This document shows, one piece after another, positions 1 through 64,000 of a DNA stretch of 64,000 nt. Source of the stretch: Nocardioides sp. (GTDB lineage Bacteria > Actinomycetota > Actinomycetes > Propionibacteriales > Nocardioidaceae); contig NZ_JANINT010000010.1 in NCBI RefSeq assembly GCF_024509035.1, positions 1 to 64,000 on the forward strand. Reading direction: 5' to 3'. Below the pieces are notes generated by a model that was not told where the DNA came from, did no database searches, and worked only from the letters and a program-made list of their open reading frames with translations. Numbering within the stretch: position 1 is the first letter of the stretch; each line of letters starts with the position of its first letter. The translations under genes and the position numbers were made by a program.

Positions 1-1124
1 CCCTCCATGATCGCGGCGTCGAAGCCCATGCCGGCCATCACCATGAAGTGGGTGTCCTCGAACCCGTCGCCGGAGACCTCGACCAGGTCGATGGCGCGGT
101 CCTGGCCGGTCAGCGCCACGTCGATGGCGGCGCGCAGGTAGAGCGGGATGTCGAGGTTGCGGGCCAGCAGGTTGCCCGTGCCCGCCGGGATGATCCCGAC
201 CGGGATGCCGGTGCCGGCGAGCTCGGCGCAGACCTCCCGGACCGTGCCGTCGCCGCCGCACACGAGGACCAGGTCGGCGCCGCCGACCGCGGCGGCCGCG
301 GCCATGCCGGTGCCGGGGTCCTCGATCGTCGTGTAGTGCCAGCTCGGCGACGACCACCCGGCCTCGGCGGCCATCGCGGTCACGATCGACTCGAACTGCC
401 CGACGTCCTCCACCTTGATCGGGTTGAGGATCACGGCCAGCTGTCGCGAGGAGACGAAGACCTCCGGGAGCGGCTCGACGCTCGCGGTGTGGCTGCGGGG
501 CTGCGGGCTGTAGACGGCGAGCGCGAGCGCCACCATGCCGGCGCCGAGCAGGATCCCGCCCACCACGTCGGTGGGGTAGTGGCGGCCGAGCAGGAGCCGG
601 TCGGCGCCCACCCCGAGCACCCCGAGGACCACGCCGAGGGTGGTGATGCGCCGTACGTTCGAGCGCCGGACCAGCATCGCGACCAGGACGATCACGATGC
701 CGCCGAACGCGGCGACCGCTGAGGCGTGTCCGGAGGGGAACGCTGCGTTGTGCAGCAGCGCGTCGGTGCTCTGCCACGGCGGACGGTCGCGGTTGACGGC
801 GCCCTTGATCAGCGTGGTGGACAGCGACGTCGCGAGCATGACGCCGACGGTGAAGATCGCGGCGCGTCGGTACCGGCGGACGAGCATCCCCGCCAGGAGC
901 ACGGTGTAGACGGTCATCGCGACCGTCCCGAACGCGATCTCCACCCCGCGGAGGGGCCGGCGCAGCCAGGTCTCGTGCACCGCCCAGGCCTCGGTCGACC
1001 GGCCACGGTCGTCGAGGTCGACCAGCACGCTCCAGTCGGAGACGACCGCCCAGGCGAGCAGGCCGAAGAGCGCGAAGCACAGGGCGGCCCAGCTCAGTGC
1101 GAGGACGCGGGGACGGTCGAGCAC
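1..1124 (-). CDS. PAP2 phosphatase / diacylglycerol kinase fusion protein (partial, C-terminus beyond window)
   Basis: Reading leftward from GTG at 1124 (GAAGGA ribosome site just upstream) gives an open frame to the window edge, so the C-terminus is missing and the ORF track does not list it. The first half is a multipass membrane PAP2 phosphatase. It has the KGAVNRDRP motif (KX6RP), FPSGHAS at about residues 129-135 and R-X5-H-X3-D in [11 protein letters not shown], the three classic catalytic motifs. The second half is a diacylglycerol/sphingosine-kinase-type catalytic domain with GGDGTV at about 290-295 followed by GIIPAGTGN. Known families of this fusion act on membrane lipids, dephosphorylating a lipid phosphate and phosphorylating a diacylglycerol-like lipid; the exact substrate cannot be read from sequence. 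It is divergent from serS. Confidence 0.9.
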
Positions 1125-1208
1125 GCGGGTCCTTCGGGTCGGGGGGGCGGTCGCCTGCAGTATGCCGCCCACGCTCACGCTCCCCGCAGCCAGGACAGCA
1201 CCGTCCTC

Positions 1209-1245
1209 GTCATCGACCTCGGCATCGACCTCGGCATCGACCGCA
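1209..1245. repeat. 12-bp tandem repeat upstream of serS
   Basis: The unit CATCGACCTCGG occurs nearly three times in a row in the gap between the divergent PAP2-kinase gene and serS. It lies about 70 bp before the serS start. The track ORF runs through it only because it extends serS with an unlikely upstream ATG at 1162. No function is evident. Confidence 0.6.
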
Positions 1246-1311
1246 CCGCTCGTCCTCAGGACGGAGGATCTCGCGCGCGGAGGCGGGTACGCGCCGGATA
1301 GCCTTGCGGAC

Positions 1312-2586
1312 ATGATCGACCCACGAGTCCTGCGAGACGACCCCGACCGCGTGCGCGCCGCCCAGGCCAAGCGCGGGCTGTCCGACGAGGTCGTGGACCA
1401 GGCGCTCGCGGCCGACACCGAGCGGCGCCGCGCGATCGCGGACTTCGAGGCCAAGCGGGCGGAGCAGAAGCAGCTCGGCAAGCTCATCCCGCAGGCCCAG
1501 GGCGGGGAGAAGCAGGCCCTGCTGGCCCAGACCAAGACGCTGGCCGCCGAGGTCAAGCAGGCCGAGGCGGCCCAGACCGCCGCCGAGGAGGCCTGGCAGG
1601 CGGCCCTGATGAGCATCCCGAACCTCGCGGCCGAGGAGGCGCCGGCGGGGGGCGAGGACGACTACGTCGTGCTCGAGGAGATCGGCACCCCCCGTGACTT
1701 CGCCGCCGAGGGCTTCGAGCCGCGCGACCACATCGAGCTCGGCCGGATGCTCGCCGCGATCGACCTCGACCGCGGCGCGAAGGTCTCCGGCTCGCGCTTC
1801 TACTTCCTGACCGGCGTCGGCGCCGAGCTCGAGCTCGCCCTGGTCAACCTCGCGATGCAGCAGGCCCGCGAGGCCGGCTTCACCCCGGTGATCGCTCCCT
1901 CGATGGTCAAGCCGAGGGCCATGGACGGCACCGGGTTCCTCGGCCAGGCGGCCGACGACGTCTACCGGATCGAGGGCCAGGACATGTACCTCGTCGGGAC
2001 CTCGGAGGTCCCGATGGCGGCGTACCACTCCGACGAGATCCTCGACGGCGCCGCGCTGCCGCTGCGCTACGCCGCCTTCAGCCCCTGCTTCCGCAAGGAG
2101 GCCGGGTCGCACGGCAAGGACACCAAGGGCATCATCCGGGTGCACTGGTTCGACAAGGTGGAGATGTTCGTCTACACCACCACCGAGGAGTCGTACGCCG
2201 AGCACCAGCGGCTGCTCGCCTGGGAGAAGGAGTTCCTCGGCAAGCTCGAGCTCGCCTACCGGGTGATCGACGTCGCCGCGGGCGACCTCGGCCTCTCCGC
2301 CCAGCGCAAGTTCGACTGCGAGGCGTGGATCCCCACCCAGGGCCGCTACCGCGAGCTCACCTCGACGTCGAACTGCACCGAGTTCCAGACCCGCAGGCTC
2401 GACACCCGGGGCCGCTTCGGGCAGGACATCAAGCCCATCTCGACGCTCAACGGCACGCTCTGCGCGATCACTCGCACGATCGTGGCGATCCTCGAGACCC
2501 ACCAGCAGGCCGACGGTTCGGTGCGGGTGCCGCAGGCGCTCCAGCCCTGGCTGGGCCGCGAGGTCCTGGAGCCGGTCACCACGTGA
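1312..2586 (+). CDS. serS: seryl-tRNA synthetase
   Basis: Charges tRNA-Ser with serine in the cytoplasm. The start is set at ATG 1312 (protein [10 protein letters not shown]), giving 424 residues, the usual SerS length; the track's start at 1162 adds 50 residues of low-complexity sequence not expected in the family. The N-terminal two-helix coiled-coil arm covers about residues 30-100 (Ala/Glu/Lys/Gln rich). The class II core follows, with motif 2 around [14 protein letters not shown] and motif 3 around [13 protein letters not shown]. The next gene begins within its stop codon, suggesting a serS-HAD-GNAT-HAD run. Two tRNA-Ser genes lie about 8-9 kb downstream. Confidence 0.98.
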
Positions 2587-3455
2587 GCACCCCCCAGAGC
2601 ACGCCCCAGAGCACGCCCCTGAGCACGCCCGAGGACAGCTGGCGGCCCCGGCTCGTCGCACTCGACATCGACGGCACGATCCTGAAGTGGGTGGAGGGGT
2701 CCGGGACGACCCGCGAGGAGATCGCGCCCGCGGTCAAGGAGTCCGTGCACCGCGCGCTCGCCGCGGGAGCGCACGTCGTGCTGGCGAGCGGGCGCTCCCC
2801 GCACGGCATGACCAACGTGGCCGACCTGCTCGAGCTGCACGCCGAGGACCGCGACCGCCTGTGGGTCGTGGCGTCCAATGGCGCGGTCGTGTTCCGCTAC
2901 CCGCCACTGGAGGTCGTGCACGAGGAGACCTTCGACGCGCGGTCCGCGGTGGAGGCGATCCTCGACCGGCACCCGACGGCACTGGTGGCGGTCGAGGAGC
3001 GCGGCGTCGGCTACCGCGTCAACTCGCAGTTCCCCGACGGGGAGCTCTCGGGCGACATGATCATCACCGAGATCGACGAGCTGCTCGCGGCCGAGGTGAG
3101 CCGGGTGATCATCCGGGACCCCGAGTCCACGGCCGACGAGTTCGTCGCCCTCGCCGAGAGCCTCGGTCTGCAGGGAACCAACTACGTGGTCGGGTGGACG
3201 GCGTGGCTCGACCTGGCCCCGGTCGGCGTCTCCAAGGCGTCCGGGCTCGAGTACGTCGCCCGGGAGCTCGGCGTCTCCGCCGACGAGACCCTCGCGATCG
3301 GCGACGGACGCAACGACCTGGAGATGTTCGAGTGGGCCCACCGCGGGGTCGCGATGGGCCAGGCCATCGAGGACGTCCTCGCCGCCGCCGACAACGTGAC
3401 CGGCTCCGTCTACGACGACGGGGTCGCCACCGAGCTCGACCGCTGGTTCGGCTGA
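2583..3455 (+). CDS. HAD-superfamily hydrolase, Cof type
   Basis: Starts at GTG 2583, overlapping the serS stop (GTGA), and is 290 residues long. All four HAD motifs are visible: DIDGT near residue 28 (nucleophile Asp), the LASGRS region (motif II Ser), a Lys in [11 protein letters not shown] (motif III) and [10 protein letters not shown] (motif IV). The large cap between motifs II and III is the Cof/YbiV sugar-phosphatase type. The extreme N-terminus is a fourfold STPQ/STPL repeat encoded by a 12-bp tandem repeat, probably disordered. The substrate is unknown; small phosphorylated metabolites are typical for the family. A second, related Cof-type phosphatase lies two genes downstream. Confidence 0.92.
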
Positions 3456-3952
3456 TGCTGCCCGAGGGTCCGCCCGAGCTGGTCACCAGCGAGCGGCTCC
3501 GGCTGCCGGTCTGGACGCCGGAGGAGGCCGAGGACATCCGCGCCGGCCGCCGGCGCGAGGGATGGCACCGCGACTACCCGCGCCAGGACGACCGTGACGC
3601 CGCCACGATCTACCGCGTCGGCGACGCCTGGGCGCCGCGGCACATCGTGCGCGGCACGACGACCCTCGGCTCGATCGGGTTCTTCGGCCCCCCTGAGCCC
3701 GCGGCCGACGGCCTGCCGGAGGTCGAGGTGGGCTACGGCATGGTGGCGGAGGCCCGCGGCTGGGGCTTCGCCACCGAGGCGCTGCGTGCGCTGCTCGCCG
3801 AGACCGACCGGCTCGGCGTACGCGTCCGGGCGAGCGTCGAGCCCACGAACGCCGCGAGCATCCGGGTGCTCGCCACGTGCGGGTTCACCGAGCTGCGCGG
3901 CAGCAACGAGGACGGCGAGCTCGTGATGGTGCGGCCGCTGCCGGCGCCATGA
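3455..3952 (+). CDS. GNAT-family N-acetyltransferase
   Basis: ATG at 3455 shares one base with the upstream stop (TGATG), giving a 165-residue protein. It begins with the SERLRLPVW pattern usual for RimJ/RimL-like GNAT enzymes. The acetyl-CoA binding region is seen in VGYGMVAEARGWGFATEA, followed by VEPTNAASIRVLATCGF, the Asn-X-Ala-Ser-X-X-Val-Leu signature of this subgroup. Translational coupling with both flanking HAD genes suggests one transcript. The acceptor (amine or protein N-terminus) cannot be inferred. Confidence 0.88.
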   Translation: MLPEGPPELVTSERLRLPVWTPEEAEDIRAGRRREGWHRDYPRQDDRDAATIYRVGDAWAPRHIVRGTTTLGSIGFFGPPEPAADGLPEVEVGYGMVAEARGWGFATEALRALLAETDRLGVRVRASVEPTNAASIRVLATCGFTELRGSNEDGELVMVRPLPAP

Positions 3953-4743
3953 ACCGCCCACGCCTGGTCGCCACCGACCTCGACGGCACGCTCGTCCGCT
4001 CGGACGGCACGGTCTCGCCGTACACCGCCGAGGTGCTCGCCGCCGTCGAGGCGACCGGGGCGGTCGTGGTGTTCGTGACCGGCCGGCCGCTGCGCTGGGC
4101 CGCGGAGGTCTTCGAGCACGTCGGCGAGCACGGCCTTGCCATCGTGGCCAACGGGGCCCTGGTCTGGGACGTCGGCCGCCACGACGTGCACCTGCTCCGG
4201 CCGATCGATCCCGCGCTCGGGCTCGAGGCCTGCCGGCTGCTCCGCGCGGCGGTCCCGGACACGGCGTTCGCAGTCGAGACGCTGGGAGGGATCGCCGTGG
4301 AGGAGGGGTTCGCCGACGACCATCGGGTCCCCGCCGGCGCGCGCCACGCGCCGCTGGCCGAGCTCTTCGACGAACCGGTGGTCAAGCTGCTCGCGCGTCA
4401 CGAGCAGCTGCAGCCCCAGGAGTTCTGGGACCTCGCGGAAGAGGTGCTCGAGGGCCGGCTGGTGATCACCTGGTCGTCGAGCTCCGCGCTGCTGGAGATC
4501 AGTGCGCCCGGGGTCACCAAGGCCTCGACGCTGGCGCTGCTGTGCGACGACCTCGGCGTCAGCGCCGAGGAGGTCATCGCGTTCGGCGACATGCCCAACG
4601 ACCTGCCGATGCTGGCCTGGGCCGGGACGGCGTACGCGATGGCCGACGCCCACCCGACCGTCACGGCGGCGGCCGACCACGTCGCGCCCGGCCATGACGA
4701 CGACGGTGTCGCGCGGGTCCTGGCTGGTGTCTTCGACCTGTGA
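3949..4743 (+). CDS. HAD-superfamily hydrolase, Cof type (second copy)
   Basis: ATG at 3949 overlaps the GNAT stop by 4 bp (ATGA), giving 264 residues. Motif I is ATDLDGTLV, motif II FVTGRPL, the motif III Lys lies in GVTKASTLALL and motif IV is GDMPNDLPML. Organisation matches the HAD protein at 2583, but the sequence is clearly different, so this is a paralogue rather than a fresh duplicate. Predicted cytoplasmic small-molecule phosphatase with unknown substrate; last gene of the serS run. Confidence 0.92.
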   Translation: MNRPRLVATDLDGTLVRSDGTVSPYTAEVLAAVEATGAVVVFVTGRPLRWAAEVFEHVGEHGLAIVANGALVWDVGRHDVHLLRPIDPALGLEACRLLRAAVPDTAFAVETLGGIAVEEGFADDHRVPAGARHAPLAELFDEPVVKLLARHEQLQPQEFWDLAEEVLEGRLVITWSSSSALLEISAPGVTKASTLALLCDDLGVSAEEVIAFGDMPNDLPMLAWAGTAYAMADAHPTVTAAADHVAPGHDDDGVARVLAGVFDL

Positions 4744-4752
4744 TCTGTTGAG

Positions 4753-5343
4753 ATGGACGGCGTGCCTGTGACCCGTGCCCTGCTCTCCGCGCTGCTGCTG
4801 GCCGGCAGCCTGCTGGTCGCGACGCCCGGCGGCGCGACGGCAGCGCCCGACGGACGGTGCCCGCAGTCGCGCGCAGGCATCGACCAGCTCACGATGAAGG
4901 CCGACGACGTCTTCACCGCCACCGTCGACAAGCGCACCGGTCAGGGCCGCACGGTGGTCTACGACGTCTCGGTCGACCGGGTCTACAAGGGCGACCTCGA
5001 CTCGGTCGAGGCCACCGTGTCGACGCCGTCGTCGGCGCGGGAGTGCGGCCTACCCGACCTGCGGGCGGGGACGGACTACGTCTTCTTCACCGCCGGTGCC
5101 GACCTGGAGACCACGAGCACCTCCGGCACCGCGCAGGCCACCGACGCCCGCGTCGGACGGATCGAGCGGCTGCTCGGCGAGGGGCGCAGCGTGGCACCCG
5201 TCGAGCCCGCGGAGGCGACGTTCACCCGGGTCGCCGGGGAGCGCACCAGCTTCGAGCGGCTCGCCGCCCCCGGTGCCGCCCTGGCCATCGTCGGTGTCCT
5301 CGGGCTGCTGCTCGTCGCCGGGCTGGGGCGCCGGCGCTCCTGA
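4753..5343 (+). CDS. secreted, C-terminally anchored protein of TIMP/NTR-like appearance
   Basis: 196 residues. An N-terminal signal peptide (ALLSALLLAGSLLVATPGGATA) is followed by about 110 extracellular residues, a second hydrophobic helix near the C-terminus (GAALAIVGVLGLLLVAG) and a short basic tail, so the protein is probably anchored with its body outside. The body has two cysteines (CPQSR near the mature N-terminus and ECGLPD) and a strand pattern (VFTATVDK, YDVSVDRVYKG, DYVFF) that recalls bacterial TIMP/netrin-like domains; this match is by eye. GTG codons at 4762 and 4768 are alternative starts. Function unknown. Confidence 0.75.
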   Translation: MDGVPVTRALLSALLLAGSLLVATPGGATAAPDGRCPQSRAGIDQLTMKADDVFTATVDKRTGQGRTVVYDVSVDRVYKGDLDSVEATVSTPSSARECGLPDLRAGTDYVFFTAGADLETTSTSGTAQATDARVGRIERLLGEGRSVAPVEPAEATFTRVAGERTSFERLAAPGAALAIVGVLGLLLVAGLGRRRS

Positions 5344-5344
5344 C

Positions 5345-5430
5345 GTTGACCCGCCCGAAACTTCACGACGGGTCAACGCATCATGTCGACAATTCTCGTT
5401 GACCCGCCCGAAAGTTTTGGGCGGGTCAAC
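5345..5430. repeat. twin-hairpin intergenic element, copy A (probable bidirectional terminator)
   Basis: Two 33-bp palindromic units (5345-5377 and 5398-5430) are separated by a 20-bp spacer containing ATGTCGACAA. Unit arms read GTTGACCCG...CGGGTCAAC; the second unit has a 12-bp perfect stem. The element lies between convergent genes (4753-5343 and bpa). The first unit is the exact reverse complement of the unit at 44246-44278, and the whole 86-bp layout recurs there in inverse orientation. Confidence 0.85.
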
Positions 5431-5434
5431 GTGG

Positions 5435-6022
5435 TCAGAGGTACATGCCGCCCGAGTCGCCGGGGCGCGGAGCCTGGCCCTCGGGCTGCTGGCCGGCGGG
5501 GGGCGTCATCGCCTGGGGCAGCGCCCGGCGGATCTGCTCGAACTGCGCCCGTGCGGCCATCTGCTGGGCGTAGATCGCGGTCTGGATGCCGTGGAAGAGG
5601 CCCTCGAGCCAGCCGACCAGCTGGGCCTGGGCGATCCGCAGCTCGCCGTCGGAAGGCACGTTGTCGTCGGTGAACGGCAGCGTCAGCCGGTCGAGCTCCT
5701 CCACGAGCTCGGGCGCCAGACCGGCCTCGAGCTCCTTGATCGAGGCCTGGTGGATCTCCTTGAGCCGGTTGCGGCTGGCCTCGTCGAGGGGCGCGGCCTT
5801 CACCTCCTCGAGCAGCTGGCGGATCATGCTCCCGATCCGCATCACCTTGGCGGGCTGCTCGACCAGGTCGGTGATGGCGCGCTCGTCGTCGCCCTCGCCC
5901 TGGTCGTCGCCCTCGACGGCGCCCTGCAGCGCGGAGGCCGGCACCGAGCCCATCGGCTGGCCGTCGGGGCCGATGATCACGACCTGCTGCTCCTGCTCGT
6001 CCTGTGCGCCCTGCTCGCTCAT
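5435..6022 (-). CDS. bpa: bacterial proteasome activator Bpa (DUF2587)
   Basis: 195 residues from ATG 6022. The core VMRIGSMIRQLLEEV, APLDEASRNRLKEIH and RIAQAQLVGWLEGLFHGIQ matches the helical fold of Bpa/PafE, the ATP-independent ring activator of the actinobacterial 20S proteasome. The N-terminus is acidic and Gln-rich, and the C-terminus Pro/Gly/Gln-rich, both probably disordered. The chain ends in GGMYL, in place of the GQYL tail known from mycobacterial Bpa that docks into the proteasome alpha-ring; the penultimate Tyr-Leu is kept. No proteasome genes are in the window. Its 3' end abuts the twin-hairpin element. Confidence 0.95.
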   Translation of the reverse strand: MSEQGAQDEQEQQVVIIGPDGQPMGSVPASALQGAVEGDDQGEGDDERAITDLVEQPAKVMRIGSMIRQLLEEVKAAPLDEASRNRLKEIHQASIKELEAGLAPELVEELDRLTLPFTDDNVPSDGELRIAQAQLVGWLEGLFHGIQTAIYAQQMAARAQFEQIRRALPQAMTPPAGQQPEGQAPRPGDSGGMYL

Positions 6023-6063
6023 GCCACCACCGTATCCGGGCGGCCGAGCCCTCGCCCCTCTGG

Positions 6064-7041
6064 TCAGACCGTGAGGAGGATCTTGCCGCTGTGCTCGCCC
6101 GAGCCCATCAGCTCGTGCGCGGTGGCGACGTCGGCCAGCGGCATGGTGCCGTGCACGACGGGGCGTACGACGCCGGCCGCCACCAGCGGCCAGACGTGCT
6201 CCACGACCGAGGCGCAGATCGCGGCCTTCTCGTCGGACGGGCGGGCCCGCAGGGTGGTCGCGATGATCGCCCCGCGCTTGCGCAGCAGCTTGTTGATGTC
6301 GAGCTCGGCCTTGGTGCCGCCCTGCATCCCGATGATGACCAGGCGGCCCTCGGTGGCCAGGGCGTCGAGGTTGCGGTCGAGGTACTTCGCGCCCATGTTG
6401 TCGAGGATCACGTCCGCCCCGTGGCCCTCGGTCGCCGAGCGCACCTCCTCGACGAAGTCCTGCTCGCGGTAGTCGATCGTCACGTCGGCCCCGAGCGCGG
6501 CACACGCGGCCCGCTTCTCGGGAGTGCCCGCGGTGGTGAGCACCCGGGCGCCGAGGTGGTGCGCCAGCTGGATCGCGAACGTGCCGATGCCGCCGGCCCC
6601 GCCGTGCACCAGGAACGCCTCGCCAGGCTTGAGCCCGGCGATCATGAACACGTTGGACCACACGGTGCACGCGACCTCCGGCAGCGCCGCGGCGGTGACC
6701 AGGTCGACGCCGTCGGGGACGGGCATCAGCTGCCCGGCCGGTACGGCGACCAGCTCGGCGTACCCGCCGCCGGCCAGCAGGGCGCACCCCCGGTCGCCGA
6801 CGGACCAGCCGGTCACGCCCTCGCCGACGGCCGTCACCGTGCCGCTGCACTCCATCCCGATGACGTCGGAGGCGCCGGGAGGCGGTGGGTAGAAGCCCTG
6901 CCGCTGCAGGAGGTCGGCACGGTTGAGGCCGGCGGCGGCGACGGCCAGGACGACCTCGCCGGGGCCGGGCTCGGGGTCGGGCAGCTCGCCCACGGAGAGG
7001 ACCTCGGGTCCGCCGACGCCGTCGGCGATCACAGCACGCAT
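6064..7041 (-). CDS. NAD(P)H quinone oxidoreductase, zinc-independent MDR family
   Basis: 325 residues from ATG 7041. It opens MRAVIADGVGGPEVL as expected for quinone-oxidoreductase (PIG3/QOR) members of the medium-chain dehydrogenase/reductase superfamily. The GroES-like domain is N-terminal, followed by a Rossmann nucleotide-binding motif (HGGAGGIGTFAIQLA, about residues 143-158). It lacks the Cys-rich structural zinc loop, consistent with zinc-independent quinone reductases. Predicted to be a cytosolic NADPH-dependent reductase of quinones or enones. It lies 41 bp upstream of bpa on the same strand, so cotranscription is possible. Confidence 0.92.
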   Translation of the reverse strand: MRAVIADGVGGPEVLSVGELPDPEPGPGEVVLAVAAAGLNRADLLQRQGFYPPPPGASDVIGMECSGTVTAVGEGVTGWSVGDRGCALLAGGGYAELVAVPAGQLMPVPDGVDLVTAAALPEVACTVWSNVFMIAGLKPGEAFLVHGGAGGIGTFAIQLAHHLGARVLTTAGTPEKRAACAALGADVTIDYREQDFVEEVRSATEGHGADVILDNMGAKYLDRNLDALATEGRLVIIGMQGGTKAELDINKLLRKRGAIIATTLRARPSDEKAAICASVVEHVWPLVAAGVVRPVVHGTMPLADVATAHELMGSGEHSGKILLTV

Positions 7042-7079
7042 GGCGCCCAGACTAGGCAGCGGCCACCAGGCCGGGCCGA

Positions 7080-7439
7080 TCAGTCCTCGTCGTCGGCGTC
7101 CTCGTCCTCGTCGCCGTCGTCCTCGAACGCGTCGCCCGTGTGGTCGACGGTGCTGTCGTCCGGCACCGGGTCGTTGATGTCGTCGGGATCGGGGGCGTTC
7201 GCCGGGCGGTCCCAGCCGTCGGCGAGCGCCTGGGCGCGCGCCGCGAGTGCCTCCACGGTCTCCGGGTCGGCGTCCTGCGAGCCGGCCGCGAAGCCGAGCA
7301 GGTACGCCGTGATCGGTGCCGCCGGCCGGGCGACGTTGTGGGCCGCGGCGCGGGCCAGGTCGAGCACCAGGCCCTCGTCCAGCTCGGTGTCCACATCGAG
7401 CACGTCGCTCAGCTCGTCGATCCAGTCGTGGAGGTTCAC
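7080..7439 (-). CDS. DUF6457 domain protein
   Basis: 119 residues if started at GTG 7439 (protein begins with NLHDWIDELSDVL after the initiator). The track's start at 7475 uses TTG and adds 12 poorly placed residues. The first two-thirds form a compact helical domain (LDVDTELDEGLVLDLARAAAHNVARPAAPITAYLLGFAAG) that I associate with DUF6457. The last 45 residues are strongly acidic and low-complexity. It follows the MobA-like gene on the same strand with a 52-bp gap, so a link to molybdenum cofactor metabolism is plausible but unproven. Confidence 0.78.
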   Translation of the reverse strand: MNLHDWIDELSDVLDVDTELDEGLVLDLARAAAHNVARPAAPITAYLLGFAAGSQDADPETVEALAARAQALADGWDRPANAPDPDDINDPVPDDSTVDHTGDAFEDDGDEDEDADDED

Positions 7440-7491
7440 GGAGGACAGATTTCCCGTAACGCGCGCCCCTCGCAACCCCCCGTCGCCAGCG

Positions 7492-8061
7492 TCACAGGTC
7501 GCGCAGGTCCTCCCAGGTGTCCACGTCGCGTCCCTCCTCGTGCTCCGGTGCGACGAGCACCAGGTCGAGGTCGGCGAGCAGCCGCCGCAGCGACATGCCG
7601 TGCTGGGCCTCGTGGTCGGGACGGATCTCGTCGAGGCGCACGGCGTCGAGGACGCCGGCGAGCTGCCGGTTCCCCGCGGCGTCGGTGAGGAAGGCGCCGT
7701 CGTGCCCGACCGCTGCCTCGTGGAGGCGTCGGAACGTCCACGGCGTCACCAGCGGCATGTCCACCGCGAGGACGCCGAGGGTCCGGGGGGTGCGCACCAG
7801 CGCGTCACGGCCGGTGAGCAGGGCCGCCACGGGGCCGCCGTACCGCGGGTTCTCCCGCGTGAACGTCACCGGCCGCGTGGTCGGCACCGGATCGCCGACC
7901 ACGACCACCTCCGAGGCGTCCATGAGCGCCTCGATCGCGTGCTCGAGCAGCGTGCGTCCGTGGTACTCGACCGAGGCCTTGTCGGCGCCGTCCAGGCGGG
8001 CGGCGCGGCCACCGGCGAGCAGCACCGCGCAGAACCCCGTCGTGCCGGGAGGGAGGTCCAT
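7492..8061 (-). CDS. MobA-like molybdenum cofactor guanylyl/nucleotidyltransferase
   Basis: 189 residues from ATG 8061. The N-terminal signature LLAGGRAARLDGADKAS matches the nucleotide-binding loop of MobA-like NTP transferases (LAGGxSxRxGxDKA). AVDMPLVTP is the metal-binding Asp region. MobA attaches GMP to molybdopterin; related members use CTP or sugar phosphates, so the exact donor is not certain. It is divergent from the nitrilase gene with only 36 bp between starts. Confidence 0.85.
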   Translation of the reverse strand: MDLPPGTTGFCAVLLAGGRAARLDGADKASVEYHGRTLLEHAIEALMDASEVVVVGDPVPTTRPVTFTRENPRYGGPVAALLTGRDALVRTPRTLGVLAVDMPLVTPWTFRRLHEAAVGHDGAFLTDAAGNRQLAGVLDAVRLDEIRPDHEAQHGMSLRRLLADLDLVLVAPEHEEGRDVDTWEDLRDL

Positions 8062-8097
8062 GGGCGTCAGTCTCGCATCGGTGGCACGCTGAGGTCC

Positions 8098-8895
8098 GTG
8101 TCCTCCGCCACTCCCGACGTCCGTACCGACGCCCGCCTGAGCGTCGCGCTCGTCCAGCACGCCTCCGGCCTGGACCCGGACGCCAACCGGGCCCTGCTGG
8201 GCGACCTCACCCCCGAGGGCGCGGACCTCGTCGTGTTCCCCGAGGCGTTCGCTCGCGACTTCGGGGACGCGGGCTCCGACGTGAGCGCGTACGCCGAGGC
8301 GCCGGACGGCCCGTTCGCGACGGAGCTGGAGCGCGTCGCGGCCGGTCACCGCGCCACGCTGGTCGCCGGCATGTTCGAGTCGAGCGAGGATCCCGAGCGT
8401 CCGTACAACACCCTGCTCCTGCGGGGCGCGGCGCACGCGTCGTACCGCAAGGTCCACCTCTACGACTCCTTCGGCTACCGCGAGTCCGACCGGCTCACGG
8501 CCGGCCCGGTCGGATCACCCGTCGTGGTCGACCTCGGCGGCGTCCGGGTCGGGCTGATGACCTGCTACGACCTGCGCTTCCCCGAGATGGCGCGCCTGCT
8601 CGTGGACCAGGGAGCCGAGCTCCTGGTCGTCCCGTCCGCCTGGGTCGCCGGGCCGCGCAAGGTCGACCACTGGCGCACGCTGGTACGCGCCCGGGCGATC
8701 GAGAACACGGTGTTCGTCGCGGCCGCCGGCCAGCCCGGACCCCGCTACACCGGGCACTCGATGGTGGTGGATCCGCTCGGCGACGTCCTCGCCGAGGCCG
8801 GCGAGGGGCCCGAGGTGGTGACGGCGACGGTGCGTCTCGCGGACCTCGCGGAGGCCCGGAAGACCAACCCGTCGCTGGCCAACCGGCGTCTGTAA
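8098..8895 (+). CDS. carbon-nitrogen hydrolase (nitrilase superfamily)
   Basis: 265 residues from GTG 8098. The Glu-Lys-Cys catalytic triad is visible in VVFPEAF, YRKVHLYD and MTCYDLRFPE, the last being the nucleophile Cys with the typical YDLRFPE context. VKDHWR-like (VDHWRTLVRARAIEN) and GHSMVVDPLGDVLAEAG further support an omega-amidase or deaminated-glutathione-amidase-like subgroup. It hydrolyses an amide in the cytoplasm; the substrate is not defined. The following membrane-protein gene starts 11 bp later, suggesting cotranscription. Confidence 0.93.
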   Translation: MSSATPDVRTDARLSVALVQHASGLDPDANRALLGDLTPEGADLVVFPEAFARDFGDAGSDVSAYAEAPDGPFATELERVAAGHRATLVAGMFESSEDPERPYNTLLLRGAAHASYRKVHLYDSFGYRESDRLTAGPVGSPVVVDLGGVRVGLMTCYDLRFPEMARLLVDQGAELLVVPSAWVAGPRKVDHWRTLVRARAIENTVFVAAAGQPGPRYTGHSMVVDPLGDVLAEAGEGPEVVTATVRLADLAEARKTNPSLANRRL

Positions 8896-8906
8896 CCTGA
8901 CCTCTC

Positions 8907-9977
8907 GTGTCCAGGTCCGCCCCGCGTCGTCGTGCCGAGCGGCCGCCGTCGCGCCGTGAGCGTGCCGCCGAGGGCGTGCGCACGCGGGCCGAGCGGGTGG
9001 CGAGCTCCCGGGCGCCGTTGGTGCTGTGGTGGCTGGTCCTGCTCGCCGGCTTCGGCTCGCTGGTGGCCTGCCTCGCCGAGCGCGGGCCGACCTGGCTCTG
9101 CGGGGCGGGCTCGATCGCGGTGGTCACGGCGTACTCCTGGGCGCTGGCCGCGCGCACGGGCGGGCGACCGGTCGTCGTGGGGCTGGTCGCGCTCGTCCTC
9201 GGTGTCGTGGTGGTCGTGAGCGACGACGACTCCCTGCGCACGGGAGCCGCGGTGCTGACCTGCGTGGTGTCGGCGGTGCTCGCGGTGATGGCGACGGTCC
9301 CCGCGGTGCGGTTCGTGCACGTGGTGCGTGAGGTCGTGATCGCGGTCGCCGTGGCGGCGGTCGGCGCGTTGGCGACCGTCGGCTTCGAGCCGGTGGTGAC
9401 GGTCGCCCGGTTCGAGTACGCCACCTTGGGCCTGTCGTTCTTCGGTGCGCTGCTGCTCGTCTACCGGCTCGGCGCGGGTCTGCACGGCCTGGGCCGTCGC
9501 GGGGTGGCGACGGTCCTGATCGGGAGCCTGGTGCTGGCCCTGACCCTGGCCTACGCCGAGCTGCTGCGCCGGTACGGCACGCCCGCTGTCGTGGACCGGC
9601 TCTTCGACGTCGTCGACTGGAGCCGCGACCACCTCGGCGCCTTCCCCCGCCCGCTGGAGGCGCTCCTCGGGATCCCGGCGCTGGCCTGGGGCACGCACAT
9701 GCGCGCCCGGCGCCGGCAGGGCTGGTGGGTGTGCGCGTTCGGGGTGGCCGCGACCATCCCGGTCGCCGTGGCGCTGGTCAACCCCTCGATCACGTTGGTG
9801 GAGGGCGGGCTCTCGGTCGTGTACGGCGTGGTCGTCGGCCTGATCCTCGGTTTCCTGCTGATCCGGCTCGATCTCGCCCTCACCGCCCCGCGGGGCAGCC
9901 GCGGCCGTCGGGGCCGGCGCGACGAGGAGGCCGGTGCCCTGCGACCCGAGCCCAGCCGCACCCGCGCGCTGCTCTGA
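8907..9977 (+). CDS. multipass membrane protein of unknown function
   Basis: 356 residues from GTG 8907. A very basic cytosolic N-terminus (about 35 residues, SRSAPRRRAERPPSRRERAA) is followed by about nine predicted transmembrane helices, for example LVLWWLVLLAGFGSLVACLA, FFGALLLVY and VVYGVVVGLILGFLLI. It ends in a basic, Pro/Arg-rich tail. No catalytic motif is recognised. It probably shares a transcript with the nitrilase-family gene upstream. Confidence 0.85.
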   Translation: MSRSAPRRRAERPPSRRERAAEGVRTRAERVASSRAPLVLWWLVLLAGFGSLVACLAERGPTWLCGAGSIAVVTAYSWALAARTGGRPVVVGLVALVLGVVVVVSDDDSLRTGAAVLTCVVSAVLAVMATVPAVRFVHVVREVVIAVAVAAVGALATVGFEPVVTVARFEYATLGLSFFGALLLVYRLGAGLHGLGRRGVATVLIGSLVLALTLAYAELLRRYGTPAVVDRLFDVVDWSRDHLGAFPRPLEALLGIPALAWGTHMRARRRQGWWVCAFGVAATIPVAVALVNPSITLVEGGLSVVYGVVVGLILGFLLIRLDLALTAPRGSRGRRGRRDEEAGALRPEPSRTRALL

Positions 9978-10043
9978 GCGTCTGGCTCGGAGCACGCGGC
10001 TCCGGTTCGGGGCTACGCGTCGGTAACGGCTAGCGTCGGCAGC

Positions 10044-10274
10044 ATGGCGCGTGAGCAGGTCACCGAGGTGCTGGCGGAGATGGTCGCCAACGTGCTGAGC
10101 GTTGCGGTCGCTCCCGGCGACACGGTCGCAGCAGGCGACACCGTGGTGCTCCTGGAGTCGATGAAGATGGAGATCCCGGTGCTGCTCGAGGCGCCCGGGA
10201 CGATCCGAGCGGTGAAGGTCGCCCCCGGCGACGTCGTCCAGGAGGGCGACGTGCTCGTGGAGCTCGTGCGTTAG
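10044..10274 (+). CDS. biotinyl/lipoyl-carrier domain protein
   Basis: 76 residues that form a complete biotinyl domain. The ESMKMEIP motif carries the Lys that is biotinylated in acyl-CoA carboxylases, flanked by the two Gly-Asp turns (VAPGDTVAAGDTV and VAPGDVVQEGDVL) typical of the flattened beta-barrel. Free-standing carriers of this type accompany biotin-dependent carboxylases. None is next to it here, so it is either a trans-acting carrier for a carboxylase elsewhere or an orphan. ATG 10044 is the only sensible start. Confidence 0.93.
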   Translation: MAREQVTEVLAEMVANVLSVAVAPGDTVAAGDTVVLLESMKMEIPVLLEAPGTIRAVKVAPGDVVQEGDVLVELVR

Positions 10275-10304
10275 CTCGCGCGACCCCGGTGTCGCTTCCT
10301 CATG

Positions 10305-10392
10305 TGGCAGAGGGGGCGGGATTCGAACCCGCGGTAGGTCTCCCTACGACCGCTTTCAAGGCGGTTCCGATCGGCCACTCCGGCACCCCTCC
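10305..10392 (-). tRNA. tRNA-Ser (anticodon TGA), CCA encoded
   Basis: Minus-strand cloverleaf: acceptor GGAGGGG pairs with CCCCTCT (one G-U), anticodon stem ACCGC/GCGGT with loop CTTGAAA, a long variable arm (GTCGTAGGGAGACCTAC region) as expected for a class II tRNA, T-stem GCGGG/CCCGC with loop TTCGAAT, discriminator G and encoded CCA. Confidence 0.96.
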
Positions 10393-10474
10393 TGGACAGC
10401 CCGCGAGCGCGGCTCGCGGCTGGTCCGGCGCACCAGGGTATCCGGCGCTGCTGCGGGCCGGGGTGGTCCGGGGG

Positions 10475-10858
10475 CTACTCCGAGCCGCCCAGCTCCAGCT
10501 CGACCTCGTCGTAGGCGAGGTCGTGCAGCCGCTGGGCGTGCCGGCCGAGGTCGACCAGCAGCCGGTCCAGCTCCCGGTGCACCGCGTCGACGTCGGGGCT
10601 CTCGAGCACCGCCGGTCCGAGGGCGCTGAGGCGGGCGAGCAGTGACGAGCGCTCGCGCAGGAGGCTGCCGGTGCGGGCGACCAGCCAGCCCTCGTCGGCG
10701 TACTCGGCCTCGGTGAGGAGGGTGTCGCGCACGAGCGCCATCTGCTGACGCACCGACCACCGCCAGCTGCCGAGCGACATCTCTGGCTCGTGCCTGGCCT
10801 CCAGGGCCTGCCCCAGGCCCTGCAACGCGACGGACATCCCGGTCGTGGTGATCGTCAT
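10475..10858 (-). CDS. small helical hypothetical protein
   Basis: 127 residues from ATG 10858, chosen because GGGAGG lies 6-7 bases upstream; the track's start at 10924 adds 22 residues. The protein is almost all amphipathic helix, with Leu/Arg/Glu-rich segments (RSSLLARLSALGPAVLE, RELDRLLVDLGRHAQRLHDLAYDEVELELG), and has no signal peptide or membrane helix. I recognise no family. It is bordered by tRNA-Ser downstream and is divergent from the next membrane protein. Confidence 0.72.
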   Translation of the reverse strand: MTITTTGMSVALQGLGQALEARHEPEMSLGSWRWSVRQQMALVRDTLLTEAEYADEGWLVARTGSLLRERSSLLARLSALGPAVLESPDVDAVHRELDRLLVDLGRHAQRLHDLAYDEVELELGGSE

Positions 10859-10968
10859 CGGAGCCTCCCGGTGGCCCGGAGCTGTGGGGGAGCTTCGAGT
10901 GTCACCCGGACGGCACGCCGCCACAACCCGCTGCGGGGCCCCAATCCGATGTCTTGTTCAATCAACCC

Positions 10969-11460
10969 ATGCCCGACGACCGCCTCGACCCCTCGACGTC
11001 CGACTATCGGCTCGCGCCGGCCTTCGCCGCCCGATTCGTGGGGGTGATGCTCGTCGGTCTTGCGGTCGCCCTGGTCGTGGTGACCCTGCTGGTCGCGATC
11101 CTCAGCCTCCCGACCGTCACCTTGCTGGTGGCGGTGGTGGTCGGTGTCGCCGGCGTGCTCGGCGCCGGGGTCGCGATCTCCCAGCGGGTGGCGGTGGTCC
11201 ACCTCGACGAGGCCGGCTACCGCGTGCGCCTGGTCCGTGGCGTCGGTGTCGCGGCGGCCGACTGGCGCGAGGTCGAGGAGGCGGTCGCCGCCTCACCCCG
11301 CGGAGTGCCGGTGCTGGAGCTGCGCCTGACCGAGGGGCGCACCACGACGATCCCGGTGCAGGCGCTCGCGGCCGACCGTGAGGAGTTCGCGCGCGACGTG
11401 CGCGACCACCTCCAGCGCGGGCAGCGACTGCGCCCGCTCGCTGACCCGGGCGCGCCGTGA
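10969..11460 (+). CDS. two-helix membrane protein with PH-like C-terminal domain
   Basis: 163 residues from ATG 10969 (the track start at 10954 is TTG). Two adjacent transmembrane helices (FVGVMLVGLAVALVVVTLLVAIL and TVTLLVAVVVGVAGVLGAGVAI) form a hairpin. They are followed by a cytosolic strand-rich domain of about 85 residues (VAVVHLDEAGYRVRLVRG, ADWREVEEAVA, LELRLTEGRTTTIPV) that resembles bacterial PH-like modules. No enzymatic motif. Monocistronic between a divergent small gene and tRNA-Ser(GCT). Confidence 0.78.
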   Translation: MPDDRLDPSTSDYRLAPAFAARFVGVMLVGLAVALVVVTLLVAILSLPTVTLLVAVVVGVAGVLGAGVAISQRVAVVHLDEAGYRVRLVRGVGVAAADWREVEEAVAASPRGVPVLELRLTEGRTTTIPVQALAADREEFARDVRDHLQRGQRLRPLADPGAP

Positions 11461-11536
11461 CGTACGCCGCCCCGGCGGCAGGCTGCCCCTGATTGGTCGT
11501 CGGCGCCGGGGCCTTGTAGCCTGTGCGGGCTGTCGG

Positions 11537-11629
11537 GGAGGCGTCGCCTAGTCCGGTCTATGGCGCCCGCCTGCTAAGCGGGTTGAGGGCAAACCCCTCT
11601 CGCGGGTTCAAATCCCGCCGCCTCCGCCA
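11537..11629 (+). tRNA. tRNA-Ser (anticodon GCT), CCA encoded
   Basis: Acceptor GGAGGCG pairs with CGCCTCC, anticodon stem CCCGC/GCGGG with loop CTGCTAA, long class II variable arm (TTGAGGGCAAACCCCTCT), T-stem GCGGG/CCCGC with loop TTCAAAT, discriminator G, encoded CCA. It borders the LuxR/peptide island on its left. Confidence 0.96.
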
Positions 11630-11633
11630 GCCG

Positions 11634-11669
11634 AACCGCCCCCGGTCCCGTGATGGACCTGGGGCGGTT
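11634..11669 (+). terminator. hairpin terminator after tRNA-Ser(GCT)
   Basis: Stem AACCGCCCC...GGTCC paired with GGACC...GGGGCGGTT across the loop CGTGAT, starting 5 bp after the tRNA. GC-rich with no long T-tract, as usual in such genomes. Confidence 0.75.
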
Positions 11670-11743
11670 TCCACGTTCCGTCCCTGGCGACGTCGGCCGT
11701 CGTTATCCTGAGAGGCGGTATCAGTTCGGGGGTCCGTAGGTCG

Positions 11744-12511
11744 ATGGTGGACGAGGTCGGGTTCACGCATGGGCCGCGCTCGCGCATCACCGAGGAGCGC
11801 CGCCAGGCAGCGCTGGACGCCGCAGCCGTCCTCCAGCTCCGCCGCAGTGAGATCGCCGCGTGCCTCGCGCGCGGCGAGCCGTGTGAGGCGGAGGTGGTCG
11901 CGCGGACGCTGGCCGGTGCGCAGCTCTGGATCCGCGACGAGATCCGCGCCTGGCGCGAGCTGCTGACCGTGCGCCCGTCGGGCACCCTGCCGCACCTGCG
12001 AGTGAGCCTGCCCTACAACCGTGAGGTGATCGCGAACGGTCTGCGGATGATCAGTCTCTGGGACTGGGACGGCCTCAAGCCGGAGGCCCGCCGTCTGCTG
12101 GCGGGGGAGCGGGTGGGCCGCTACCTGTTCGGCGTCGGCCCGGTGCAGATGAACATCGTCGACCGCCGCTTCGTGGTGCTCCAGGGCCCGTTCCTCGACG
12201 GCGAGCCGACCGTGATGGCCGTGACCGCGCCGGACTGCGTCGCCGCGGCCTGGCAGTACTGGCATGCCGCCGTGGCGTCCTCCTACCCGGCGGACGAGGA
12301 CGAGGCGGTCGAGCTCGAGGGCCTGACGCCTCGACAGCGTCAGATCGCGGCGCTGCTCGCCGTGGACACCCGGGACGAGGCGATCGCCGAGACGCTGGGC
12401 GTGAGCGTGCGCACCGTGCGCGCGGACGTCGCCCAGCTCATGGCCGCTCTCGGGGTCCGCTCGCGGTTCGCGGCCGGCACCCGCTTCCGCGAGATGGTGG
12501 ACGACGGATGA
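11744..12511 (+). CDS. LuxR-type regulator with central VDRR effector domain (paralogue 1)
   Basis: 255 residues from ATG 11744. The C-terminus (about 190-250) is a LuxR-type helix-turn-helix: LTPRQRQIAALLAVDTRDEAIAETLGVSVRTVRADVAQLM. The middle contains VDRRFVVLQGP at about residue 138, a pattern seen in TrmB/phospholipase-D-like sensory folds. The N-terminal helical segment starts HGPRSRITEERRQAALDAA. Its stop overlaps the start of paralogue 2 (ATGA), so the two are translationally coupled. No receiver or GAF domain is present, so a directly sensed small ligand or peptide is more likely than phosphorylation. First of three tandem homologues leading to a small secreted-peptide gene. Confidence 0.9.
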   Translation: MVDEVGFTHGPRSRITEERRQAALDAAAVLQLRRSEIAACLARGEPCEAEVVARTLAGAQLWIRDEIRAWRELLTVRPSGTLPHLRVSLPYNREVIANGLRMISLWDWDGLKPEARRLLAGERVGRYLFGVGPVQMNIVDRRFVVLQGPFLDGEPTVMAVTAPDCVAAAWQYWHAAVASSYPADEDEAVELEGLTPRQRQIAALLAVDTRDEAIAETLGVSVRTVRADVAQLMAALGVRSRFAAGTRFREMVDDG

Positions 12512-13284
12512 TCGCGCCAGCGTCGTTCCACGGGTCCACCCACGGTCCGCGCTCGCGCATCACGGAGGAGCGCCGTCAGGGGGTGCTTGACGCCGTGGCA
12601 CTCCTGCAGATCGCTCGCAGTGAGATCGCAACCTGCCTTGCGCGGGGCGAGCCGTGCGAGGCGGAGGTGGTCGCTCGCACCACCAGCGGTGCCCAGCTGT
12701 GGATCCACGACGAGGTCACCCGCTGGCGTGAGCTGTTGACCGTGCGTCCTGCGGGCACGGCGGGACCACTGCGGTCGATCCTCCCTCGCAACCGGGAGCT
12801 GATCGCCAACGGCCTGCAGATGGTGAGCCTGTGGGACTGGGACGGGCTCAAGCCCGAGGCGCGCCGGCTGCTGGCAGGGGAGCGGGTCGGTCGCTACTTG
12901 TTCGGGGTGGGGCCGGTGCAGATGAACCTCGTCGATCGGCGGTGGGTCCTGTTGCAGGGCCCCATGGTGGAGGGTGAGCCCACGGTGATGGCGGTGACCG
13001 ACCCGGCCTGTCTTGCAGCCGCGTGGCGGTACTGGCATGCCGCGGTGGCGTCGTCGTATCCGGCGGACGAGGACGAGGCGGTCGAGCTCGAGGGCCTGAC
13101 GACTCGCCAGCGGCAGGTGGCGGCGCTGCTCGCGGTGGACATCCGGGACGAGGCGATCGCCGAGACGCTGGGCGTGAGCGTGCGCACCGTGCGCGCGGAC
13201 GTCGCCCAGCTCATGGCCGCTCTCGGGGTCCGCTCGCGCTTCGCCGCGGGCGTTCGCTTCCGCGCCGCGATCGAGGAGCCGTGA
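12508..13284 (+). CDS. LuxR-type regulator with central VDRR effector domain (paralogue 2)
   Basis: 258 residues from ATG 12508, overlapping paralogue 1 by 4 bp. Same layout: N-terminal THGPRSRITEERRQGVLDAV, central MNLVDRRWVLLQGP, C-terminal LTTRQRQVAALLAVDIRDEAIAETLGVSVRTVRADV. The helix-turn-helix coding DNA (13143-13238) is identical over 96 bp to 12370-12465 in paralogue 1, while the middle of the protein is more divergent. This points to a recent duplication or gene conversion that keeps DNA recognition the same and lets the sensing part vary. Predicted cytoplasmic DNA-binding regulator. Confidence 0.9.
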   Translation: MIAPASFHGSTHGPRSRITEERRQGVLDAVALLQIARSEIATCLARGEPCEAEVVARTTSGAQLWIHDEVTRWRELLTVRPAGTAGPLRSILPRNRELIANGLQMVSLWDWDGLKPEARRLLAGERVGRYLFGVGPVQMNLVDRRWVLLQGPMVEGEPTVMAVTDPACLAAAWRYWHAAVASSYPADEDEAVELEGLTTRQRQVAALLAVDIRDEAIAETLGVSVRTVRADVAQLMAALGVRSRFAAGVRFRAAIEEP

Positions 13285-13398
13285 GGCGCAATGATTCTTG
13301 CCTTGCCTCGGCCGCGGTCTGCGGTCCTGGCCACGCGGGACCACCCCTTGCTCACGGACGAGTTGGTCGGGGGGTACTGATGGATCGGGGGCTCGTTG

Positions 13399-14154
13399 AT
13401 GGACCAGGTGAACCTGGGGCCGCGACATCGCATGCCGCATGAGCGCCTGCACGCCGTGCTGGACGCGGCGGCAGTCCTGCAGGTGCGCCGCAGCGAGCTC
13501 GCCTCGGCACTCGAGCGAGGCCAGGCCTGCGGGGCATGGGTGGTCGCTCGGGGCCTCTCGGCCGTCAACGACTGGATACGTGAGGACATCAAGGGCTGGC
13601 GCGACCTGCTATCGGTGCGTCCTTCGGCGACGGTGGCCGAGCTCAGGGTCTCCGTCCCGTACAACCGGCAACTGGTGGAGAACGGCCTCCGCATGGTGAG
13701 CCTGTTCGACTGGTACGGCCTCGACCCGGCCTCGCGACAGCTCCTCGCCGGGGAGCAGCTCGGGGACTACCGCCTGGGGGTGGCGCCCGTCCAGATGAAG
13801 ATCGTGGACCGCCGCAACGTGCTCCTCCAGGGGCCGTTTGTCGATGGTGAGATGACCCTGATGGTGGTCACTGCGTCGGATTGTATGGCGGCGGCGTGGC
13901 AGTACTGGCACGCGGCGTTGGCAGGGTGCTACCCGGCGGCCGAAGAGCGACGGGACCTGCGGCAGCTCACCCACCGCCAGCGCCAGGTCGCGGCTCTGCT
14001 TGCGGAGGATGCCCGTGACGAGGTGATCGCAGAGACGCTCGGCGTGAGCGTCCGCACCGTGCGGGCGGACGTTGCGCGCCTCATGGACGCGCTGGGTGTC
14101 CGGTCCCGGTTCGCCGCCGGCGCGCGTTTCGCGGAGCTCAGCGGCGAGCGCTGA
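13399..14154 (+). CDS. LuxR-type regulator with central VDRR effector domain (paralogue 3)
   Basis: 251 residues from ATG 13399 (the track uses the TTG just before it), after a 114-bp gap from paralogue 2 that contains a candidate promoter. It is the most divergent of the three: N-terminal LGPRHRMPHERLHAVLDAAAVLQ, central MKIVDRRNVLLQGP, C-terminal LTHRQRQVAALLAEDARDEVIAETLGVSVRTVRADVARLMDALG. The recognition helix (SVRTVRADVA) is the same as in the other two, so all three may bind the same site. A TTGCA-N6-TGCAA palindrome starts 15 bp after its stop codon. Confidence 0.9.
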   Translation: MDQVNLGPRHRMPHERLHAVLDAAAVLQVRRSELASALERGQACGAWVVARGLSAVNDWIREDIKGWRDLLSVRPSATVAELRVSVPYNRQLVENGLRMVSLFDWYGLDPASRQLLAGEQLGDYRLGVAPVQMKIVDRRNVLLQGPFVDGEMTLMVVTASDCMAAAWQYWHAALAGCYPAAEERRDLRQLTHRQRQVAALLAEDARDEVIAETLGVSVRTVRADVARLMDALGVRSRFAAGARFAELSGER

Positions 14155-14168
14155 CCCAAGGGGCCCGG

Positions 14169-14184
14169 TTGCAGGTTCCTGCAA
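14169..14184. promoter_or_regulatory. palindromic operator candidate, site 1 (TTGCA-N6-TGCAA)
   Basis: TTGCA GGTTCC TGCAA, part of the longer perfect palindrome GTTGCAG-GTTC-CTGCAAC. The half-sites and 6-bp spacer are the same as in site 2. Size and symmetry suit a dimeric LuxR-type helix-turn-helix. Confidence 0.6.
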
Positions 14185-14287
14185 CAGGCGCGACGACGTG
14201 GCTGGCCGCGCCCTAGGCTCCAGGCCGGGTCGGGGCTGACTGCCCTCGATCGCGTGCCGGGCTGCCACGGGGGACAGTCCGGATGCG

Positions 14288-14317
14288 GCTCCCGCTCCCT
14301 GATCCGGGTGCGGGAGC
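14288..14317 (+). terminator. hairpin in the peptide-gene leader
   Basis: GCTCCCGC pairs with GCGGGAGC across a 14-nt loop. It could end transcription from the three regulators, or act as an attenuator between site 1 and the peptide gene. No T-tract. Confidence 0.5.
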
Positions 14318-14365
14318 TCGGCCCACGTGGGGGCCGCCCGTCCCGTGATTCATGCATGCAAGCCG

Positions 14366-14381
14366 TTGCAGAAATGTGCAA
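14366..14381. promoter_or_regulatory. palindromic operator candidate, site 2 (TTGCA-N6-TGCAA)
   Basis: TTGCA GAAATG TGCAA in an AT-rich stretch about 106 bp before the peptide start codon. A further TGCAA half-site lies at 14357. Same half-sites and spacing as site 1, 197 bp apart. Confidence 0.6.
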
Positions 14382-14486
14382 TGCACAATTTTGAGGCGGT
14401 CGTTTCTTCGCGTGCGGACGCCTCGCGCCAGGACAATCGTCGCACCGGGTCTTCCGTGGGACCCGCGTAGAAGGTGGAGAGGGAAC

Positions 14487-14621
14487 ATGAACATTGCACG
14501 TAAGGTCGCCGTCGCCGCTATCACCGCGACGCTGAGCTTCGGCCTTCTGGGGATCTCGGCCCCGGCGCACGCCGACAGCAGCTGGGGCATCGGCCGCCCC
14601 GGTCCCGGCGGGGGTCGCTAA
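14487..14621 (+). CDS. secreted small peptide precursor, candidate signalling peptide
   Basis: 44 codons from ATG 14487, supported by GGTGGAGAGGGAAC just upstream; the track's longer ORF from 14352 lacks such a site. The product has a textbook signal peptide (basic NIARK, hydrophobic VAVAAITATLSFGLLGISA, then APAHA). Cleavage after AHA would release DSSWGIGRPGPGGGR, 15 residues rich in Gly, Pro and Arg with one Trp and no Cys. It lies between three LuxR-type regulators upstream and a convergent related regulator downstream, with palindromic sites in its leader. Most likely an exported pheromone or other bioactive peptide; no protease or maturation enzyme is encoded nearby. The role is inferred, the coding call is strong. 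Confidence 0.8.
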   Translation: MNIARKVAVAAITATLSFGLLGISAPAHADSSWGIGRPGPGGGR

Positions 14622-14627
14622 CAGCTC

Positions 14628-14698
14628 GGTCGAGCCGGGGACCCAACTCACCCCCCACTTGTTCGGTCCCAGTGCCACCCCCCCGGCCCGGCTCGACC
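14628..14698. repeat. long-range inverted repeat after the peptide gene
   Basis: GGTCGAGCCGGG at 14628-14639 is the perfect reverse complement of CCCGGCTCGACC at 14687-14698, with a C-rich 47-nt loop. It directly precedes the strong terminator at 14703 and may stabilise the 3' end of the short peptide mRNA. Confidence 0.55.
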
Positions 14699-14702
14699 AC
14701 CA

Positions 14703-14743
14703 TGACGAAGGGCAGTGACGCAAAGCGTCACTGCCCTTCGTCA
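14703..14743. terminator. strong bidirectional hairpin between peptide gene and convergent regulator
   Basis: Perfect 19-bp stem (TGACGAAGGGCAGTGACGC and its complement) with loop AAA, located between the two convergent genes. Confidence 0.88.
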
Positions 14744-14769
14744 CGTCTCTGTCGAGCCAGGGTCGGTGC

Positions 14770-15792
14770 CTAGTCTGCCGTGATCTCTTCGTCGCCGTCC
14801 TCATCGTCCGTCCCGGTAATGCCCAAACGCCCGATGCGGTAGCCGAGCTGGAAACGCGTCTCGGCCTCGAACTCCTCCTTGAGATCGGCGATGTAGCCCG
14901 CATAGGTCCGCGGGCTCACGCCCAGACGCTTGGCGGAGACCGGGTCGGAGTGCCCCTCGATCAGCATCCGGAGCGTCATCGACCGCTGCTCGGAGGCGAT
15001 GTCGCGCATGACCGAGGCCTCACTGCTGGTGAACGGGCGCCCTCGCTCCCACGAGCGCTCGAACACGTCGACCAAGTAGGCCACCACGGACGGCTCCCGG
15101 ACCACCAAAGCGATGCGATGGGTCTCCTTGCTGGGCAGAATCGCCGTCCGGCGGTCGACCACGATCATCCGGTTGAAGAACTCGTCGAGGGTGCGCACCT
15201 CACCGCCGCGTGCCGTGATCTCAGCGACGTACTCTCGCGTCGAGTTGTTGCGACGCGCGCTGTGCTGGTACAGCGTGCGCATGCGAGCGCCTCGTTCGAG
15301 CAACGCGGTGTCGCGCAGCACCACATGGGGCAGCGCCTTAGTGTCGCGGATCGCCTGCGGTTGTGCGGTGAGCACCTCCTCCTCGCAGTCCGCCACCAGG
15401 CTGGCGATGAACGGGTCGATCTCCTCCAGCGGAAGGTAGGTGAACGGGCCACCGGCGATCTCCTGAGGTGCCCGGCGCCAGGCGTGCGACAGCGCGCCGA
15501 AGGCGGTCGCCCACTGGGACGACTCGCTCAGCAGCCGCGCGCCCTCCTGGCCGAGTGGCGACACCACGCGGGACTGGACGATCGCAGGATCCTGGGCCTC
15601 CCACCGGGCACTGTCCGAGGACATTCGCACCAGCCCCAGCGAGCGCAGCAGCTCCAGCGCGGGGTGAAGGTCACCTCCGGGTACGAGGCGCCGATCCTCG
15701 GTGGAGATCCCGCTGGCGGTGACCATCTCCTCGTAGAGCGCCGTGCCAGCACTCTCGAACAGTGCCCGATCGTCCGGACCCAAGGACTCCAC
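14770..15792 (-). CDS. LuxR-type regulator with central VDRR domain, distant homologue convergent with the peptide gene
   Basis: 340 residues from GTG 15792, chosen for the GGGGAGG site just upstream; the track's 473-residue version is an upstream extension. Three parts are seen: an N-terminal region resembling a winged-helix/TrmB-like module (ALYEEMVTASGIS, HPALELLRSLGLVRM); a central segment (about 120-260) with HSARRNNSTREYVAEITARGGEVR and IVVDRRTAILP as in TrmB/phospholipase-D-like ligand-binding folds; and a C-terminal helix-turn-helix (ISEG-type: LIEGHSDPVSAKRLGVSPRTYAGYIADL). The tail is acidic. The VDRR motif links it to the three regulators on the other side of the peptide gene. Likely a ligand-responsive transcription factor; the peptide is the obvious candidate ligand, though unproven. 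Confidence 0.86.
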   Translation of the reverse strand: MESLGPDDRALFESAGTALYEEMVTASGISTEDRRLVPGGDLHPALELLRSLGLVRMSSDSARWEAQDPAIVQSRVVSPLGQEGARLLSESSQWATAFGALSHAWRRAPQEIAGGPFTYLPLEEIDPFIASLVADCEEEVLTAQPQAIRDTKALPHVVLRDTALLERGARMRTLYQHSARRNNSTREYVAEITARGGEVRTLDEFFNRMIVVDRRTAILPSKETHRIALVVREPSVVAYLVDVFERSWERGRPFTSSEASVMRDIASEQRSMTLRMLIEGHSDPVSAKRLGVSPRTYAGYIADLKEEFEAETRFQLGYRIGRLGITGTDDEDGDEEITAD

Positions 15793-15865
15793 GGCGTGCC
15801 TCCCCTTTCGACCGTCCCCCCATGCGTGCCGAACCTGTGAGCCGATGATTCCACAGGAGCCGACA

Positions 15866-15900
15866 CGAAGGGCCCCGTCCGTGGTGGACGGGGCCCTTCG
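15866..15900 (-). terminator. hairpin terminator after pckG
   Basis: Perfect 15-bp stem CGAAGGGCCCCGTCC / GGACGGGGCCCTTCG with a 5-nt loop, 36 bp beyond the pckG stop and upstream of the regulator gene read on the same strand. Confidence 0.85.
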
Positions 15901-15935
15901 GGTGATCTTCGTGACGCTCGGATCGGACGGGCTGG

Positions 15936-17783
15936 TCAGTCCCCGAGGCGGGCGCGCAGGCCGTCGAGCTCGGTCCAGAGGACGGCCGGCAGGTCGTCGC
16001 CGAACTTCTCGAACCACTCCTGGATCTGCGGCAGCTCCGCGCGCCACTCCTCGACGTCGACGGCGAGAGCGGCCTCGAGGTCCTCCCGGGACATGTCGAG
16101 GCCCTCGGTGTCGAGCGAGTCGGGGGTCGGCACGTGGCCGATCGGGGTCTCGACCGCGGCCGCCTGCCCGTCGATGCGCTCCACGACCCACTTCAGGACC
16201 CGGCTGTTCTCACCGAAGCCCGGCCACAGGAACCCGCCGTCGGCGTCGCGGCGGAACCAGTTGACGTAGAAGATCCGCGGCAGCTTGGCGGCGTCGTTGT
16301 CCTTGCCGACCGTGATCCAGTGGTTGAAGTAGTCGCCGGCGTTGTAGCCGATGAACGGCAGCATCGCCATCGGGTCGCGGCGTACGACGCCGACCTGGCC
16401 GACCGCGGCGGCGGTGGTCTCCGAGGAGAGCGTGGCGCCGAGGAACGTGCCGTGGGTCCAGTCGCGGGCCTCGAAGACCAGGGGGACGGTCGTCTTGCGC
16501 CGGCCGCCGAACAGGATCGCGTCGATCGGGACGCCGCGCGGGTCGTCGTACTCCGGCGCCAGGATGTCGCACTGCTTGATCGGGGTGCAGTAGCGGCTGT
16601 TGGGGTGGCTGGAGAGGAAGTCGCTCTCCGGAGTCCACTCCTCGCCCTTCCACGAGGTGGCCTTGGCCGGAGTGTTCTCCAGCCCCTCCCACCAGATGTC
16701 GCCGTCGGGGGTGAGGGCGACGTTGGTGAAGACCGAGTTGCCCTTGTTGATGGTGGCCATCGCGTTCGGGTTGGTGTGCTCGTTGGTGCCGGGCGCCACG
16801 CCGAAGAAGCCGTACTCGGGGTTGACCGCCCACAGCCGGCCGTCCTCGCCGACCCGCATCCAGGCGATGTCGTCGCCGAGGGTCTCCACCTTCCAGCCGG
16901 GGATCGTCGGCTTGAGCATCGCGAGGTTGGTCTTGCCGCAGGCGCTCGGGAACGCCGCCGCGACGTACTTCACCGTGCCCTCGGGCGAGGTCAGCTTGAG
17001 GATCAGCATGTGCTCGGCGAGCCAGCCCTCGTCGCGGGCCATCACGCTGGCGATGCGCAGGGCGTAGCACTTCTTGCCGAGCAGCGCGTTGCCGCCGTAG
17101 CCGGAGCCGTAGGACCAGATCGCCCGCTCCTCGGGGAACTGCACGATGTACTTGGTGTCGTTGCACGGCCAGGCGACGTCGGCCTGTCCCGGCTCGAGGG
17201 GGTGGCCGACCGAGTGCAGCGCCGGGACGAACTCGGCGTCGAGCTCCTCCATGCGCGCCAGCACGTTGCTGCCCATGCGGGCCATCACGCGCATCGAGGC
17301 GGTGACGTACGCCGAGTCGGTGATCTCCACGCCGAACATGGGCTTCTCGGCGTCGAGGTGACCCATCACGAACGGGATCACGTACATCGTGCGACCACGC
17401 ATGCACCCCTGGTAGAGGTCGCGCATCAGCGACTTCATCTCCTGGGGGTCCATCCAGTTGTTCGTCGGCCCCGCGTCGCGCTTGTCGACCGAGCAGATGT
17501 AGGTCCGGTCCTCGACGCGCGCCACGTCGATCGGGTCGGAGGCGGCGTAGAACGAGTTCGGCTTGATCTCGGGGTTGAGCCGCGTGAACGTGCCGGTCGA
17601 CACCAGCGCGTCGGTGAGCTCGGTCCACTCCTCGTCGGAGCCGGTGCACCAGTGGATGCGGTCGGGCTGCGTCATCGCAGCGACCTCGTTGACGAAGTCG
17701 AGGATGCCCTGGTGCGTGGTCGGCGGGCGGGTGCTCGTCGCCTCACCGGAGTCGGTGGTCGGTGCCTGCGTCTCGGCGGTCAT
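15936..17783 (-). CDS. pckG: phosphoenolpyruvate carboxykinase (GTP)
   Basis: 615 residues from ATG 17783 (GAGAGGGAA upstream); the track start at 17972 is an extension. Converts oxaloacetate plus GTP to PEP and CO2, linking the TCA cycle with gluconeogenesis. [13 protein letters not shown] is the GTP-PEPCK kinase-1 loop with the reactive Cys. Also typical are the substrate-binding region [34 protein letters not shown] and the C-terminal INWFR-like [26 protein letters not shown]. Length matches the family. It is flanked by a terminator and a 418-bp upstream region, so it is probably monocistronic. Confidence 0.98.
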
Positions 17784-18201
17784 TGCCTGGTTCCCTCTCG
17801 CGGATTCGCGGTGGACACCCGACTGTCGGGGCCTCCGGCCGTCGACGCGTCGACGGTGTGTCGTGGAGTCGGTCTTGGTGCGGCCGGCGTCGTTGGCGGC
17901 GACTTGGTGGGGCCCGGAGGAGGTCGGCCAACCGACCGGACCCCCTGGGGTGGGGCGACAGTACCCCTGCATTTCCGCGCGGACACATTGGAACGTTCAA
18001 CGCTCCGTGGGCTCCGTCACACTGCGAGAATCCCTGTCTACATAAGGCTTTCTTCCGCATTTTCGTGACCAAAGAACAGCGCGACGCGCGGTCCCTCCGG
18101 CGTCCTCGCGGACGTTGCGCAGCGGTCCTCCAGGCCCCGATTTCGGCCGTGGTCGGGAGGTCCGCTATCCTCGACAGGTCGCTCATCTCGATGCGCGGCG
18201 G
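17784..18201 (-). promoter_or_regulatory. 418-bp intergenic region upstream of pckG and tRNA-Arg
   Basis: No gene is seen. Reading toward pckG, a TACTGT hexamer (complement of 17958-17963) could be a -10 box. An imperfect 17-bp palindrome GGAACGTTCAACGCTCC lies at 17990-18006, upstream of it, and is a candidate regulator site. The segment 18000-18070 is notably AT-richer than the surroundings and probably also holds the tRNA-Arg promoter. Confidence 0.4.
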
Positions 18202-18274
18202 GCGCCCGTAGCTCAACGGATAGAGCATCTGACTACGGATCAGAAGGTTTGGGGTTCGAATCCCTACGGGCGCG
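18202..18274 (+). tRNA. tRNA-Arg (anticodon ACG)
   Basis: Acceptor GCGCCCG/CGGGCGC, anticodon stem TCTGA/TCAGA with loop CTACGGA, T-arm GGGGTTCGAATCCC. CCA is not encoded (followed by CAGG). A terminator hairpin follows. Confidence 0.95.
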
Positions 18275-18280
18275 CAGGTG

Positions 18281-18315
18281 CGAAGGGCCGGCTCCGACTC
18301 GGGGCCGGCCCTTCG
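18281..18315 (+). terminator. hairpin terminator after tRNA-Arg
   Basis: CGAAGGGCCGGC pairs with GCCGGCCCTTCG, followed by TCGTT; begins 7 bp after the tRNA. Confidence 0.85.
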
Positions 18316-18446
18316 TCGTTCATCGGCGTCGACGCTCTCCTGGTCCGGCGCCGGTCCAGTCACCTCCTCAGATCCGGCACCGACCAGCCGATCGGGGCCT
18401 CGTGGCGTGGGAGGGGCCGGACATGGCTTGAGGCCCAGGGGGTGAG

Positions 18447-20099
<1,653 letters not shown>

Positions 20100-20136
20100 G
20101 CGCCCCGGGGGTGGCGCAGGTCACTACGCTGAGCGC

Positions 20137-20283
20137 ATGAAGACCCGCCTGACCTGCCCGTGCGGCACCGTGATCAAGGGCACCGACGAGGACGAGCTCG
20201 TGGAGCTCACCCAGCAGCACCTCGCCGCGGAGCACCCCGGCATGGAGTACGGCCGCGACGAGATCCTCTTCATCGCGACCTGA
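20137..20283 (+). CDS. DUF1059-type small protein (48 aa, below ORF-track cut-off)
   Basis: ATG 20137 to TGA 20283 encodes 48 residues beginning MKTRLTCPCGTVIKGTDEDELVE and ending with HPGMEYGRDEILFIAT. The CPCG cysteines followed by a short acidic helix with HxxxxHP (QQHLAAEHPGM) is the pattern of the DUF1059 family of small proteins. The conserved Cys/His set suggests metal binding. The function is unknown. It follows the histidine kinase by 37 bp and is convergent with the LacI gene. Confidence 0.8.
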   Translation: MKTRLTCPCGTVIKGTDEDELVELTQQHLAAEHPGMEYGRDEILFIAT

Positions 20284-20314
20284 GCCACGCGCTGCTCTGC
20301 GCGCGCCCCGGTCG

Positions 20315-20388
20315 CTGTAACGCCCGTTTACCCCACCTTCCCACCCCGTTGCAGTGGGGCGGGAAGGTGGGGTAACAGGGCGTTACAG
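20315..20388. terminator. long inverted repeat overlapping the LacI stop codon
   Basis: CTGTAACGCCC pairs with GGGCGTTACAG (11 bp). After a 2-bp mismatch the arms continue as TTACCCCACCTTCCC with its exact complement (15 bp), then CCCC/GGGG around the tip. It lies between convergent genes and includes the TAA of the LacI gene. Confidence 0.85.
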
Positions 20389-21432
20389 CTGGGCGATGTC
20401 TGGCGGAGGCGCAGTGCTGTCGCGCACCACCAGCGTGGTGGGCAGGAGCACCCGCTCGGGCTCGCCGGGCTCCTGGCCGCGCATCCGCTGCAGGAGGGTC
20501 CGCACCGCCTCCTGCCCCTTGCTGGACACCTCCTGGTGCACGGTGGTCAGCTGCGGCCGGACGGCCGTCGCAAGGGGGGAGTCGTCGTAGCCGACGACCG
20601 AGAGGTCCTCGGGGATCCGGAGGCCGAGGGACTCCGCGACCCGCATCGTCGCGACCGCGAAGGCGTCGGAGAAGCACAGGACGGCGGTCGGTCGGTCGGG
20701 ACGGTCGAGCAGCTCGCGCGCGATGTCCTCGACCGCGACGTGCGGCCGGAACTTCGCGGTGCGCACGAGGGGCTCGAGGCCGGCGGGATCGAGGGCCTCG
20801 CGCCAGCCGAGCAGCCGCTCGCGGGCGGGTCGGTTGGCCGTGGGCAGGCCTTCGATGTCGAAGCCGCTGTCGAGATTGATGATGCCGATCGAGCGGTGCC
20901 CGAGGTCGACGACGTGCTGGGCCGCTGCGCGGGCGCCGTCCCGGTCGGCCACGTTGACGCTGGGAGCGGTGGGGGACGGGTCGCGGTCGACCGACACCAA
21001 CGGCAGGCCGCGCCGCTCGAGCCACTCGATGTCGGGGGAGGAGGCGTCGCAGATGTAGACGATCGCGCCGTCCATCGCGACGTCCCGCGCAGGGACGTAC
21101 GGACCGTCCGGCGTGCCGGACGTCAGGAGCGTGACCGCGAGGCCCTCGGTGTTGAGGGCATCGGCGACCGAGGTCAGGAACTCGGTGGCCACCGCGTCCT
21201 GGAAGGCGTCGCTCAGCTCGTCGGTGAGCAGCAGCCCGACCGAGCCGGTGCGTCCGCGCGCCAAGGCCCGGGCGGCCGGGTCGGGCCCGACGTACCCGAG
21301 CTCGTCGGCGGCCGCGAGGATGCGGGTGCGCAGCTCGGCGGAGAGCTGGTCGGGACGCGAGAACGCGTTCGAGACCGTCATCCGGCTGACGCCGACACGG
21401 TCGGCGATGGATTGCAGCGTCACCTTGGCCAT
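20383..21432 (-). CDS. LacI-family transcriptional regulator
   Basis: 349 residues from ATG 21432. The N-terminal helix-turn-helix VTLQSIADRVGVSRMTVSNAFSRPDQLS is canonical LacI, followed by the hinge helix (PAARALARGRTGSVGLLL) and a periplasmic-binding-protein-like effector domain ending VGYDDSPLATAVRPQLTTVHQE. LacI proteins of this kind repress sugar-use genes until a sugar binds. It is on the same strand as, and downstream of, a secreted alpha-amylase and a 66-aa protein, so maltooligosaccharide control of the amylase is a reasonable inference. An operator-like palindrome overlaps the promoter upstream of the 66-aa gene. Confidence 0.95.
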   Translation of the reverse strand: MAKVTLQSIADRVGVSRMTVSNAFSRPDQLSAELRTRILAAADELGYVGPDPAARALARGRTGSVGLLLTDELSDAFQDAVATEFLTSVADALNTEGLAVTLLTSGTPDGPYVPARDVAMDGAIVYICDASSPDIEWLERRGLPLVSVDRDPSPTAPSVNVADRDGARAAAQHVVDLGHRSIGIINLDSGFDIEGLPTANRPARERLLGWREALDPAGLEPLVRTAKFRPHVAVEDIARELLDRPDRPTAVLCFSDAFAVATMRVAESLGLRIPEDLSVVGYDDSPLATAVRPQLTTVHQEVSSKGQEAVRTLLQRMRGQEPGEPERVLLPTTLVVRDSTAPPPDIAQL

Positions 21433-21494
21433 GGCAGACCCAGTATCGCGGGTCCGCCCAGGCACGGGGTCCGGCACGTCGTTCGCCGCGCGCT

Positions 21495-21695
21495 TCAACC
21501 GTGCAGGCAGGCCTTGGTGGGCCGCGGCTCGACCCAGCGTGCGACCGCGCGCAGCTCGGTGGCGAGCAGGCTGCGCAGCGCCGCGGCGCGCGCCGTGCGC
21601 ACGCGCTCGAGGACGACGGGGGCGTCCGGACGGGCACTGAGGACCTCGGTGGTGGTGAGCCGGGTGGCGAGGTCGGCGGACAACAGGTCGTTCAT
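21495..21695 (-). CDS. 66-residue hypothetical protein preceding the LacI gene
   Basis: ATG 21695 with GAAGGA 8 bases upstream, and a good promoter 40 bp further. Sequence MNDLLSADLATRLTTTEVL then an Arg/Ala-rich helix (RTARAAALRSLLATELRAVARW). It ends CLHG. No family is recognised; the composition could suit a nucleic-acid-binding or regulatory mini-protein. It lies 62 bp upstream of lacI-type gene on the same strand, probably one transcript. Codon use and the ribosome site favour a real gene over a shadow. Confidence 0.6.
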   Translation of the reverse strand: MNDLLSADLATRLTTTEVLSARPDAPVVLERVRTARAAALRSLLATELRAVARWVEPRPTKACLHG

Positions 21696-21730
21696 GGCAG
21701 TTCCTTCGAGGCTGTACCGGTCAAGATCAT

Positions 21731-21769
21731 CTGTACCGATACAGTAGCGCCGCGACCTTTACCGGTCAA
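21731..21769 (-). promoter_or_regulatory. promoter with overlapping operator for the 66-aa/LacI transcript
   Basis: On the minus strand TTGACC (21769-21764), 17-bp spacer, TACTGT (21746-21741). The inverted repeat CTGTA-N4-TACAG at 21731-21744 overlaps the -10 and start site, the position of a repressor site. TTGACCGGTA is repeated again at about 21716-21725. Confidence 0.65.
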
Positions 21770-21781
21770 GTGAAATCATCT

Positions 21782-21827
21782 CTGACGTTCGCGGGGGCCC
21801 GGGCGGGTCTCCGCCCGCGAACGTCAG
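21782..21827 (-). terminator. hairpin terminator after the amylase gene
   Basis: CTGACGTTCGCGGG pairs with CCCGCGAACGTCAG (14 bp) around a GC-rich loop, about 20 bp past the amylase stop. Confidence 0.85.
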
Positions 21828-21846
21828 GGACTATCCCGAGCCGGGC

Positions 21847-24633
21847 TCAGCCGGCCGGGGCCGGCTGCACCGACGGGACGTGGCTGACCTGGTCCCAGGT
21901 GAACACGTAGGTCCCGCCGCCGGTCGGCACGGACAGGGTGAGGTTGCCGCCGCCTGCGGCACCCCCGGCGCCGTAGTTGACGGTCCACGAGTCGTCGATG
22001 GCCACCTTCCACTCGTAGTCCCCCGCCGGGAGGGTGAACGTGCCGTGCCAGCGTCCGTCGGAGCTGTCGAAGCCCAGGTGGCTCGCGGCGCAGTCGGGCT
22101 GCCAGTCCCCGGGGCAGCCGATCTCGTCCTGCAGGCTGCCCGCCACCGTCACGGAGTCCACCGCGGGCTGTGGCTCGGCGGTGGTCACGGTGATCGGGGC
22201 GCTCGTGTCCTGCACCGCGCCGCGCTCGCGCAGGGTCGCGCGATAGCGCACCTGGGTGCCGAGCGGCAGGTCGCTGACGTCGTCGACGACGGTGTACGCC
22301 GGGGCCGAGCTGTCCGTGCCCAGGCTGGTCCACGGGCCACCGGAGACGCTGCGCTCGAACTCTACGGACTGCAGCGGTCGCTCCGGGTCGACGGTCGCGC
22401 TGACCGTGACCGGGTCGACGCTGCTGACCGTCCCGTCGTCCGCCGGCGCGGCCACGACGACCGTGGAGCGCGGCACCCGGGTGGAGCGGGCCTGGGTGCC
22501 GCGGGTGTGGCCGGCGTTGTCGAGGACGGCCGCGCGGTAGCTCACCCGGGTGCCGGGCGCGAGGCCGGAGACGTCGGGGAACACGCGGTAGGGCGCGTTG
22601 TCGTCGATGCCGATCGTCCGCCACGGGCCCGTGCCCACGCGCTGCTGGAAGGTGACCTCGTAGAACGACCTCCCTCGCACGGCCGCCGCCACCTGCATCC
22701 GGCCGCGTTCGATCGCCGACACGGCCGGCGCGCGCAGGGTGATGCCCGGCGCGCGGCGCTCGCGAGCGATCTCGTCGGTCGAGCGGTAGACCACGGTGGA
22801 GAGCGCGGGCACGGTGACGTCGAGGCGCCGCGCCCCGTCGCTCCTGCGCCGGGTCGGGCCGTCGCCGTAGATCTTCTCGAAGCCGCCCTTGCGGAGGTAC
22901 GTCGGGATCGGGGCGGACCGGGCCTGCTCGCTGTTGTTGAGCACGACGACGTACTCGGTGCGGCGGGCGCGGTCGACCCGCGAGAACGCGAACAGCCCCG
23001 GCCCGGATGAGGAGTAGCGGACCTGCTCGGCGCCGTCGCGCAGGGCGGGGTGGCGCTCGGTGAGCCGGGCGAGGCGACCGATCGCCTGGTAGAGCGGGGA
23101 GTCGGTCACGAAGTTGTCGTCCGCGCCGGTGCGGTCCGTGCCGATCTGGTCGTCGGCCTGGTACTCGGGGACCTGGCTGGCGAACATCGTCTGCCGTGCC
23201 AGCTGGTCGCCCCCGTTGCCGGTGAAGCCCTGCTCGTCGCCGTAGTAGACCACCGGGTTGCCGCGGGAGAAGTACATGAGCTCGTGGGCGAGCCGGTCGC
23301 GCGCGAGCAGCTCGGTGTCGTCGGCGTCGGGGTTGTCGGCCTTCAGGAAGTGGCCGATCCGGCCCATGTCGTGGTTGCCGAGGAACGTCGGCAGTGAGTA
23401 CGCGTTGGAGTCGCGGTCGGTGTACCAGTCGTCGTTGCGGAAGAACGTCGCGAGCGCGTCGGTCTCGCCGCTCTTCGAGGCGAAGCCGCGTGCGGCGTCC
23501 TGGAAGGGGAAGTCCAGCACGGCCTGCATCCGGTCGTGGGTCGTGTAGTGCGAGGTGAAGGCCTTCGCCGCTGCGTCGCTGCCGTCGAGGGCGACCTCGC
23601 CGAACATGAAGAAGTCGGGGTTGCCGTCCGCCGCCGCGATGCGCTGCATCGCCGGGCCGAACTGCTGCCAGAACTCGTCGTTGACGTGCTTCATCGTGTC
23701 GATGCGGAAGCCGTCGATGTCGAAGCCCTCGACCCAGGCGCGGTAGATGTCGATCATGCCGTCGACCACCTCCGGCTTCTCGGTGAAGAGGTCGTCGAGG
23801 CCGAAGAAGTCGCCGTACTGGCTGTCCTCGCCGGTGAACGTCGTGTTGCCCCGGTTGTGGTAGTTGGTGACGTCGTTGAGCCAGGCCGGCACCTTGAGGT
23901 CCTGCTCGCCCGCGTCGAGCTTCGGGGTGTAGGGGAACGAGGTCGCCGGGTCGAGTGCCGGGAAGCGCGACGTCCCCGCGAAGTCGCGGTCGTCGAACGG
24001 TGTGCCCGAGGCGTCGCGGTAGGGCTCGGCGTCCTTGGAGACGTACGCCGTGCGGTCGCCCTCGTCGTAGCCGATCACGTCGGCGGTGTGGTTGGTGATG
24101 ATGTCGAAGTAGACCTTCATGCCGCGCTGGTGGGCGGCGTCCACGAGGGCGCGGAGGTCCTGGTTGGTGCCCAGGTGCGGGTCGACGGTGGTGAAGTCGG
24201 TGATCCAGTAGCCGTGGTAGCCCGCCGACGGACCGTCCTCGAGCTGGACCGGCTTGTTCTTGAAGATCGGGGTCAGCCAGATCGCGTCGGTGCCGAGGCC
24301 CTGGATGTAGTCGAGGCGCGAGCGCAGGCCCGCGAGGTCGCCACCGTTGTAGAAGCCCTTGGCGGTCGGGTCGAAGCCGGTGACGTCGCGGTCGCCGGTC
24401 AGGCCGCCGGTGTCGTTGGTGGGGTCGCCGTTCTCGAACCGGTCGCCCATCACGAAGTAGAAGTCCTGATCGGTCACCCCGGGCCGGGGTGCGTGCTGGG
24501 CATAGCCCGCGGGGTGGCCGGGCCGGTCGGCGGCCGGGTGCGGCGCGCCCGCGGCACCGGCCGGGCCGGCGAGCCCGAGGCCGAGAACGGCGGCGACGAT
24601 CGCAGACAGTGGTGCGGTCGACAACAGGCGCAT
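21847..24633 (-). CDS. secreted alpha-amylase/pullulanase-type glycoside hydrolase (GH13) with C-terminal accessory domains
   Basis: 928 residues from ATG 24633 (GGGAGGG upstream); the track's 1190-residue ORF is an extension into the neighbouring gene. A signal peptide (AIVAAVLGLGLAGPAGA) marks export. The GH13 barrel covers about residues 55-600, with the catalytic triad in GFDIDGFRIDTMKH (nucleophile Asp about 311), FMFGEV (acid Glu about 345) and FLGNHDMGR (Asp about 422). Two Ig/FnIII-like modules follow (about 640-830). The end (about 835-928) has SLQDEIGCPGDWQPDC, the hallmark of the X25 domain seen in secreted pullulanases. Degrades starch-like polymers outside the cell. Confidence 0.94.
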   Translation of the reverse strand: MRLLSTAPLSAIVAAVLGLGLAGPAGAAGAPHPAADRPGHPAGYAQHAPRPGVTDQDFYFVMGDRFENGDPTNDTGGLTGDRDVTGFDPTAKGFYNGGDLAGLRSRLDYIQGLGTDAIWLTPIFKNKPVQLEDGPSAGYHGYWITDFTTVDPHLGTNQDLRALVDAAHQRGMKVYFDIITNHTADVIGYDEGDRTAYVSKDAEPYRDASGTPFDDRDFAGTSRFPALDPATSFPYTPKLDAGEQDLKVPAWLNDVTNYHNRGNTTFTGEDSQYGDFFGLDDLFTEKPEVVDGMIDIYRAWVEGFDIDGFRIDTMKHVNDEFWQQFGPAMQRIAAADGNPDFFMFGEVALDGSDAAAKAFTSHYTTHDRMQAVLDFPFQDAARGFASKSGETDALATFFRNDDWYTDRDSNAYSLPTFLGNHDMGRIGHFLKADNPDADDTELLARDRLAHELMYFSRGNPVVYYGDEQGFTGNGGDQLARQTMFASQVPEYQADDQIGTDRTGADDNFVTDSPLYQAIGRLARLTERHPALRDGAEQVRYSSSGPGLFAFSRVDRARRTEYVVVLNNSEQARSAPIPTYLRKGGFEKIYGDGPTRRRSDGARRLDVTVPALSTVVYRSTDEIARERRAPGITLRAPAVSAIERGRMQVAAAVRGRSFYEVTFQQRVGTGPWRTIGIDDNAPYRVFPDVSGLAPGTRVSYRAAVLDNAGHTRGTQARSTRVPRSTVVVAAPADDGTVSSVDPVTVSATVDPERPLQSVEFERSVSGGPWTSLGTDSSAPAYTVVDDVSDLPLGTQVRYRATLRERGAVQDTSAPITVTTAEPQPAVDSVTVAGSLQDEIGCPGDWQPDCAASHLGFDSSDGRWHGTFTLPAGDYEWKVAIDDSWTVNYGAGGAAGGGNLTLSVPTGGGTYVFTWDQVSHVPSVQPAPAG

Positions 24634-24649
24634 GGTCCCTCCCGAGGGC

Positions 24650-24663
24650 GTGATGCGGATCAC
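24650..24663. promoter_or_regulatory. palindrome upstream of the amylase gene
   Basis: GTGAT-GCGG-ATCAC is a perfect inverted repeat 17 bp before the amylase start codon. It may be a repressor site or lie in the leader mRNA. It does not match the site in front of the LacI transcript. Confidence 0.4.
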
Positions 24664-24719
24664 AGGGTGGCTGCAACCTATGGCGCACCGTCGACCACGG
24701 GCAAGCCGCGGGCCTCCCG

Positions 24720-25889
24720 TCAGGGTGCGACGCTGAGGGCGCCCGCGCCGCCACGGTCCAGCGAACGCGCGATCACCATCCGCTGGATCTGGTTGGTGCC
24801 CTCGAAGATCTGCATGACCTTCGCCTCGCGCATGTAGCGCTCGACCGGGAAGTCCCGGGTGTAGCCGTAGCCGCCGAGCACCTGGACGGCGTCGGTGGTG
24901 ACCCGCATGGCGTTGTCGGTCGCGACCAGCTTGGCGATCGAGGCCTCGCGCCCGTACGGCAGTCCGGCGTCCTTGAGCCGGGCGGCGTGCAGCACCGTGG
25001 CGCGGGCGGACTGCACGGCGGCCTCCATGTCGGCCAGCACGAAGGCCAGGCCCTGGTGGTCGATGATCCGCTGCCCGAACGTCTCCCGCTCCTGGGCGTA
25101 GGCCACGGCCCGGTCCAGGGCGCCCTGGGCCAGGCCGGTGGCGACCGCGGCGATGCCGAGCCGGCCGGCGTCCAGGCCGGCCAGGGCGATCTTGAGCCCG
25201 TCGCCCTCGGCGCCGAGGAGCCGGTCGGCGGACACGCGGACGTCGTCGAAGCGCATGGTCGCGGTCGCCGAGCCGGTCAGGCCCATCTTGTGCTCCGGCG
25301 GGTCGGCCGAGAGGCCATCGCTGTCGGCCGGCACCAGGAAGCAGGAGATGTCCCCGCGGGCGTCGCCGGTGCGGGCCATCACCTTGTAGAAGTCGGCGTG
25401 GCCGCCGTGGGTCGTCCACGCCTTCGCCCCGCTGATGACGTACTCGTCGCCGTCGCGCCGGGCGCGGGTGCGCATGGCGGCGGGGTCCGAGCCGGCGTGC
25501 GGCTCGGAGAGGCAGTAGGCGCCGAGCAGCTCGCCACCCAGCATCTCGGGGAGCCAGCGGGCGCGCTGCTCCTCGGTGCCGGCGGTCGCGAGCCCGAAGC
25601 AGCTGAGTGCGTGCACGGAGATGCCGACGCCGACGCTCGACCAGACGGCGCCGACCTCCTCGAGCACCTGGAGGTAGACCTCGTAGGGCTGGCCGCCCCC
25701 GCCGTGCTCCTCGGGGTAGGGCAGGCCCAGGAGGCCGGTGCGACCGAGCATCCGGAACACCTCGCGGGGGAAGGTCTCGGTCGCCTCGGCCTCGGCGGAG
25801 CGCGGGGCCAGCTCGTCGGCGGCGATCTGGCGCACGAGCGCGATCAGGTCGACGGCCTCGTCGGTGGGCAGCATGCGGGTGGCGGGCAT
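24720..25889 (-). CDS. acyl-CoA dehydrogenase
   Basis: 389 residues from ATG 25889 (the track start adds 17 residues). FAD flavoprotein of beta-oxidation type. Family signatures are LSEPHAGSD (substrate/flavin loop), KAWTTHGGHADFY, GRLGIAAVATGLAQGALDRAVAYAQERETFGQRI and the C-terminal GGYGYTRDFPVERYMREAKV followed by QIFEGTNQIQR, in which the Glu is the catalytic base. It alpha,beta-dehydrogenates an acyl-CoA and passes electrons to ETF; chain-length specificity is not determinable. Divergent from a TetR gene that probably controls it. Confidence 0.96.
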   Translation of the reverse strand: MPATRMLPTDEAVDLIALVRQIAADELAPRSAEAEATETFPREVFRMLGRTGLLGLPYPEEHGGGGQPYEVYLQVLEEVGAVWSSVGVGISVHALSCFGLATAGTEEQRARWLPEMLGGELLGAYCLSEPHAGSDPAAMRTRARRDGDEYVISGAKAWTTHGGHADFYKVMARTGDARGDISCFLVPADSDGLSADPPEHKMGLTGSATATMRFDDVRVSADRLLGAEGDGLKIALAGLDAGRLGIAAVATGLAQGALDRAVAYAQERETFGQRIIDHQGLAFVLADMEAAVQSARATVLHAARLKDAGLPYGREASIAKLVATDNAMRVTTDAVQVLGGYGYTRDFPVERYMREAKVMQIFEGTNQIQRMVIARSLDRGGAGALSVAP

Positions 25890-25890
25890 G

Positions 25891-25915
25891 AGTACCAGAG
25901 TACGTCGCGGAGTAC
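25891..25915. promoter_or_regulatory. AGTAC repeats between acyl-CoA dehydrogenase and TetR genes
   Basis: AGTAC occurs at 25891, 25899 and 25911 (the last as AGTACT), all within the 41 bp between the two divergent starts. Likely operator for the TetR protein at 25931. Confidence 0.5.
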
Positions 25916-25930
25916 TGATAGCGTCACGTC

Positions 25931-26497
25931 GTGCCGCCACCGCGCCATCAGCTGCTCGACGAGCTGATCGAGCTGTTCCTCGCCGAGGGGTTCCTGGAGT
26001 TCGGGATCGGGGACCTGGCGGCGCGGCTGCGCTGCTCGCGCTCGACGATCTACCGGGTCGCCGAGACCAAGGAGCAGGTCGTGCTCGCCGCGGTCCGCGG
26101 CTTCTTCCGCCGGGCGGCCGAGCGCATCGAGGCCCAGGTCGACGCCGAGCCGGACCCGGGCGCGCGGCTCTCGGTCTACCTGACCGCGGTCGCGGCCGAG
26201 CTCGCGCCCGCGTCCGAGCGGTTCTACGCCGACCTCCAGGCCTACGCCCCGGCCGCGGAGATCTACGAGGCCAACACCCGGTTGGCCGCCGAGCGGGTCC
26301 ACGACCTGGTGAGCGCCGGCGTGGTCGCCGGCGCGCTGCGACCGGTCCACGCCGGTTTCGTCGGCACCGCGGTGGCGCAGGTGATGACCGCGATCCAGGG
26401 TGGCCGGATCGCGGCCGGCTCGGGGCTGGCGGACGCCGAGGCCTACCGGGCGCTCGCGGACCTCGTCGTGCACGGGGTCGGGGGTTCCACTTCCTGA
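25931..26497 (+). CDS. TetR-family transcriptional regulator
   Basis: 188 residues from GTG 25931. The N-terminal helix-turn-helix is EGFLEFGIGDLAARLRCSRSTIYRVAETKEQVV, followed by an all-helical ligand-binding domain. The DNA-binding arm is short and slightly degenerate compared with classic TetR. Its divergence from an acyl-CoA dehydrogenase, with only 41 bp between starts, suggests it represses both and senses an acyl-CoA or fatty acid. That ligand assignment is inference from context. Confidence 0.9.
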   Translation: MPPPRHQLLDELIELFLAEGFLEFGIGDLAARLRCSRSTIYRVAETKEQVVLAAVRGFFRRAAERIEAQVDAEPDPGARLSVYLTAVAAELAPASERFYADLQAYAPAAEIYEANTRLAAERVHDLVSAGVVAGALRPVHAGFVGTAVAQVMTAIQGGRIAAGSGLADAEAYRALADLVVHGVGGSTS

Positions 26498-26539
26498 GCA
26501 GGTCGCTGCGCGGCGTCCGGTCCTGAGAGAGTGCAGACC

Positions 26540-27217
26540 ATGAGCAACCTGCCGCCCTCCCTCGTTGACAAGACCGTCGCCGTGCTCGGCGGCACCGGAC
26601 CCCAGGGCCGCGGGCTCGCGCGCCGGTTCGCGGCGGCCGGACTGCCGGTCGTGATCGGCAGCCGCAGTGCCGAGCGGGCCGCCGCCACCGCCGAGGAGCT
26701 CGCCGCCGCGACCGGCGGCGCCGTGACCGGCGCCGACAACGCGGGTGCTGCGACCAGCGGTGACATCGTCGTGGTCGCCGTACCGTGGGACGGCCACGGC
26801 GAGCTGGTCGCCGGACTCGCCGGCGAGCTGGCCGGCAAGGTCGTCGTCGACTGCGTCAACCCTCTCGGCTTCGACAAGCAGGGCGCCTACGCGCTCGTCG
26901 TCGAGGAGGGCTCGGCGGCCCAGCAGGCGCAGGCGCTGCTGCCCGACAGCACGGTCGTCGGAGCGTTCCACAACGTCAGCGCGGTCAAGCTCGAGGACCC
27001 CGAGGTCACCTCGGTCGACACCGACGTGCTGGTGCTCGGCGACGTCCGCGAGGCCACCGACCTGGTCCAGGACCTGTGCGACACGATCCCCGGAGTCCGC
27101 GGGGTGTACGGCGGGCGGCTGCGCAACGCCCACCAGGTCGAGGCGCTCACCGCGAACCTGATCAGCGTCAACCGCCGCTACAAGGCCCACGCCGGCGTCC
27201 GGGTCACCGACATCTGA
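26540..27217 (+). CDS. NADPH-dependent F420 reductase-like protein (NpdG family)
   Basis: 225 residues from ATG 26540. A Rossmann motif VAVLGGTGPQGRGLARRFAAAG binds NADP; VIGSRSAERA is the phosphate-binding continuation. DIVVVAVPWDGHGELV, VVDCVNPLGFDKQG and VVGAFHNVSAVKLEDP match the F420H2:NADP+ oxidoreductase family. It would move hydride between NADPH and cofactor F420, consistent with an actinobacterium that also encodes a deazaflavin-type reductase at 47.1-47.6 kb. It is 42 bp downstream of the TetR gene. Confidence 0.92.
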   Translation: MSNLPPSLVDKTVAVLGGTGPQGRGLARRFAAAGLPVVIGSRSAERAAATAEELAAATGGAVTGADNAGAATSGDIVVVAVPWDGHGELVAGLAGELAGKVVVDCVNPLGFDKQGAYALVVEEGSAAQQAQALLPDSTVVGAFHNVSAVKLEDPEVTSVDTDVLVLGDVREATDLVQDLCDTIPGVRGVYGGRLRNAHQVEALTANLISVNRRYKAHAGVRVTDI

Positions 27218-27338
27218 CGCTTCGGCCCCTGGTGTGCCAAAGATCACCCGGTCTGTGAGCCGTGAAGCCGAAATATTGTCCGGATCGACCTTCTTGAACG
27301 GGTAATCTTTCTGCTGCACCACCCCATAGACCCACCTC

Positions 27339-27380
27339 GCAGCGCGACCGCCGCACCCCTGGTGCCAGCGGTCGCGCTGC
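27339..27380 (+). terminator. hairpin between NpdG-like and PQ-loop genes
   Basis: GCAGCGCGACCGC pairs with GCGGTCGCGCTGC, with an inner GCACC/GGTGC helix. It ends 37 bp before the PQ-loop gene, so it could terminate the upstream transcript or act in the leader of the next gene. Confidence 0.65.
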
Positions 27381-27416
27381 ACGTTCGCGCGCCAGCGCGA
27401 GAAGCACGGAACGCCA

Positions 27417-28118
27417 GTGACCCTCTCCCTCACCACCCTCGTCGGTCTCGCCGGCACCCTGCTCGCCGTCGGCTACTCGGTCCCGCAGTTCAGCAAGCTG
27501 CGCCAGATGACCAGCGCCGCCGGGGTGAGCATCGCCGCGCTCGCCAACTCCACGATCAGTGGCGTCGCGTGGACGGTCTTCGGCATCCACGAGCGTGAGA
27601 TCTGGGTGGCGCTGCCGGCCGCCGTCTCCATCCCGGCGACCGTGGGCGCGGCGGTGCTCGCCTGGCTGCGCGGCGGCTCGCGTGACCGGATGTGGCTGCC
27701 GGTCGTCTGGCTGGTCACCCTGGTCCTCGCCGGGTTGTCCACGCCGTGGATCGGGACCGCGCCGGCGACGGTCGTCCTCGGCTGCTCGGTCGCCCTGCTG
27801 GTGACGCCCGCGGCGGTGACCGCGTGGCGCAGCCACGACGTCTCCGCGATCGCGGCGTCGGCCTGGGCGATGCTGATCCTCGATGCGCTGCTCGCCGGCG
27901 CGTACGGCATCCTCGCGGACATCGACGCGAACCTGATCTACGCCGCCGTCGCCACGATCGGGTCTCTCGCGATCCTGCTCCGGATCTCGATCCCGGCCCA
28001 CGTGCACGCCCGGCTGGTCCCCGTGCCCGTCGCCGGCCCCGTCGCCGGCCCCGTCGCCGTCCCCACCGAGGGCCTCGACCCGGACGTCAGCCGCGAGGAC
28101 CTGAGCCTGGTCGCCTGA
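27417..28118 (+). CDS. PQ-loop (SemiSWEET-like) membrane protein
   Basis: 233 residues from GTG 27417. About seven membrane helices. The first repeat has GYSVPQFSKLRQMTSAAGVSIAA, the PQ-loop signature of SWEET/SemiSWEET and related transporters, and a second three-helix repeat follows (VALLVTPAAVTAWRSHDVSAIAASAWAML). Such proteins carry sugars or amino acids; the cargo here is unknown. The C-terminal tail contains a VAGPVAGPVAVP repeat. Monocistronic, convergent with the acyltransferase gene. Confidence 0.85.
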   Translation: MTLSLTTLVGLAGTLLAVGYSVPQFSKLRQMTSAAGVSIAALANSTISGVAWTVFGIHEREIWVALPAAVSIPATVGAAVLAWLRGGSRDRMWLPVVWLVTLVLAGLSTPWIGTAPATVVLGCSVALLVTPAAVTAWRSHDVSAIAASAWAMLILDALLAGAYGILADIDANLIYAAVATIGSLAILLRISIPAHVHARLVPVPVAGPVAGPVAVPTEGLDPDVSREDLSLVA

Positions 28119-28209
28119 GCCGGTGCCCCCGAGCCGATAGCCCCAGACGGTCGAGGGGGCGATCCGGTCTGCGGACCCCGCGAACGTCATGGAGCATCGC
28201 CGCCGGCGG

Positions 28210-28890
28210 TCAGCCCGAGCCGAACAGGCCCTCCATCACGGGGCGTACGCCGCCGCGGGAGTCGACCCAGCCGACCTCGGGCTCCAGGCGACGCACGACC
28301 CGGGCCGGGTTGCCGGCGACGACGGCGAAGTCCTCGACCTCGCCCCGGACGATCGCGCCCGCGGCGACCACGACGTTCTGGCCGATCGCGGTGCCTGGCA
28401 GGATGACCGCCCCGTGGCCGATCCACGACCCGGACCCGATCGAGACCGGCTGGTGCTGGCCGAACTGCTCCCCGATCGGCCGGGTGGGGTCCTGGTAGCC
28501 GTGGCTGGCGTCGGTGACGAACACGCTCTGGCCGAAGAAGACGGCCTCGCCGATCGTGATCGAGGTGTGGGCGGTGATGCTCACCCGGGCGCCGAGGACG
28601 GTGCGGTCGCCGATCACCAGCGCGCGCTCGGGCAGGTGCGGGTCGTCGGCGCCGTACCCCACCGAGAGGGTCGCGTGGCGTCCGACGAGCACCCCTGACC
28701 CGATGTGGATCGCGCGCGGGTTGAGCAGCGTCGCGGGCGGGAAGTCGATGCAGCTCCCGGCGCCGAAGGAGCCGAACTCGGCGGCCGCGCGGGTGCCGGG
28801 GACGATCTCGCCGGCGCGGTCCAGCCACCGCCACGCGGCATGGACCCCCCGGTTGAGGACGCGGTCGAGCGCGCGGGACAGCGGGTTCAC
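28210..28890 (-). CDS. hexapeptide-repeat (left-handed beta-helix) acyltransferase
   Basis: 226 residues from GTG 28890. Repeated hexapeptides form a left-handed beta-helix (IHIGSGVLVGRHATLSVG, ALVIGDRTVLGARVSITAHTSITIG, VSIGSGSWIGHGAVILPGTAIGQNVVVAAGAIV). VTDASHGYQDP contains the His expected at the acetyl-CoA active site in the maltose/galactoside acetyltransferase type, and the end has the usual VAGNPARVVRRL. It probably O-acetylates a sugar or envelope glycan. Single gene. Confidence 0.92.
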   Translation of the reverse strand: MNPLSRALDRVLNRGVHAAWRWLDRAGEIVPGTRAAAEFGSFGAGSCIDFPPATLLNPRAIHIGSGVLVGRHATLSVGYGADDPHLPERALVIGDRTVLGARVSITAHTSITIGEAVFFGQSVFVTDASHGYQDPTRPIGEQFGQHQPVSIGSGSWIGHGAVILPGTAIGQNVVVAAGAIVRGEVEDFAVVAGNPARVVRRLEPEVGWVDSRGGVRPVMEGLFGSG

Positions 28891-28956
28891 GGGCGAAACG
28901 GTAGTGATCGTCGGTCCCGCGGGCGAGCGTTGGGCAGGTCTGACAGAGTTCTGGGC

Positions 28957-29412
28957 ATGAAGGCGGTCGTGCGCCGGGTCGCGCTGGAGGTCCTCGGCTG
29001 GGTCCTGGTGGTGGCCGGGATCGCGGCGCTCGTGCTGCCGGGGCCGGGCCTGCTGATGATCTTCGCGGGCCTGGTGATCCTCTCCCAGGAGTACGAGTGG
29101 GCCGAGCGCAGGCTCGAGCCGGTCAAGGTGCGGGCCCTGAGAGGCGCCGCCGAGAGTGTCGAGAGCTGGCGCCGGATCACGTTCTCGAGCCTGGTCGCGG
29201 TCGGACTGATCGCCTGTGGCGTGCTGTGGGTCTGGAGCCCGGAGCAGCCCGGGTGGTGGCCGCTCGCCGAGCGCTGGTGGCTGCCGGGCGGCGCGGCGAC
29301 GGGGGTCACCCAGGTCGCTTCGGGCCTGATCGCGATCGGTCTGATCGTCTACAGCTACCGCAGGTTCCAGGTGCGTGGAGAGCCGGTGCCCGAGCTGCCC
29401 GACGACGACTGA
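28957..29412 (+). CDS. PGPGW-type (TIGR02611-like) transmembrane protein
   Basis: 151 residues from ATG 28957 (the track start at 28705 lies in antisense sequence of the acyltransferase). Contains VLPGPGLLMIFAGLVILSQEYEWAERRLEPVK, the motif of small putative transmembrane PGPGW proteins. Four helices are predicted in two pairs. The function is unknown. Its last 58 bp overlap the 3' end of the convergent sigma-like gene. Confidence 0.85.
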   Translation: MKAVVRRVALEVLGWVLVVAGIAALVLPGPGLLMIFAGLVILSQEYEWAERRLEPVKVRALRGAAESVESWRRITFSSLVAVGLIACGVLWVWSPEQPGWWPLAERWWLPGGAATGVTQVASGLIAIGLIVYSYRRFQVRGEPVPELPDDD

Positions 29413-29960
29413 CCCACCGCCCGATCGTCCGGTTGGTGCGACGGTGTGGTGGGAGCGAGCACGGGCGCGAGGGTGCGACGCAGCGAACGCAGTGCGTCGT
29501 TGCGCAGCGCCACGACCTCGGGCAGGTCGAGCTCGAGGTCGTCGCCGAGGTCCGGCAGCGATCGCGCGTGCAGGAAGTAGCCCTCGATGACCTCGCGGTG
29601 ATCGCCGGGGAGGGCGGCGACCGCGGCACGGGCGGCCCCGACGAGCGCGGGCGGGGTGGAGGAGCGCGGCCGGCGTCCGCGGGCGGACCAGTCGATCGAG
29701 CGAAGCGCCTCGACCAGCGCGACGCGGATGCGGGCGCGAGCGAAGTCGGCGAAGGCGACGTCCTCGTCAGGCGCCCAGGACCGCGCCGCCTCGGCGAGCG
29801 CCACCCGGCCGGGCGCGTGGAGATCCTCGGCGGCCACCGAGGCCGGGACCCGTCGCAGCGTCTCCTCGACCAGGTCATGGAGCACGGGCGCATGCCGCTG
29901 CATCAGCTCGGCAGTCCTCGAGGCCGAGCAACCCCCCGGTGCTCTCTCCATGCGCTCCAT
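29355..29960 (-). CDS. sigma-factor-like protein of FliA/WhiG appearance (paralogue 1)
   Basis: 201 residues from ATG 29960. The N-terminal half resembles sigma region 2: DLVEETLRRVP, then FADFARARIRVALVEALRSIDWSARGRR, a close echo of the region 2.4 pattern in FliA/WhiG (GA-x-LDELR-x-x-DW). The C-terminal half resembles region 4: ALPGDHREVIEGYFLHARSLPDLGDDLELDLPEVVALRNDALRSLR. At 200 residues it lacks region 1 and a clear region 3. It may be a group 3/4 sigma factor or a degenerate sigma-derived regulator. The 40 C-terminal residues are antisense to the PGPGW gene. A paralogue lies just upstream. Confidence 0.72.
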   Translation of the reverse strand: MERMERAPGGCSASRTAELMQRHAPVLHDLVEETLRRVPASVAAEDLHAPGRVALAEAARSWAPDEDVAFADFARARIRVALVEALRSIDWSARGRRPRSSTPPALVGAARAAVAALPGDHREVIEGYFLHARSLPDLGDDLELDLPEVVALRNDALRSLRRTLAPVLAPTTPSHQPDDRAVGQSSSGSSGTGSPRTWNLR

Positions 29961-30115
29961 TTGAGTTCACGACGACCTCCGTGGTGAGGGTTTCGCGAGG
30001 AGAAGGCCGGAAGCGTCACCCGGCTCGTCCCTCCGCGGACGACCCCGACGGTGAGGCGGCCCTGCGACGCACGGATCGGTGTACAGCGTGTCGTGCGAGT
30101 GGGGGCCGGCGGCGA

Positions 30116-30706
30116 TCAGCCGATGGGCAGGGCGACCGCGACCGCACGACCCTCGCCGAGCGGCTCCTGGGACTGCCGCACGACGGCTGCGTGGTCCTGG
30201 CCGATCGAGGCGAGCGTCGGCGCGAGGGTGCGGCGCAGGGCTCGCAGCGCAGCGGTGCGCAGGCGGACGACCTCGTGCTCGTCGAGCTGCAGGTCGGCCG
30301 CCAGCTCCGGAAGCGCTCGCTGGTCCAGGAAGTAGCCCTCGATCACGGAGCGCTGCAGATCGGGCAGCGCGGCGAGGGCGGCGTGGGCGGCCTCGGCCCG
30401 GCCCCGATCGGGTGCCGGCCTCGGCCGCCGGGCGCGCGCCTGCCAGTCGATCGAGCGCAGCAGGTCGACCAGCGCGGCCCGGATCCGCTGCTCGGCGTAC
30501 CGGTGGACGTCACCATGGACCGCTGGCGCGTACGCGCGGCGCGCCACGGTGAGGGCGGCCAGTGCGGCGGCCGTGAGCTCGTCCCGCGTGACCGAGTCCG
30601 GAACCCGCCGCAGCGTCTCGGCGACCAGGTGGTGCACCACGGGCGTGTGTCGTGTCGTCCACTCGTCGATTCCGGCGGTCGACGAGCCCCCCATCTCGCT
30701 CTCCAT
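30116..30706 (-). CDS. sigma-factor-like protein of FliA/WhiG appearance (paralogue 2)
   Basis: 196 residues from ATG 30706. Same layout as the neighbouring gene: HHLVAETLRRVPDSVTRDEL, YAEQRIRAALVDLLRSIDWQARARR (region 2-like) and ALPDLQRSVIEGYFLDQRALPELAADLQLDEHEVVRLRTAALRALRRTLAPTLA (region 4-like). Alignment by eye with the 29355 gene is clear along the whole length, so the pair arose by tandem duplication and then diverged. A strong promoter with a consensus TTGACA lies directly upstream. No anti-sigma gene is adjacent; the nearest regulatory gene is the GAF histidine kinase. Confidence 0.72.
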   Translation of the reverse strand: MESEMGGSSTAGIDEWTTRHTPVVHHLVAETLRRVPDSVTRDELTAAALAALTVARRAYAPAVHGDVHRYAEQRIRAALVDLLRSIDWQARARRPRPAPDRGRAEAAHAALAALPDLQRSVIEGYFLDQRALPELAADLQLDEHEVVRLRTAALRALRRTLAPTLASIGQDHAAVVRQSQEPLGEGRAVAVALPIG

Positions 30707-30738
30707 GAAGCCAGTAGACGGCAGGAGGACCTATTTGT

Positions 30739-30765
30739 CACGGAAAATCTTGTGTCAATTCCGTG
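30739..30765 (-). promoter_or_regulatory. promoter and inverted repeat upstream of sigma-like paralogue 2
   Basis: Minus strand shows TTGACA (30758-30753), about 17 bp, then AATAGG, unusually close to consensus for this genome. CACGGAA and TTCCGTG form an inverted repeat spanning 30739-30765 around the -35 box. Confidence 0.6.
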
Positions 30766-30796
30766 GCCGCGTCATCCGGGGGTCGGTGTCGGCCGG

Positions 30797-32575
30797 TCAA
30801 TCGGTCGGCAGCGCCACGGTGAACGTCGTGCCGCCACCCAGCCGGGAGTGCACCGCGACCTCGCCGTCGTGGCGGTCGACGATCGTGGCGACGATCGCCA
30901 GCCCCAGCCCGGTGCCGGGCTCGCGCAGCGCATCGGGGTTGGTGGTGCGGAAGAAGGGCCGGAACAGGCCGACCTGGTCCTCCTCGGAGATGCCGAGCCC
31001 GTCGTCGGCGACGCGCAGGATCGCGGTGCGGCCGCGGCGCTCGATCGTCACCGTGACGGTGCCCCCGGCGGGGGTGTACTTCACGGCGTTGCTCACGAGG
31101 TTCCCGACGAGGCGGTCGAGCTCCGCGGGGTCGCCCTGCACCACGAGCCCGGCGGGGTCGAGCCGAGCCTCCAGGGTCAGGCCCTTGCCCTCGGCGGTCG
31201 AGCCGACCAGCCCCACGACGCTGCTCGCGATGGCGCACAGGTCGACCGGCACCCGCGCCAGTGGGTGCTGGGGATCGCTGACCCGCGCGAGGAGCAGCAG
31301 GTCGTCGACGACCTTCTTCATCCGGACCGTGCCGCGGGTCATCGCCGCCTGGTAGGGCTGCGCCGCGGGGTCGAGCTCGAGGTCGCCCAGGAGCTCGAGG
31401 TTGCCCGAGATCACCGTGAGCGGCGTGCGGAGCTCGTGGGAGAGCGTCGCGATGAGCTGGCTGCGGTAGTCGTCGAGCTGCTGGAGCTCGTGCACCAGCG
31501 CGCGCTCGCGCTCGAGGGCCCGCACCGTCATCAGCGCGGCGCCGAGGTCGTAGCCGATCTGCAGCGCCGAGCCGGTCTCGACCGCTGACCACGGCGGGTC
31601 CTGGGCGCGTCGCGACAGCACCAGGAACCCGAGGCACTCGCTGCCGGCGCCGAGGGGTACGGCGAGCGCGGAGTCCAGGCCGAGCTCGGTCAGCTGGCGC
31701 AAGGACTCCTCGAGCAGCGGCTCGGCGGCCGGGAGCGACGGCTCGATGCCCTCGGCGATCACCAGCACCTGCTGGGCCTCCCACAGCCGCGGCGCCAGGC
31801 GGTGCGCCAGGTCGACCATCCGGTCCGACAGCTCGACCACCTCGCCCTCGCGGGTGCGCGCCTTGCCGAGACCGCCGCCCTTGTCGTCGAGGAGCTGGAT
31901 CCAGGAGCCGCTGGCCCCGAAGCCCTCGACGAGGGGCTGGTGGGTGTGGTCGAGCACCGCCTCCAGCGAGGCCTGGTCGGGCATCGAGGCCGACCGGATC
32001 AGGCGCCGCGCCGCCTCGGCGTGCGCGACCTGCTGCACCAGGGCCTCACGCTCGAACGCCGTGACCACGGCCCGCTCGGCCTGCGCGGCGTAGCGCTCCA
32101 GCAGCCGCCGCTGGGCCGCGTCTGGCCGCCGCCCCGAGACCGGGCGGTCGACCGACATCGCGCCGATCAACCGGCCCTCGTCGTCGGTCAGCAGGCCGAC
32201 GAGCACGTCCATCGGGTGCCAGGCGTCGGGGGTGTCGCCCTGCTCCTCGGCCACCACCATCCAGTGCCCCTCGAGCATGGACGCGTCGTAGTCCTCCGCG
32301 GCCAGGAACCGGAAGCGACCCCACGTCTCGGCGTGGGCCAGGACCGGGTCGAGCACGGAGACCGGGTCGGTCGAGGTGAGGTAGTCGGAGAACTCGTCGG
32401 GCCCGGTGTAGGCCATCGTGACCAGGTTGCCGTCGAGCACCACCGAGAGCGTGGCCACCTCGAAACCGATCATCTCGGCGACCGACTCGACCATGAGCTG
32501 GAGCACCGCGCGGGCGGCCGAGTCCGACCAGCCGGCGCGCGCCTCCTCGGCGCGCGTGGCCTCGCTGTCGCTCAC
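30797..32575 (-). CDS. soluble sensor histidine kinase with two GAF domains (orphan)
   Basis: 592 residues from GTG 32575. No membrane helix. The first GAF-like domain covers about 20-185 (LMVESVAEMIGFEVATLSVV ... MDVLVGLLTDDEGRLIGAMSVD), the second about 205-350 (GFGASGSWIQLLDD ... SALAVPLGAGSECLGFLVLSRR). HisKA has LIATLSHELRTPLTVISGN (His about 380). The HATPase domain has NLVSNAVKYTPAGG, DDGLGISEEDQ and GTGLGLAIVATIV. It would sense a cytoplasmic signal and phosphorylate an unlinked response regulator; none is adjacent. Confidence 0.94.
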   Translation of the reverse strand: MSDSEATRAEEARAGWSDSAARAVLQLMVESVAEMIGFEVATLSVVLDGNLVTMAYTGPDEFSDYLTSTDPVSVLDPVLAHAETWGRFRFLAAEDYDASMLEGHWMVVAEEQGDTPDAWHPMDVLVGLLTDDEGRLIGAMSVDRPVSGRRPDAAQRRLLERYAAQAERAVVTAFEREALVQQVAHAEAARRLIRSASMPDQASLEAVLDHTHQPLVEGFGASGSWIQLLDDKGGGLGKARTREGEVVELSDRMVDLAHRLAPRLWEAQQVLVIAEGIEPSLPAAEPLLEESLRQLTELGLDSALAVPLGAGSECLGFLVLSRRAQDPPWSAVETGSALQIGYDLGAALMTVRALERERALVHELQQLDDYRSQLIATLSHELRTPLTVISGNLELLGDLELDPAAQPYQAAMTRGTVRMKKVVDDLLLLARVSDPQHPLARVPVDLCAIASSVVGLVGSTAEGKGLTLEARLDPAGLVVQGDPAELDRLVGNLVSNAVKYTPAGGTVTVTIERRGRTAILRVADDGLGISEEDQVGLFRPFFRTTNPDALREPGTGLGLAIVATIVDRHDGEVAVHSRLGGGTTFTVALPTD

Positions 32576-32641
32576 CCTGTCCTCCCGCCGAGCCTCCGGT
32601 CGGCCTCCCGCCGACCAGTCCCGAGTATGGCCGTTCGCGCG

Positions 32642-33133
32642 TCAGTCCGAGATGGCGGCCGGCTCCCCCGTACGCAGCAGGGTGGCGATGTAGATCACGA
32701 TCGGCGTGGTGCCGGCGTTGCGGGCATGGTGGACCGCGTCCTGCTCCTCGACCAGCCAGCGGCCCGGTCGCACCTTGGCCGTCTCGCCCGGTTCGATCGT
32801 GCGCACCAGGGTCGGGTCGTCCCCGGGGCCCTTCATGAGCCTCGCCTGCCCGGACTCCACGGTGTAGGTGAGCGTGCCCTCCGCGACGTACCCCAGCTGG
32901 GCGCCGGGATGGTGGTGGGACGCAAGCTTCGCACCCGGCATCACGACGACCTTGCTCAGGCCGAGGGTCCGGTGCGGTGCGCCGGGCGGCGCGGTGACCT
33001 CGGCGAGGGGCTCGCGGGTCACGACCACCGGCGCCGGCTCGTCGGCCGCCGTTGCGGAGACCGCGATGCCGGCGCCGAAGCCGGAGCACACGAGGGCGAG
33101 CCCGCCGACGGGGAGGAGGAGACGGTTCGTCAT
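32642..33133 (-). CDS. secreted or membrane-tethered cupin-domain protein
   Basis: 163 residues from ATG 33133. A hydrophobic N-terminal segment (LLLPVGGLALVCSGFGAGIAVSA) acts as signal or anchor. The cupin core has LASHHHPGAQLGYVAEGTLTYTVE (metal-binding HH plus Gln/Glu positions) and a second motif around DAVHHARNAGTTPIVIYIATL. It probably binds a metal outside the membrane; activity unknown. Divergent from the ABC transporter genes with 124 bp between starts. Confidence 0.88.
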   Translation of the reverse strand: MTNRLLLPVGGLALVCSGFGAGIAVSATAADEPAPVVVTREPLAEVTAPPGAPHRTLGLSKVVVMPGAKLASHHHPGAQLGYVAEGTLTYTVESGQARLMKGPGDDPTLVRTIEPGETAKVRPGRWLVEEQDAVHHARNAGTTPIVIYIATLLRTGEPAAISD

Positions 33134-33257
33134 GGCGGGAGCGTAGGCAGCCCCGGCGGACCCCGCAGCCGATCGGGGGAACCCGGGGTCACCCCGGGGT
33201 CGCATCGGGGTCCGTCCCCGATGTGCGGGGCGGGACCCCCGTCGCAGGCTGGGGCCC

Positions 33258-34196
33258 ATGATCCGTGCCCACGCACTCACCAAGCGCTTCGCCACCGGCA
33301 AGGGGCAGACCCGGGTCGCGGTCGACGGCATCGACTTCGTGGTCGAGCCCGGCCGGGTGACCGGGTTCCTCGGCCCCAACGGCGCCGGCAAGTCCACGAC
33401 CATGCGGATGATCCTCGGCCTCGACGCTCCGACCTCCGGGACGGTCAGCGTCAACGGACACCGGTACGCCGCCGCGCCGGCGCCCCTCCGTGAGATCGGC
33501 GCCCTCCTCGACGCGCACGCCATCCACCCCGGGAGGTCGGCACGCGACCACCTGAGGTGGATGGCGGCGTCCAACGGCATCCCGACGACCCGGGTGGGCG
33601 AGGTGCTCGAGCTGGTCGGCCTGGAGTCGGTCGCCGGCCAGCGGGCCGGGCGCTACTCCCTGGGCATGGGCCAGCGACTGGGCATCGCCGCGGCGATGCT
33701 CGGTGACCCGCCCGTCGTCGTGCTCGACGAGCCGGTCAACGGCCTGGACCCCGAGGGCATCCGCTGGGTCCGCACGTTCGCCCGGCAGCTCGCCGACGAG
33801 GGCCGCACGGTCTTCATCTCCAGCCACCTGATGTCGGAGATGGCGCTGATGGCCGACCACCTGCTCGTCATCGGCCGGGGCTCGATCCTCGCCGACTGCT
33901 CGATGAGCGACTTCATGAGCGACCACGCCGCGTCGTACGTGCGGGTGAAGGCGCCGGCGCTCGCCGACGTCGAGAACCTCCTCTCGGGCCGGGGGCTCGA
34001 CGTCACCCGGGTCGACGACGAGCTGCGCGTCGTCGGGCTGGACGCGGCGGCCGTCGGCGAGCTCGCCTTCCGGCACGGGCTGATGCTCCACGAGCTGACG
34101 CTCGTGCGGTCCTCGCTCGAGGACGCGTTCATGGCACTGACCGCCGACAGCGTGGAGTACCACGCCGCCGATGCCTCGAGGGGAGCGCTGCGATGA
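33258..34196 (+). CDS. ABC transporter ATP-binding protein
   Basis: 312 residues from ATG 33258. Walker A GPNGAGKST, signature YSLGMGQRLGIAAAMLG, Walker B PVVVLDEPVNGLDPEG and switch FISSHLMSEM. The class resembles drug/antibiotic-type exporters of the CcmA/BcrA group, in which one ATPase pairs with an ABC-2 permease. It overlaps the permease gene by 4 bp (ATGA). Confidence 0.96.
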   Translation: MIRAHALTKRFATGKGQTRVAVDGIDFVVEPGRVTGFLGPNGAGKSTTMRMILGLDAPTSGTVSVNGHRYAAAPAPLREIGALLDAHAIHPGRSARDHLRWMAASNGIPTTRVGEVLELVGLESVAGQRAGRYSLGMGQRLGIAAAMLGDPPVVVLDEPVNGLDPEGIRWVRTFARQLADEGRTVFISSHLMSEMALMADHLLVIGRGSILADCSMSDFMSDHAASYVRVKAPALADVENLLSGRGLDVTRVDDELRVVGLDAAAVGELAFRHGLMLHELTLVRSSLEDAFMALTADSVEYHAADASRGALR

Positions 34197-35011
34197 CCGC
34201 GACGATGACCGAGGGCGGCACCCTCCTCGTGGGCTCGGCGGAGCGCGGGCCCGGCTTCGGTGCCGTGCTGCGGGCCGAGTGGCTCAAGCTGCGGACCGTC
34301 CGGTCGACCTGGTGGACACTGGTCGCGACGTTCGTGCTCGGCGCCGGGCTGACCGTGCTGCTGTGCTGGGCCAACGCGGACTGGCTGGCCTCGGCGGACG
34401 CCGACGAGTCGCCGGGCTCGTTCGTCACCTGGGGGATGATGATCGCCCAGATCACCGCCGTGGTCCTGGGTGCCCTGGTGGTCACCACCGAGTACGGCAC
34501 CGGGATGATCCGCTCGAGCTTCGCGGCCGTGCCGGCTCGCGGACGGGTGCTGGCGGCGAAGTCGCTGCTGCTGGTGACCGTGCTGTTCGTCGTCGGCACC
34601 GTGACCGCGCTGGCCGGGTACGCCGGCGGCAACTACTTCCTCGACCGCGAGGGCATCGGGATGGCGCTCGAGGGCGGCGTGCTGCGCTCCATGTACGGCT
34701 CGGGCCTCTACCTCGCCGGCATCGGGCTGTTCACCGTCGCCGTCGGGTTCCTGCTGCGGCACACCGCCGGCACGATCTCGGTCGTCCTCGCGCTGATGCT
34801 GATCCTCGGCAACATGGTCAACCTGGTGCCCGGCGCGTTCGGCGACTGGCTGGTCAAGCTGATGCCCGGCAACGCCGGCTCGGTGATCTCCACGCCGGTG
34901 CCGTTCAACCCCGACCTGCTCGGCCCCTGGACCGGGTTCGCGGTCTTCGCCGCCGAGACGGCCGTGCTGCTCGCCGCGGCCTACGTCGTGCTGCGGCGGC
35001 GCGACGCCTGA
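34193..35011 (+). CDS. ABC-2 type transporter permease
   Basis: 272 residues from ATG 34193. Six predicted membrane helices. AEWLKLRTVRSTWWTL near the N-terminus is the amphipathic entry of this permease family, and VVTTEYGTGMIRSSFAAVPARGRVLAAK is its conserved cytosolic segment. It forms the exporter with the ATPase encoded just upstream; cargo unknown. It is followed by a single hairpin unit of the dispersed 33-bp palindrome. Confidence 0.92.
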   Translation: MTATMTEGGTLLVGSAERGPGFGAVLRAEWLKLRTVRSTWWTLVATFVLGAGLTVLLCWANADWLASADADESPGSFVTWGMMIAQITAVVLGALVVTTEYGTGMIRSSFAAVPARGRVLAAKSLLLVTVLFVVGTVTALAGYAGGNYFLDREGIGMALEGGVLRSMYGSGLYLAGIGLFTVAVGFLLRHTAGTISVVLALMLILGNMVNLVPGAFGDWLVKLMPGNAGSVISTPVPFNPDLLGPWTGFAVFAAETAVLLAAAYVVLRRRDA

Positions 35012-35015
35012 CGAC

Positions 35016-35048
35016 GTCGACCCGCCCGGAACTTTCGGGCGGGTCGAC
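35016..35048. repeat. 33-bp palindrome, single-unit copy (probable terminator)
   Basis: GTCGACCCGCCCG pairs with CGGGCGGGTCGAC over 13 bp with loop GAACTTT. Compared with the other copies a T-A pair near the stem base has become C-G on both arms, a compensatory change. Located 5 bp after the permease stop, before recC. Confidence 0.85.
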
Positions 35049-35116
35049 CTGCTGGTGCCGCATCGACCCGGGCGCTCGGTGTCCCTGGTGTCCCTGGTCC
35101 CGATTAGGGTCGCGTC

Positions 35117-38100
35117 GTGACCCTGCAGATCCACCGAGCCGCGCGCACCGACGTGCTCGCGGACGCGCTCGGTGACCTGCTGAGCACGCCGCTGGACGAC
35201 CCGTTCGCGCAGGAGGTCGTGGTCGTCCCGGCCAAGGGGGTCGAGCGCTGGCTGACCCAGCGGCTCAGCCACCGGCTCGGCACCGGCCCGCGCGGCGGCG
35301 ACGGGGTGTGCGCGGGCGTGCGGTTCCTCAACCCGCGGTCGCTGGTGTCGCTCCTGCTGGGGCGCGAGCGCGACGACCCGTGGGACCCCGAGCGGCTGGT
35401 GTGGCCGCTGCTCGCGACGATCGACGAGAGCCTCGACGAGCGGGAGTTCGCGACGTTGGCGCGCCACCTCGGCCACGGCCAGGACGGGCCCGACGGCGAG
35501 CTGCGCCGCAACCGGCGCTACTCGGTCGCCCTGCGGTTGGCGCACCTGTTCGCGTCGTACGCCGTCCAGCGACCGTCGCTGGTGACCGCCTGGCGCGAGG
35601 GACGGCACGACGCCGACGAGCTCCCACCCGACCTCGCGTGGCAGCCCGAGCTGTGGCGCCGGCTGATCGCCCAGGTCGACGCGCCGCCGCCCGACGTCCG
35701 GCACGCCGAGACCTGCGCGGCGCTGCAGGCGGGCGGCCGCGACCTGCCGCTGCCCGACCGCCTCTCGCTGTTCGGCCACACCCGGATCCCGCCCACCGAG
35801 GTCGGGCTGCTCACGGCCCTCGGCGAGCACCGCGACGTCCACCTGTTCCTGCCGCAGCCCTCGCCGGCGCTGTGGGACGACCTGACCGGCCTCGGAGGGG
35901 TCGTCGCGCGCGAGGACGACGACTCCGTCGAGCGGGTCGGCCACCCGCTGCTCGCCTCGCTCGGCCGCGACGCCCGCGAGCTGCGCCGCCTGCTCGACGG
36001 CGTCCCCTCGACGCTGGTGCCGGTCTCGACCGCCGGCGACGACCGCCTGCTCGGGTGGCTCCAGCACGACCTGCGCGCCAACCACGCGCCGACCTACGGC
36101 GAGCGCGCGGCCCGCCACCTCGACCCGGCCGACCGGAGCCTGCAGGTGCACGCCTGCCACGGCCCGGCCCGCCAGGTCGACGTGCTGCGCGAGGTGCTCG
36201 TCGGCCTGCTCGAGGACGACCCGACCCTCGAGCCGCGCGACGTGCTGGTCATGTGCCCCGACATCGAGACCTTCGCGCCGCTGATCTCGGCGGGGTTCGG
36301 GCTCGCGACGACCGACGGGCACCCCGCCCACCGGCTGCGCGTCAAGCTCGCCGACCGGGCGCTCACCAGCACCAACCCGCTGCTCGCCGTGGCGAGCGAC
36401 CTGCTCGACCTCGCGGGCGGCCGGGTGACCGCCTCGGACGTCCTCGACCTGGCGGGGTCCGACCCGGTGCGCCGCCGCTTCGCGTTCACCGACGACGAGC
36501 TCGACCGGATGTCCCGCTGGGTCGCGCGGGCCGGGGTCCGGTGGGGCCTCGACGAGGAGTCGCGATCGGCGTTCCGGATGGAGCGCTTCCCCCACAACAC
36601 CTGGCGCACCGGCCTCGACCGCATCCTCCTCGGCGTCGCCATGAGCGGCGACGACCACCATCACCTCGGCCGTGGCCTGCCTCTCGACGACGTCGCCAGC
36701 TCCGAGATCGACCTCGCAGGCCGGCTCGCCGAGCTCGTCGACCGCGTCGACCGCACGCTCTCGGCGCTGGGCCGCGCCACCACGGTCGCCGACTGGACGA
36801 CCGGCCTGCGCGACGGCGTGCGCTCGCTGGTCGACGTGGCGTCCGACGATGCATGGCAGGTGCCCCAGTTCGAGCGCGAGCTGGCCCGGGCGGCGGCGTC
36901 CTCCCACGAGGGCGGCCTGGAGCTGCGGCTCTCCGACGTGCGCGCGATGCTCGAGTCGCGGCTGGCCGGGCGGCCGACGCGCGCCAACTTCCGCACCGGC
37001 AGCCTGACCGTCGCGACGATGGTGCCGATGCGCTCGGTCCCCCATCGGGTCGTGTGCCTGGTCGGGCTCGACGACGGGGTGTTCCCGCGCGCGGGCGCCG
37101 TCGACGGCGACGACGTGCTGGCGCGACACCCCCGCACCGGCGAGCGTGACGTGCGCAGCGAGGACCGACAGCTGCTCCTCGACGCGGTCCTCGCCGCGAC
37201 CGAGCACCTCGTCATCACCTACTCCGGTGCCGACGAGCAGTCCGGTGCCGCCCGCCCGCCCGCCGTACCCCTCGGTGAGATCCTCGACGCCGCCGACCGC
37301 ACCACCGCCGAGCCGGTCCGCGACCGGATCCTCACCCGTCACCCGCTCCAGCCCTACGACGCGCGCAACTTCGTCCGCGAGCGCCCGTTCAGCTTCGACA
37401 CCGCCGCGCTCGCCGGGGCGCGATCGGCCGCGGGCGTACGCCGCGACCCGCCCCCGTTGCTCGACGGTCCGCTGCCACCGAGGCCCCGCGAGGACGTCTC
37501 GCTGCAGGACCTGCGCGACTTCCTGGCCCACCCGGTGCGGGCGTTCCTGCGCGGCCGGCTCGACGTGGCCGCGCCGTTCGAGCCCGACGACCTGGCCGAC
37601 GCGATCCCGGTCTCGCTCGACAGCCTCGAGAAGTGGCAGATCGGCGACCGGCTGCTGCGCGAGCTGCTCGCCGGTCAGGACCCGGTCGCGGTGATGACCG
37701 CCGAGCAGCTCGCCGGCACCCTGCCGCCGGGCGGTCTCGGCACGCGCACGCTCCACGAGGTCGCCGAGGAGTGCCAGCGGCTCTGGTCACGCACCGACGA
37801 GGTGCGCGAGGGCGAGCGGCGCTCGGTCGACGTCGAGGTCGACCTCGGCGACGGACGCCGGCTCACCGGCACCGTGCCGGGTGTCTACGGCAGCCGCGTG
37901 GTGAGCCTCGGCTACTCCCGGCTCAATGCTCGCCAGCGGCTGCTCGCCTGGGTCGACCTGCTGGCGCTCTCGGCGACCTGCCCCGACCAGCACTGGACCG
38001 CGCACGCGATCGGCAAGGATCGCGCCGGCCCCAAGCGGGCGCTCAGCGGGCCGCTCGACCACCGGTCGGTGGAGTGGCTGCGCGGGCTCGTGGAGCTGCG

Positions 38101-38401
38101 CGACCGCGGTCTCTGCGCGCCGCTGCCGGTGCCGGTCAAGACCGGGCTCGCGTGGGCGGAGGCCTACGCGCGCGAGCTGATGGGCCAGGACCACCCACCC
38201 ATCGAGGCCGCCCGCCGCGAGTGGGAGACCGACCCGCACAACGCCTTCGGGATCACCGGCGAGGACGCCGACCCCTACCACCAGCGGGTCTACGGGGCCG
38301 GCGCCCCGGTCGAAGTCCTGCGCGACGCCGGGCTCGGCGAGGTTGCGTGGGCGATCTGGGAGCCGTTGCTCAGCGGCGCCGAGCGGGTGGGTCCGCTGTG
38401 A
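35117..38401 (+). CDS. recC: exodeoxyribonuclease V subunit gamma, RecC
   Basis: 1094 residues from GTG 35117. RecC threads the split strands and recognises Chi in the RecBCD helicase-nuclease that processes double-strand breaks. Typical stretches are FAQEVVVVPAKGVERWLTQRLSHRLG at the start, RLSLFGHTRIPPTEVGLL, VMCPDIETFAPLI, and VPMRSVPHRVVCLVGLDDGVFPR in the middle, all in the expected order; length matches the family. First gene of a recC-recB-recD operon, with recB starting 68 bp downstream. Confidence 0.96.
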   Translation: MTLQIHRAARTDVLADALGDLLSTPLDDPFAQEVVVVPAKGVERWLTQRLSHRLGTGPRGGDGVCAGVRFLNPRSLVSLLLGRERDDPWDPERLVWPLLATIDESLDEREFATLARHLGHGQDGPDGELRRNRRYSVALRLAHLFASYAVQRPSLVTAWREGRHDADELPPDLAWQPELWRRLIAQVDAPPPDVRHAETCAALQAGGRDLPLPDRLSLFGHTRIPPTEVGLLTALGEHRDVHLFLPQPSPALWDDLTGLGGVVAREDDDSVERVGHPLLASLGRDARELRRLLDGVPSTLVPVSTAGDDRLLGWLQHDLRANHAPTYGERAARHLDPADRSLQVHACHGPARQVDVLREVLVGLLEDDPTLEPRDVLVMCPDIETFAPLISAGFGLATTDGHPAHRLRVKLADRALTSTNPLLAVASDLLDLAGGRVTASDVLDLAGSDPVRRRFAFTDDELDRMSRWVARAGVRWGLDEESRSAFRMERFPHNTWRTGLDRILLGVAMSGDDHHHLGRGLPLDDVASSEIDLAGRLAELVDRVDRTLSALGRATTVADWTTGLRDGVRSLVDVASDDAWQVPQFERELARAAASSHEGGLELRLSDVRAMLESRLAGRPTRANFRTGSLTVATMVPMRSVPHRVVCLVGLDDGVFPRAGAVDGDDVLARHPRTGERDVRSEDRQLLLDAVLAATEHLVITYSGADEQSGAARPPAVPLGEILDAADRTTAEPVRDRILTRHPLQPYDARNFVRERPFSFDTAALAGARSAAGVRRDPPPLLDGPLPPRPREDVSLQDLRDFLAHPVRAFLRGRLDVAAPFEPDDLADAIPVSLDSLEKWQIGDRLLRELLAGQDPVAVMTAEQLAGTLPPGGLGTRTLHEVAEECQRLWSRTDEVREGERRSVDVEVDLGDGRRLTGTVPGVYGSRVVSLGYSRLNARQRLLAWVDLLALSATCPDQHWTAHAIGKDRAGPKRALSGPLDHRSVEWLRGLVELRDRGLCAPLPVPVKTGLAWAEAYARELMGQDHPPIEAARREWETDPHNAFGITGEDADPYHQRVYGAGAPVEVLRDAGLGEVAWAIWEPLLSGAERVGPL

Positions 38402-38468
38402 GCACCCCACGCAATCGCGGACTTCCCCCGCTCCGCTCCTCCAGCCCACGATTCCGCGGGGACCCCGC

Positions 38469-41400
38469 ATGAACGCCATGACCCCGTTCTCCATCGCCGA
38501 CCCGCTGCCCACGGGCACCGTGCTGCTCGAGGCCAGCGCCGGCACCGGCAAGACCTGGACGATCGGTGCGCTCGTCACGCGCTACGTCGCCGAGGGGGTC
38601 GCCCGGCTCGAGCAGCTGCTCGTCGTCACGTTCGGGCGCGCGGCCAGCCAGGAGCTGCGCGAGCGGGTGCGTGCCCAGCTCGTCGAGGCCGAGCGGGTGC
38701 TGAGCGACGACCCCGCTGCGGGTGGGGTCGGTGACTCCGACCTCGTCACGCTGCTGCGCTCGTGGGGTCCCGAGGACCGGCGGCGCGGCCATCGACGGGT
38801 CACCGAGGCGCTCGCCGGCTTCGACGCCGCGACGATCGCGACCACCCACCAGTTCTGCTCGATGGTGCTCGACTCACTCGGCGTGGCCGGCGACAGCGAC
38901 GCGCGCGCTCGCCTGGTCGAGGACCTCGACGACCTCGTCAAGGAGACCGTCGACGACCTCTACCTGCGGGCGTTCGCCGACGCGGAGCCGGCGTTCACCC
39001 ACGACGAGGCCCTGGCGATCGCCCGGGCGGCGATCGGTGACCCGCAGGCCCGGCTCGAGCCCGCCGACGAGGACCGCTCGACGACCGCCGGCCGCAAGGT
39101 CGCGTTCGCGCGCACCGTCCGTGAGGAGCTCGACCGGCGCAAGCGTCGGCTCGGCATCCTCTCCTACGACGACCTGCTCTCCCAGCTCGCCGACGCGCTC
39201 GACGAGCCCGACAGCGCCGCGGCCCAGCGGATGCGGGCGCGCTGGCAGATCGTGCTCGTCGACGAGTTCCAGGACACCGACCCCGTGCAGTGGGACGTGC
39301 TCGACCGGGCATTCACCGGGCACGCCACGATGGTGCTGATCGGCGACCCCAAGCAGGCGATCTACGCGTTCCGGGGCGGCGACGTCACCACCTACCTCCG
39401 CGCCGCCGCGACGGCACAGACGCGTCAGACGCTCGCGGTCAACCGCCGCAGCGACGCCCCGCTGCTCGACTCGCTACAGGCCCTGCTCGCCGGCGCCGCG
39501 CTGGGCGACGACCGCATCGTCGTGCACGACGTGACCGCACACCACCCCACCTCCCGCCTCCAGGGAGCGCCGGTTCCGCACCCGTTCCGCCTGCGCGTCG
39601 TGCGGCGCGACACGTTCGGACGCCGCGGCAGCAGCACGCTCGCGGTCGGCCAGGTGCGCCCCCATGTCGCGCGCGACCTGGCGCTCGACGTACGCCGGCT
39701 CCTCGCGTCCGGGGCGACGTGGTGCGGTGAGCCGGTCCGGCCCCGCGACATCGCGGTGATCAGCTACCGCCACGCCGACCTGGCCGCCGTGCGCGAGGCG
39801 CTGCTCGACGTGGGAGTGCCGGCCGTGATCGCCGGGGGCGGCAGCGTGTTCGCGACCCCGGCGGCGGTCGAGTGGCTCACGCTGCTGGAGGCGCTTGAGC
39901 AGCCCCACCGCAGCACGCGGGTGCGGTCCGCGGCACTGACCTGCTTCGTCGGCCACACCGCGGCCGAGCTCGACGCCGGCGGGGACGAGCTGACCGACGC
40001 GGTCGCCGACCGGCTCCGGGGATGGGTCGAGCTGTTCGCCACCCGGGGCCTCGCCGCGGTGCTCGAGGCGGCCAACGTGGCCGGCCTGCCCGAGCGGGTG
40101 CTGGCCGAGGTCGGGGGAGATCGCCGGCTGACCGACCTGCGCCACATCGGCGAGGCGTTGCACGAGGTGACCCTGACCGAGCGGCACGGGCTGCCGTCGC
40201 TGCTGACGTGGCTGCGCGAGCAGGTCGCCGAGGGCCGCGCCGGACGGGGCGTCGAGCGCACCCGCCGGCTCGACTCCGACGCCGCGGCCGTCCAGCTGGT
40301 GACGATCCACGCCAGCAAAGGCCTGGAGTACCCCGTCGTCTACGTCCCCGCGCTCGCCGACCGGTTCGTCCCCAAGCCGACGCGCCCGCTGTTCCACGAC
40401 GACCAGGGCACCCGCTGCCTCGACGTCGGTGGGTCGCGCTCGGGCGGCAGCTGGACCGACCACTGCCGGCGCTGGGCCGACGAGGAGGCCGGCGAGTGGT
40501 TGCGCCTGCTCTACGTCGCGACCACGCGGGCGAAGTCCCAGGTGGTCGCCTGGTGGGCGCCGACCAAGAACGCCGTCGCCTCGCCGCTGCACCGGATGCT
40601 GATGCGCGACCCCGAGGAGGCCTCCTCGGACGTGCCCGAGACGCCGCCCGTGCCGGACGACGACGCCGTGATCCCGCTGTTCTCGCGGTGGCGCGACCGC
40701 GGGGGGCCGGCCCCCGAGGCCGCGATCCACGCCGACCCCGGCGCCGACCCGCCGCTGCCGACGGTGCCCGACCTCGCGGCGCGGTCGTTCAGCCGGAGCG
40801 TCGACACCGAGTGGCGTCGGGCGTCGTACTCCTCGCTGAGCAAGGTCGAGGTCGCGGCGTCCAGCGGCGCCGTGGGGGCGGTCGCGAGCGAGCCCGAGGT
40901 CAGGGCCAAGGAGGACGAGTCCCTCGCCCCCGAGTCCGTGCCCGCCCCGCCAGCGATCGCCGATGACGTCCCGTCGCCCATGGCGGGGCTGCCGGTGGGG
41001 GCCACCTTCGGCTCGCTGGTCCACGCGGTGCTCGAGCACGCCGACCCCGACGCGCCCGACCTGCGTGAGGAGCTGCTCGGTCACATCGACGAGCAGCTCG
41101 GGTGGTGGCCGGTGGCCCTCGACCGCGAGGAGCTCGCCGACGCGCTCGTCGCGGTCTGCGACTCGCCGCTCGGGCCGCTGGCCGACGGCACCACGCTGCG
41201 CCGGGTCGGCCTCGGCGACCGGCTGCGCGAGATGGAGTTCGAGCTGCCGCTCGGCGACGGGCTCCTTGCGGACCTGGCTCCGCTCCTCGAGCGGCACCTG
41301 CCGCTCGGTGACCCGGTGCGGGCCTACGTCGCCCACCTCGACGGCCCGCTCGGCCAGCAGACCCTGCGCGGCTACCTCACCGGCTCGGTCGACGTGGTCC

Positions 41401-41771
41401 TGCGGCTGCGCGCCGAGGGCGGTCCGCGCTACCTCGTCGTCGACTACAAGACCAACTGGCTCGGACCGGCCGACGAGCCGTTGACCGCCCACAGCTACGC
41501 GCCTGCCGCGCTCGACGCCGCGATGGGCCACTCCGACTATCCCCTGCAGGCGCTGCTGTACGCCGCGGTCCTGCACCGGTTCCTGCGCTGGCGCCAGCCC
41601 GGCTACGACCCGGAGCGCCACCTCGGCGGCGTCCTCTACCTCTACCTGCGCGGCATGTGCGGCCCCGACACCCCGCTCGTCGACGGCTCGCCGTGCGGCG
41701 TCTTCGCGTGGCGGCCGCCGGTCGCGCTGGTCGAGGAGCTCTCCGACCTCCTGGACGGAGGGAGCGCATGA
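38469..41771 (+). CDS. recB: exodeoxyribonuclease V subunit beta, RecB
   Basis: 1100 residues from ATG 38469 (the track start overlaps recC). UvrD-type helicase motifs: LLEASAGTGKTWTIGALV (Walker A, about residues 17-34), LVDEFQDTDPVQW (motif II), IHASKGLEYPVVYVP and LLYVATTRAKSQ (motifs V/VI). The C-terminal nuclease has LVVDYKTNWLG, the Asp-X-Lys catalytic motif of the RecB family. It gives RecBCD its 3'-5' helicase and nuclease. Overlaps recD by 4 bp. Confidence 0.97.
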   Translation: MNAMTPFSIADPLPTGTVLLEASAGTGKTWTIGALVTRYVAEGVARLEQLLVVTFGRAASQELRERVRAQLVEAERVLSDDPAAGGVGDSDLVTLLRSWGPEDRRRGHRRVTEALAGFDAATIATTHQFCSMVLDSLGVAGDSDARARLVEDLDDLVKETVDDLYLRAFADAEPAFTHDEALAIARAAIGDPQARLEPADEDRSTTAGRKVAFARTVREELDRRKRRLGILSYDDLLSQLADALDEPDSAAAQRMRARWQIVLVDEFQDTDPVQWDVLDRAFTGHATMVLIGDPKQAIYAFRGGDVTTYLRAAATAQTRQTLAVNRRSDAPLLDSLQALLAGAALGDDRIVVHDVTAHHPTSRLQGAPVPHPFRLRVVRRDTFGRRGSSTLAVGQVRPHVARDLALDVRRLLASGATWCGEPVRPRDIAVISYRHADLAAVREALLDVGVPAVIAGGGSVFATPAAVEWLTLLEALEQPHRSTRVRSAALTCFVGHTAAELDAGGDELTDAVADRLRGWVELFATRGLAAVLEAANVAGLPERVLAEVGGDRRLTDLRHIGEALHEVTLTERHGLPSLLTWLREQVAEGRAGRGVERTRRLDSDAAAVQLVTIHASKGLEYPVVYVPALADRFVPKPTRPLFHDDQGTRCLDVGGSRSGGSWTDHCRRWADEEAGEWLRLLYVATTRAKSQVVAWWAPTKNAVASPLHRMLMRDPEEASSDVPETPPVPDDDAVIPLFSRWRDRGGPAPEAAIHADPGADPPLPTVPDLAARSFSRSVDTEWRRASYSSLSKVEVAASSGAVGAVASEPEVRAKEDESLAPESVPAPPAIADDVPSPMAGLPVGATFGSLVHAVLEHADPDAPDLREELLGHIDEQLGWWPVALDREELADALVAVCDSPLGPLADGTTLRRVGLGDRLREMEFELPLGDGLLADLAPLLERHLPLGDPVRAYVAHLDGPLGQQTLRGYLTGSVDVVLRLRAEGGPRYLVVDYKTNWLGPADEPLTAHSYAPAALDAAMGHSDYPLQALLYAAVLHRFLRWRQPGYDPERHLGGVLYLYLRGMCGPDTPLVDGSPCGVFAWRPPVALVEELSDLLDGGSA

Positions 41772-43513
41772 GCGAGCTGTTCGAGCCCGTCGACGAGCAC
41801 GACTGGCGGATCGCCACCGGCGCCACCGGCCTGCTCGCGACCTTCAACGCCGCCGGGCTGCTGACGGCGAGCGACGTGCACGTCGCCAGGCGGATCGGCG
41901 CCCTCGGCGGTGAGACCGACGAGCGGGTGCTCCTCGCGGTGGCGCTCACGGTGCGCGCCGTGCGCCGCGGCTCCGTGTGCCTCGACCTCGCGGGTGTCGC
42001 CGCCATCGCGCCCGAGCTGCCCTGGCCCGAGGAGTGGCCGGTGGCCGACTCGCCCCTCGTGCACGCCGGCGTGGTGCGTCATGAGCACGGGCTGCTATAC
42101 CTCGACCGCTACCACCGGCTCGAGCGCCAGGTCCACGACGACCTGGCCGCCCGGCTCGCGCTCGCGCCGCCGGTCGTCGACGAGCAGCGGCTCGAGGCGG
42201 CGCTGGCGCGGCTCGGTGGAGGGCACTTCAGCCCCGAGCAGCGCGAGGCGGTCGTCGCGGCCGTGCGTCGGCGTACGACGATCCTCACCGGAGGGCCCGG
42301 CACCGGCAAGACGACCACGGTCGCGCGGCTGCTCGCGCTGCTCGCCGACCAGGCCGTGGGTGGGCTGTCGATCGCTCTCGCGGCGCCCACCGGCAAGGCC
42401 GCGACCCGTCTGCAGGAGGCCGTCGCGGCCGAGCTCGCCGCGGTCGCGTCGAGCTGGCCGGAGGCGCCGGGGCTGGTCGGCCGCGTCGACGGGCTCACCC
42501 TGCACCGGCTGCTGGGCTGGCGCCCGGACAACGCGACCCGCTTCCGTCACGACCGTGCCAACCGGCTCAAGTACGACGTGGTCGTCGTCGACGAGTCCTC
42601 GATGGTCGACCTGACGATGATGGGGCGGCTGCTGGAGGCGCTGCGGCCCGACGCCCGGCTGGTGCTCGTCGGCGACCCCCAGCAGCTCACGTCGGTCGGC
42701 GCTGGCGCGGTGCTCAGCGACCTGGTCGTCGGCTACGACGGGAGGCCCGACTCGCCGGTCGCCCAGCTCACCACCAACTTCCGGTCCGAGGAGGACATCA
42801 AGTCGCTCGCCGCTGCGCTGCGGACGGGCGATCCCGACGAGGTGGTGCAGGCGCTGCGCATGCCCTCCGACCAGGTCTCCTGGCTCGAGACGTCGGACGA
42901 GGCCGAGATCGAGGCGGCCCTGCGTCCCGACTCGCTCGCCGCGGCCCGGGCGGTCTGGGCGGCCGCCCGTGACGAGGACCCGGACGCGGCGCTCGCCGAG
43001 CTCGACCGCTACCGGCTGCTCTGCGCGCACCGTGAGGGACCCTACGGCGTACGGCGCTGGAACCACCTCGTCGAGCGCTGGCTCGCCGAGGACCCGGACG
43101 TCGAGGTCTACGGGGAGTGGTACGTCGGCCGCCCGCTGCTGGTGACCAGCAACGACTACGCCCTCGACGTCTACAACGGCGAGAGCGGGGTGGTGGTCCG
43201 CCAGGACCAGCGGCGCCGGGTGTTCATCGCCGGCTCGGAGCGGCTCAAGGAGTTCGCCCCCGGTCGGCTCGAGGCCGTCGAGACCATGCACGCGATGACC
43301 ATCCACAAGAGCCAGGGCAGCCAGGCCGACCGGGTGACGGTGCTGCTGCCCGACGAGGGGTCGCGGTTGCTCACCCGCGAGCTGTTCTACACCGCGGTCA
43401 CCCGCGCCCGGCATCACGTGCGCGTGGTGGGGTCGGAGGTCGCCGTACGCGCCGCCGTCACCACCCGCGCACAGCGCGCGACCGGGCTCCCGGCGCGTCT
43501 CGCGGGCCGCTGA
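41768..43513 (+). CDS. recD: exodeoxyribonuclease V subunit alpha, RecD
   Basis: 581 residues from ATG 41768 (ATGA overlap with recB). Superfamily 1B helicase: ILTGGPGTGKTTTVARLLALL (Walker A, about 175), VVVDESSMVDLTMMGRLL (motif II), LVGDPQQLTSVGAG (motif III), and TIHKSQGSQADRVTVLLP and FYTAVTRARHHVRVVGSE (motifs V/VI). The N-terminal 110 residues match the RecD interaction region. It supplies the 5'-3' motor of RecBCD. Confidence 0.97.
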   Translation: MSELFEPVDEHDWRIATGATGLLATFNAAGLLTASDVHVARRIGALGGETDERVLLAVALTVRAVRRGSVCLDLAGVAAIAPELPWPEEWPVADSPLVHAGVVRHEHGLLYLDRYHRLERQVHDDLAARLALAPPVVDEQRLEAALARLGGGHFSPEQREAVVAAVRRRTTILTGGPGTGKTTTVARLLALLADQAVGGLSIALAAPTGKAATRLQEAVAAELAAVASSWPEAPGLVGRVDGLTLHRLLGWRPDNATRFRHDRANRLKYDVVVVDESSMVDLTMMGRLLEALRPDARLVLVGDPQQLTSVGAGAVLSDLVVGYDGRPDSPVAQLTTNFRSEEDIKSLAAALRTGDPDEVVQALRMPSDQVSWLETSDEAEIEAALRPDSLAAARAVWAAARDEDPDAALAELDRYRLLCAHREGPYGVRRWNHLVERWLAEDPDVEVYGEWYVGRPLLVTSNDYALDVYNGESGVVVRQDQRRRVFIAGSERLKEFAPGRLEAVETMHAMTIHKSQGSQADRVTVLLPDEGSRLLTRELFYTAVTRARHHVRVVGSEVAVRAAVTTRAQRATGLPARLAGR

Positions 43514-43567
43514 CGAAACGCTGCCGCAACCTCAGGCGGCTAGGGTCGACGTCGGATTGGAGTGCTG

Positions 43568-44188
43568 ATGCCTTACCTGCTGCGCGTGGAGCTGCCCGAC
43601 GTCCCGGGTTCCCTGGGACGCCTCGCGAGTGCGATCGGTGACGCCGGCGGCGACATCGAGGCCATCGAGATCGTCGAGAAGGGCCGCGGTGGCTCGGCCG
43701 TCGACGACGTGTTCCTCGAGGTTGCGCCCGGGTCGATGCCCGACTCCGTGGTCTCGACCGTCAACGCCCTCGAGGGCGTGCGCGTGCTGTGGATCGGCCG
43801 GTACGCCGCGGGCGGCAACCTGTTCTTGGACCTCGAGGCCGTCGAGGAGCTCACCGAGGACCCCGAGACCGCCCTCGACCGGCTGGTCGACCGGCTCCCC
43901 GTCGTCTTCCGTGCCGACTGGGGCGCCCGGGTCAGCAAGACCGACGGCATCCTCCACGCCACCGGGGCCGCGCCGACCGACCTGACCTGGCAGCCGATCG
44001 AGCGCGCCGAGGTCATCGAGTCGACCGACGAGAACAACATCCACTGCGGCGCGCGCCTCAACAAGTCCGAGATCATCGTGATCGGCCGCCGCGGCGGCCC
44101 CGCGTTCCTCGACTCCGAGATCGCCCGCCTCGGCCACCTCGTCGGCCTGGCCATGTCGATCGCCAAGGCGGCCCGCGCCACCAGCTGA
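43568..44188 (+). CDS. ACT-domain protein
   Basis: 206 residues from ATG 43568. The N-terminal ACT fold is clear: LLRVELPDVPGSLGRLASAIGDAGGDIEAIEIVEK, with the Pro-Gly-Ser-Leu turn that binds amino acids in regulatory ACT domains, and VFLEVAPGSMPDSVVSTVNALEGVRV completing the unit. The remaining 120 residues (RLPVVFRADWGARVSKTDG, IHCGARLNKSEIIVIGRRGGPAFLDSEIARL) are a helical/strand region without a recognised catalytic motif. It likely binds an amino acid and regulates another protein. Ends at the second twin-hairpin element. Confidence 0.88.
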   Translation: MPYLLRVELPDVPGSLGRLASAIGDAGGDIEAIEIVEKGRGGSAVDDVFLEVAPGSMPDSVVSTVNALEGVRVLWIGRYAAGGNLFLDLEAVEELTEDPETALDRLVDRLPVVFRADWGARVSKTDGILHATGAAPTDLTWQPIERAEVIESTDENNIHCGARLNKSEIIVIGRRGGPAFLDSEIARLGHLVGLAMSIAKAARATS

Positions 44189-44192
44189 TCTC

Positions 44193-44278
44193 GTTGACCC
44201 GTCGTGAACTTTCGGGCGGGTCAACGTCACTTGTCGACATTCGACGTTGACCCGTCGTGAAGTTTCGGGCGGGTCAAC
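44193..44278. repeat. twin-hairpin intergenic element, copy B (probable bidirectional terminator)
   Basis: Two 33-bp units (44193-44225 and 44246-44278), each opening GTTGACCCGTCGTGAA and closing TTTCGGGCGGGTCAAC, separated by a 20-bp spacer with TTGTCGACAT. Located between convergent genes (ACT protein and MFS transporter), as for copy A. Total length 86 bp in both copies. Confidence 0.85.
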
Positions 44279-44282
44279 GTGC

Positions 44283-45605
44283 TTACGGCACCGAGCGGAT
44301 CCGGTGGACGAGCACCGACCCGAGGATGGCGACGAGGAACGCGGCGGCGTAGAGGACGCAGTAACCCACGGAGAACCGGTCGCCGCCGGTCTCGGTGACG
44401 CCGCCCGCGGCCTCGACGACCAGCAGGATCAGGGCGGCGATGAAGGGCGCCACGACCTGGGGCAGGGCGTTGGCGATGTTGATGACGCCGAGGTCCTTGG
44501 CCCGGTCCTCGGCGCCGGAGAGCACCTGGGTGATCAGGGCGAAGTCGACCGAGGTGTAGATCCCGTAGCCCACGCCCAGCAGCACGGCCGCGGCGACGGC
44601 GGCCGGCCAGCTCTGGCCGACCGCGAGCAGCAGCGAGGCGAGGGCGCCGACCACGCCGGACCACGTCACGAACACCTTGCGCCGACCGGACCGGTCGCTC
44701 CAGATGCCGAAGACGACCGTGGTCGCCATGATCACGACCGCGTAGATCGCGGTCAGCACGAAGACGCGGTCGTCGGCCTCGTCCTTGTCGACGCCGATCA
44801 CGTCCTGCAGGTAGTAGAGGAGGTAGAGAAGGCTCAGCGCGTTGCCGAGGTTGACCAGGAACCGCGTGATCCACGCCCAGGCGAAGTCCGGGTGCTCCCG
44901 TGGCGAGATCCAGAACCCGCGCACGAAGCCGCCCCAGTCGAACGGCGCGGGCCGCTCGTCAGGCGCCAGGGCCAGGTCGCGGGAGTCGAAGCAGTACGGC
45001 ACGGTCAGCACGACCAGCGCCGCCGCTGTCACGGCGTACCCCGCGGCGATGCTGCCGGTCGCCGAGGCGATGCCGGTGCCGGCCACGACGCCCACGGTCT
45101 GGGCCACCGCGAGGATGCCGCCGACCCGGCCGCGCCTGGCGACCGGCACCTGGTCGGGCACGGTCGCGGTGACCGCGGCGAGCATCGCGTTGAGCGTGGC
45201 CTGCACGCCGCACCACCCGAGTGCCATCACGACGACGTTGTCGGCGACGGCGAGCAGCAGCAGCGACAGCGCGCCGCCGACCGCGCCGCCGATCACCCAG
45301 GGGAGCCGGCGTCCCACGCGTAGCGTCGTGCGGTCGGAGAACGCCCCGAACACCGGGTTGCAGACGACGGAGACGAACGCGCCCAGCCCGAGCACGACCG
45401 CCAGGATCGTCTTCTTGTGGTCGGCCGAGATCTCCTCGGCCTGCTGGGCGAGCAGCACCTGGATCGGACCGAAGAAGCCCGCCCACAGCCCGATGCTGGT
45501 CAGGGTGATCGCCGCGACCCAGCGGCCGGGCGGGTTGTCGGTCGGCTCGGCCAGGGCCGAGCGCGGAGCCGGAGCGGTGCCGGTCACCCGGGCATCGTGG
45601 CGCAC
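44283..45605 (-). CDS. MFS transporter (sugar/glycoside-cation symporter-like)
   Basis: 440 residues from GTG 45605; GTG 45587 is an alternative start. Twelve predicted membrane helices. The conserved loop after helix 2 is GAFSDRTTLRVGRRLPWV, the variant of the MFS motif A found in sucrose/melibiose-type symporters (DRT-x-x-x-x-GRRRPW), and its counterpart in the second half is GIWSDRSGRRKVFV. Predicted secondary uptake carrier; the substrate is uncertain, although sugars are common in this subgroup. Its stop codon lies 5 bp from the twin-hairpin element. Confidence 0.92.
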   Translation of the reverse strand: MRHDARVTGTAPAPRSALAEPTDNPPGRWVAAITLTSIGLWAGFFGPIQVLLAQQAEEISADHKKTILAVVLGLGAFVSVVCNPVFGAFSDRTTLRVGRRLPWVIGGAVGGALSLLLLAVADNVVVMALGWCGVQATLNAMLAAVTATVPDQVPVARRGRVGGILAVAQTVGVVAGTGIASATGSIAAGYAVTAAALVVLTVPYCFDSRDLALAPDERPAPFDWGGFVRGFWISPREHPDFAWAWITRFLVNLGNALSLLYLLYYLQDVIGVDKDEADDRVFVLTAIYAVVIMATTVVFGIWSDRSGRRKVFVTWSGVVGALASLLLAVGQSWPAAVAAAVLLGVGYGIYTSVDFALITQVLSGAEDRAKDLGVINIANALPQVVAPFIAALILLVVEAAGGVTETGGDRFSVGYCVLYAAAFLVAILGSVLVHRIRSVP

Positions 45606-45639
45606 CCGCCGGGCGCGAGCACCCGGAATCGGCGGAAGA

Positions 45640-47097
45640 TCAGCAGCCGACGTCCGCGATGTCGCCCTCGGTCACCACCCCGCCCGGCGTGTGGAGGCCG
45701 TACGCCGAGCAGTAGTAGAAGCTCAACAGGTCCTCGCGCTCCAGCCGCACCGGCGACCACATCCCGTTGCCCGTCGGCTCCAGGTAGCGGAACGAGTCGG
45801 CCAGCAGCGCCCTGGTGTTGGCACGGTGCTTGAGGTAGCGGTCCAGCCACCGCTGCACGTAGACGCTGGTGAGGTCCTGCCCGTACCGGCTGGCCGGCAG
45901 CACCAGGGGGATGTCGGTGTAGTCGAGGTGCGTGGAGGCACGGGGTACGACGAGCATCGCGTCCACGCCGGCGGCGCGCCACGCGTCGTAGCCGCTCTCG
46001 CGCTCGCGCATCGGGTCGGGACCCTCCGGGCTCGGTGAGGGGGTCAGCGAGCTGCCGCCGCTGAGGAACCACGGCGACACCGTGAACCCGTACTCCGACT
46101 GCACGGCCAGGGCCGGGACCACCGGCCGGTTGCCGCTGCCGTCGAGCGGTCCGGTCGAGCTCGGTCCGGTGAGCTTGTCGAGCGCGACGACGGCGGCCAC
46201 GCGCCGGTCGGTGCCCTGCACCTTCGAGACCGCCGCCGCGCCCATCGAGTGGCCGATGATCGCGATCCGCGTGGTGCGTCCCGGCGTCGCCGGGTGCGGG
46301 TCGGGGGAGAGGTCGAGGCTGCCCCGGTAGGGGTTGGCGCGCGAGGTGAAGAAGTCGAGCGCGTCCTCGGTGCCGACGAGGAAGTTCGACAGCTGCTGGA
46401 AGGGCACGCCCGGGCAGCCGAGCATCTCGCCGTCCTCGGGTGCGGCGAACGGGTTGCAGAACGGCAGGGTGCCTGCGCCGACCACGGGATCCAGGGGCGA
46501 GGGCTGGTGCGGCAGCGTCTCGCTGGTGCCTTGCCCCTGCACGTCGTAGGTCAGCACGACGTAGCCGCGCTCGGCGAGGTCCTGGGCCAACCACTCGTAC
46601 ATGCCCTCCGAGCCCTGCACCGAGCCCTCGGTCACGACCACGCCGGGGAACGGCCCGCGCAGTCGGCGGCCGGTGTAGGGGTCGACCGCGCCGGGGAGCG
46701 GCTTGTAGACGTGGCCGCGCAGCTGCGCGCCGTACCGGTTCTCGAACGCGACCGCCTGCGACAGCCCACGCGTGCCGTTCCAGCCGGCGCGCAGGGGGTT
46801 GCCGACGTTCCAGCCGGGCACGACGTTGCCGGCGGTGAGTGCCGGGCGCGTGGGCGAGGCGACCTGGGTCAGCAGCTGGTCGACGCTGCGCTGGGTCGAG
46901 GCCGCCACGAGCGCGGGGAGGTACGCCGGGTTCTGCAGCTGCCCGCCCGGTCCGTCGATCCGGCCGTAGGCGTCGGCGATGTTCTGCAGGTCGCGCTGCG
47001 TGTACGCGGGGTCGGTCGGCGCCGGGTCACCGGCGGCCGGGGCCGCGAGGGCGGCGGCGACGCAGAGGGACAGGACGCCCGAGGCGAGTGCACGCAT
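45640..47097 (-). CDS. secreted alpha/beta-hydrolase
   Basis: 485 residues from ATG 47097. Signal peptide (GVLSLCVAAALAAPAAG) for export. The fold is clear from FPGVVVTEGSVQGSEGMYEWLAQDLAERGYVVLTYDVQGQG and the nucleophile elbow IIGHSMGAAAV (Ser), with a His candidate in ASTHLDYTD. The N-terminal 110 residues precede the fold. It ends with two cysteines (YYCSAYG and DVGC) that may form a disulfide. Likely an extracellular esterase or lipase-like enzyme of undefined substrate; single gene. Confidence 0.92.
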   Translation of the reverse strand: MRALASGVLSLCVAAALAAPAAGDPAPTDPAYTQRDLQNIADAYGRIDGPGGQLQNPAYLPALVAASTQRSVDQLLTQVASPTRPALTAGNVVPGWNVGNPLRAGWNGTRGLSQAVAFENRYGAQLRGHVYKPLPGAVDPYTGRRLRGPFPGVVVTEGSVQGSEGMYEWLAQDLAERGYVVLTYDVQGQGTSETLPHQPSPLDPVVGAGTLPFCNPFAAPEDGEMLGCPGVPFQQLSNFLVGTEDALDFFTSRANPYRGSLDLSPDPHPATPGRTTRIAIIGHSMGAAAVSKVQGTDRRVAAVVALDKLTGPSSTGPLDGSGNRPVVPALAVQSEYGFTVSPWFLSGGSSLTPSPSPEGPDPMRERESGYDAWRAAGVDAMLVVPRASTHLDYTDIPLVLPASRYGQDLTSVYVQRWLDRYLKHRANTRALLADSFRYLEPTGNGMWSPVRLEREDLLSFYYCSAYGLHTPGGVVTEGDIADVGC

Positions 47098-47132
47098 GTG
47101 CGCTCAACGAGCGTCCTGCCGCCGGGGTGACG

Positions 47133-47579
47133 TCAGTCCTTGCGCTCGAGGAGGAACACCGGGATCTGGCGGTCGGTGTTCTGCTGGTACTCGGCGTACG
47201 GCGAGTAGACCGCCACCGCGCGCTCCCACCACTCCTCGCGCTCCGCGCCCTCGGCGAGGCGCACGGAGTAGGTGTGCTTCTCGGCGCGGTCCTGGAGGTC
47301 GACCTCAGGGTGGGCGACGAAGTTGTGGTACCAGGTCGGGTGCTCGGGAGCGCCGCCCTTGGAGGCGACCGCGGCGTAGACGCCGTCCTTCTCCACGCGC
47401 ATGACGGGGTTCTTGCGGAGCTTCCCGGACTTGGCGCCCCTCGACGTGATCACCACGACCGGCCACTCGGGATGGTCGGGGAGCGTGTTCATGCGCGCGC
47501 CGTTCGACGCCTCGTACTCCGCCACCTGGTCGCGGACCCACTGCTCCGGGCTGGGCTCGTACTCGCCTTCGAGAGTCAT
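47133..47579 (-). CDS. nitroreductase / deazaflavin-dependent oxidoreductase (Ddn family)
   Basis: 148 residues from ATG 47579 (GTG 47585 also possible). Shows WVRDQVAEYEASNGARMNT, VVVITSRGAKSGKLRKNPVMRVEKDGVYAAVASKGGAPEHPTWYHNFVAHPEVDLQ, the split-barrel F420-binding family typified by mycobacterial Ddn. It reduces quinones or nitro compounds with F420H2. Together with the NpdG-like reductase at 26.5 kb this implies an F420-using organism. Divergent from the MFS gene downstream. Confidence 0.95.
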   Translation of the reverse strand: MTLEGEYEPSPEQWVRDQVAEYEASNGARMNTLPDHPEWPVVVITSRGAKSGKLRKNPVMRVEKDGVYAAVASKGGAPEHPTWYHNFVAHPEVDLQDRAEKHTYSVRLAEGAEREEWWERAVAVYSPYAEYQQNTDRQIPVFLLERKD

Positions 47580-47704
47580 GTCCACCAGAAGACCACGCGC
47601 GGTCGCCGTATTCCAGGTCTAGGCTGAGGCCATGCTGCACCTCCGTGACTGACGGTCGACCGCCTTTCCGGTCCCGTCCCTCTCCACCCTCACGGAGTCC
47701 CTCC

Positions 47705-48880
47705 ATGTCCGGCATGACCGGCACGTCTCGTGCCCGGAGCCGCCTGTTCTCCCGCCCCGCTGTCCTGCGCACCTTCGCGCTCGGACTCGTCGGGCGGCTC
47801 GGGTACGGCGTTCTCCCCCTCTCGTTCCTCTTCACCGTCCGCCAGGCGACTGGGTCGTTCTCGGCCGCCAGCGGCGCCGTCGCGGTCTTCGGGCTGGGTG
47901 CGCTGGCCATGCCGCTGCAGGCACGCGCGCTCGACCGCTGGGGCCAGCGGCGGGTGCTGCCGCTGGTCGCCGGCACCTGGGTCGGCCTGCTCGGCGTAGC
48001 GCTGGCGCTGTCGCTGTTCGGGGTGTCCGCGCCCGTGGCGTGGGTCGCGATCGCGGTGCCCCTCGGCGTCTGCGCGCCCGCGCTGGGGCCCTCGATGCGT
48101 GCCCAGTGGCGGTGGTTCACCGAGGGCACCGACCTGCGGGCCCGTGCCTACTCCGTCGACACGGTGGCTGAGGAGATGCTCTACCTGGTGGGTCCCGCCA
48201 TCGCGGGTGGGCTGCTGGCCGTCGGTCCCGCGCGCAACGGTCTGTTCCTGGTCGCGGTGCTCGCCGTCGTCGGCACCGCCGCGCTGACCGCGTCGCCCGC
48301 AGCGACCGTGCGCGCCGAGCTCGGTCCTGCGCGTGCGAGCCTCCTCGGTCCGGCCCGCCGGCCGGGGGTGCCCCGGCTGATGGCGACGATGGCGTGCTTC
48401 GGGGTGGGCGCCTCGCTCACGCTCACCGGGGTCGCCGCGGCCGCCGACGCCGTCGGACACCCGAGCTGGGCGGGCCTCGTCGAGGCCTGCCTGTCGGCCG
48501 GCTCGGTCACCGGCGGCGTGCTCTGGGCGTCGTCGCGACGGCTGCTGCCACCGGTGCCGGTGCTGTTGACCGGCAGTGCCGGTCTCCTGATCGGGGCAGC
48601 GGTGACGCCCTTCTGGGTGGCGGCGGCGTTGATCGCGCTCGGTGGCCTGTCCTGGGCGCCGACGTTCGTCGAGGCGTTCGAGGCCGCGGACCGGTTGGCC
48701 CCCGAGGGGCAGCGCACCGAGGCGTCGACGCTGGTGAACACCTCGACGAACCTGACCTACGCGCTGGGTACGGCGCTCACCGGCGCGCTCGTCGCGGCCG
48801 GTGCGACGCCGTACCTCCCGGCGGCGGCGGCGTTCGGTGCCGCCGCCCTGCTCGCGCGCGCCTGGGTGCGGGCCCGTTAG
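47705..48880 (+). CDS. MFS-type transporter
   Basis: 391 residues from ATG 47705 (GGAG 7 bases upstream); the track's GTG 47645 adds 20 Ser/Pro/Arg-rich residues. About eleven to twelve helices are predicted. The motif after helix 2 is ALDRWGQRRVLPLV, and helix 5 region GPAIAGGLLAVGPARNGLFL is typical of efflux-type MFS proteins. Substrate unknown; a drug/metabolite exporter is the best guess. Followed by menB after 10 bp, so the two may be cotranscribed. Confidence 0.88.
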   Translation: MSGMTGTSRARSRLFSRPAVLRTFALGLVGRLGYGVLPLSFLFTVRQATGSFSAASGAVAVFGLGALAMPLQARALDRWGQRRVLPLVAGTWVGLLGVALALSLFGVSAPVAWVAIAVPLGVCAPALGPSMRAQWRWFTEGTDLRARAYSVDTVAEEMLYLVGPAIAGGLLAVGPARNGLFLVAVLAVVGTAALTASPAATVRAELGPARASLLGPARRPGVPRLMATMACFGVGASLTLTGVAAAADAVGHPSWAGLVEACLSAGSVTGGVLWASSRRLLPPVPVLLTGSAGLLIGAAVTPFWVAAALIALGGLSWAPTFVEAFEAADRLAPEGQRTEASTLVNTSTNLTYALGTALTGALVAAGATPYLPAAAAFGAAALLARAWVRAR

Positions 48881-48890
48881 CCTCACCCGC

Positions 48891-49808
48891 ATGAGCGCGA
48901 TCGACGGGGTGTCGGAGATCTTCGACGCCGACGCCTGGGACGCCGTCCCCGGCTTCGAGGACCTGACCGACCTGACCTACCACCGGGCCAAGGCGCACGG
49001 CACCGTGCGCGTGGCCTTCGACCGGCCGGACATCCTCAACGCGTTCCGCCCGCACACGGTCGACGAGCTGCTGCGCGTGCTCGAGCACGCGCGCACCTCC
49101 AGCGACGTCGGCTGCGTGCTGCTCACCGGCAACGGCCCGAGCGCGAAGAACGGGAAGTGGGCGTTCTGCACCGGCGGCGACCAGCGGATCCGGGGCAAGG
49201 CCGGCTATCAGTACGCCGAGGGCGAGACCGCGGATACCGTCGACAAGGCCAAGCTCGGCCGGTTGCACATCCTCGAGGTGCAGCGGCTGATCCGCTTCAT
49301 GCCGAAGATCGTGATCTGCGTGGCGCCGGGCTGGACCGCCGGCGGCGGGCACAGCCTGCACGTGGTCTGCGACCTGACGCTGGCGAGCCTGGAGGAGGCG
49401 CGGTTCAAGCAGACCGACGCCGACGTCGGGTCGTTCGACGGCGGCTTCGGCTCGGCGTACCTCGCCCGTCAGGTCGGCCAGAAGTTCGCCCGCGAGATCT
49501 TCTTCCTCGGCCAGGAGTACTCCGCCGAGGACGGCGTCCGGATGGGCACGGTCAACCGCGCGGTCCCGCACGCCGAGCTCGAGGCGACCGCGTTGGAGTG
49601 GGGACGGATCATCAACGGCAAGTCGCCCACCGCCCAGCGGATGCTCAAGTACTCCTTCAACGCGATCGACGACGGCCTGGTCGGCCAGCAGCTGTTCGCC
49701 GGCGAGACCACGCGTCTGGCGTACATGACCGACGAGGCCCAGGAGGGCCGCGACCAGTTCCTCGAGAAGCGCGAGCCCGACTGGTCGCCCTTCCCCTGGT
49801 ACTACTGA
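48891..49808 (+). CDS. menB: 1,4-dihydroxy-2-naphthoyl-CoA synthase
   Basis: 305 residues from ATG 48891. Crotonase-fold enzyme that cyclises o-succinylbenzoyl-CoA in menaquinone biosynthesis. Signatures include the N-terminal LTYHRAKAHGTVRVAFDRPDILNAFRPHTVDEL, CTGGDQRIRGKAGYQYAEG (MenB-specific loop), APGWTAGGGHSLHVVCDLTLAS (oxyanion hole), FKQTDADVGSFDGGFGSAYLARQVGQKFAREIFFLG and the C-terminal PDWSPFPWYY. No other men gene is in the window. Confidence 0.97.
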   Translation: MSAIDGVSEIFDADAWDAVPGFEDLTDLTYHRAKAHGTVRVAFDRPDILNAFRPHTVDELLRVLEHARTSSDVGCVLLTGNGPSAKNGKWAFCTGGDQRIRGKAGYQYAEGETADTVDKAKLGRLHILEVQRLIRFMPKIVICVAPGWTAGGGHSLHVVCDLTLASLEEARFKQTDADVGSFDGGFGSAYLARQVGQKFAREIFFLGQEYSAEDGVRMGTVNRAVPHAELEATALEWGRIINGKSPTAQRMLKYSFNAIDDGLVGQQLFAGETTRLAYMTDEAQEGRDQFLEKREPDWSPFPWYY

Positions 49809-49920
49809 CGCGATCCACGGGCGACCACGCGGGCGACCTTCGGCCCTTCTTGGGGGGACCTTCGCCGAGGTAGCGTGCGAGCGCTCGGCCGCGTCCAGGC
49901 TGTGGGACGCACGAGCCGGA

Positions 49921-49936
49921 AGTGACTGCGGTCACT
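49921..49936. promoter_or_regulatory. palindrome upstream of pntA
   Basis: AGTGAC-TGCG-GTCACT is a perfect inverted repeat 61 bp before the pntA start in a 188-bp gap with no gene. A candidate regulator site for the transhydrogenase operon. Confidence 0.4.
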
Positions 49937-49996
49937 GACAGGTTCGAGTCCGGCTGGTGAGGTGTCACCCGCCGTCAGCGTCCCCCAGGAGGTCCA

Positions 49997-51526
49997 GTGC
50001 GTATCGGTGTCCCACGTGAGTCGCGAGCAGGGGAGACCCTCGTGGCGGCGACCGCCACCACGGCGTCACGACTGGTCAAGCTCGGCTACGACGTCGTGGT
50101 CGAGTCCGGCGCCGGCGGCGCGGCCAGCCAGCCCGACGAGGCGTACGCCGAGGCCGGCGTGACGGTCGGCAGCGCCGAGGACGTGTGGTCCAGCGACATC
50201 GTCGTCAAGATCAACGCCCCCACCGACGGCGAGATCGCGCGGCTGCGCCGCGGCGCCACCGTCGTGTCGCTGATGGCGCCGGCGCGCTCGCCCGAGCTCG
50301 TCGAGCGGCTCTCGGCCGCGGGCGTGACCGCGCTGGCGATGGACGCGGTGCCGCGGATCTCGCGTGCCCAGTCGATGGACGTGCTGTCCTCGATGGCCAA
50401 CGTGGCCGGCTACCGGGCCGTCGTGGAGGCCGCGCACGCCTTCGGCCGTCAGTTCACCGGACAGGTCACCGCCGCCGGCAAGATCCCGCCCGCGCGGGTC
50501 TTCGTCGTCGGCGCCGGCGTCGCCGGGCTCGCCGCGATCGGCGCGGCCGGGTCGATGGGCGCGATCGTCCGGGCCTTCGACGTACGCCCGGAGGTCGCCG
50601 AGCAGGTCGAGTCGATGGGCGCGGAGTTCGTCACCGTCGACATGCAGTCCGAGGTCAGCTCCGACGGCTACGCCAAGGAGATGACCGCGGAGCAGGAGAA
50701 GGCCACCGCCGTCATGTACGACGAGGAGGCCCGCGCGGCCGACATCGTCATCACCACCGCCCTCATCCCGGGACGCCCGGCGCCGCGGCTGCTCACCGAG
50801 GAGACCGTGGCCGCGATGCGCCCGGGCAGCGTGATCGTCGACATGGCCGCGGCCAACGGCGGCAACGTCGCCCTGACGGTCGCCGACCAGGAGGTCGTCA
50901 CCGACAACGGGGTGCGGATCCTCGGCTACACCGACCTCGCGGGCCGCCTCGCCGCCCAGACCTCCCAGCTCTTCGGCACCAACGTCGTCAACCTGCTCAC
51001 GCTGATGACGCCCGAGAAGGACGGCGCCCTCACCCTCGACCTCGAGGACCCGGTCCAGCGCGGGCTGACGGTCGTGCGCGACGGCGAGGTGCTCTGGCCG
51101 CCGCCCCCGGTGCAGGTCTCCGCCGCACCCAAGACGCCGGCGCCGGCCGCGCCGGCCGAGCCGGCGCCGCCGAAGAAGAAGCGGCCGATGTGGCTGGTGT
51201 TCGCCGCGGTGTCCGTCCTGCTGTTCCTCGTGGCCGCGACGGCCCCGGCCCCGCTGCCCGAGCACTTCTTCGTGCTCACGCTCGCGATCGTGATCGGCTA
51301 CTACGTGATCGGCAACGTGCACCACGCGCTGCACACGCCCCTGATGAGCGTCACGAACGCGATCTCCGGGATCATCGTCGTCGGAGCGATGCTCCAGCTC
51401 GGAGTGGACGACGCCGCCGTACGCGCCCTGTCCTTCGTCGCAGTTCTCCTCGCCAGCATCAACGTGTTCGGCGGCTTCGCCGTGACGCGCCGGATGCTCG
51501 GCATGTTCCGGAAGGCGGACCAGTGA
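49997..51526 (+). CDS. pntA: NAD(P) transhydrogenase subunit alpha (fused alpha1/alpha2)
   Basis: 509 residues from GTG 49997. PntA couples hydride transfer between NAD(H) and NADP(H) to proton movement. Domain I covers about 1-375 with [17 protein letters not shown], the NAD-binding [33 protein letters not shown] and [27 protein letters not shown] Pro/Ala/Lys linker follows, then four membrane helices (about 395-500; [15 protein letters not shown] ... [32 protein letters not shown]). In many actinobacteria this subunit is split in two; here it is one chain. Shares one base with pntB (TGATG). Confidence 0.97.
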
Positions 51527-52941
51527 TGGATGCCGTGAGCATCGCCGTCGGCGCCTACCTGGTCGCCTCCCTCCTCTTCATCCTCAGCCTCGCCGGCCTG
51601 TCGCGGCACGAGAGCGCCCGCAACGGCGTCAGCTACGGCATCGCCGGGATGGCCCTCGCGCTGGCCGCGACCGTGGGTCTGCTCATCGACGACACCGACG
51701 AGGCGCTGCCGATGATCCTGCTCGTCGTGGCCGTGGCGGCCGGAGCCGCCATCGGCCTCTGGCGGGCCCGGGTCGTCGCGATGACCGGCATGCCCGAGCT
51801 GATCGCGCTGCTGCACTCGTTCGTGGGTCTGGCTGCGGTCCTCGTGGGCTGGAACGGCTACCTGCACGACGAAGGGCTCACCGGCTCACTGCACCGGATC
51901 CACAGCGCCGAGGTCGTCATCGGCGTCTTCATCGGCGCGGTGACGTTCACCGGCTCGATCGTCGCGAACCTCAAGCTCTCGGCGCGGATGAAGTCGGCGC
52001 CGCTGATGCTGCCCGGCAAGAACGCCATCAACCTCGGCGCGCTGGGGATCTTCGCCGGCCTGACGGTGTGGTTCACCGTCTCGCCGAACATCGGCGTGCT
52101 CATCGCCGTGACCGCGGTCGCGCTCGCCCTGGGGTGGCACCTGGTCGCCTCCATCGGCGGCGGCGACATGCCGGTCGTGGTCTCGATGCTGAACAGCTAC
52201 TCGGGTTGGGCCGCGGCCGCGTCCGGCTTCCTGCTCGACAACAACCTGCTGATCGTGACCGGCGCGCTCGTCGGGTCCTCGGGTGCGTACCTGTCCTACA
52301 TCATGTGCGAGGCGATGAACCGATCGTTCATCTCCGTCATCGCCGGAGGCTTCGGCATCGAGGTCGCCGCATCGGGTGACACCGACTACGGCGAGCACCA
52401 CGAGATCACTGCCGAGGAGGTCGCCGAGCTCCTCGCCGACGCCTCCAGCGTGATCATCACCCCCGGCTACGGCATGGCGGTCGCGCAGGCGCAGTACCCG
52501 GTCGCCGAGCTCACCAGCAAGCTCCGGGCCCGTGGCGTCGACGTCCGGTTCGGCATCCACCCCGTCGCCGGCCGGCTGCCCGGGCACATGAACGTCCTGC
52601 TCGCCGAGGCCAAGGTGCCCTACGACGTCGTCCTGGAGATGGACGAGATCAACGACGACTTCCCGCAGACCGACGTCGTCCTGGTCATCGGTGCCAACGA
52701 CACGGTCAACCCCGCCGCTCTGGAGGAGCCCGGCAGTCCGATCGCCGGCATGCCGGTGCTCCACGTGTGGGAGGCCAAGGACGTCATCGTCTTCAAGCGC
52801 TCGATGGCCGTGGGCTACGCCGGTGTGCAGAACCCGCTGTTCTTCCGTGACAACACCAGCATGCTGTTCGGTGACGCCAAGGACCGGGTCGAGGACATCG
52901 TGCGGCACCTCGCGGAGGTCCCTCAGCAGGCTTCTCGCTGA
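51526..52941 (+). CDS. pntB: NAD(P) transhydrogenase subunit beta
   Basis: 471 residues from ATG 51526. The first 260 residues are about eight to nine membrane helices (proton channel, domain II), with [21 protein letters not shown] and [21 protein letters not shown]. Domain III, about 295-471, binds NADP(H): [61 protein letters not shown] and [20 protein letters not shown] are diagnostic. Operon partner of pntA. Confidence 0.98.
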
Positions 52942-52963
52942 CGGAGCGGTACGTCGGTGCCTC

Positions 52964-54007
52964 TCACCCGAGGGGCGCGGCGTCGACCTGGTCCGGCGCG
53001 TGTCCGCGGCGGGCGACCTCGGCCATGGCCCGGTCGATCCCGCCGTGCTCGAGGGCGGCGGCGGTCGAGTCGTCCGCCCAGAGCAGGCGGCCGTCGCGCC
53101 GGACGCTCACCCGCATGGTGGCGCCGAGGTGCTCGATCGCACCGGGAACGTTGCGACGCTCGAGGGGTAGCGGGACCGGCAGCACGTGCGCGGCATCCAG
53201 ACCGCCGACGCCTTCCACATCGACGCGCCACCGAGCCGATCGTCCGCGCAGCAGCCAGCGCTCGTCGGTCACCTCGGCGCGCACGGGTGAGACGACCGGG
53301 TCGCCCAGCCGGAGCAGCCGTCCGCCTGGCAGGAGCACGACGAGCGCGGTGACCGTCGTGCGCAGCGGGCCGGCGGTCACCTCGCCGCCCGCGAACGCCA
53401 CGCACACCGAGGGGTCCTCGAAGCCCTGGGCCTGGCCCCACCACCACGACTCGGGGAAGCCGCCCTTGCCCCAGTTCTTCTCGGCGTAGACCGCCCAGCC
53501 GTCCAGGTCCCAGGTCTCCGTGCCGACCACCGCATGCCCATGGGCGGAGCCCCCGAGCAGCCACGGGTGCCAGTACTGGTTGAGCCCCGGGACCGCCTGG
53601 AAGACGCTCGACCCGCCGACGGCCCGCCGGGGCCACGGCGTCGGGACCGTCACCCTCACGTCCACCCGGGCGTCCGCCCCGAGGTCGACCACCAGCCGGT
53701 CGGCCTCGCCCCGGAACGCGTCGCCGGCGTACGCACCCAGGCACGCACCGGACGCGTGACCCTCGGGGTGGGCGACCGTGCGCAGGAAGCCGTGCGGGTG
53801 CGCCGCGAGCCCGAGGGTGGCCCAGTGGCCGTCCGCCGCGCGGTTCACCCCGTTGAGCGCGATCAGCACGCGCCCCGAAGCGGGGTCGGTGAACCGCCAG
53901 AAGTAGCCCTCCATCGCAACGCCGTGCGCCGGCAGCGGGTCCCCGAAGGGCAGGTCGGCACCACTGGCCCGGTACGCCCGACGTACCGCACTGATCGCCG
54001 CCACCAT
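52964..54007 (-). CDS. tocopherol cyclase-like protein
   Basis: 347 residues from ATG 54007. Patterns resembling the tocopherol cyclase family: MEGYFWRFTDPASGRVLIALNGVNR near the start, SSVFQAVPGLNQYWHPWLLGGSAHG, then WAVYAEKNWGKGGFPESWWWGQAQGF, rich in aromatic residues as in the ligand-binding barrel. There is no signal peptide. The plant enzyme closes the chromanol ring of vitamin E; bacterial relatives outside cyanobacteria are uncharacterised and may act on other isoprenoid quinones. The family call is by eye. Confidence 0.65.
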   Translation of the reverse strand: MVAAISAVRRAYRASGADLPFGDPLPAHGVAMEGYFWRFTDPASGRVLIALNGVNRAADGHWATLGLAAHPHGFLRTVAHPEGHASGACLGAYAGDAFRGEADRLVVDLGADARVDVRVTVPTPWPRRAVGGSSVFQAVPGLNQYWHPWLLGGSAHGHAVVGTETWDLDGWAVYAEKNWGKGGFPESWWWGQAQGFEDPSVCVAFAGGEVTAGPLRTTVTALVVLLPGGRLLRLGDPVVSPVRAEVTDERWLLRGRSARWRVDVEGVGGLDAAHVLPVPLPLERRNVPGAIEHLGATMRVSVRRDGRLLWADDSTAAALEHGGIDRAMAEVARRGHAPDQVDAAPLG

Positions 54008-54164
54008 CCGAGCATCATGTCAGCGGGGCGTGGACCCGGCCCCCGGAACCGATCCGGACCGCTCCCGCGGCTACGTCGGCTCGGGCCCTGGTGACGTCGA
54101 GGTCTGGCCGCGCACCGTCCAGCAGCTGGGCTGCGCCTGAGGCGACGAGCGGAAGGGGTGCGGT

Positions 54165-54812
54165 CTACTGCGCCAGCTCGCCGCCGGTCATCAGTCGCAG
54201 GATCTCCAACCCGTTGCTGTTGCCGCTCGCACCCTCGGGCAGGGGTGCGCCGCGCTTGCTCGCATGCACGGCGGCCATGTTCGCGACCCACGCGGCGAAG
54301 AGGGCGCTGGCGCGAGCCTGGGAACGGGTGGGATCGGGGTCCGCCGCGCGGGCCGTCGCGTCGTCGACGAGGTCGGCGATCGCGGCCATCCAGCGCTGCA
54401 TGACGTGCCCGGCGATGTCGAGTGACCCCACCGTGAGCTGCTCCAGGAACGGGTAGGCGAGCGCGACGTCCTCCCCGGCCCGGTCGACCCAGCCGGCGTC
54501 GGCCATGGCGGCCAGGGCCGCCGCCACGGTCTCGGCCACGGGCTCCTCGACGGGGCGCTCGCGGACCGCTGCGACGAAGGCGTCGAGCCACCCGTCGAAG
54601 TAGGCGAGCATGATCGCCGCCTTGGACGGGAAGTGCAGGTAGATCGTCCGCACGCCGACCCCGGCGGCCTCCGAGATGTCCCCGATCGAGGTGCCGGCGT
54701 AGCCCCGCTCGGCGAAGAGACCCCGCCCGGCCTCGAGGATGCGCGCTCGCGTCGCCGCCTTGCGCACCTCCTGCCAGGGCGCCGACGGGGCCCGGCCACC
54801 CTGCTCGGCCAC
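54165..54812 (-). CDS. TetR-family transcriptional regulator
   Basis: 215 residues from GTG 54812. N-terminal helix-turn-helix: TRARILEAGRGLFAERGYAGTSIGDISEAAGVGVRTIYLHFPSKAAIMLAYFDGW, canonical for TetR. The rest is helical, with a ligand-binding/dimer region. It is divergent from the 2476-residue secreted protein, with a TGCCAT-C-ATGGCA palindrome between, so it probably controls that gene and itself. Confidence 0.95.
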   Translation of the reverse strand: MAEQGGRAPSAPWQEVRKAATRARILEAGRGLFAERGYAGTSIGDISEAAGVGVRTIYLHFPSKAAIMLAYFDGWLDAFVAAVRERPVEEPVAETVAAALAAMADAGWVDRAGEDVALAYPFLEQLTVGSLDIAGHVMQRWMAAIADLVDDATARAADPDPTRSQARASALFAAWVANMAAVHASKRGAPLPEGASGNSNGLEILRLMTGGELAQ

Positions 54813-54863
54813 GGGACCAATCTAGGCCAGTCGTCCCATTGGGCCACGCGCGAACCGAGGTTT

Positions 54864-54876
54864 TGCCATCATGGCA
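54864..54876. promoter_or_regulatory. palindromic operator candidate between TetR and giant secreted-protein genes
   Basis: TGCCAT-C-ATGGCA, perfect 6-1-6 inverted repeat in the 95-bp divergent gap, 32 bp before the giant gene's start codon. Confidence 0.55.
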
Positions 54877-54907
54877 GCGCTGACGCCACCGCACCGAAGG
54901 GGACCTG

Positions 54908-57900
54908 ATGCGCGCGCTCCGTCACCTGCCGATGTCCGTCCTGGGCCTGGTCCTCGTGATCGCGACGCTGGCCGTGGTCGCACCGCCGCAGACATCGGCC
55001 GCTCCGACGCCGGCGGCGGTCGTCTCGATCTATCCGCCGGGCGTCACCGGCGGCACCTTCGACCTGGACCGCCGGCTCTACAACCCCGACCTCGCCTCGT
55101 GCGAGGAGGAGCGACCCGCCAACCAGTTCGTTACCTACCCCTCCTATGCCCAGAGCGCGACGCAGATCTGCGCGATGTGGGGCCTGCAGAACGCGGCCGC
55201 TGCGGCGTACAACGCCATGCACGGCTACGACGAGGGCGACGAGGTGATGGTCAGCAGCCTCTACGCCCAGGCGGGACTGGTGCAGACGTTCCTGCAGCAG
55301 ATCGCCTACGCGGTCGGCAAGAACGTGAGCGGCGTGACGCCGGCCCAGCGGGCGGCCTACCAGTGGTTCCTGGCGATCCAGCAGCACTTCCAGCGCACCG
55401 CCGCGGCCGAGGCGCAGCGCGAGTACCAGAAGTGGCGGACCCAGCAGTGCGGCTACCGGCCGCCGAACACGACGGTCTTCGCCTACAACCCGAGCAGCCA
55501 ACCGGTCTGCAACCCGGACGGCAACCCGGGCATGATCGGCCTGTTCACCAGCGTCGCGCCCCCGACGTACGCCAACTTCGTCCAGTACGGCCGGTACGAC
55601 GCCGAGAAGATCCTCGGGCTGGCCCACCAGGCCGAGGAGCGCATCGACCGCACGCTGATCGACAACGGCATCGTGGCCGGGTCCGGCGCGGTGGCCGCCG
55701 TGCTGGCAGGCGGAGCTCCGCACGTCGCGGCGACCCTCGAGTCGACCGCCGGGGCGCTCGGCTCGTTCCTGCGCGTGGTCCAGCCCCACAACCGCGCGGT
55801 CTACAACTCGCTCCGGCAGGCCGGCCAGGTCGTCTCCAAGGCCGTGCAGGGCGCCGTCAAGGCCGGCCGGGTCGTCCTGGGCAGCCAGCGTGTCCTCAAC
55901 CAGATGCGCGCGGCCGCCGACCTCGTCAAGACCGGCGCTCGCTCGCTGTCCGGCCCGATGACGATCGCGACCATCGCGATCACGATCGCCGTCACTCGTG
56001 GCATCAGCGTCTTCACCGCGGCTGCCATTCCGAAGCAGCTCGCCGACGATGCCGCCGCGGCCGAGCCTGCGAACACCGACCGCTACGTCCTCGACCTCCT
56101 GACCGCCGACCAGGGCGTCGACGCACCCATCGTCTACGCCAACTACCGGGCCCAGCTGCAGTTCCCCGCGCACACGGTGGGGGTGCAGGCGGCGCCGTCC
56201 GCGTGCCCGGCCTGCGTGGTGTACGACGAGATCCCGTTGTCGGCCGCCAACCCGCCGGCGCGCATCCGGATGACCGCGCTGCACCCCGACGGCACGCCGA
56301 GCGGCTGGTCGAGGCTCGACTCGGTCGCCACCCGGATCAACACCTGGGGCATGGGGGCGTCCAACGGCGCCCTGGGCGTGCCGACCGTGAGCGTGGGCAT
56401 CGCCGGCGGCAAGGTGTGGACCAAGCAGGACCCGTCCTCCGCACCGACGGACGAGACCGAGGCCGGGCTGTCCGGCTGGCTGCCCTCGGGTGAGCTGCGC
56501 TACTTCGACCCGTCCGGCCAGCCGATGATCGCCTACCTCAACGGCGAGCAGTTCCTCACCCAGACGAGCCCCGGGTCGGTCTCGGCGGGTGGCTACGACG
56601 CCGGGAACGACTGCGCGACGCCGGGCCAGTGCACGACCTCGACGTCCATCGTCGTCATGGGTTCCGGCGGCACCCCCGAGCTCCGGAACGAGATCACGAA
56701 CGGCACGTTCTTCGGCATGGAGTGCACCGCGAACACGCCGGGGACGCACGACTGCCTGACCGACACGCTGAGCCCGAACGGACGGCTGGTGCCGGCCAAC
56801 GGCACGAGGATCCGGACCTCGGACGGCGAGGTCCTGGAGCAGAAGGGCACCAGCCAGCTCTACCGCCTCACGATCGTCCCCAACCGCGGCACCGCGCCGG
56901 CGGTCTGGGTGACCAACCGCCACAACTCCGTCGCGACCAACAAGACCAACGGGCTGCCGCCGGGCGGGGGGCTCGTCGCGGGCGAGACCGTCAGCTTCGT
57001 GGCGTCCGAGATCAGTGACGCCGGCTACGACACGACGTACACATGGCACGTCCAGACCGTCTGCCCGGCCGACCCCGACCACCCGGCGCAGACCATCCAG
57101 GGCGTCCTCGTCTGCTCCGACGACCCGAGCTACGGCAAGCGCCAGCTGCCGGCCAACCAGCAGAGCCTCACCAGCTGCGAGGCGACGGTCGGTGTGTGCA
57201 CCCCGGACGCCGTGCTGGGCGTGACCTGGACCCCCGACCCGGCCTTCCACGGCGGTCCGGTCGCGACGATGACCGGCCGGAGCGTCGAGTGGACCTGGCC
57301 CGCACCCGGCACCTACCACCTGCGGCTCGTCACGACGGACGAGTACGGCGTGACCCGGTCCTCCGACCGGGATCTCGTGATCTCCGCCGCCACCGCTCCG
57401 CGCAGCGTGCTCTCCTTCGCGGCCGCGGCGGATCCGCAGCCGGGCTCCCTCGGCCCGTCGGTGATCGGGCCGGTCGCCAACGACACGGCGCTCACCGTCA
57501 CCGGGTGCGTCGTCTCGCCGGCGGCGATCGGCACCACGCCGTACGCCACCCCCGCGGTCACGATCGACTGGGGTGACGGCGGCGCCGCCGACGACGTCAC
57601 GGTCCTGCGCGGCGCGGGCGGCGGCTGCACGACCCCGTGGCGCTGGGAGGCGACCCACACCTTCGCGGTCGACACGCACGGCCGGCCGCTCGTCCAGGTC
57701 CCGATCACGGTGACGACGCGCGACGTGACGTTCCCCGCCACGGAGCCGGAGGACCTGCCACCCGGCACCCGCGCGTCCTCGAGCGCGACGGTCTTCGCCA
57801 ACGTGCACGCCGCCCAGCTGCCACCCACCTTCCTGGGCGGCGCGTCCGCGACGTACGACTTCGTGGCGGCCGAGCGCAACCTCGTGGTCGGCTCGGTGGC

Positions 57901-60900
57901 CAGCATCCCGGACGCGAGGATCAGCTATGCGCCGGCGTCGGGGGTCACCGCCGGTGGCGTGAGCTGCACACCCGGCCTGCCGTCGGGCACGGGCTTCGCG
58001 ACGCTCGGCGGCAACCGCTTCCAGATCAGCGGCATCCCGCGTGCCAGCTCTGGCGGCTGCTACGCGGTCACCATCACCGCCGAGATCCCGCACGGGAGCG
58101 TCGAGCAGCACGCGGTCATCGTCGTCGCCCAGCCGCCTGACATCACGTCGGCGGCGAGCATCGCCTGGGACCCCGCCACCTCAGACCACTCGTGGACCGT
58201 CACGACCAGTGGCTTCCCCGCCCCGGGGATGCGGGTCACCGGCGTCGACTGCACCACCGGGTGCGGCACCGCTCTGCCGCGTGCGGTGACCTTCCACGAC
58301 AACGAGGACGGCACCGCGACGCTGTCGACGACCGGCCTGTCGGCCGACGACACGGGCGTCTACGAGGTGACCATCGAGGCCGCGAGCTCCAGTGGCTCCG
58401 TCACCCAGGTGCTGACCCTCACCGTCGACGGACCGCCGGTGTTCACCAGCCCGGCGACCACAGGCTTCAAGACCGGGCAGGCCGGCTCGTTCGCGATCGG
58501 GGTGTCCTCGGTCGTGCCGGTGACGCTCACCTGCCACGTCGACGGCTCGAACGAGCAGTGCCGCACCGGTAACGGTGCCTATCCCTTCATCTCTCACGAC
58601 TTCCCCTCGGGGAGAGGCCTCTCGCTCGTCGGATCGACGATCGCCGGCATCCCAGCGACGGCTGGCCGCTATCCGGTCACGCTGACGGCCACGAGCGACG
58701 CGGGCACGACCACCCAGGAGCTGACCATCTACGTCTCGGCGAGCGGCGGCGCGACCATCACCATGGTCGACACCGGCAACGACGACAACCTGGTGAGCTA
58801 CGTCCCCGGCGAGATCCCGGCGGGCGAGGCCACGTTCATCCTCGGGACGCACGGTGTCGTCACGCTCTGCTCGAACGTCCCGGGCGACGAGCTGCGCACG
58901 GAGACGGTCGTCGAGGGCAGGCCGGTCCCCACCCCGCTGCCGGCGGGCCTGTCGATCGAGCCGGTCGCCAACACGCGCTGCGGGGCCGGTGACCAGCAGC
59001 TGGAGCTGAGCGGCACCCCGACCGCTCCCGTGCCCGGCGCGAGCGGCGCCACGGCGTACCGACTGGTCGACGACGCCAACGGCCTGGCACTGCTGACCCT
59101 GCGCCTCCTGTCCGGAACGGCGCCGGCGTTCAGCTCCCCGGACACCGCGCAGTTCCGGGCCGGGCAACCGGGCTCGTTCACCGTCTCGCTGGGCACGGCC
59201 CACTTCATCGACCGTCGCTACGGCCTGGGCTGCATCACCGGAGCAACAGGGCTGCCCGCTGGTCTGTCGCTCACCGGCGGCGAGAACGGCACGGCCACGA
59301 TCGGCGGGACCCCGCTCGCCGGCGGCCAGAGCAAAGCCACGGTGACGGGCACCGACTGCCAGGGCCAGTCGACGACCCAGCAGCTCACCATCGACGTGGC
59401 CGAGGCTCCGATCATCACCTCCGACGACACCGCCGGCTTCCGCGCCGGCGTCGGCGGCACCTTCGAGGTCACCACCAACGCCACCGCCCACCCCAAGCCG
59501 GCCCTGAGTGTCGCCGGGCTGCCCGACGGTGCCACGTTCCTCGACCACGGCAACGGGACCGGCACGATCACGGTCTCCCCGCAGATGCCCGCCACCGAGA
59601 CCGAGGTCGCGCTGAGCATCACGGCGAGCTCGTCCGCCGGCACCGACTCCCAGCAGCTGCGGCTCGCGGTGGGCTCGGCCCCGGTCATGATCTCGCCCGC
59701 CAGTGGCGCCACCGTCGTGCTGCCGCGCGACCTGACCGCGTCGTACGTCGTCCGGAGCTCCGCGGTGCCGGTCGCGGAGCTGACCGCCTCGACCCTGCCC
59801 GCCGGGCTGGTGTTCACCGACAACGGCGACGGGACCGGCACCCTCGCCGGCGCCCCGACCGCCCTCGGTGAGACGGAGGTGACGGTGACGGCCCGCAACG
59901 GCGTCAGCCCGGCGGCGACGAGCGCCCTGCACGTCGTGGTGACCGACCCTGCCTCGCTGGCCGGCACCACGAGCGGCGCGCCGTGCGCGACCTCCTCGGG
60001 CGTCGAGGACTACGTCTTCGTCGCGGCCACCGAGAGCAGCTGGGTGCTGTGCGGCGCAGGCACGCCGGCGCCGGCCCTCACCCTCCAGTCGGTCGAGTGC
60101 GACGGCGACGTCACGAACCTGCCGCCCGGCCTGACCTTCACCGACCGCGGCGACGGCTCGGCCGTCATCGAGGGCGCCGCTGCCATCGGCTCGGGTGCGG
60201 CCTGCCCGGACGGCTACAGCGTCGCCGTCGCGTTCGCCAACGCCGGGGGAACGGTGGTGGAGGAGCTGAGCTTCTCCGTGCAGGAGGCGATCGAGCTGGC
60301 GAGTCCGACGACCACGGCCCCCTTCGTCCCGGGTGCGCCGAACACGGCCGCGATCGGCGCGGCGGCGGTCCCGCTGCCCTCGTTCGCCGTCGAGTCCGCC
60401 GATCCGCTGCCCGCGTGGCTCGAGCTCGTCGACCAGGGCACCGGCACCGCCATCGTGACCGGTACGCCGCCGACGAGCGCCGCCGGCAGCTCCGTGACCT
60501 TCAGCCTCCGGGTCACCAACGGCCAGGCGGCACCGCTCGTGGAGCAGATCACCGTGCCGGTCTCCGACATCGGGCTCGGTGCAGCCGCACCGCCGGCCGC
60601 CCGGCTGGGCACGGCGTACTCCCATCGGCTCGAGGTGCCGGACGGCGTCACCGTGAGCCTCGCCGAGGGCGGGGCCCTGCCCCAGGGCTTGACCCTCTCG
60701 CCGGCTGGTGTCCTGGCCGGCACCCCGACGGAGCTGGGCCGGTTCCCCGTCCCGCTGGCCCTGACCCGCGGTGGCACCACCCTCACGACCGGAGCCATCG
60801 AGCTCCACGTCGTCGCGGGCAAGGGTGCACTCACGATCTCGCAGTTCCGGACCCTCGATCCGAGCGACTGGTTCGTCCAGGTCGTCAACACCACCGAGGG

Positions 60901-62338
60901 CCCGATCGACCTGGCCGGGTGGCACGTCGGCCTCCAGCCTCCCGGAGAGGAGGAGTCGATCGAGGTCCCCCTCGGGACCGGCTCGCTGGATCCGGGGGAG
61001 ACCGCTGTCGTGACGACGCCGTTGTCCTCGCTCGGATCGCAGCTCGGCGTCAGTGGGACGAGCGCGGGCCAGGTGGCCCTGCAGTCGGGGTTCCGGGTCG
61101 TCGCCCCGAGCGGCGTGGTGACCGACGCCGCCGGTGTGGTGGGCGCCCTGTCGGACCTGGTGGAGGGCGACGGCGTCTCCTACCCGACGAGGCTGACGAA
61201 GGCGCACCTGCGCTACGCCTTCGTCCGCACCGGCTTCGCCGACGGCGCTCTCCAGGACTCCGAGGACAACGCCACCGACTTCACGTTCGCGAAGGTCGTG
61301 GGCGTCGAGGACCCGCCGGCCGACCCGCCCCTCGATCCACCGGCGCCGGGCACCACCTCGGTCTCGGTCGGCCTCGACGTCGCGGCACCGGTCTTCGGCC
61401 AACCCGTCACTGCGACCGCGTCGGTCACCGCGCCGGGCCAGGCTGCGGCCGGCACCGTGCAGTTCGCCGTCGACGGGGTCGACGTGGGCGGGCCGGTCAC
61501 GGTGAGCGGCGGCAGCGCACAGTCCCAAACACTCGGTGCCCGGCCCGTCGGTGCTCACGCGGTGACCGCCGAGTACCGCCCGTCGGGGTCGGGCGCCACG
61601 GTCGTCGGGCGGGCCACGTTCACGGTCGGGCGGGCGGCCACGACGACCGAGGTGGCCGTCGGACCCTCGGCGTTCACCGCGACGGTCACCGCGGTCGCTC
61701 CCGGTGCTGGCCGGCCGACCGGCGCGGTCACGTTCCTCCTCGACGGCGCGGAGATCGGTTCGGCGCCGCTCCAGGACGGCGTCGCGACCCTGGAGCACGA
61801 CGTTCCGACCGGGGCCTCTCCCACGGTCGCGGCGTCGTACGCCGGCGATGGCAGCTTCACCGGCTCCTCGGCGTCCACCGCCCGGCGTGACCCCGCCATC
61901 TCGGCGCGCATCTCGTCCGCGGAGCCGAGGAGCACCTCGGGCTGGTACCGCACGGCGGTGACCGTCAGCTTCACCTGCACGCCCGCCGGCGCGCCACTCG
62001 TCGGGGACTGCCCGGCGCCGGTGACCCTGCGACGCGAAGGTGCAGGGCAGGCGATCACCCGGACCGTCACCGCCGCCGACGGCGGGATGGCCACCGTCGT
62101 GGTGTCCCCGATCAACATCGACCGCACCGTCCCGGAGGTGCGGGTCCGGAGCGTTCGGGCTGCGTCGACCGGGCGGCCACCGCGCGGGGTCTGTGCCGCA
62201 CAGGACGTGCTCTCGGGTGTGGCGAGCTGCACGATCACGCGAAGCATTCGTCCGCGCCGGGTGGTCTACGTCGCCGTGGCGACGGACGAGGCGGGCAACA
62301 CCGCGACGGACCGGGTGGTGGTGAGGAGACGTCGATGA
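54908..62338 (+). CDS. giant secreted multidomain protein (Ig-like repeats, lamin-tail-like domain)
   Basis: 2476 residues from ATG 54908 (GAAGGGG upstream). Signal peptide at 1-31 (LGLVLVIATLAVVAPPQTSA). Residues about 32-500 are an unrecognised Cys-containing region with a hydrophobic helix near 350-372 (MTIATIAITIAVTRG). Ig/PKD-like modules follow at about 690-930 (TIDWGDGG is PKD-like). About 970-1960 is a run of putative-Ig repeats, with recurrent starts such as FTSPATTGFKTGQAGSF, FSSPDTAQFRAGQPGSF and ITSDDTAGFRAGVGGTF. About 1975-2130 resembles a lamin-tail domain (DWFVQVVNTTEGPIDLAGWHV). Two bacterial Ig-like units (about 2147-2325) and a Cys-bearing C-terminal module follow. No LPXTG or C-terminal anchor helix. 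Probably an extracellular adhesin or matrix protein; role unknown. Confidence 0.88.
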   Translation: MRALRHLPMSVLGLVLVIATLAVVAPPQTSAAPTPAAVVSIYPPGVTGGTFDLDRRLYNPDLASCEEERPANQFVTYPSYAQSATQICAMWGLQNAAAAAYNAMHGYDEGDEVMVSSLYAQAGLVQTFLQQIAYAVGKNVSGVTPAQRAAYQWFLAIQQHFQRTAAAEAQREYQKWRTQQCGYRPPNTTVFAYNPSSQPVCNPDGNPGMIGLFTSVAPPTYANFVQYGRYDAEKILGLAHQAEERIDRTLIDNGIVAGSGAVAAVLAGGAPHVAATLESTAGALGSFLRVVQPHNRAVYNSLRQAGQVVSKAVQGAVKAGRVVLGSQRVLNQMRAAADLVKTGARSLSGPMTIATIAITIAVTRGISVFTAAAIPKQLADDAAAAEPANTDRYVLDLLTADQGVDAPIVYANYRAQLQFPAHTVGVQAAPSACPACVVYDEIPLSAANPPARIRMTALHPDGTPSGWSRLDSVATRINTWGMGASNGALGVPTVSVGIAGGKVWTKQDPSSAPTDETEAGLSGWLPSGELRYFDPSGQPMIAYLNGEQFLTQTSPGSVSAGGYDAGNDCATPGQCTTSTSIVVMGSGGTPELRNEITNGTFFGMECTANTPGTHDCLTDTLSPNGRLVPANGTRIRTSDGEVLEQKGTSQLYRLTIVPNRGTAPAVWVTNRHNSVATNKTNGLPPGGGLVAGETVSFVASEISDAGYDTTYTWHVQTVCPADPDHPAQTIQGVLVCSDDPSYGKRQLPANQQSLTSCEATVGVCTPDAVLGVTWTPDPAFHGGPVATMTGRSVEWTWPAPGTYHLRLVTTDEYGVTRSSDRDLVISAATAPRSVLSFAAAADPQPGSLGPSVIGPVANDTALTVTGCVVSPAAIGTTPYATPAVTIDWGDGGAADDVTVLRGAGGGCTTPWRWEATHTFAVDTHGRPLVQVPITVTTRDVTFPATEPEDLPPGTRASSSATVFANVHAAQLPPTFLGGASATYDFVAAERNLVVGSVASIPDARISYAPASGVTAGGVSCTPGLPSGTGFATLGGNRFQISGIPRASSGGCYAVTITAEIPHGSVEQHAVIVVAQPPDITSAASIAWDPATSDHSWTVTTSGFPAPGMRVTGVDCTTGCGTALPRAVTFHDNEDGTATLSTTGLSADDTGVYEVTIEAASSSGSVTQVLTLTVDGPPVFTSPATTGFKTGQAGSFAIGVSSVVPVTLTCHVDGSNEQCRTGNGAYPFISHDFPSGRGLSLVGSTIAGIPATAGRYPVTLTATSDAGTTTQELTIYVSASGGATITMVDTGNDDNLVSYVPGEIPAGEATFILGTHGVVTLCSNVPGDELRTETVVEGRPVPTPLPAGLSIEPVANTRCGAGDQQLELSGTPTAPVPGASGATAYRLVDDANGLALLTLRLLSGTAPAFSSPDTAQFRAGQPGSFTVSLGTAHFIDRRYGLGCITGATGLPAGLSLTGGENGTATIGGTPLAGGQSKATVTGTDCQGQSTTQQLTIDVAEAPIITSDDTAGFRAGVGGTFEVTTNATAHPKPALSVAGLPDGATFLDHGNGTGTITVSPQMPATETEVALSITASSSAGTDSQQLRLAVGSAPVMISPASGATVVLPRDLTASYVVRSSAVPVAELTASTLPAGLVFTDNGDGTGTLAGAPTALGETEVTVTARNGVSPAATSALHVVVTDPASLAGTTSGAPCATSSGVEDYVFVAATESSWVLCGAGTPAPALTLQSVECDGDVTNLPPGLTFTDRGDGSAVIEGAAAIGSGAACPDGYSVAVAFANAGGTVVEELSFSVQEAIELASPTTTAPFVPGAPNTAAIGAAAVPLPSFAVESADPLPAWLELVDQGTGTAIVTGTPPTSAAGSSVTFSLRVTNGQAAPLVEQITVPVSDIGLGAAAPPAARLGTAYSHRLEVPDGVTVSLAEGGALPQGLTLSPAGVLAGTPTELGRFPVPLALTRGGTTLTTGAIELHVVAGKGALTISQFRTLDPSDWFVQVVNTTEGPIDLAGWHVGLQPPGEEESIEVPLGTGSLDPGETAVVTTPLSSLGSQLGVSGTSAGQVALQSGFRVVAPSGVVTDAAGVVGALSDLVEGDGVSYPTRLTKAHLRYAFVRTGFADGALQDSEDNATDFTFAKVVGVEDPPADPPLDPPAPGTTSVSVGLDVAAPVFGQPVTATASVTAPGQAAAGTVQFAVDGVDVGGPVTVSGGSAQSQTLGARPVGAHAVTAEYRPSGSGATVVGRATFTVGRAATTTEVAVGPSAFTATVTAVAPGAGRPTGAVTFLLDGAEIGSAPLQDGVATLEHDVPTGASPTVAASYAGDGSFTGSSASTARRDPAISARISSAEPRSTSGWYRTAVTVSFTCTPAGAPLVGDCPAPVTLRREGAGQAITRTVTAADGGMATVVVSPINIDRTVPEVRVRSVRAASTGRPPRGVCAAQDVLSGVASCTITRSIRPRRVVYVAVATDEAGNTATDRVVVRRRR

Positions 62339-62395
62339 GACCCGGGCTGTTCACGAGAGAGTCGGCCCCGACTCGCCGTTGCCCTTCGCGCCCGG

Positions 62396-62431
62396 GGGGC
62401 TCGCCGTCACGACGATGGGTCGGCGAGCCCC
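62396..62431. terminator. hairpin between giant-protein gene and methyltransferase gene
   Basis: GGGGCTCGCCG pairs with CGGCGAGCCCC over a 14-nt loop, between convergent genes and overlapping the last codons of the methyltransferase. Confidence 0.75.
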
Positions 62432-63303
62432 TCCAGCCGGAGCGTGATCGAGTCGTAGCGGGGGGTCGTGAACGCACCCCAGCACGCGCTCTGGTGGACG
62501 TGCGCCTCCAGTGGAGCGAGCTCGGCCACGAAGGCGTCATCGATGACGTTGATGTGGCCCTGCGTCAGACGGTCGGCGGGCTCGTTGAACGGCGCCGAGA
62601 CGAAGACGCCGAGCCGCGCCATCTCCTGCATCCGCCGGCAGAAGCGCACCGGGTCGGGGATGTGCTCGATCGCGTGGGTGCTGAGCACGATGTCGTAGAC
62701 ACGGTCGTGCTCGTAGGCGTCGGCCTGCACGAAGCGCACGTTCGGGAACGTGGTCGTGATGTACGTCGCCCAGGTGTCGACGATGTCCAGCCCCGTCACC
62801 TTCATCCGGTAGCCGAGCGCGCCGGAGTCGTACAGCTCGGCGAGCAGAGCCGTGCCGTGGCCGGTGCCCGGGCCGACGTCGAGGACCCGGAGCATCGTTC
62901 CCCGCGGCTGCTCGGCCACGAGCCTCTGGATGTGCGGCAGCAGCTCGATCATGTACTGCATCGACCGCACGCCCCGGACCTTCCCGAGCGGCCGGTCCGG
63001 GTCGCGCGAGTCCTCCGGCGAGGCGAGGAGGCGGGTGTGGGCGACGAGGTCGTGCACCTCCCGCGCGGCGGCCCGCTGCGCGCGCGGCCGACCGGACGCG
63101 AAGGCCTGGTCGATCCGGCGCCTCATGGCGACCGCGGGCCGCGGTGGCTTGCGGCGGCTACGCCGGCGAGCCTGGGACGTCGGTGGCGGCGGCGCACCCG
63201 TGACCAGTCGCTTGGTGGCCCGCATCATGTCGAGTGCCGCCCGGTCGCGAGGCTCGGGGAGCCGGCCGGCCGTCGCCCGGGCGAACGCTCCGAGAAGTCC
63301 CAT
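62407..63303 (-). CDS. SAM-dependent methyltransferase
   Basis: 298 residues from ATG 63303; the track's 497-residue ORF is an upstream extension. The N-terminal 110 residues are basic (RRRSRRKPPRPAVAMRRRIDQAF) and may contact nucleic acid or membrane. The class I fold follows: MLRVLDVGPGTGHGTALLAELY (motif I, about 140-160), VTGLDIVDTW, VRFVQADAYEHD and IVLSTHAIEHIPDPVRFCRRM. The substrate is unknown; glycan or natural-product methyltransferases share this arrangement. Convergent with the giant gene, divergent from the GTPase. Confidence 0.9.
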   Translation of the reverse strand: MGLLGAFARATAGRLPEPRDRAALDMMRATKRLVTGAPPPPTSQARRRSRRKPPRPAVAMRRRIDQAFASGRPRAQRAAAREVHDLVAHTRLLASPEDSRDPDRPLGKVRGVRSMQYMIELLPHIQRLVAEQPRGTMLRVLDVGPGTGHGTALLAELYDSGALGYRMKVTGLDIVDTWATYITTTFPNVRFVQADAYEHDRVYDIVLSTHAIEHIPDPVRFCRRMQEMARLGVFVSAPFNEPADRLTQGHINVIDDAFVAELAPLEAHVHQSACWGAFTTPRYDSITLRLEGLADPSS

Positions 63304-63357
63304 GCCGTCGCACTCTGCCACAGCGCGTGGTCTTGCCGCGGCTGCGATGCTGGAGCC

Positions 63358-64000
63358 ATGGCGACCCCTGCTGACGACTGGTTCGGCCAGGCCTTCTCGA
63401 AGGCGTGGCGGGACAAGGCCGAGGAGATCGGGCGCTTCAACCTGGCGATCTTCGGCAAGACCGGCGTCGGCAAGAGCACGCTGGTCAACGCGATCTTCGG
63501 CAGTGACATCGCGGCCACCGGCATCGGCGAGCCCGTCACCCGCGCCGAGCACCTCTACCTCCACCAGAGCGGCACGCTCGGGGTGCTCGACACCCGGGGG
63601 GTCGAGGTCGGACGCGACAACGACGTGCTGATCGGCGAGCTGAAGGACTACCTCCACGGCATGCGCCGCAAGCCGTTGGCCGACCAGCTGCACGTGGCTT
63701 GGTACTGCGTGCGCGCCGGTGACCGGCGGTTCGAGGCGACCGAGGCGGAGTTCGTCCGGGCACTGCACGACCTCGGTCTGCCGGTGATCCTCGTGCTCAC
63801 GCAGGTGCCCAGGTCGGGTGCTCGCGTCCACCCCGACGCCGAGGCGTTGGCGTCGAGCATCGCCGAGCTGCGCCTGCCGATCGTGGACGGCCTGATCCAC
63901 TACACGATGGCACAGGCCGACGACTTCACGGGGCAGACGGCGTACGGCTTGCAGGAGCTCCTCGATGCCACCTTTCGCGGCGCGCCTGAGGGCGTCGCCC
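63358..64000 (+). CDS. GTPase of the YeeP/dynamin-like 50S-binding GTPase type (partial, right edge)
   Basis: Starts at ATG 63358 and remains open to the window end (214 codons). P-loop FGKTGVGKSTLVNAIFG (about residues 32-48), switch-I Thr region TGIGEPVTRAEH, G3 LDTRG and a probable G4 variant VLTQVP (TQVP in place of NKxD). This combination is seen in bacterial GTPases related to the dynamin/Era-like group. The protein continues past the window, so its C-terminal domain is unseen. Divergent from the methyltransferase gene. Confidence 0.88.
   Translation, partial: MATPADDWFGQAFSKAWRDKAEEIGRFNLAIFGKTGVGKSTLVNAIFGSDIAATGIGEPVTRAEHLYLHQSGTLGVLDTRGVEVGRDNDVLIGELKDYLHGMRRKPLADQLHVAWYCVRAGDRRFEATEAEFVRALHDLGLPVILVLTQVPRSGARVHPDAEALASSIAELRLPIVDGLIHYTMAQADDFTGQTAYGLQELLDATFRGAPEGVA

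Follow-up and report, generated by a model that had tools for sequence, protein, structure and literature searches.

A D-x-x-W peptide and its co-evolving TrmB-like partner as a candidate signalling pair of Actinomycetota

In Nocardioides, a genus of soil bacteria, we describe a gene pair encoding a short precursor with an Asp-x-x-Trp (D-x-x-W) motif and a co-evolving regulator, termed R4, which together have the look of a chemical language not yet described in Actinobacteria. The pair probably constitutes a two-gene signalling system, in which the peptide would be exported, trimmed, re-imported and sensed by R4, with autoregulation of the peptide promoter. Its core, an exported peptide with a sensing regulator, is strongly supported because the two genes are co-conserved, the motif repeats change in concert and the specificity residues covary. 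The preliminary description of this locus had already proposed an exported peptide with a direct-sensing cytoplasmic regulator, and that part stands; the partner role given to the regulators R1–R3, a 15-residue signal and a classical LuxR-type receptor do not. The locus (11,744–15,792) lies in a window of 64,000 nucleotides from Nocardioides sp. (NZ_JANINT010000010.1, positions 1 to 64,000), with the following features.

11537..11629, plus strand: tRNA-Ser(GCT), found by ARAGORN; left boundary, outside the system
11744..12511, plus strand: R1; coiled coil, reduced PLD-like part and LuxR HTH, without winged helix; patchy
12508..13284, plus strand: R2; paralogue of R1, overlapping it by 4 bases
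13399..14154, plus strand: R3; paralogue of R1/R2, ATG start (alternative start, TTG at 13396)
14169..14184, strandless: perfect palindrome TTGCAGGTTCCTGCAA; candidate second operator
14366..14385, plus strand: candidate operator TTGCAGAAATGTGCAATGCA, 5' of the peptide gene
14446..14465, plus strand: 5'-leader hairpin CGGGTCTTCCGTGGGACCCG, in a subset of relatives only
14487..14621, plus strand: gene for the 44-aa peptide precursor, made up of a signal peptide and DSSWGIGRPGPGGGR
14574..14588, plus strand: predicted signal core DSSWG; conserved motif, repeated in relatives
14703..14743, strandless: long inverted repeat between the peptide gene and R4; likely a bidirectional terminator
15792 (GTG start) to 14770, minus strand: R4; convergent to the peptide gene, conserved partner, predicted receptor
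15310..15315, minus strand: codons for Arg160 and Asp161 of R4, predicted to set specificity for peptide position 2
15936..17972, minus strand: PEP carboxykinase gene; usual right-hand neighbour, outside the system
18202..18275, plus strand: tRNA-Arg(ACG); right boundary in many relatives, outside the system

The peptide gene and its neighbours

The 44-codon gene proposed at 14487–14621 is real: the open reading frame is as claimed, it is conserved beside R4, and its first 33 codons are constrained, with a pN/pS of 0.24 among 11 close relatives. It is preceded by GGTGGAGAGGGAAC and encodes the signal peptide MNIARKVAVAAITATLSFGLLGISAPAHA followed by the mature part DSSWGIGRPGPGGGR. A signal peptide was found in all intact copies, and the D and W of the motif are invariant in 30/30 precursors of the genus. 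Within the mature part only D-x-x-W(-G) is kept, so that the conserved unit comprises four or five residues rather than the 15-mer first suggested; the whole 15-mer was rejected as the signal because its tail varies freely. All seven multi-copy Nocardioides precursors carry identical 5-mers. As a control, the same kind of detector applied to 400 kb of random Streptomyces DNA gave four matches, none with a repeated motif. Searches of Pfam, NCBIfam, PHROGs and PADLOC returned no match covering the peptide or R4.

Orthologues of R4 (about 55–82% identity) occur in 35 of the 36 other genomes of the genus that were searched, the draft genome G031 giving a distant match only, and wherever an orthologue is present in these genomes a D-x-x-W signal-peptide ORF converges on it, one with a decayed leader. 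Among 80 named Nocardioides loci, a readable peptide copy adjoins R4 in 78 (again with one decayed leader); of the other two, one copy is frameshifted (L211) and one lies past the contig end (L166). The script called 75 of the peptides, and L208, L211, L219 and L146 were assigned by eye; L219 has the decayed leader, and L146 reads TSWG, having lost the D. The locus is syntenic, flanked by tRNA-Ser and tRNA-Arg genes, with the tRNA-Ser on the left common to nearly all named loci. The low pN/pS, together with an intact copy next to R4 in nearly all Nocardioides genomes examined, marks the peptide gene as more than chance. Near other R4-superfamily paralogues, such as that on contig C75 and its orthologues, no D-x-x-W peptide was found.

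The four regulators originally placed around the peptide differ in this respect. A search of relatives for the peptide gene beside the regulators upheld the peptide–R4 pair but not R1–R3 as a general feature, the latter being at the locus in a few species only; R3-like genes, among the relatives checked, occur there only in G032 (L079), L141 and L144. R1–R3 are three tandem ORFs, as described, and match the LuxR HTH (PF00196) above the Pfam cut-off; R3 is 67% identical to R1 and 63% to R2. Pfam reported no receiver domain in the regulators, in line with the preliminary description, and no autoinducer-binding domain. In R1–R3 the N-terminal winged helix has been lost, as have most of the signature residues, and we regard these regulators as derived, lineage-specific shortened relatives of the receptor, which may act by competition or heterodimerisation or may sense something else. 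A structure model of R3 was too poor to use (pLDDT 61) and was discarded.

Fold of R4, covariation and the promoter element

In the AF2 model (pLDDT 82.6, pTM 0.46), R4 is TrmB-like, combining a winged helix (residues 1–67), a coiled coil (69–107), a PLD-like effector domain (111–255) and a C-terminal LuxR-type HTH (258–325). The top Foldseek matches were TrmBL2 (E 8e-12) and the TrmB sugar-binding domain (E 3e-5), a fold that replaces the classical LuxR-type receptor initially envisaged. No Pfam family, TrmB included, matched R4 above its cut-off, and the NCBIfam TrmBL2 model scored 17.2 bits against a Streptomyces member (cut-off 530). Homology between R3 and R4 is detectable (R3 residues 89–247, E 4.8e-4), and the HTH of R4 is assigned from the structure and this homology only. 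TrmB, the best-studied regulator of this fold, has sugars, not peptides, as ligands, and its sugar binding counts against a peptide-sensing reading of R4.

Comparison of the mature peptide with the middle domain of the regulator, as had been proposed, revealed that the peptide core covaries with the PLD-like domain once the other domains are controlled for (partial Mantel r = 0.28, p = 0.005), but not with the winged helix or coiled coil. Two adjacent residues stand out. For R160, six of eight changes coincide with changes at peptide position 2 (p 6e-5). Residue 161 is D or E in 88/88 cases with Ser/Thr at core position 2, and D in 0/18 otherwise; seven of 13 changes of D161 fall on the 11 branches on which position 2 switches between Ser/Thr and other residues (p 1.5e-7), making it the top column of 293 for covariation with this class. 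Outside Nocardioides, D is found at 161 in 23/23 pairs with S/T at position 2 and in 0/8 otherwise. These tests rely on Fitch parsimony along the tree of the regulator itself, and outside Nocardioides peptides and regulators were paired as nearest genes; a divergent pair (L260, DLPW), which would align with D at 161, was excluded. The sequence covariation suggests that residues 160–161 read peptide position 2.

A TGCA-type palindrome lies 5' of most Nocardioides peptide genes, and a similar element is present in Streptomyces. About 66 of 76 Nocardioides loci keep the element TTGCAGAAATGTGCAATGCA 5' of the peptide gene, and about ten, mainly of the DTGW group, lack it. Allowing at most one mismatch, the operator pattern has two matches in the window against 0.15 expected, and the peptide promoter is the sole full match in its own genome. 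Matches with two or three mismatches in that genome were not above the reversed-pattern control, and we therefore claim no regulon.

Altogether, we propose a putative model for this system. The signal peptide would direct export of the precursor, and trimming would leave a very short linear Asp-x-x-Trp peptide, here DSSW or, more probably, DSSWG. The peptide may then re-enter cells, most simply through an oligopeptide ABC importer; the locus has no linked importer or processing protease. Inside, it would bind the PLD-like domain of the adjacent R4, and binding may alter the contact of R4 with the candidate palindromes 5' of the peptide gene, yielding autoregulation.

Pairs beyond Nocardioides and alternative readings

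The pair of a D-x-x-W gene and an R4-type regulator was also found in many Streptomyces and in a Streptomyces phage. It is convergent in Nocardioides and mostly divergent in Streptomyces, with the linkage kept; for some regulators of the Streptomyces family, no peptide neighbour was detected. Streptomyces precursors carry 1–10 units, whose middle residues are identical across one precursor (DSTW ten times, DSGW and DVGW seven times each, DSSW and DIAW five times each), and the motif often lies at the extreme C-terminus, behind long variable spacers. In the temperate Streptomyces phage Chymera, gp29/gp30 form such a pair near integrase and repressor genes; across this pair and its relatives two copies of DPGWG are constant while the linkers differ. 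Queries of IMG/VR viral sequences with Nocardioides and Streptomyces regulators gave no match, and only the Chymera regulator retrieved any.

These pairs bear on the competing explanations. That the gene is a chance ORF or a hitch-hiker, kept through its syntenic position between the two tRNA genes, is scarcely credible: the codons are constrained, D and W do not vary, and the reading is already contradicted because the same pair exists outside the genus, in other orientation and context. It is unlikely that R4 senses unexported or mis-processed precursor and so acts as a gauge of export capacity, responding to Sec traffic or the state of the membrane and not to other cells. The receptor is cytoplasmic, no importer is linked, every intact copy has a signal peptide, and the covariation would fit any direct peptide–regulator contact, this one included; identical units separated by variable linkers, and a motif often at the extreme C-terminus behind long spacers, nevertheless better fit release of a short peptide.

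A secreted peptide of antimicrobial or modified (RiPP) type, with D-x-x-W as its effector or core motif and a regulator encoded nearby, is improbable. The multi-core precursors do resemble those of RiPPs, and one Streptomyces precursor matched thiovarsolin at 21.9 bits, below the cut-off of 35, but no tailoring enzyme or dedicated transporter adjoins the genes in Nocardioides or the Streptomyces loci inspected, and the repeated units track regulator residue 161. Very improbable, too, is an unlinked membrane receptor that senses the peptide outside while R4 controls only its expression; this would account for the lack of an identified importer, and R4 could act at the promoter element without ligand, yet its PLD-like residues covary specifically with peptide position 2.

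Relation to known systems

The proposed peptide–R4 system is reminiscent of the RRNPP family (Rap/Phr, Rgg/SHP, PlcR/PapR, PrgX, NprR), in which a short exported precursor adjoins a cytoplasmic regulator of 250–500 aa, the signals are very short and linear, and systems also reside on plasmids and phages (PMC10075063). Here, too, the propeptide gene lies next to the receptor gene, the signal is predicted to be very short and linear, and a copy is phage-borne. In contrast, the tetratricopeptide repeats of RRNPP receptors are absent from the R4 model, which shows the TrmB-like winged helix, coiled coil and PLD-like domain with a LuxR HTH instead, and the D-x-x-W system belongs to Actinomycetota, not Bacillota, with a conserved motif and multi-copy precursors. 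Like Arbitrium (AimR/AimP) of Bacillus phages, Chymera is temperate and carries a regulator and a secreted-peptide gene near integrase and repressor; its receptor fold and peptide are unrelated, and the resemblance is one of gene order. R4 shares its predicted N-terminal architecture with archaeal TrmB/TrmBL2, but differs in the extra C-terminal HTH, the peptide gene partner and the lack of a Pfam TrmB match. With LuxR solos and AHL receptors it shares the C-terminal HTH and the absence of a linked synthase, whereas its sensor domain is PLD-like rather than autoinducer-binding.

Signalling in Actinomycetota has been described as relying on enzyme-made small molecules, genetically encoded peptides being assigned to Bacillota (PMC10075063); a 2026 review mentions gamma-butyrolactones alone for Streptomyces. 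No published description of the D-x-x-W system was found in the openly licensed PMC literature, a scope that makes this weak evidence; there, DTTWG, DTSWG and DSSWG appear in unrelated papers only, and D-x-x-W strings together with Streptomyces not at all. In Streptomyces coelicolor, an extracellular oligopeptide imported by the ABC importer BldK controls development (PMC11303876); the predicted D-x-x-W peptides would likewise be extracellular oligopeptides, and a tie between that signal and the D-x-x-W genes is hypothesis only.

In summary, we lean towards the broader view that D-x-x-W peptides with PLD-like/LuxR receptors form a phylum-wide, undescribed class of linear-peptide signals in Actinomycetota, with a code between residues 160–161 and position 2, many Streptomyces dialects, a phage version possibly informing the lysis–lysogeny decision, and some members possibly being BldK-type signals. 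The peptides are concrete candidates for Streptomyces oligopeptide signals, whose sequence was not found stated in the literature examined. If true, the system would give Actinomycetota a second language beside small molecules and add a new peptide-sensing fold; its specificity code would be ready for testing, and synthetic peptides of 4–5 residues would offer an inexpensive way to induce genes in antibiotic-producing bacteria.

The regulators of the window

The window belongs to a 4.75-Mb actinobacterial draft genome and has a G+C content of 72.7%. All five ORFs of the preliminary description were found where it had placed them:

11744-12511, + strand: regulator R1
12508-13284, + strand: regulator R2
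13399-14154, + strand: regulator R3
14487-14621, + strand: peptide gene, 44-residue precursor with a signal peptide and predicted core DSSWG
15792-14770, - strand: convergent regulator R4, presumed receptor

Its reading of R1–R3 as LuxR-type regulators free of a receiver domain was also borne out: each HTH passes the Pfam cut-off, and a receiver domain was detected in none. Searches of Pfam and NCBIfam gave no family match above cut-off for R4, and sequence comparison revealed that it is homologous to R3. R1–R3 lack the winged helix, Asp161 and the YQH signature residues. An AlphaFold2 model of R4, built on an alignment of 81 orthologues (mean pLDDT 82.6), predicts four parts, the arrangement of which is uncertain given a pTM of 0.46:

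residues 1-67: winged helix
residues 69-107: long helix (coiled coil)
residues 111-255: PLD-like domain
residues 258-325: HTH

The top PDB matches of the model are TrmBL2 (E 8e-12), Nuc of the PLD family (E 3e-7) and, for TrmB, its sugar-binding domain (E 3e-5). R4 is thus predicted to share the TrmB fold, but it has no TrmB sequence-family match and carries an added LuxR HTH. The same genome encodes a second regulator of the R4 superfamily (G000:C75:408-1217, locus L012; 28% identity) with relatives in many genomes of the genus; no DxxW peptide was found near it.

The peptide–R4 pair and its conserved core

The comparisons confirm the peptide gene as genuine and link it to R4. Orthologues of R4 at about 55–82% identity are present in 35 of the 36 other Nocardioides genomes searched, the sole exception being a draft (G031) with a distant match only; orthologues up to 82% identity lie nearly all in Nocardioides records. 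The flanks were scanned for small ORFs that have a ribosome-binding site, begin like a signal peptide and contain D..W; nearly all loci have one running convergently to R4, and the script called the peptide gene in 75 of 80 named Nocardioides-type loci. Among missed loci inspected by eye, L208 has the peptide and L211 a frameshifted copy; L146 keeps TSWG with the Asp lost, and L166 is ended by a contig edge. The usual order is tRNA-Ser(GCT), peptide, R4, with PEP carboxykinase in most loci and tRNA-Arg(ACG) in many; among loci checked, the window, G032, L141 and L144 alone carry R3-like genes between the tRNA gene and the peptide gene. At L078 (3040-3940, genome G020) and L219 (by eye), the peptide copy has decayed, with the signal-peptide core lost, DTSWGGGS kept and R4 intact; these are natural cases of a receptor without its signal.

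Asp30 and Trp33 are invariant in 30 aligned precursors, and little is conserved past the next residue. Across 76 Nocardioides cores, Thr or Ser predominates at position 2, position 3 is Ser, Thr or Gly, and position 5 is Gly in 64. Purifying selection acts on codons 1-33 (pN/pS 0.24), and the tails differ between close relatives. Seven Nocardioides precursors hold two or three core copies, the 5-mers being identical within each. The preliminary description had proposed a 15-residue mature peptide as the signal; its D-x-x-W core is conserved, whereas the rest varies. The conserved core, variable tails and identical repeats together argue that the active product is probably a 4–5-residue peptide rather than the 15-mer, which would involve trimming.

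The receptor covaries with this core. Over 76 peptide–R4 pairs, core difference correlated with PLD-like-domain difference when the other domains were controlled (partial Mantel r 0.28, p 0.005); the HTH showed a weaker correlation, and the winged helix and coiled coil none. By parsimony on the regulator's own tree, changes of R160 coincided with changes of core position 2 in 6 of 8 cases (p 6e-5), and further covarying columns of R4 cluster at 130-164. Almost all S/T-type pairs (Ser or Thr at core position 2) have Arg160; with Phe, Ile, Leu, Met or Tyr at that core position, it is mostly replaced. Outside Nocardioides, where pairing was by nearest gene, Asp161 occurs in 23/23 S/T-type pairs versus 0/8 others. 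When the 293 columns are ranked on the joint tree by association with the S/T-versus-other class, Asp161 comes first, with 7 coincident changes (p 1.5e-7). Counting all pairs, the 88 of S/T type have Asp (78) or Glu (10) at residue 161, and none of the 18 others has Asp there. This set excludes divergent subfamilies such as L260.

Pairs in Streptomyces, other actinobacteria and phage

The pair extends to distant actinobacteria. Profile searches with R4 found relatives within the same family and more distant ones in a genus with genomes of 6-11 Mb, taken to be Streptomyces because the closest plasmid-borne relatives of its regulators lie in Streptomyces records. The Streptomyces precursors frequently start MRTKPTM.. 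and carry repeated D-x-x-W units (DSTW x10, DSGW x7, DVGW x7, DSSW x5, DIAW x5, DSIW x2, DSAW x2) or, in some, a single C-terminal DTVWD; most run divergently to the regulator nearest them. Close to the commonest Streptomyces locus are genes read as clpB-like and ABC substrate-binding protein genes. Applied to 288 kb of regulator loci, the precursor detector gave 28 matches, 21 of them with at least two D-x-x-W; random Streptomyces DNA (400 kb) gave 4 matches, none with two or more. A genome outside the class encodes MGLLRR...YDTGWD adjoining its regulator, and DGAGWQ (twice), DLPW (twice) and DPIWG occur beside more distant regulators. Ends of the D-x-x-x-W-Q/D type (DGAGWQ x2, DSMGWQ, DANTWD), found beside such regulators at L248 3926-4114, L261 3686-3874 and L254 3577-3744, suggest related dialects one residue longer.

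Three Streptomyces loci add observations of their own. On one plasmid (L222, NZ_CP107895.1; 3025-4746), a family regulator and a small exported ORF ending DSAWG lie beside beta-methylarginine biosynthesis genes, and the pair may control antibiotic genes. Another plasmid (L223, NZ_CP108444.1; 2627-5134) combines a family regulator with a gene related to AfsA, of the gamma-butyrolactone type, and with a small secreted ORF containing DDEW, possibly bringing two signalling systems into contact. Tandem arrays of three to five family regulators stand beside a single DxxW precursor in Streptomyces (L121, G267:C7; 2926-8044); such arrays parallel R1–R3/R4, and residue 161 differs in one regulator per array.

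The pair also occurs in Streptomyces phage Chymera, near the integrase and immunity repressor. Its gp29 is an R4 homologue (30% identity, E 1e-16), and the divergent gp30 reads MRMGQRVIKIVTAVLFSAAAVVGVTATAQA followed by DPGWG...NDPGWG. In locus L221 (KU958700.1 17214-26032), the gp29/gp30 pair comprises:

3586-3765, - strand
3911-4861, + strand

In another two IMG/VR contigs, whose regulators are 88% and 68% identical, DPGWG x2 is retained and the linker altered. By analogy, the pair could be an arbitrium-like switch of a temperate actinophage.

Upstream elements and relation to known signalling systems

Of 76 Nocardioides peptide genes, about 66 have a conserved promoter element, TTGCAGGATCCTGCAATGCAC..TGAGGCA or close variants, ~75-100 nt upstream; those without it are the DTGW group and a few more. 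The 64-kb window holds two such palindromic sites versus 0.15 expected:

14169: perfect palindrome TTGCAGGTTCCTGCAA, candidate operator
14366: TTGCAGAAATGTGCAATGCA, candidate operator

In Streptomyces, most of the precursors examined are preceded at a comparable distance by a conserved CAGGGTCCTGAACRTGCAGGAACATGATGCA, and the likeness of the elements in the two genera suggests that the peptide gene is regulated by its own receptor. The peptide mRNA also has a leader hairpin (14446-14465, ~21-25 nt before the start codon), which recurs in a subset of Nocardioides with a varying stem and, in relatives, often the loop ATTCCGTG.

The proposed working of the system is reminiscent of RRNPP signalling, but R4 is not a TPR receptor, and the pair is therefore not a member of that group. 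Signals in actinobacteria are described as usually small molecules made by enzymes (PMC10075063), and gamma-butyrolactones are mentioned for Streptomyces (PMC13220807); an oligopeptide signal is imported by BldK in S. coelicolor (PMC11303876). A link between the latter and D-x-x-W peptides is purely hypothetical. Among openly licensed PMC papers, we found no published account of a D-x-x-W system. We infer that the peptide would be exported and trimmed, re-imported and bound directly by R4; the sign of this regulation, its regulon and the roles of R1–R3 and of the phage pair are likewise inferred.

Follow-up and report, generated by a model that had tools for sequence, protein, structure and literature searches.

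Two rare palindromes beside a secreted-peptide gene in Nocardioides belong to two adjacent regulatory units, one of which probably resembles a peptide-pheromone circuit

The palindrome TTGCA-N6-TGCAA occurs twice in the 64,000-nt stretch of Nocardioides DNA analyzed here (the window), at 14169-14184 (site 1, spacer GGTTCC) and at 14366-14381 (site 2, spacer GAAATG). The two copies belong to two separate, adjacent regulatory units. Unit A comprises three LuxR/GerE-type regulators, R1 to R3, followed by site 1; unit B comprises site 2, a gene for a short secreted peptide, and a convergent regulator that we call RightReg (Table 1). The interpretation that we consider probable is that these are two related neighbors, with unit B a one-component circuit of the peptide-pheromone kind that uses a new receptor family, and site 1 a paralogous operator. 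A sequence-only reading of the same DNA had treated the palindromes as one regulatory arrangement. Its view that the sites are regulatory holds, but its view that they form one unit does not, since site 2 goes with the peptide gene and RightReg.

Table 1. Features of the two units, in window coordinates.
Feature	Coordinates	Strand	Basis
R1, LuxR/GerE-type regulator, 255 aa	11744..12511	+	GerE 5.7e-08; SVRTVRADVA helix
R2, LuxR/GerE-type regulator, 258 aa	12508..13284	+	GerE 1.7e-07
R3, LuxR/GerE-type regulator, 252 aa, listed with a TTG start	13396..14154	+	GerE 1.9e-08
Site 1, TTGCAGG-TT-CCTGCAA, single 7-2-7 palindrome, proposed R-unit operator	14169..14184	+	Place in relatives
Predicted promoter of the site-1 transcript: -35-like GCGACG (14190-14195), -10 TAGGCT (14214-14219)	14190..14219	+	Same geometry in relatives
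CGGGGGA-loop hairpin of the predicted site-1 transcript	14257..14282	+	Loop conservation at R loci
Site 2 as first described, TTGCAGAAATGTGCAA	14366..14381	+	Motif search of the window
Full 29-bp operator including site 2, TGCA-N6-TGCA-A-TGCA-N6-TGAG	14367..14395	+	Conservation at peptide loci
Predicted -10 box of the peptide gene, GACAAT; predicted transcription start ~14444	14432..14437	+	Conserved offset from operator
Peptide gene, MNIARKVAVAAITATLSFGLLGISAPAHADSSWGIGRPGPGGGR, 44 aa, predicted Sec-type leader and DSSWG tail	14487..14621	+	Candidates at related loci
Conserved C-rich stem-loop element, 3' region of the peptide mRNA	14628..14698	+	Covariation; fold z -4.6
19-bp perfect inverted repeat	14703..14743		Window sequence
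RightReg, convergent HTH regulator, ~340 aa	14770..15792	-	Spread in family; weak domain matches

The two sites were the sole matches to the motif in the window, even when one mismatch was allowed, confirming the earlier observation of a pair with differing spacers that is unmatched elsewhere in this DNA. Shuffled versions of the window gave an expectation of 0.15 sites, and two were reached in 1 of 100 shuffles. The whole genome (4.75 Mb in 453 contigs) contains a third copy only at G000:C124:4222, making three where base composition predicts ~0.5 (0.54); a reversed control pattern had zero copies genome-wide. Among 200 genomes of the genus, the exact 16-mer TTGCAGGWWCCTGCAA was present in 20, at one copy each, with ~0.13 copies expected overall and none for the control. 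Comparing coordinates with those from the R, RightReg and operator searches placed 14 of these perfect copies in peptide promoters, five just 3' of an R gene, and one at a HAD-linked small-RNA locus (G063). Counted genome-wide, then, the motif has a single further copy in its own genome, and every perfect 16-mer copy in the 200 genus genomes lies at a peptide, R or small-RNA place. These data strongly support the palindromes as putative DNA switch sites that are regulatory, rare and tied to regulator or peptide loci. It is scarcely credible that they are chance or leftover sequences devoid of function: the motif is short and has a third genomic copy, but this reading is already contradicted by the conservation tests, namely the rarity of the motif, its near-exclusive places over 200 genomes, the fixed spacing and the controls, and a conserved operator locus also holds the third copy.

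A 29-bp operator, TGCA-N6-TGCA-N-TGCA-N6-TG[AC][GA], has site 2 as its left half. We scored the 300 nt upstream of each candidate peptide for four TGCA half-sites at offsets 0, 10, 15 and 25; 82 of 87 peptide loci reached at least 13 of 16, compared with 0.3% of shuffled stretches, and a good operator was absent at the other five. The operator lies ~120 nt from the ATG at most peptide loci, including those without R1-R3. Column conservation across 77 operator-aligned loci identified a -10-like box at offset 64-69, [CG]A[CG]A[CA]T, and no conserved -35. The fixed offset of the -10 box puts the operator centre at about -62 from the predicted transcription start, which, with no good -35, would fit the position of a class I activator. 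The palindromes had been described as flanking the leader of the peptide gene; site 2 in fact lies upstream of that gene's own predicted -10. The notion that site 2 is itself part of a -35/-10 was dropped, as the -10 was found at its fixed offset downstream. The operator pattern was detected in 104 of 121 genus genomes, with 4 matches for the control. It occurred nowhere in the genome in 5 of the 6 genomes lacking RightReg versus 12 of the 115 possessing it (Fisher p 1.7e-4), a co-loss that in part represents the loss of one locus.

The peptide gene also occurs where R1-R3 do not. A search with the stretch 3' of the peptide stop retrieved ten genus genomes, in six of which (L033, L034, L035, L037, L038, L039) the peptide gene has no adjacent R1-R3; in the four of these that read as the window does, the peptide gene has a tRNA-Ser immediately before it. 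R1-R3 therefore look like an insertion, placed after tRNA-Ser and before the peptide gene, and what accompanies the peptide throughout is the convergent RightReg. In L004 and L005, the first relatives found, site 1 is retained, as are the peptide gene and the near-invariant stretch 3' of its stop; the exact site-2 motif is kept in L005, and L004 has CTGCA for TTGCA. The proposal that the palindromes are one matched set bound by R1-R3 is not supported: the operator of which site 2 forms half has four half-sites and is kept, with the peptide gene and with RightReg, which the sequence-only reading did not mention, in genomes without R1-R3. In one alternative model, R1-R3 would occupy the two palindromes as a pair and so govern the peptide gene, for instance by looping over the 197 bp between the sites. 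In its favor are the common TGCA-N6-TGCA core, the identical R1-R3 recognition helices, and the retention of both sites in L005, L009 and L010, but it appears improbable: site 2 and its operator are found in most genus genomes without R genes, site 1 occurs beside R genes without the peptide and has its own promoter, and the inter-site spacing varies from 197 nt in the window to 176 in L005 and 153 nt in L009.

A candidate short secreted peptide was present at 87 of the 90 RightReg loci read. The leaders, judged by eye, have a basic N-terminus, a hydrophobic core and an AxA site, and at their ends the peptides share D[TS]xW, mostly with a following G (35 occurrences of DTSWG and 18 of DSSWG). 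Two to four repeats of this unit are common; at least two D[TS]xW units were counted at seventeen loci, with clear tandem repeats of DTGWNGT (four copies, L116), DTTWGFK (three, L106) and KDSGW (three, L123). Many tails (L051, L052, L075, L082 and others) have a CGGxC-type cysteine pair after DTSWG, which may form a disulfide ring. The peptide might instead serve as a small antimicrobial or structural molecule, made under the regulator's control, and not as a signal. That alternative suits a short, secreted peptide with variable tails and some paired cysteines (e.g., DTSWGCGGYCR); however, what is invariant is a D[TS]xW(G) unit of four or five residues, frequently repeated in tandem and beside one conserved regulator, and the interval between the peptide gene and RightReg showed no modification, immunity or export gene. 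We judge it unlikely, and favor a signaling role.

The C-rich stem-loop that the peptide mRNA carries in its 3' region is conserved as a structure. In an alignment of 33 sequences the outer helix was 100% paired, a percentage inflated by the choice of sequences partly for outer-helix formation, and 6 of its 9 pairs showed two-sided changes; the inner hairpin, which was not used in choosing, was 80% paired, with two-sided changes at 5 of 9 pairs. The covariation score was 0.276, compared with 0.133 for shuffled alignments and at most 0.113 when slid. An Rfam scan of the element and the leader returned no match above cut-off. The element shares with 6C RNA (RF01066) its C-runs in loops and its actinobacterial host, and differs in being nested and in the 3' region of an mRNA; 6C RNA was rejected as an identity, with no match above the Rfam gathering score in the window element, its relatives or the whole genome. 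The inverted repeat that follows is probably a terminator common to the two convergent genes, the peptide gene and RightReg, which are ~150 nt apart.

RightReg was found in 246 of 345 family genomes, in 8 genera and almost always in single copy. Its domain matches (HTH_23, DUF7436, TbsP_N, GerE) are weak; Pfam and NCBIfam scans identified no known peptide-binding domain and no TPR family, and a sequence search of the PDB found no relative among solved structures. An AlphaFold model built from three sequences was poor (pLDDT 46), with a confident N-terminal winged helix. We propose RightReg as a candidate peptide sensor and activator acting at the site-2 operator. It could instead repress the peptide and protease genes through this operator, with the peptide relieving repression, given that a single convergent regulator and a conserved operator do not fix the mode of action from sequence. 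We give this little credence, as the operator centre at ~-62 is upstream of the -10 and of any -35, and with no conserved -35 activation is the expected mode. Homologues of RightReg also occur in another actinobacterial family, probably Streptomyces (L153-L156, L160, L163, L164), in multi-copy clusters that adjoin secreted peptides in which D[ST][GS]W is repeated 2-6 times; the same TGCA operator was absent from these loci.

Across the genus genomes the operator recurs in other places: beside a HAD-type gene, and upstream of genes for secreted metalloproteases, both M10-like (matrixin-type) and M4 (thermolysin-type). In the window's own genome, an operator with one mismatch lies ~120 nt before the gene for a secreted metalloprotease of the M4 (thermolysin) type (G000:C146:28377-28405; L189), and the third TTGCA-N6-TGCAA copy sits at the HAD locus beside another one-mismatch operator (G000:C124:4222-4298; L003, L188). 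C-runs are conserved in the HAD-gene stretch, where no conserved peptide is evident, and the orthologous positions of other genomes retain both operator and C-runs (CAGTCCCCCCACATC); we regard this C-rich locus as a candidate small RNA. Searching the own genome at two mismatches yielded noise, with the control exceeding the signal. A further one-mismatch operator (G000:C18:3011-3037; L187) has a response-regulator/PAS gene on one side and, on the other, a short reading frame that resembles a membrane protein.

From this arrangement we infer a sequence of export, processing, import, sensing, binding and activation. Cutting of a Sec-exported precursor would yield a D[TS]xW(G) peptide, which would be taken up and then sensed by RightReg. 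RightReg would in turn activate, from the 29-bp operator containing site 2, the peptide gene itself, the secreted metalloproteases and the C-rich small-RNA locus. R1-R3 would form a side branch that acts at site 1 to drive a short transcript whose hairpin has a G-rich loop; via the common TGCA-N6-TGCA core they may also contact site 2, a cross-binding that is possible because the half-site is shared. More tentatively, and with considerable doubt, the locus may exemplify a widespread actinobacterial pheromone system in which precursors with D[TS]xW repeats are sensed by receptors of a new non-TPR family, and in which an operator of four TGCA half-sites controls exoproteases and a C-rich small RNA. 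The inserted paralogous regulators of some species would produce a G-loop RNA able to pair with C-rich loops, thereby tuning the circuit.

The nearest analogy for the peptide/RightReg circuit, which may work in a similar way, is with the RRNPP systems of Firmicutes, in which a short Sec-type propeptide, as the peptide here is predicted to be, is encoded beside a DNA-binding regulator and intragenic signal duplication is also known (PMC10075063). The 44-aa peptide and ~340-aa RightReg fall within the ranges used to define those systems (propeptide of 10-100 aa, receptor of 250-500 aa; PMC10075063). RightReg differs in having a DUF7436/PLD-like middle and a LuxR-like C-terminal helix-turn-helix, and in its actinobacterial host; the locus was not filed under RRNPP because its receptor is without tetratricopeptide repeats. 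LuxR/GerE regulators with lux-box-type operators resemble unit A in the palindromic site near -50 and the GerE domain of R1-R3; the differences are the core, TGCA-N6-TGCA, and the RightReg operator, with its four half-sites at ~-62. Acyl-homoserine-lactone LuxR signaling was rejected, as the domain scan of R1-R3 and RightReg found no autoinducer-binding domain. TrmB/PLD-like and TbsP-type regulators share with RightReg weak Pfam matches in the middle domain and the confidently modeled N-terminal winged helix, whereas the RightReg matches fall below curated cut-offs and its gene is linked to a peptide gene. A literature search for the peptides or the motif, with subscription papers and preprints outside its scope, returned no paper naming them, and the peptide-signaling system of this locus is apparently undescribed. 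Actinobacterial signals are typically small molecules made by enzymes, and oligopeptide signals are the rule in Firmicutes (PMC10075063). With a near-core locus that has a repeat-bearing secreted peptide, one regulator, a sharp operator and candidate exoprotease targets, peptide signaling in actinobacteria becomes open to direct test: the sequence itself supplies the predicted ligand (DSSWG/DTSWG-like), the promoter, the operator and the reporter genes.

Site 1 is best read as the single operator of the R unit, putatively paralogous to the site-2 operator. The GerE domains of R1-R3 scored 31-34 bits against a curated cut-off of 23.5, and the near-identical recognition helices reported earlier were borne out, with SVRTVRADVA common to all three. 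R relatives are present in 19 of 200 genus genomes. In 15 of these 19 a TTGCAGGnnCCTGCAA-like site lies just 3' of the R gene, at some loci without a peptide, and the exact 16-mer occurs at five R genes. A hexamer with GAC in its middle was found at a constant distance 3' of site 1 at the ten loci for which it was recorded. These results support the suggestion of an activator-like role for site 1 in connection with R1-R3: elsewhere too it lies just 3' of R-type genes and is followed by a fixed -35/-10. Two details of that suggestion need amendment. TAGGCT had been said to lack a good -35, and a weak one, GCGACG, is present at an 18-nt spacing and in the same place in relatives. The distance of 49 bp from the centre of site 1 is correct for the likely transcription start at 14226, but the middle of TAGGCT is ~40 bp away. 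R3 and RightReg align at 28% over 118 aa (E 2e-6) and are, by this measure, distant paralogues; with this paralogy and the common TTGCAGGWWCCTGCAA sites, shared half-sites are therefore expected, and cross-talk between R and RightReg sites is plausible. The CGGGGGA loop in the window is complementary to the C-runs of the peptide mRNA 3' element, a low-information complementarity that makes pairing between G-loop and C-loop RNAs a matter of speculation. Among 16 R loci, 12 have a hairpin with this loop 3' of site 1, compared with ~6% per region in shuffles; the automated count was 10 of 16, having picked site 2 in L009 and L010, both of which have the loop after site 1 by separate reading.

Follow-up and report, generated by a model that had tools for sequence, protein, structure and literature searches.

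The giant exported protein and its domains

The window analysed here is a stretch of 64,000 nucleotides of a Nocardioides sp. genome (contig 10 of a 453-contig, 4.75-Mb assembly), and a giant gene within it raises the question of what the unrecognised N-terminal region of its product is and how a secreted protein of this size is retained by the cell. A first-pass annotation described a 2476-residue exported protein with repeats; the reading frame, the signal peptide and the Ig-like, PKD and Big_3_5 domains all bear this out. The frame begins with ATG in a good ribosome-binding context (AAGGGGAcctgATG), and the GC content over the gene, 0.72-0.745, is the same as in its surroundings. The core of the signal peptide has a mean hydropathy of 2.54 and is followed by an SAA-AP type site. 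The features of the gene are as follows:

54908..62338 (+): gene for the 2476-aa exported giant surface protein (ORF call, Pfam)
54908..55003 (+): signal peptide, approximately residues 1-32 (hydrophobic core 7-25; cleavage site by inspection)
57266..57373 (+): PKD_4-like stretch, residues 787-822 (Pfam)
58592..58735 (+): PKD stretch, residues 1229-1276 (Pfam)
59242..60466 (+): five Ig-like repeats with the motif LPxGLxxxDxGxGTxxIxGxP, spaced 89-108 residues apart
60821..61021 (+): lamin-tail-like stretch, residues 1972-2038 (Pfam, sub-threshold)
61637..61879 (+): Big_3_5 domain, residues 2244-2324, the better-scoring of two (Pfam)

The Pfam matches of the protein are led by Big_3_5 (3e-17) and PKD (2e-9), with PKD_4 (5e-6) marginally below its cut-off; a search of NCBIfam gave no match, and a defence-system library gave none for the surface proteins. 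The lamin-tail match (LTD, PF00932) reaches 23.5-28.6 bits against a curated cut-off of 34.3 and the stretch has no PDB match; its identity as a lamin-tail domain is plausible but not certain, and the earlier hint that such a domain accompanies nucleases carries little weight because the match lies below the cut-off. No enzyme family or catalytic residues were found, in keeping with the earlier view that no catalytic domain is evident. The C-terminus has neither LPXTG nor a TM segment, so that the features of a sortase anchor are absent as previously described; the tail is basic (...TDRVVVRRRR), and the protein contains 34 cysteines. Two long frames on the opposite strand of the giant gene, 54869-58111 (−, 1080 aa) and 58181-61798 (−, 1205 aa), are artefacts of high GC content and not genes.

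A family defined by the N-terminal region

Searches of Pfam, PDB, plasmids, phages and IMG/VR gave nothing significant for residues 32-690, and no known enzyme or toxin-delivery domain was matched in the N-terminal region. The description of this region as unrecognised thus holds for the databases; it no longer holds for residues 89-387, which belong to an Actinomycetota family of at least 22 proteins. A single-sequence scan of genome contigs with the region gave no match; among 220 genomes of the genus a single believable relative was found (29% identity, 35 bits, a 1266-aa frame in G205). The alignment of these two sequences, used as a profile, retrieved seven further relatives, the resulting nine-member profile ten further loci and a 19-member profile three more, so that the profile searches proposed for distant homologues brought the number of relatives in other Actinomycetota to 21. 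A profile of four closer relatives retrieved those four alone in the genome-contig scan, and family searches of viral, phage and plasmid collections were empty. The RseB-like proteins L004 and L006 were rejected as relatives, as were L005 and L008; each had only 20-24 bits in early tblastn against candidate stretches.

The family, counting the window protein, comprises 22 proteins of approximately 1150-2480 residues; they come from Nocardioidaceae, from other Actinomycetes and from Actinomycetota further afield. A convincing copy is present in 12-13 of 299 family genomes and in few elsewhere, which marks the gene as sporadic; these counts are lower bounds, given which genomes were sampled and how loose the initial search stage was. 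Some genomes hold several members with differing stalks: G100 carries three divergent ones (L029, L064, L068) and G856 two (L060, L061).

Membership of the window protein was controlled with a profile rebuilt without it, which matches residues 89-387 at E=3.2e-18 (nominal database of 1e8 sequences); a held-out profile of the head alone matches residues 89-244 at E=1.4e-12 (nominal Z=1e8). The held-out profile matched none of 2000 shuffled versions of this region of the window protein, and of the genes called on 19 loci it hit family members only. The window protein gives no match to a profile of the beta region of the family, and its residues 653-718 have at most weak similarity to that region; the homologous unit is therefore the head with the hairpin that follows it. 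On a tree of the head the window protein diverges more than any other member, with a branch of 2.6 and at best 26% identity.

The heads of the 22 members have no match in Pfam or NCBIfam, a profile of the family head has none in the PDB over the head, and literature searches, covering papers open without subscription, gave no description of such a family. As judged by these sequence comparisons, the head-hairpin domain is previously unnamed and was not found in searches of Pfam 2025 and NCBIfam 2026; the overall type of protein, a giant modular surface protein, is already known, and the head-hairpin is its new part. What looked like an orphan region thereby becomes part of a defined family whose topology can be tested.

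Anatomy of the head and hairpin

The N-terminal region of the window protein divides as follows:

55172..55639 (+): helical head, residues 89-244, homologous across the family (held-out profile; helices modelled in L027)
55448..55450 (+): Cys181, invariant in 22/22 (family alignment)
55508..55510 (+): Cys201, invariant in 22/22 (family alignment)
55670..55726 (+): hydrophobic segment 1, residues 255-273, Gly/Ala-rich, weak
55727..55972 (+): inter-segment linker of 82 residues, net charge +8, the longest of the family
55973..56029 (+): hydrophobic segment 2, residues 356-374, with one Arg inside
56075..56977 (+): residues 390-690, with no family assignment, a low-confidence model and no match to the family beta-domain profile

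The head follows the common pattern EY..W...PC.Y.PP...C...F..WG.Y, and C181, P186, C201, P219 and F224 are invariant in every member including the window protein; we infer that Cys181 and Cys201 probably pair in a disulfide. Where the first-pass annotation saw one internal hydrophobic helix, the hydrophobicity is real but resides in two segments, which are kept at an equivalent relative position after the head in all 22 members. Insertion scores for these segments are to be read as relative values; segment 2 is usually the stronger, with summed scores of -2 to -3.7 in many members, and segment 1 scores positive in nearly all. Both segments of the window protein (+6.4 and +2.3, respectively) are weaker than those of most relatives. 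Beyond residue 520, L028 and L067 alone have comparable hydrophobic segments, at their C-terminal anchors. The linker ranges from 12 to 82 residues and has no Lys or Arg in 13 of the 22 members; the window protein is not among these, and its net charge compares with +6 in L084 and L085 and -7 in L086.

The structure prediction called for earlier gave a poor AlphaFold model for this region of the window protein (pLDDT 47.8); the head is therefore described from the model of L027 (mean pLDDT 74.3, pTM 0.63), mapped onto the window protein via the alignment. In this model, residues 99-188 and 235-282 form helices with high confidence; a linker of low confidence leads to a long helix (330-366), which is followed by beta domains. 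The helices and the long second hydrophobic helix are near pLDDT 88-92. Neither a pore-forming protein nor a known enzyme or toxin appears by fold among the best 50 Foldseek matches listed for the L027 model; the top matches are mostly of Ig/FN3 type with a query TM-score of 0.11-0.16, and are uninformative on the head.

The region following the hairpin in relatives

Exchange of the parts behind a constant region is the usual mode of evolution of stalked surface proteins, and by its domain content the post-hairpin part of this family is freely exchanged among members. The stalk of L029 contains cadherin-like and Big_9 domains and that of L068 six MBG_2 domains; L086 (5991-10229) combines MBG_2, Big_3_5 and PKD domains and finishes with pentapeptide repeats. 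Ig-like ends with basic tails are found in L009, L025-L027, L059-L063 and L066. L067 (6890-10966) has a C-terminal LPSTG sorting signal, a TM segment and a basic tail alongside its internal hairpin, and L028 ends in a C-terminal TM segment; on account of these two proteins, retention at the surface is considered a family trait.

Neighbouring genes

Large STAND/LuxR-type regulators adjoin 10 of the 22 members, in about six lineages on the head tree; the window gene has no adjacent regulator of this type and instead has a TetR gene. The regulators are:

54165..54812 (−): regulator of the TetR family, divergent from the giant gene and 95 bp upstream of it
L026:9140-11992, L027:9692-12562, L059:3857-6703, L062:4139-6856, L063:4084-6927: HTH-AAA_16-TPR regulators, 94-175 bp from the family gene
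L029:2584-4971: AAA-LuxR regulator
L031:7158-9440: LuxR-type regulator
L084:5230-7170: LuxR-type regulator beside L084 and L085, the L085 copy being assigned by synteny and by length to that of L084
L086:10822-13197: NB-ARC/TPR regulator, approximately 0.6 kb away

AAA_16 matches number 46-90 per genome. With an assumed background of 5-10%, the chance of such a neighbour in 6 of 14 lineages is 3e-5 to 1.5e-3, where background rate and lineage number are estimates and the regulator label was defined after inspection; the adjacency is suggestive of a non-random association. Direct control of the family genes by these regulators is possible, as is control of the giant gene by the divergent TetR protein. 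No close homologue of the latter (E<=1e-30) was found in 68 relatives, hence no syntenic empty site was available for comparison. No recurring immunity-like gene was found beside family members. Upstream of the giant gene, 52964-54812 encodes a tocopherol-cyclase-like protein (PF14249) together with the TetR protein, divergently from it.

Few of the targets and signals of large STAND/LuxR-type regulators are known, and the recurrent neighbourhood provides a concrete candidate output gene for them. The family resembles genes controlled by STAND/LAL (MalT-like) regulators in that nearly half of its members (10/22) adjoin such a regulator, and the window gene differs in its divergent TetR gene.

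Proposed membrane anchoring and alternative readings

How the protein is retained was left unclear by the first-pass annotation; the paired hydrophobic segments now provide a concrete candidate, an N-terminal membrane hairpin, proposed from the sequence. The favoured reading, which is given a slightly better than even chance, is a giant surface protein anchored N-terminally by this hairpin with its stalk directed outward. The signal peptide would direct export through Sec; the disulfide-bearing helical head and the hydrophobic hairpin would remain at the membrane of the producing cell as head and anchor; and the Ig/PKD/LTD/Big_3_5 chain would form an interchangeable stalk that spans the wall and carries binding functions for attachment to a surface, a polymer or a neighbour. 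The head-hairpin is probably membrane-inserting. Anchoring is favoured because of the homology over residues 89-387, the conserved cysteines, the presence of both hydrophobic segments in 22/22 members, the confidently modelled helices of L027 and the variable stalks; the net charge of +8 on the window linker also fits a cytoplasmic loop, although positive-inside support is not general, since 13 of 22 linkers are free of Lys and Arg and that of L086 is negative. In the window protein insertion is uncertain owing to its weak segments (+6.4, +2.3; one Arg), and in L067 the LPSTG signal makes an N-terminal anchor redundant. The poor model of the window region and the position of this sequence as the most divergent member also count against anchoring.

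Segment 1 scores positive for insertion in almost every member, as does segment 2 of the window protein, and this would suit a soluble exported helical domain with the segments as its buried core, the protein being either released or bound to anionic wall polymers by the basic C-terminal tails that recur in many members; this is conceivable for the window protein, whose segments are the weakest, but considered unlikely, as segment 2 is strongly hydrophobic in many members (-2 to -3.7) and a segment of this kind is seldom retained by a soluble Sec substrate. Alternatively, the protein could be an effector, secreted or surface-held, whose Gly/Ala-rich, charge-poor hairpin enters a foreign membrane as a pore former or in a contact-dependent manner, with the repeats providing targeting or reach. 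The uncharged segment-linker-segment unit, Gly/Ala-rich in most members and unlike ordinary TM loops, points in this direction, as do a gene that is switched, sporadic and accessory, the LPSTG of L067, which frees the hairpin for another role, and weak hits of the hairpin region against PHROGs tape-measure proteins, seen in five members (best 1.8e-6). These last may, however, reflect composition; no toxin, effector or pore-forming family is matched in Pfam or NCBIfam, no pore-forming fold appears among the top 50 matches (a list dominated by beta domains), immunity-like neighbours do not recur, and the linker of the window protein is strongly positive. An effector is accordingly judged rather improbable, and its most specific form, in which the head-hairpin is a new exported device by which STAND-switched giant proteins insert a charge-free hairpin into the membrane of another cell via an Ig-like reach arm, decidedly so. 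Residues 390-690 of the window protein, poorly modelled and lacking an assignment, leave room for a known enzyme or toxin-delivery domain that has diverged too far for the searches to pick up; this is highly improbable, as the heads of all 22 members are unmatched in Pfam and NCBIfam, the PDB profile search and top-50 fold comparison are also negative, and the invariant Cys, Pro, Phe and Tyr residues are structural rather than catalytic.

Comparison with known systems

Giant surface proteins of monoderm bacteria are commonly regarded as C-terminally anchored; if N-terminal anchoring by the hairpin is correct, a conserved N-terminal hairpin with exchanged C-terminal stalks would reverse this layout. 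The family resembles the Ig/PKD/cadherin-repeat adhesins of Gram-positive bacteria in its signal peptide, its long exchangeable stalk of beta repeats, its lack of a catalytic domain and the LPXTG signal of one member (L067); it differs in that the window protein has no C-terminal anchor and that the constant part, with its hydrophobic hairpin, lies at the N-terminus. Inverse autotransporters of the intimin/invasin type have an N-terminal membrane part and a C-terminal Ig-like stalk directed outward. The likeness to this arrangement is one of working principle only, as the window family has a helical head (L027 model) and a hairpin in place of a beta-barrel, and no outer membrane; it is not a member of that group.

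LTD-containing secreted bacterial proteins include a DNase of Thioalkalivibrio (PMC4486849). The window protein resembles it in the lamin-tail-like stretch near its C-terminal third, and differs in having no nuclease domain and in that this stretch is sub-threshold and absent from the relatives scanned. A second LTD protein with a clear score (48.3 bits) is encoded by a 515-aa frame of the same genome (L001; G000 contig 19, 23027-23308).
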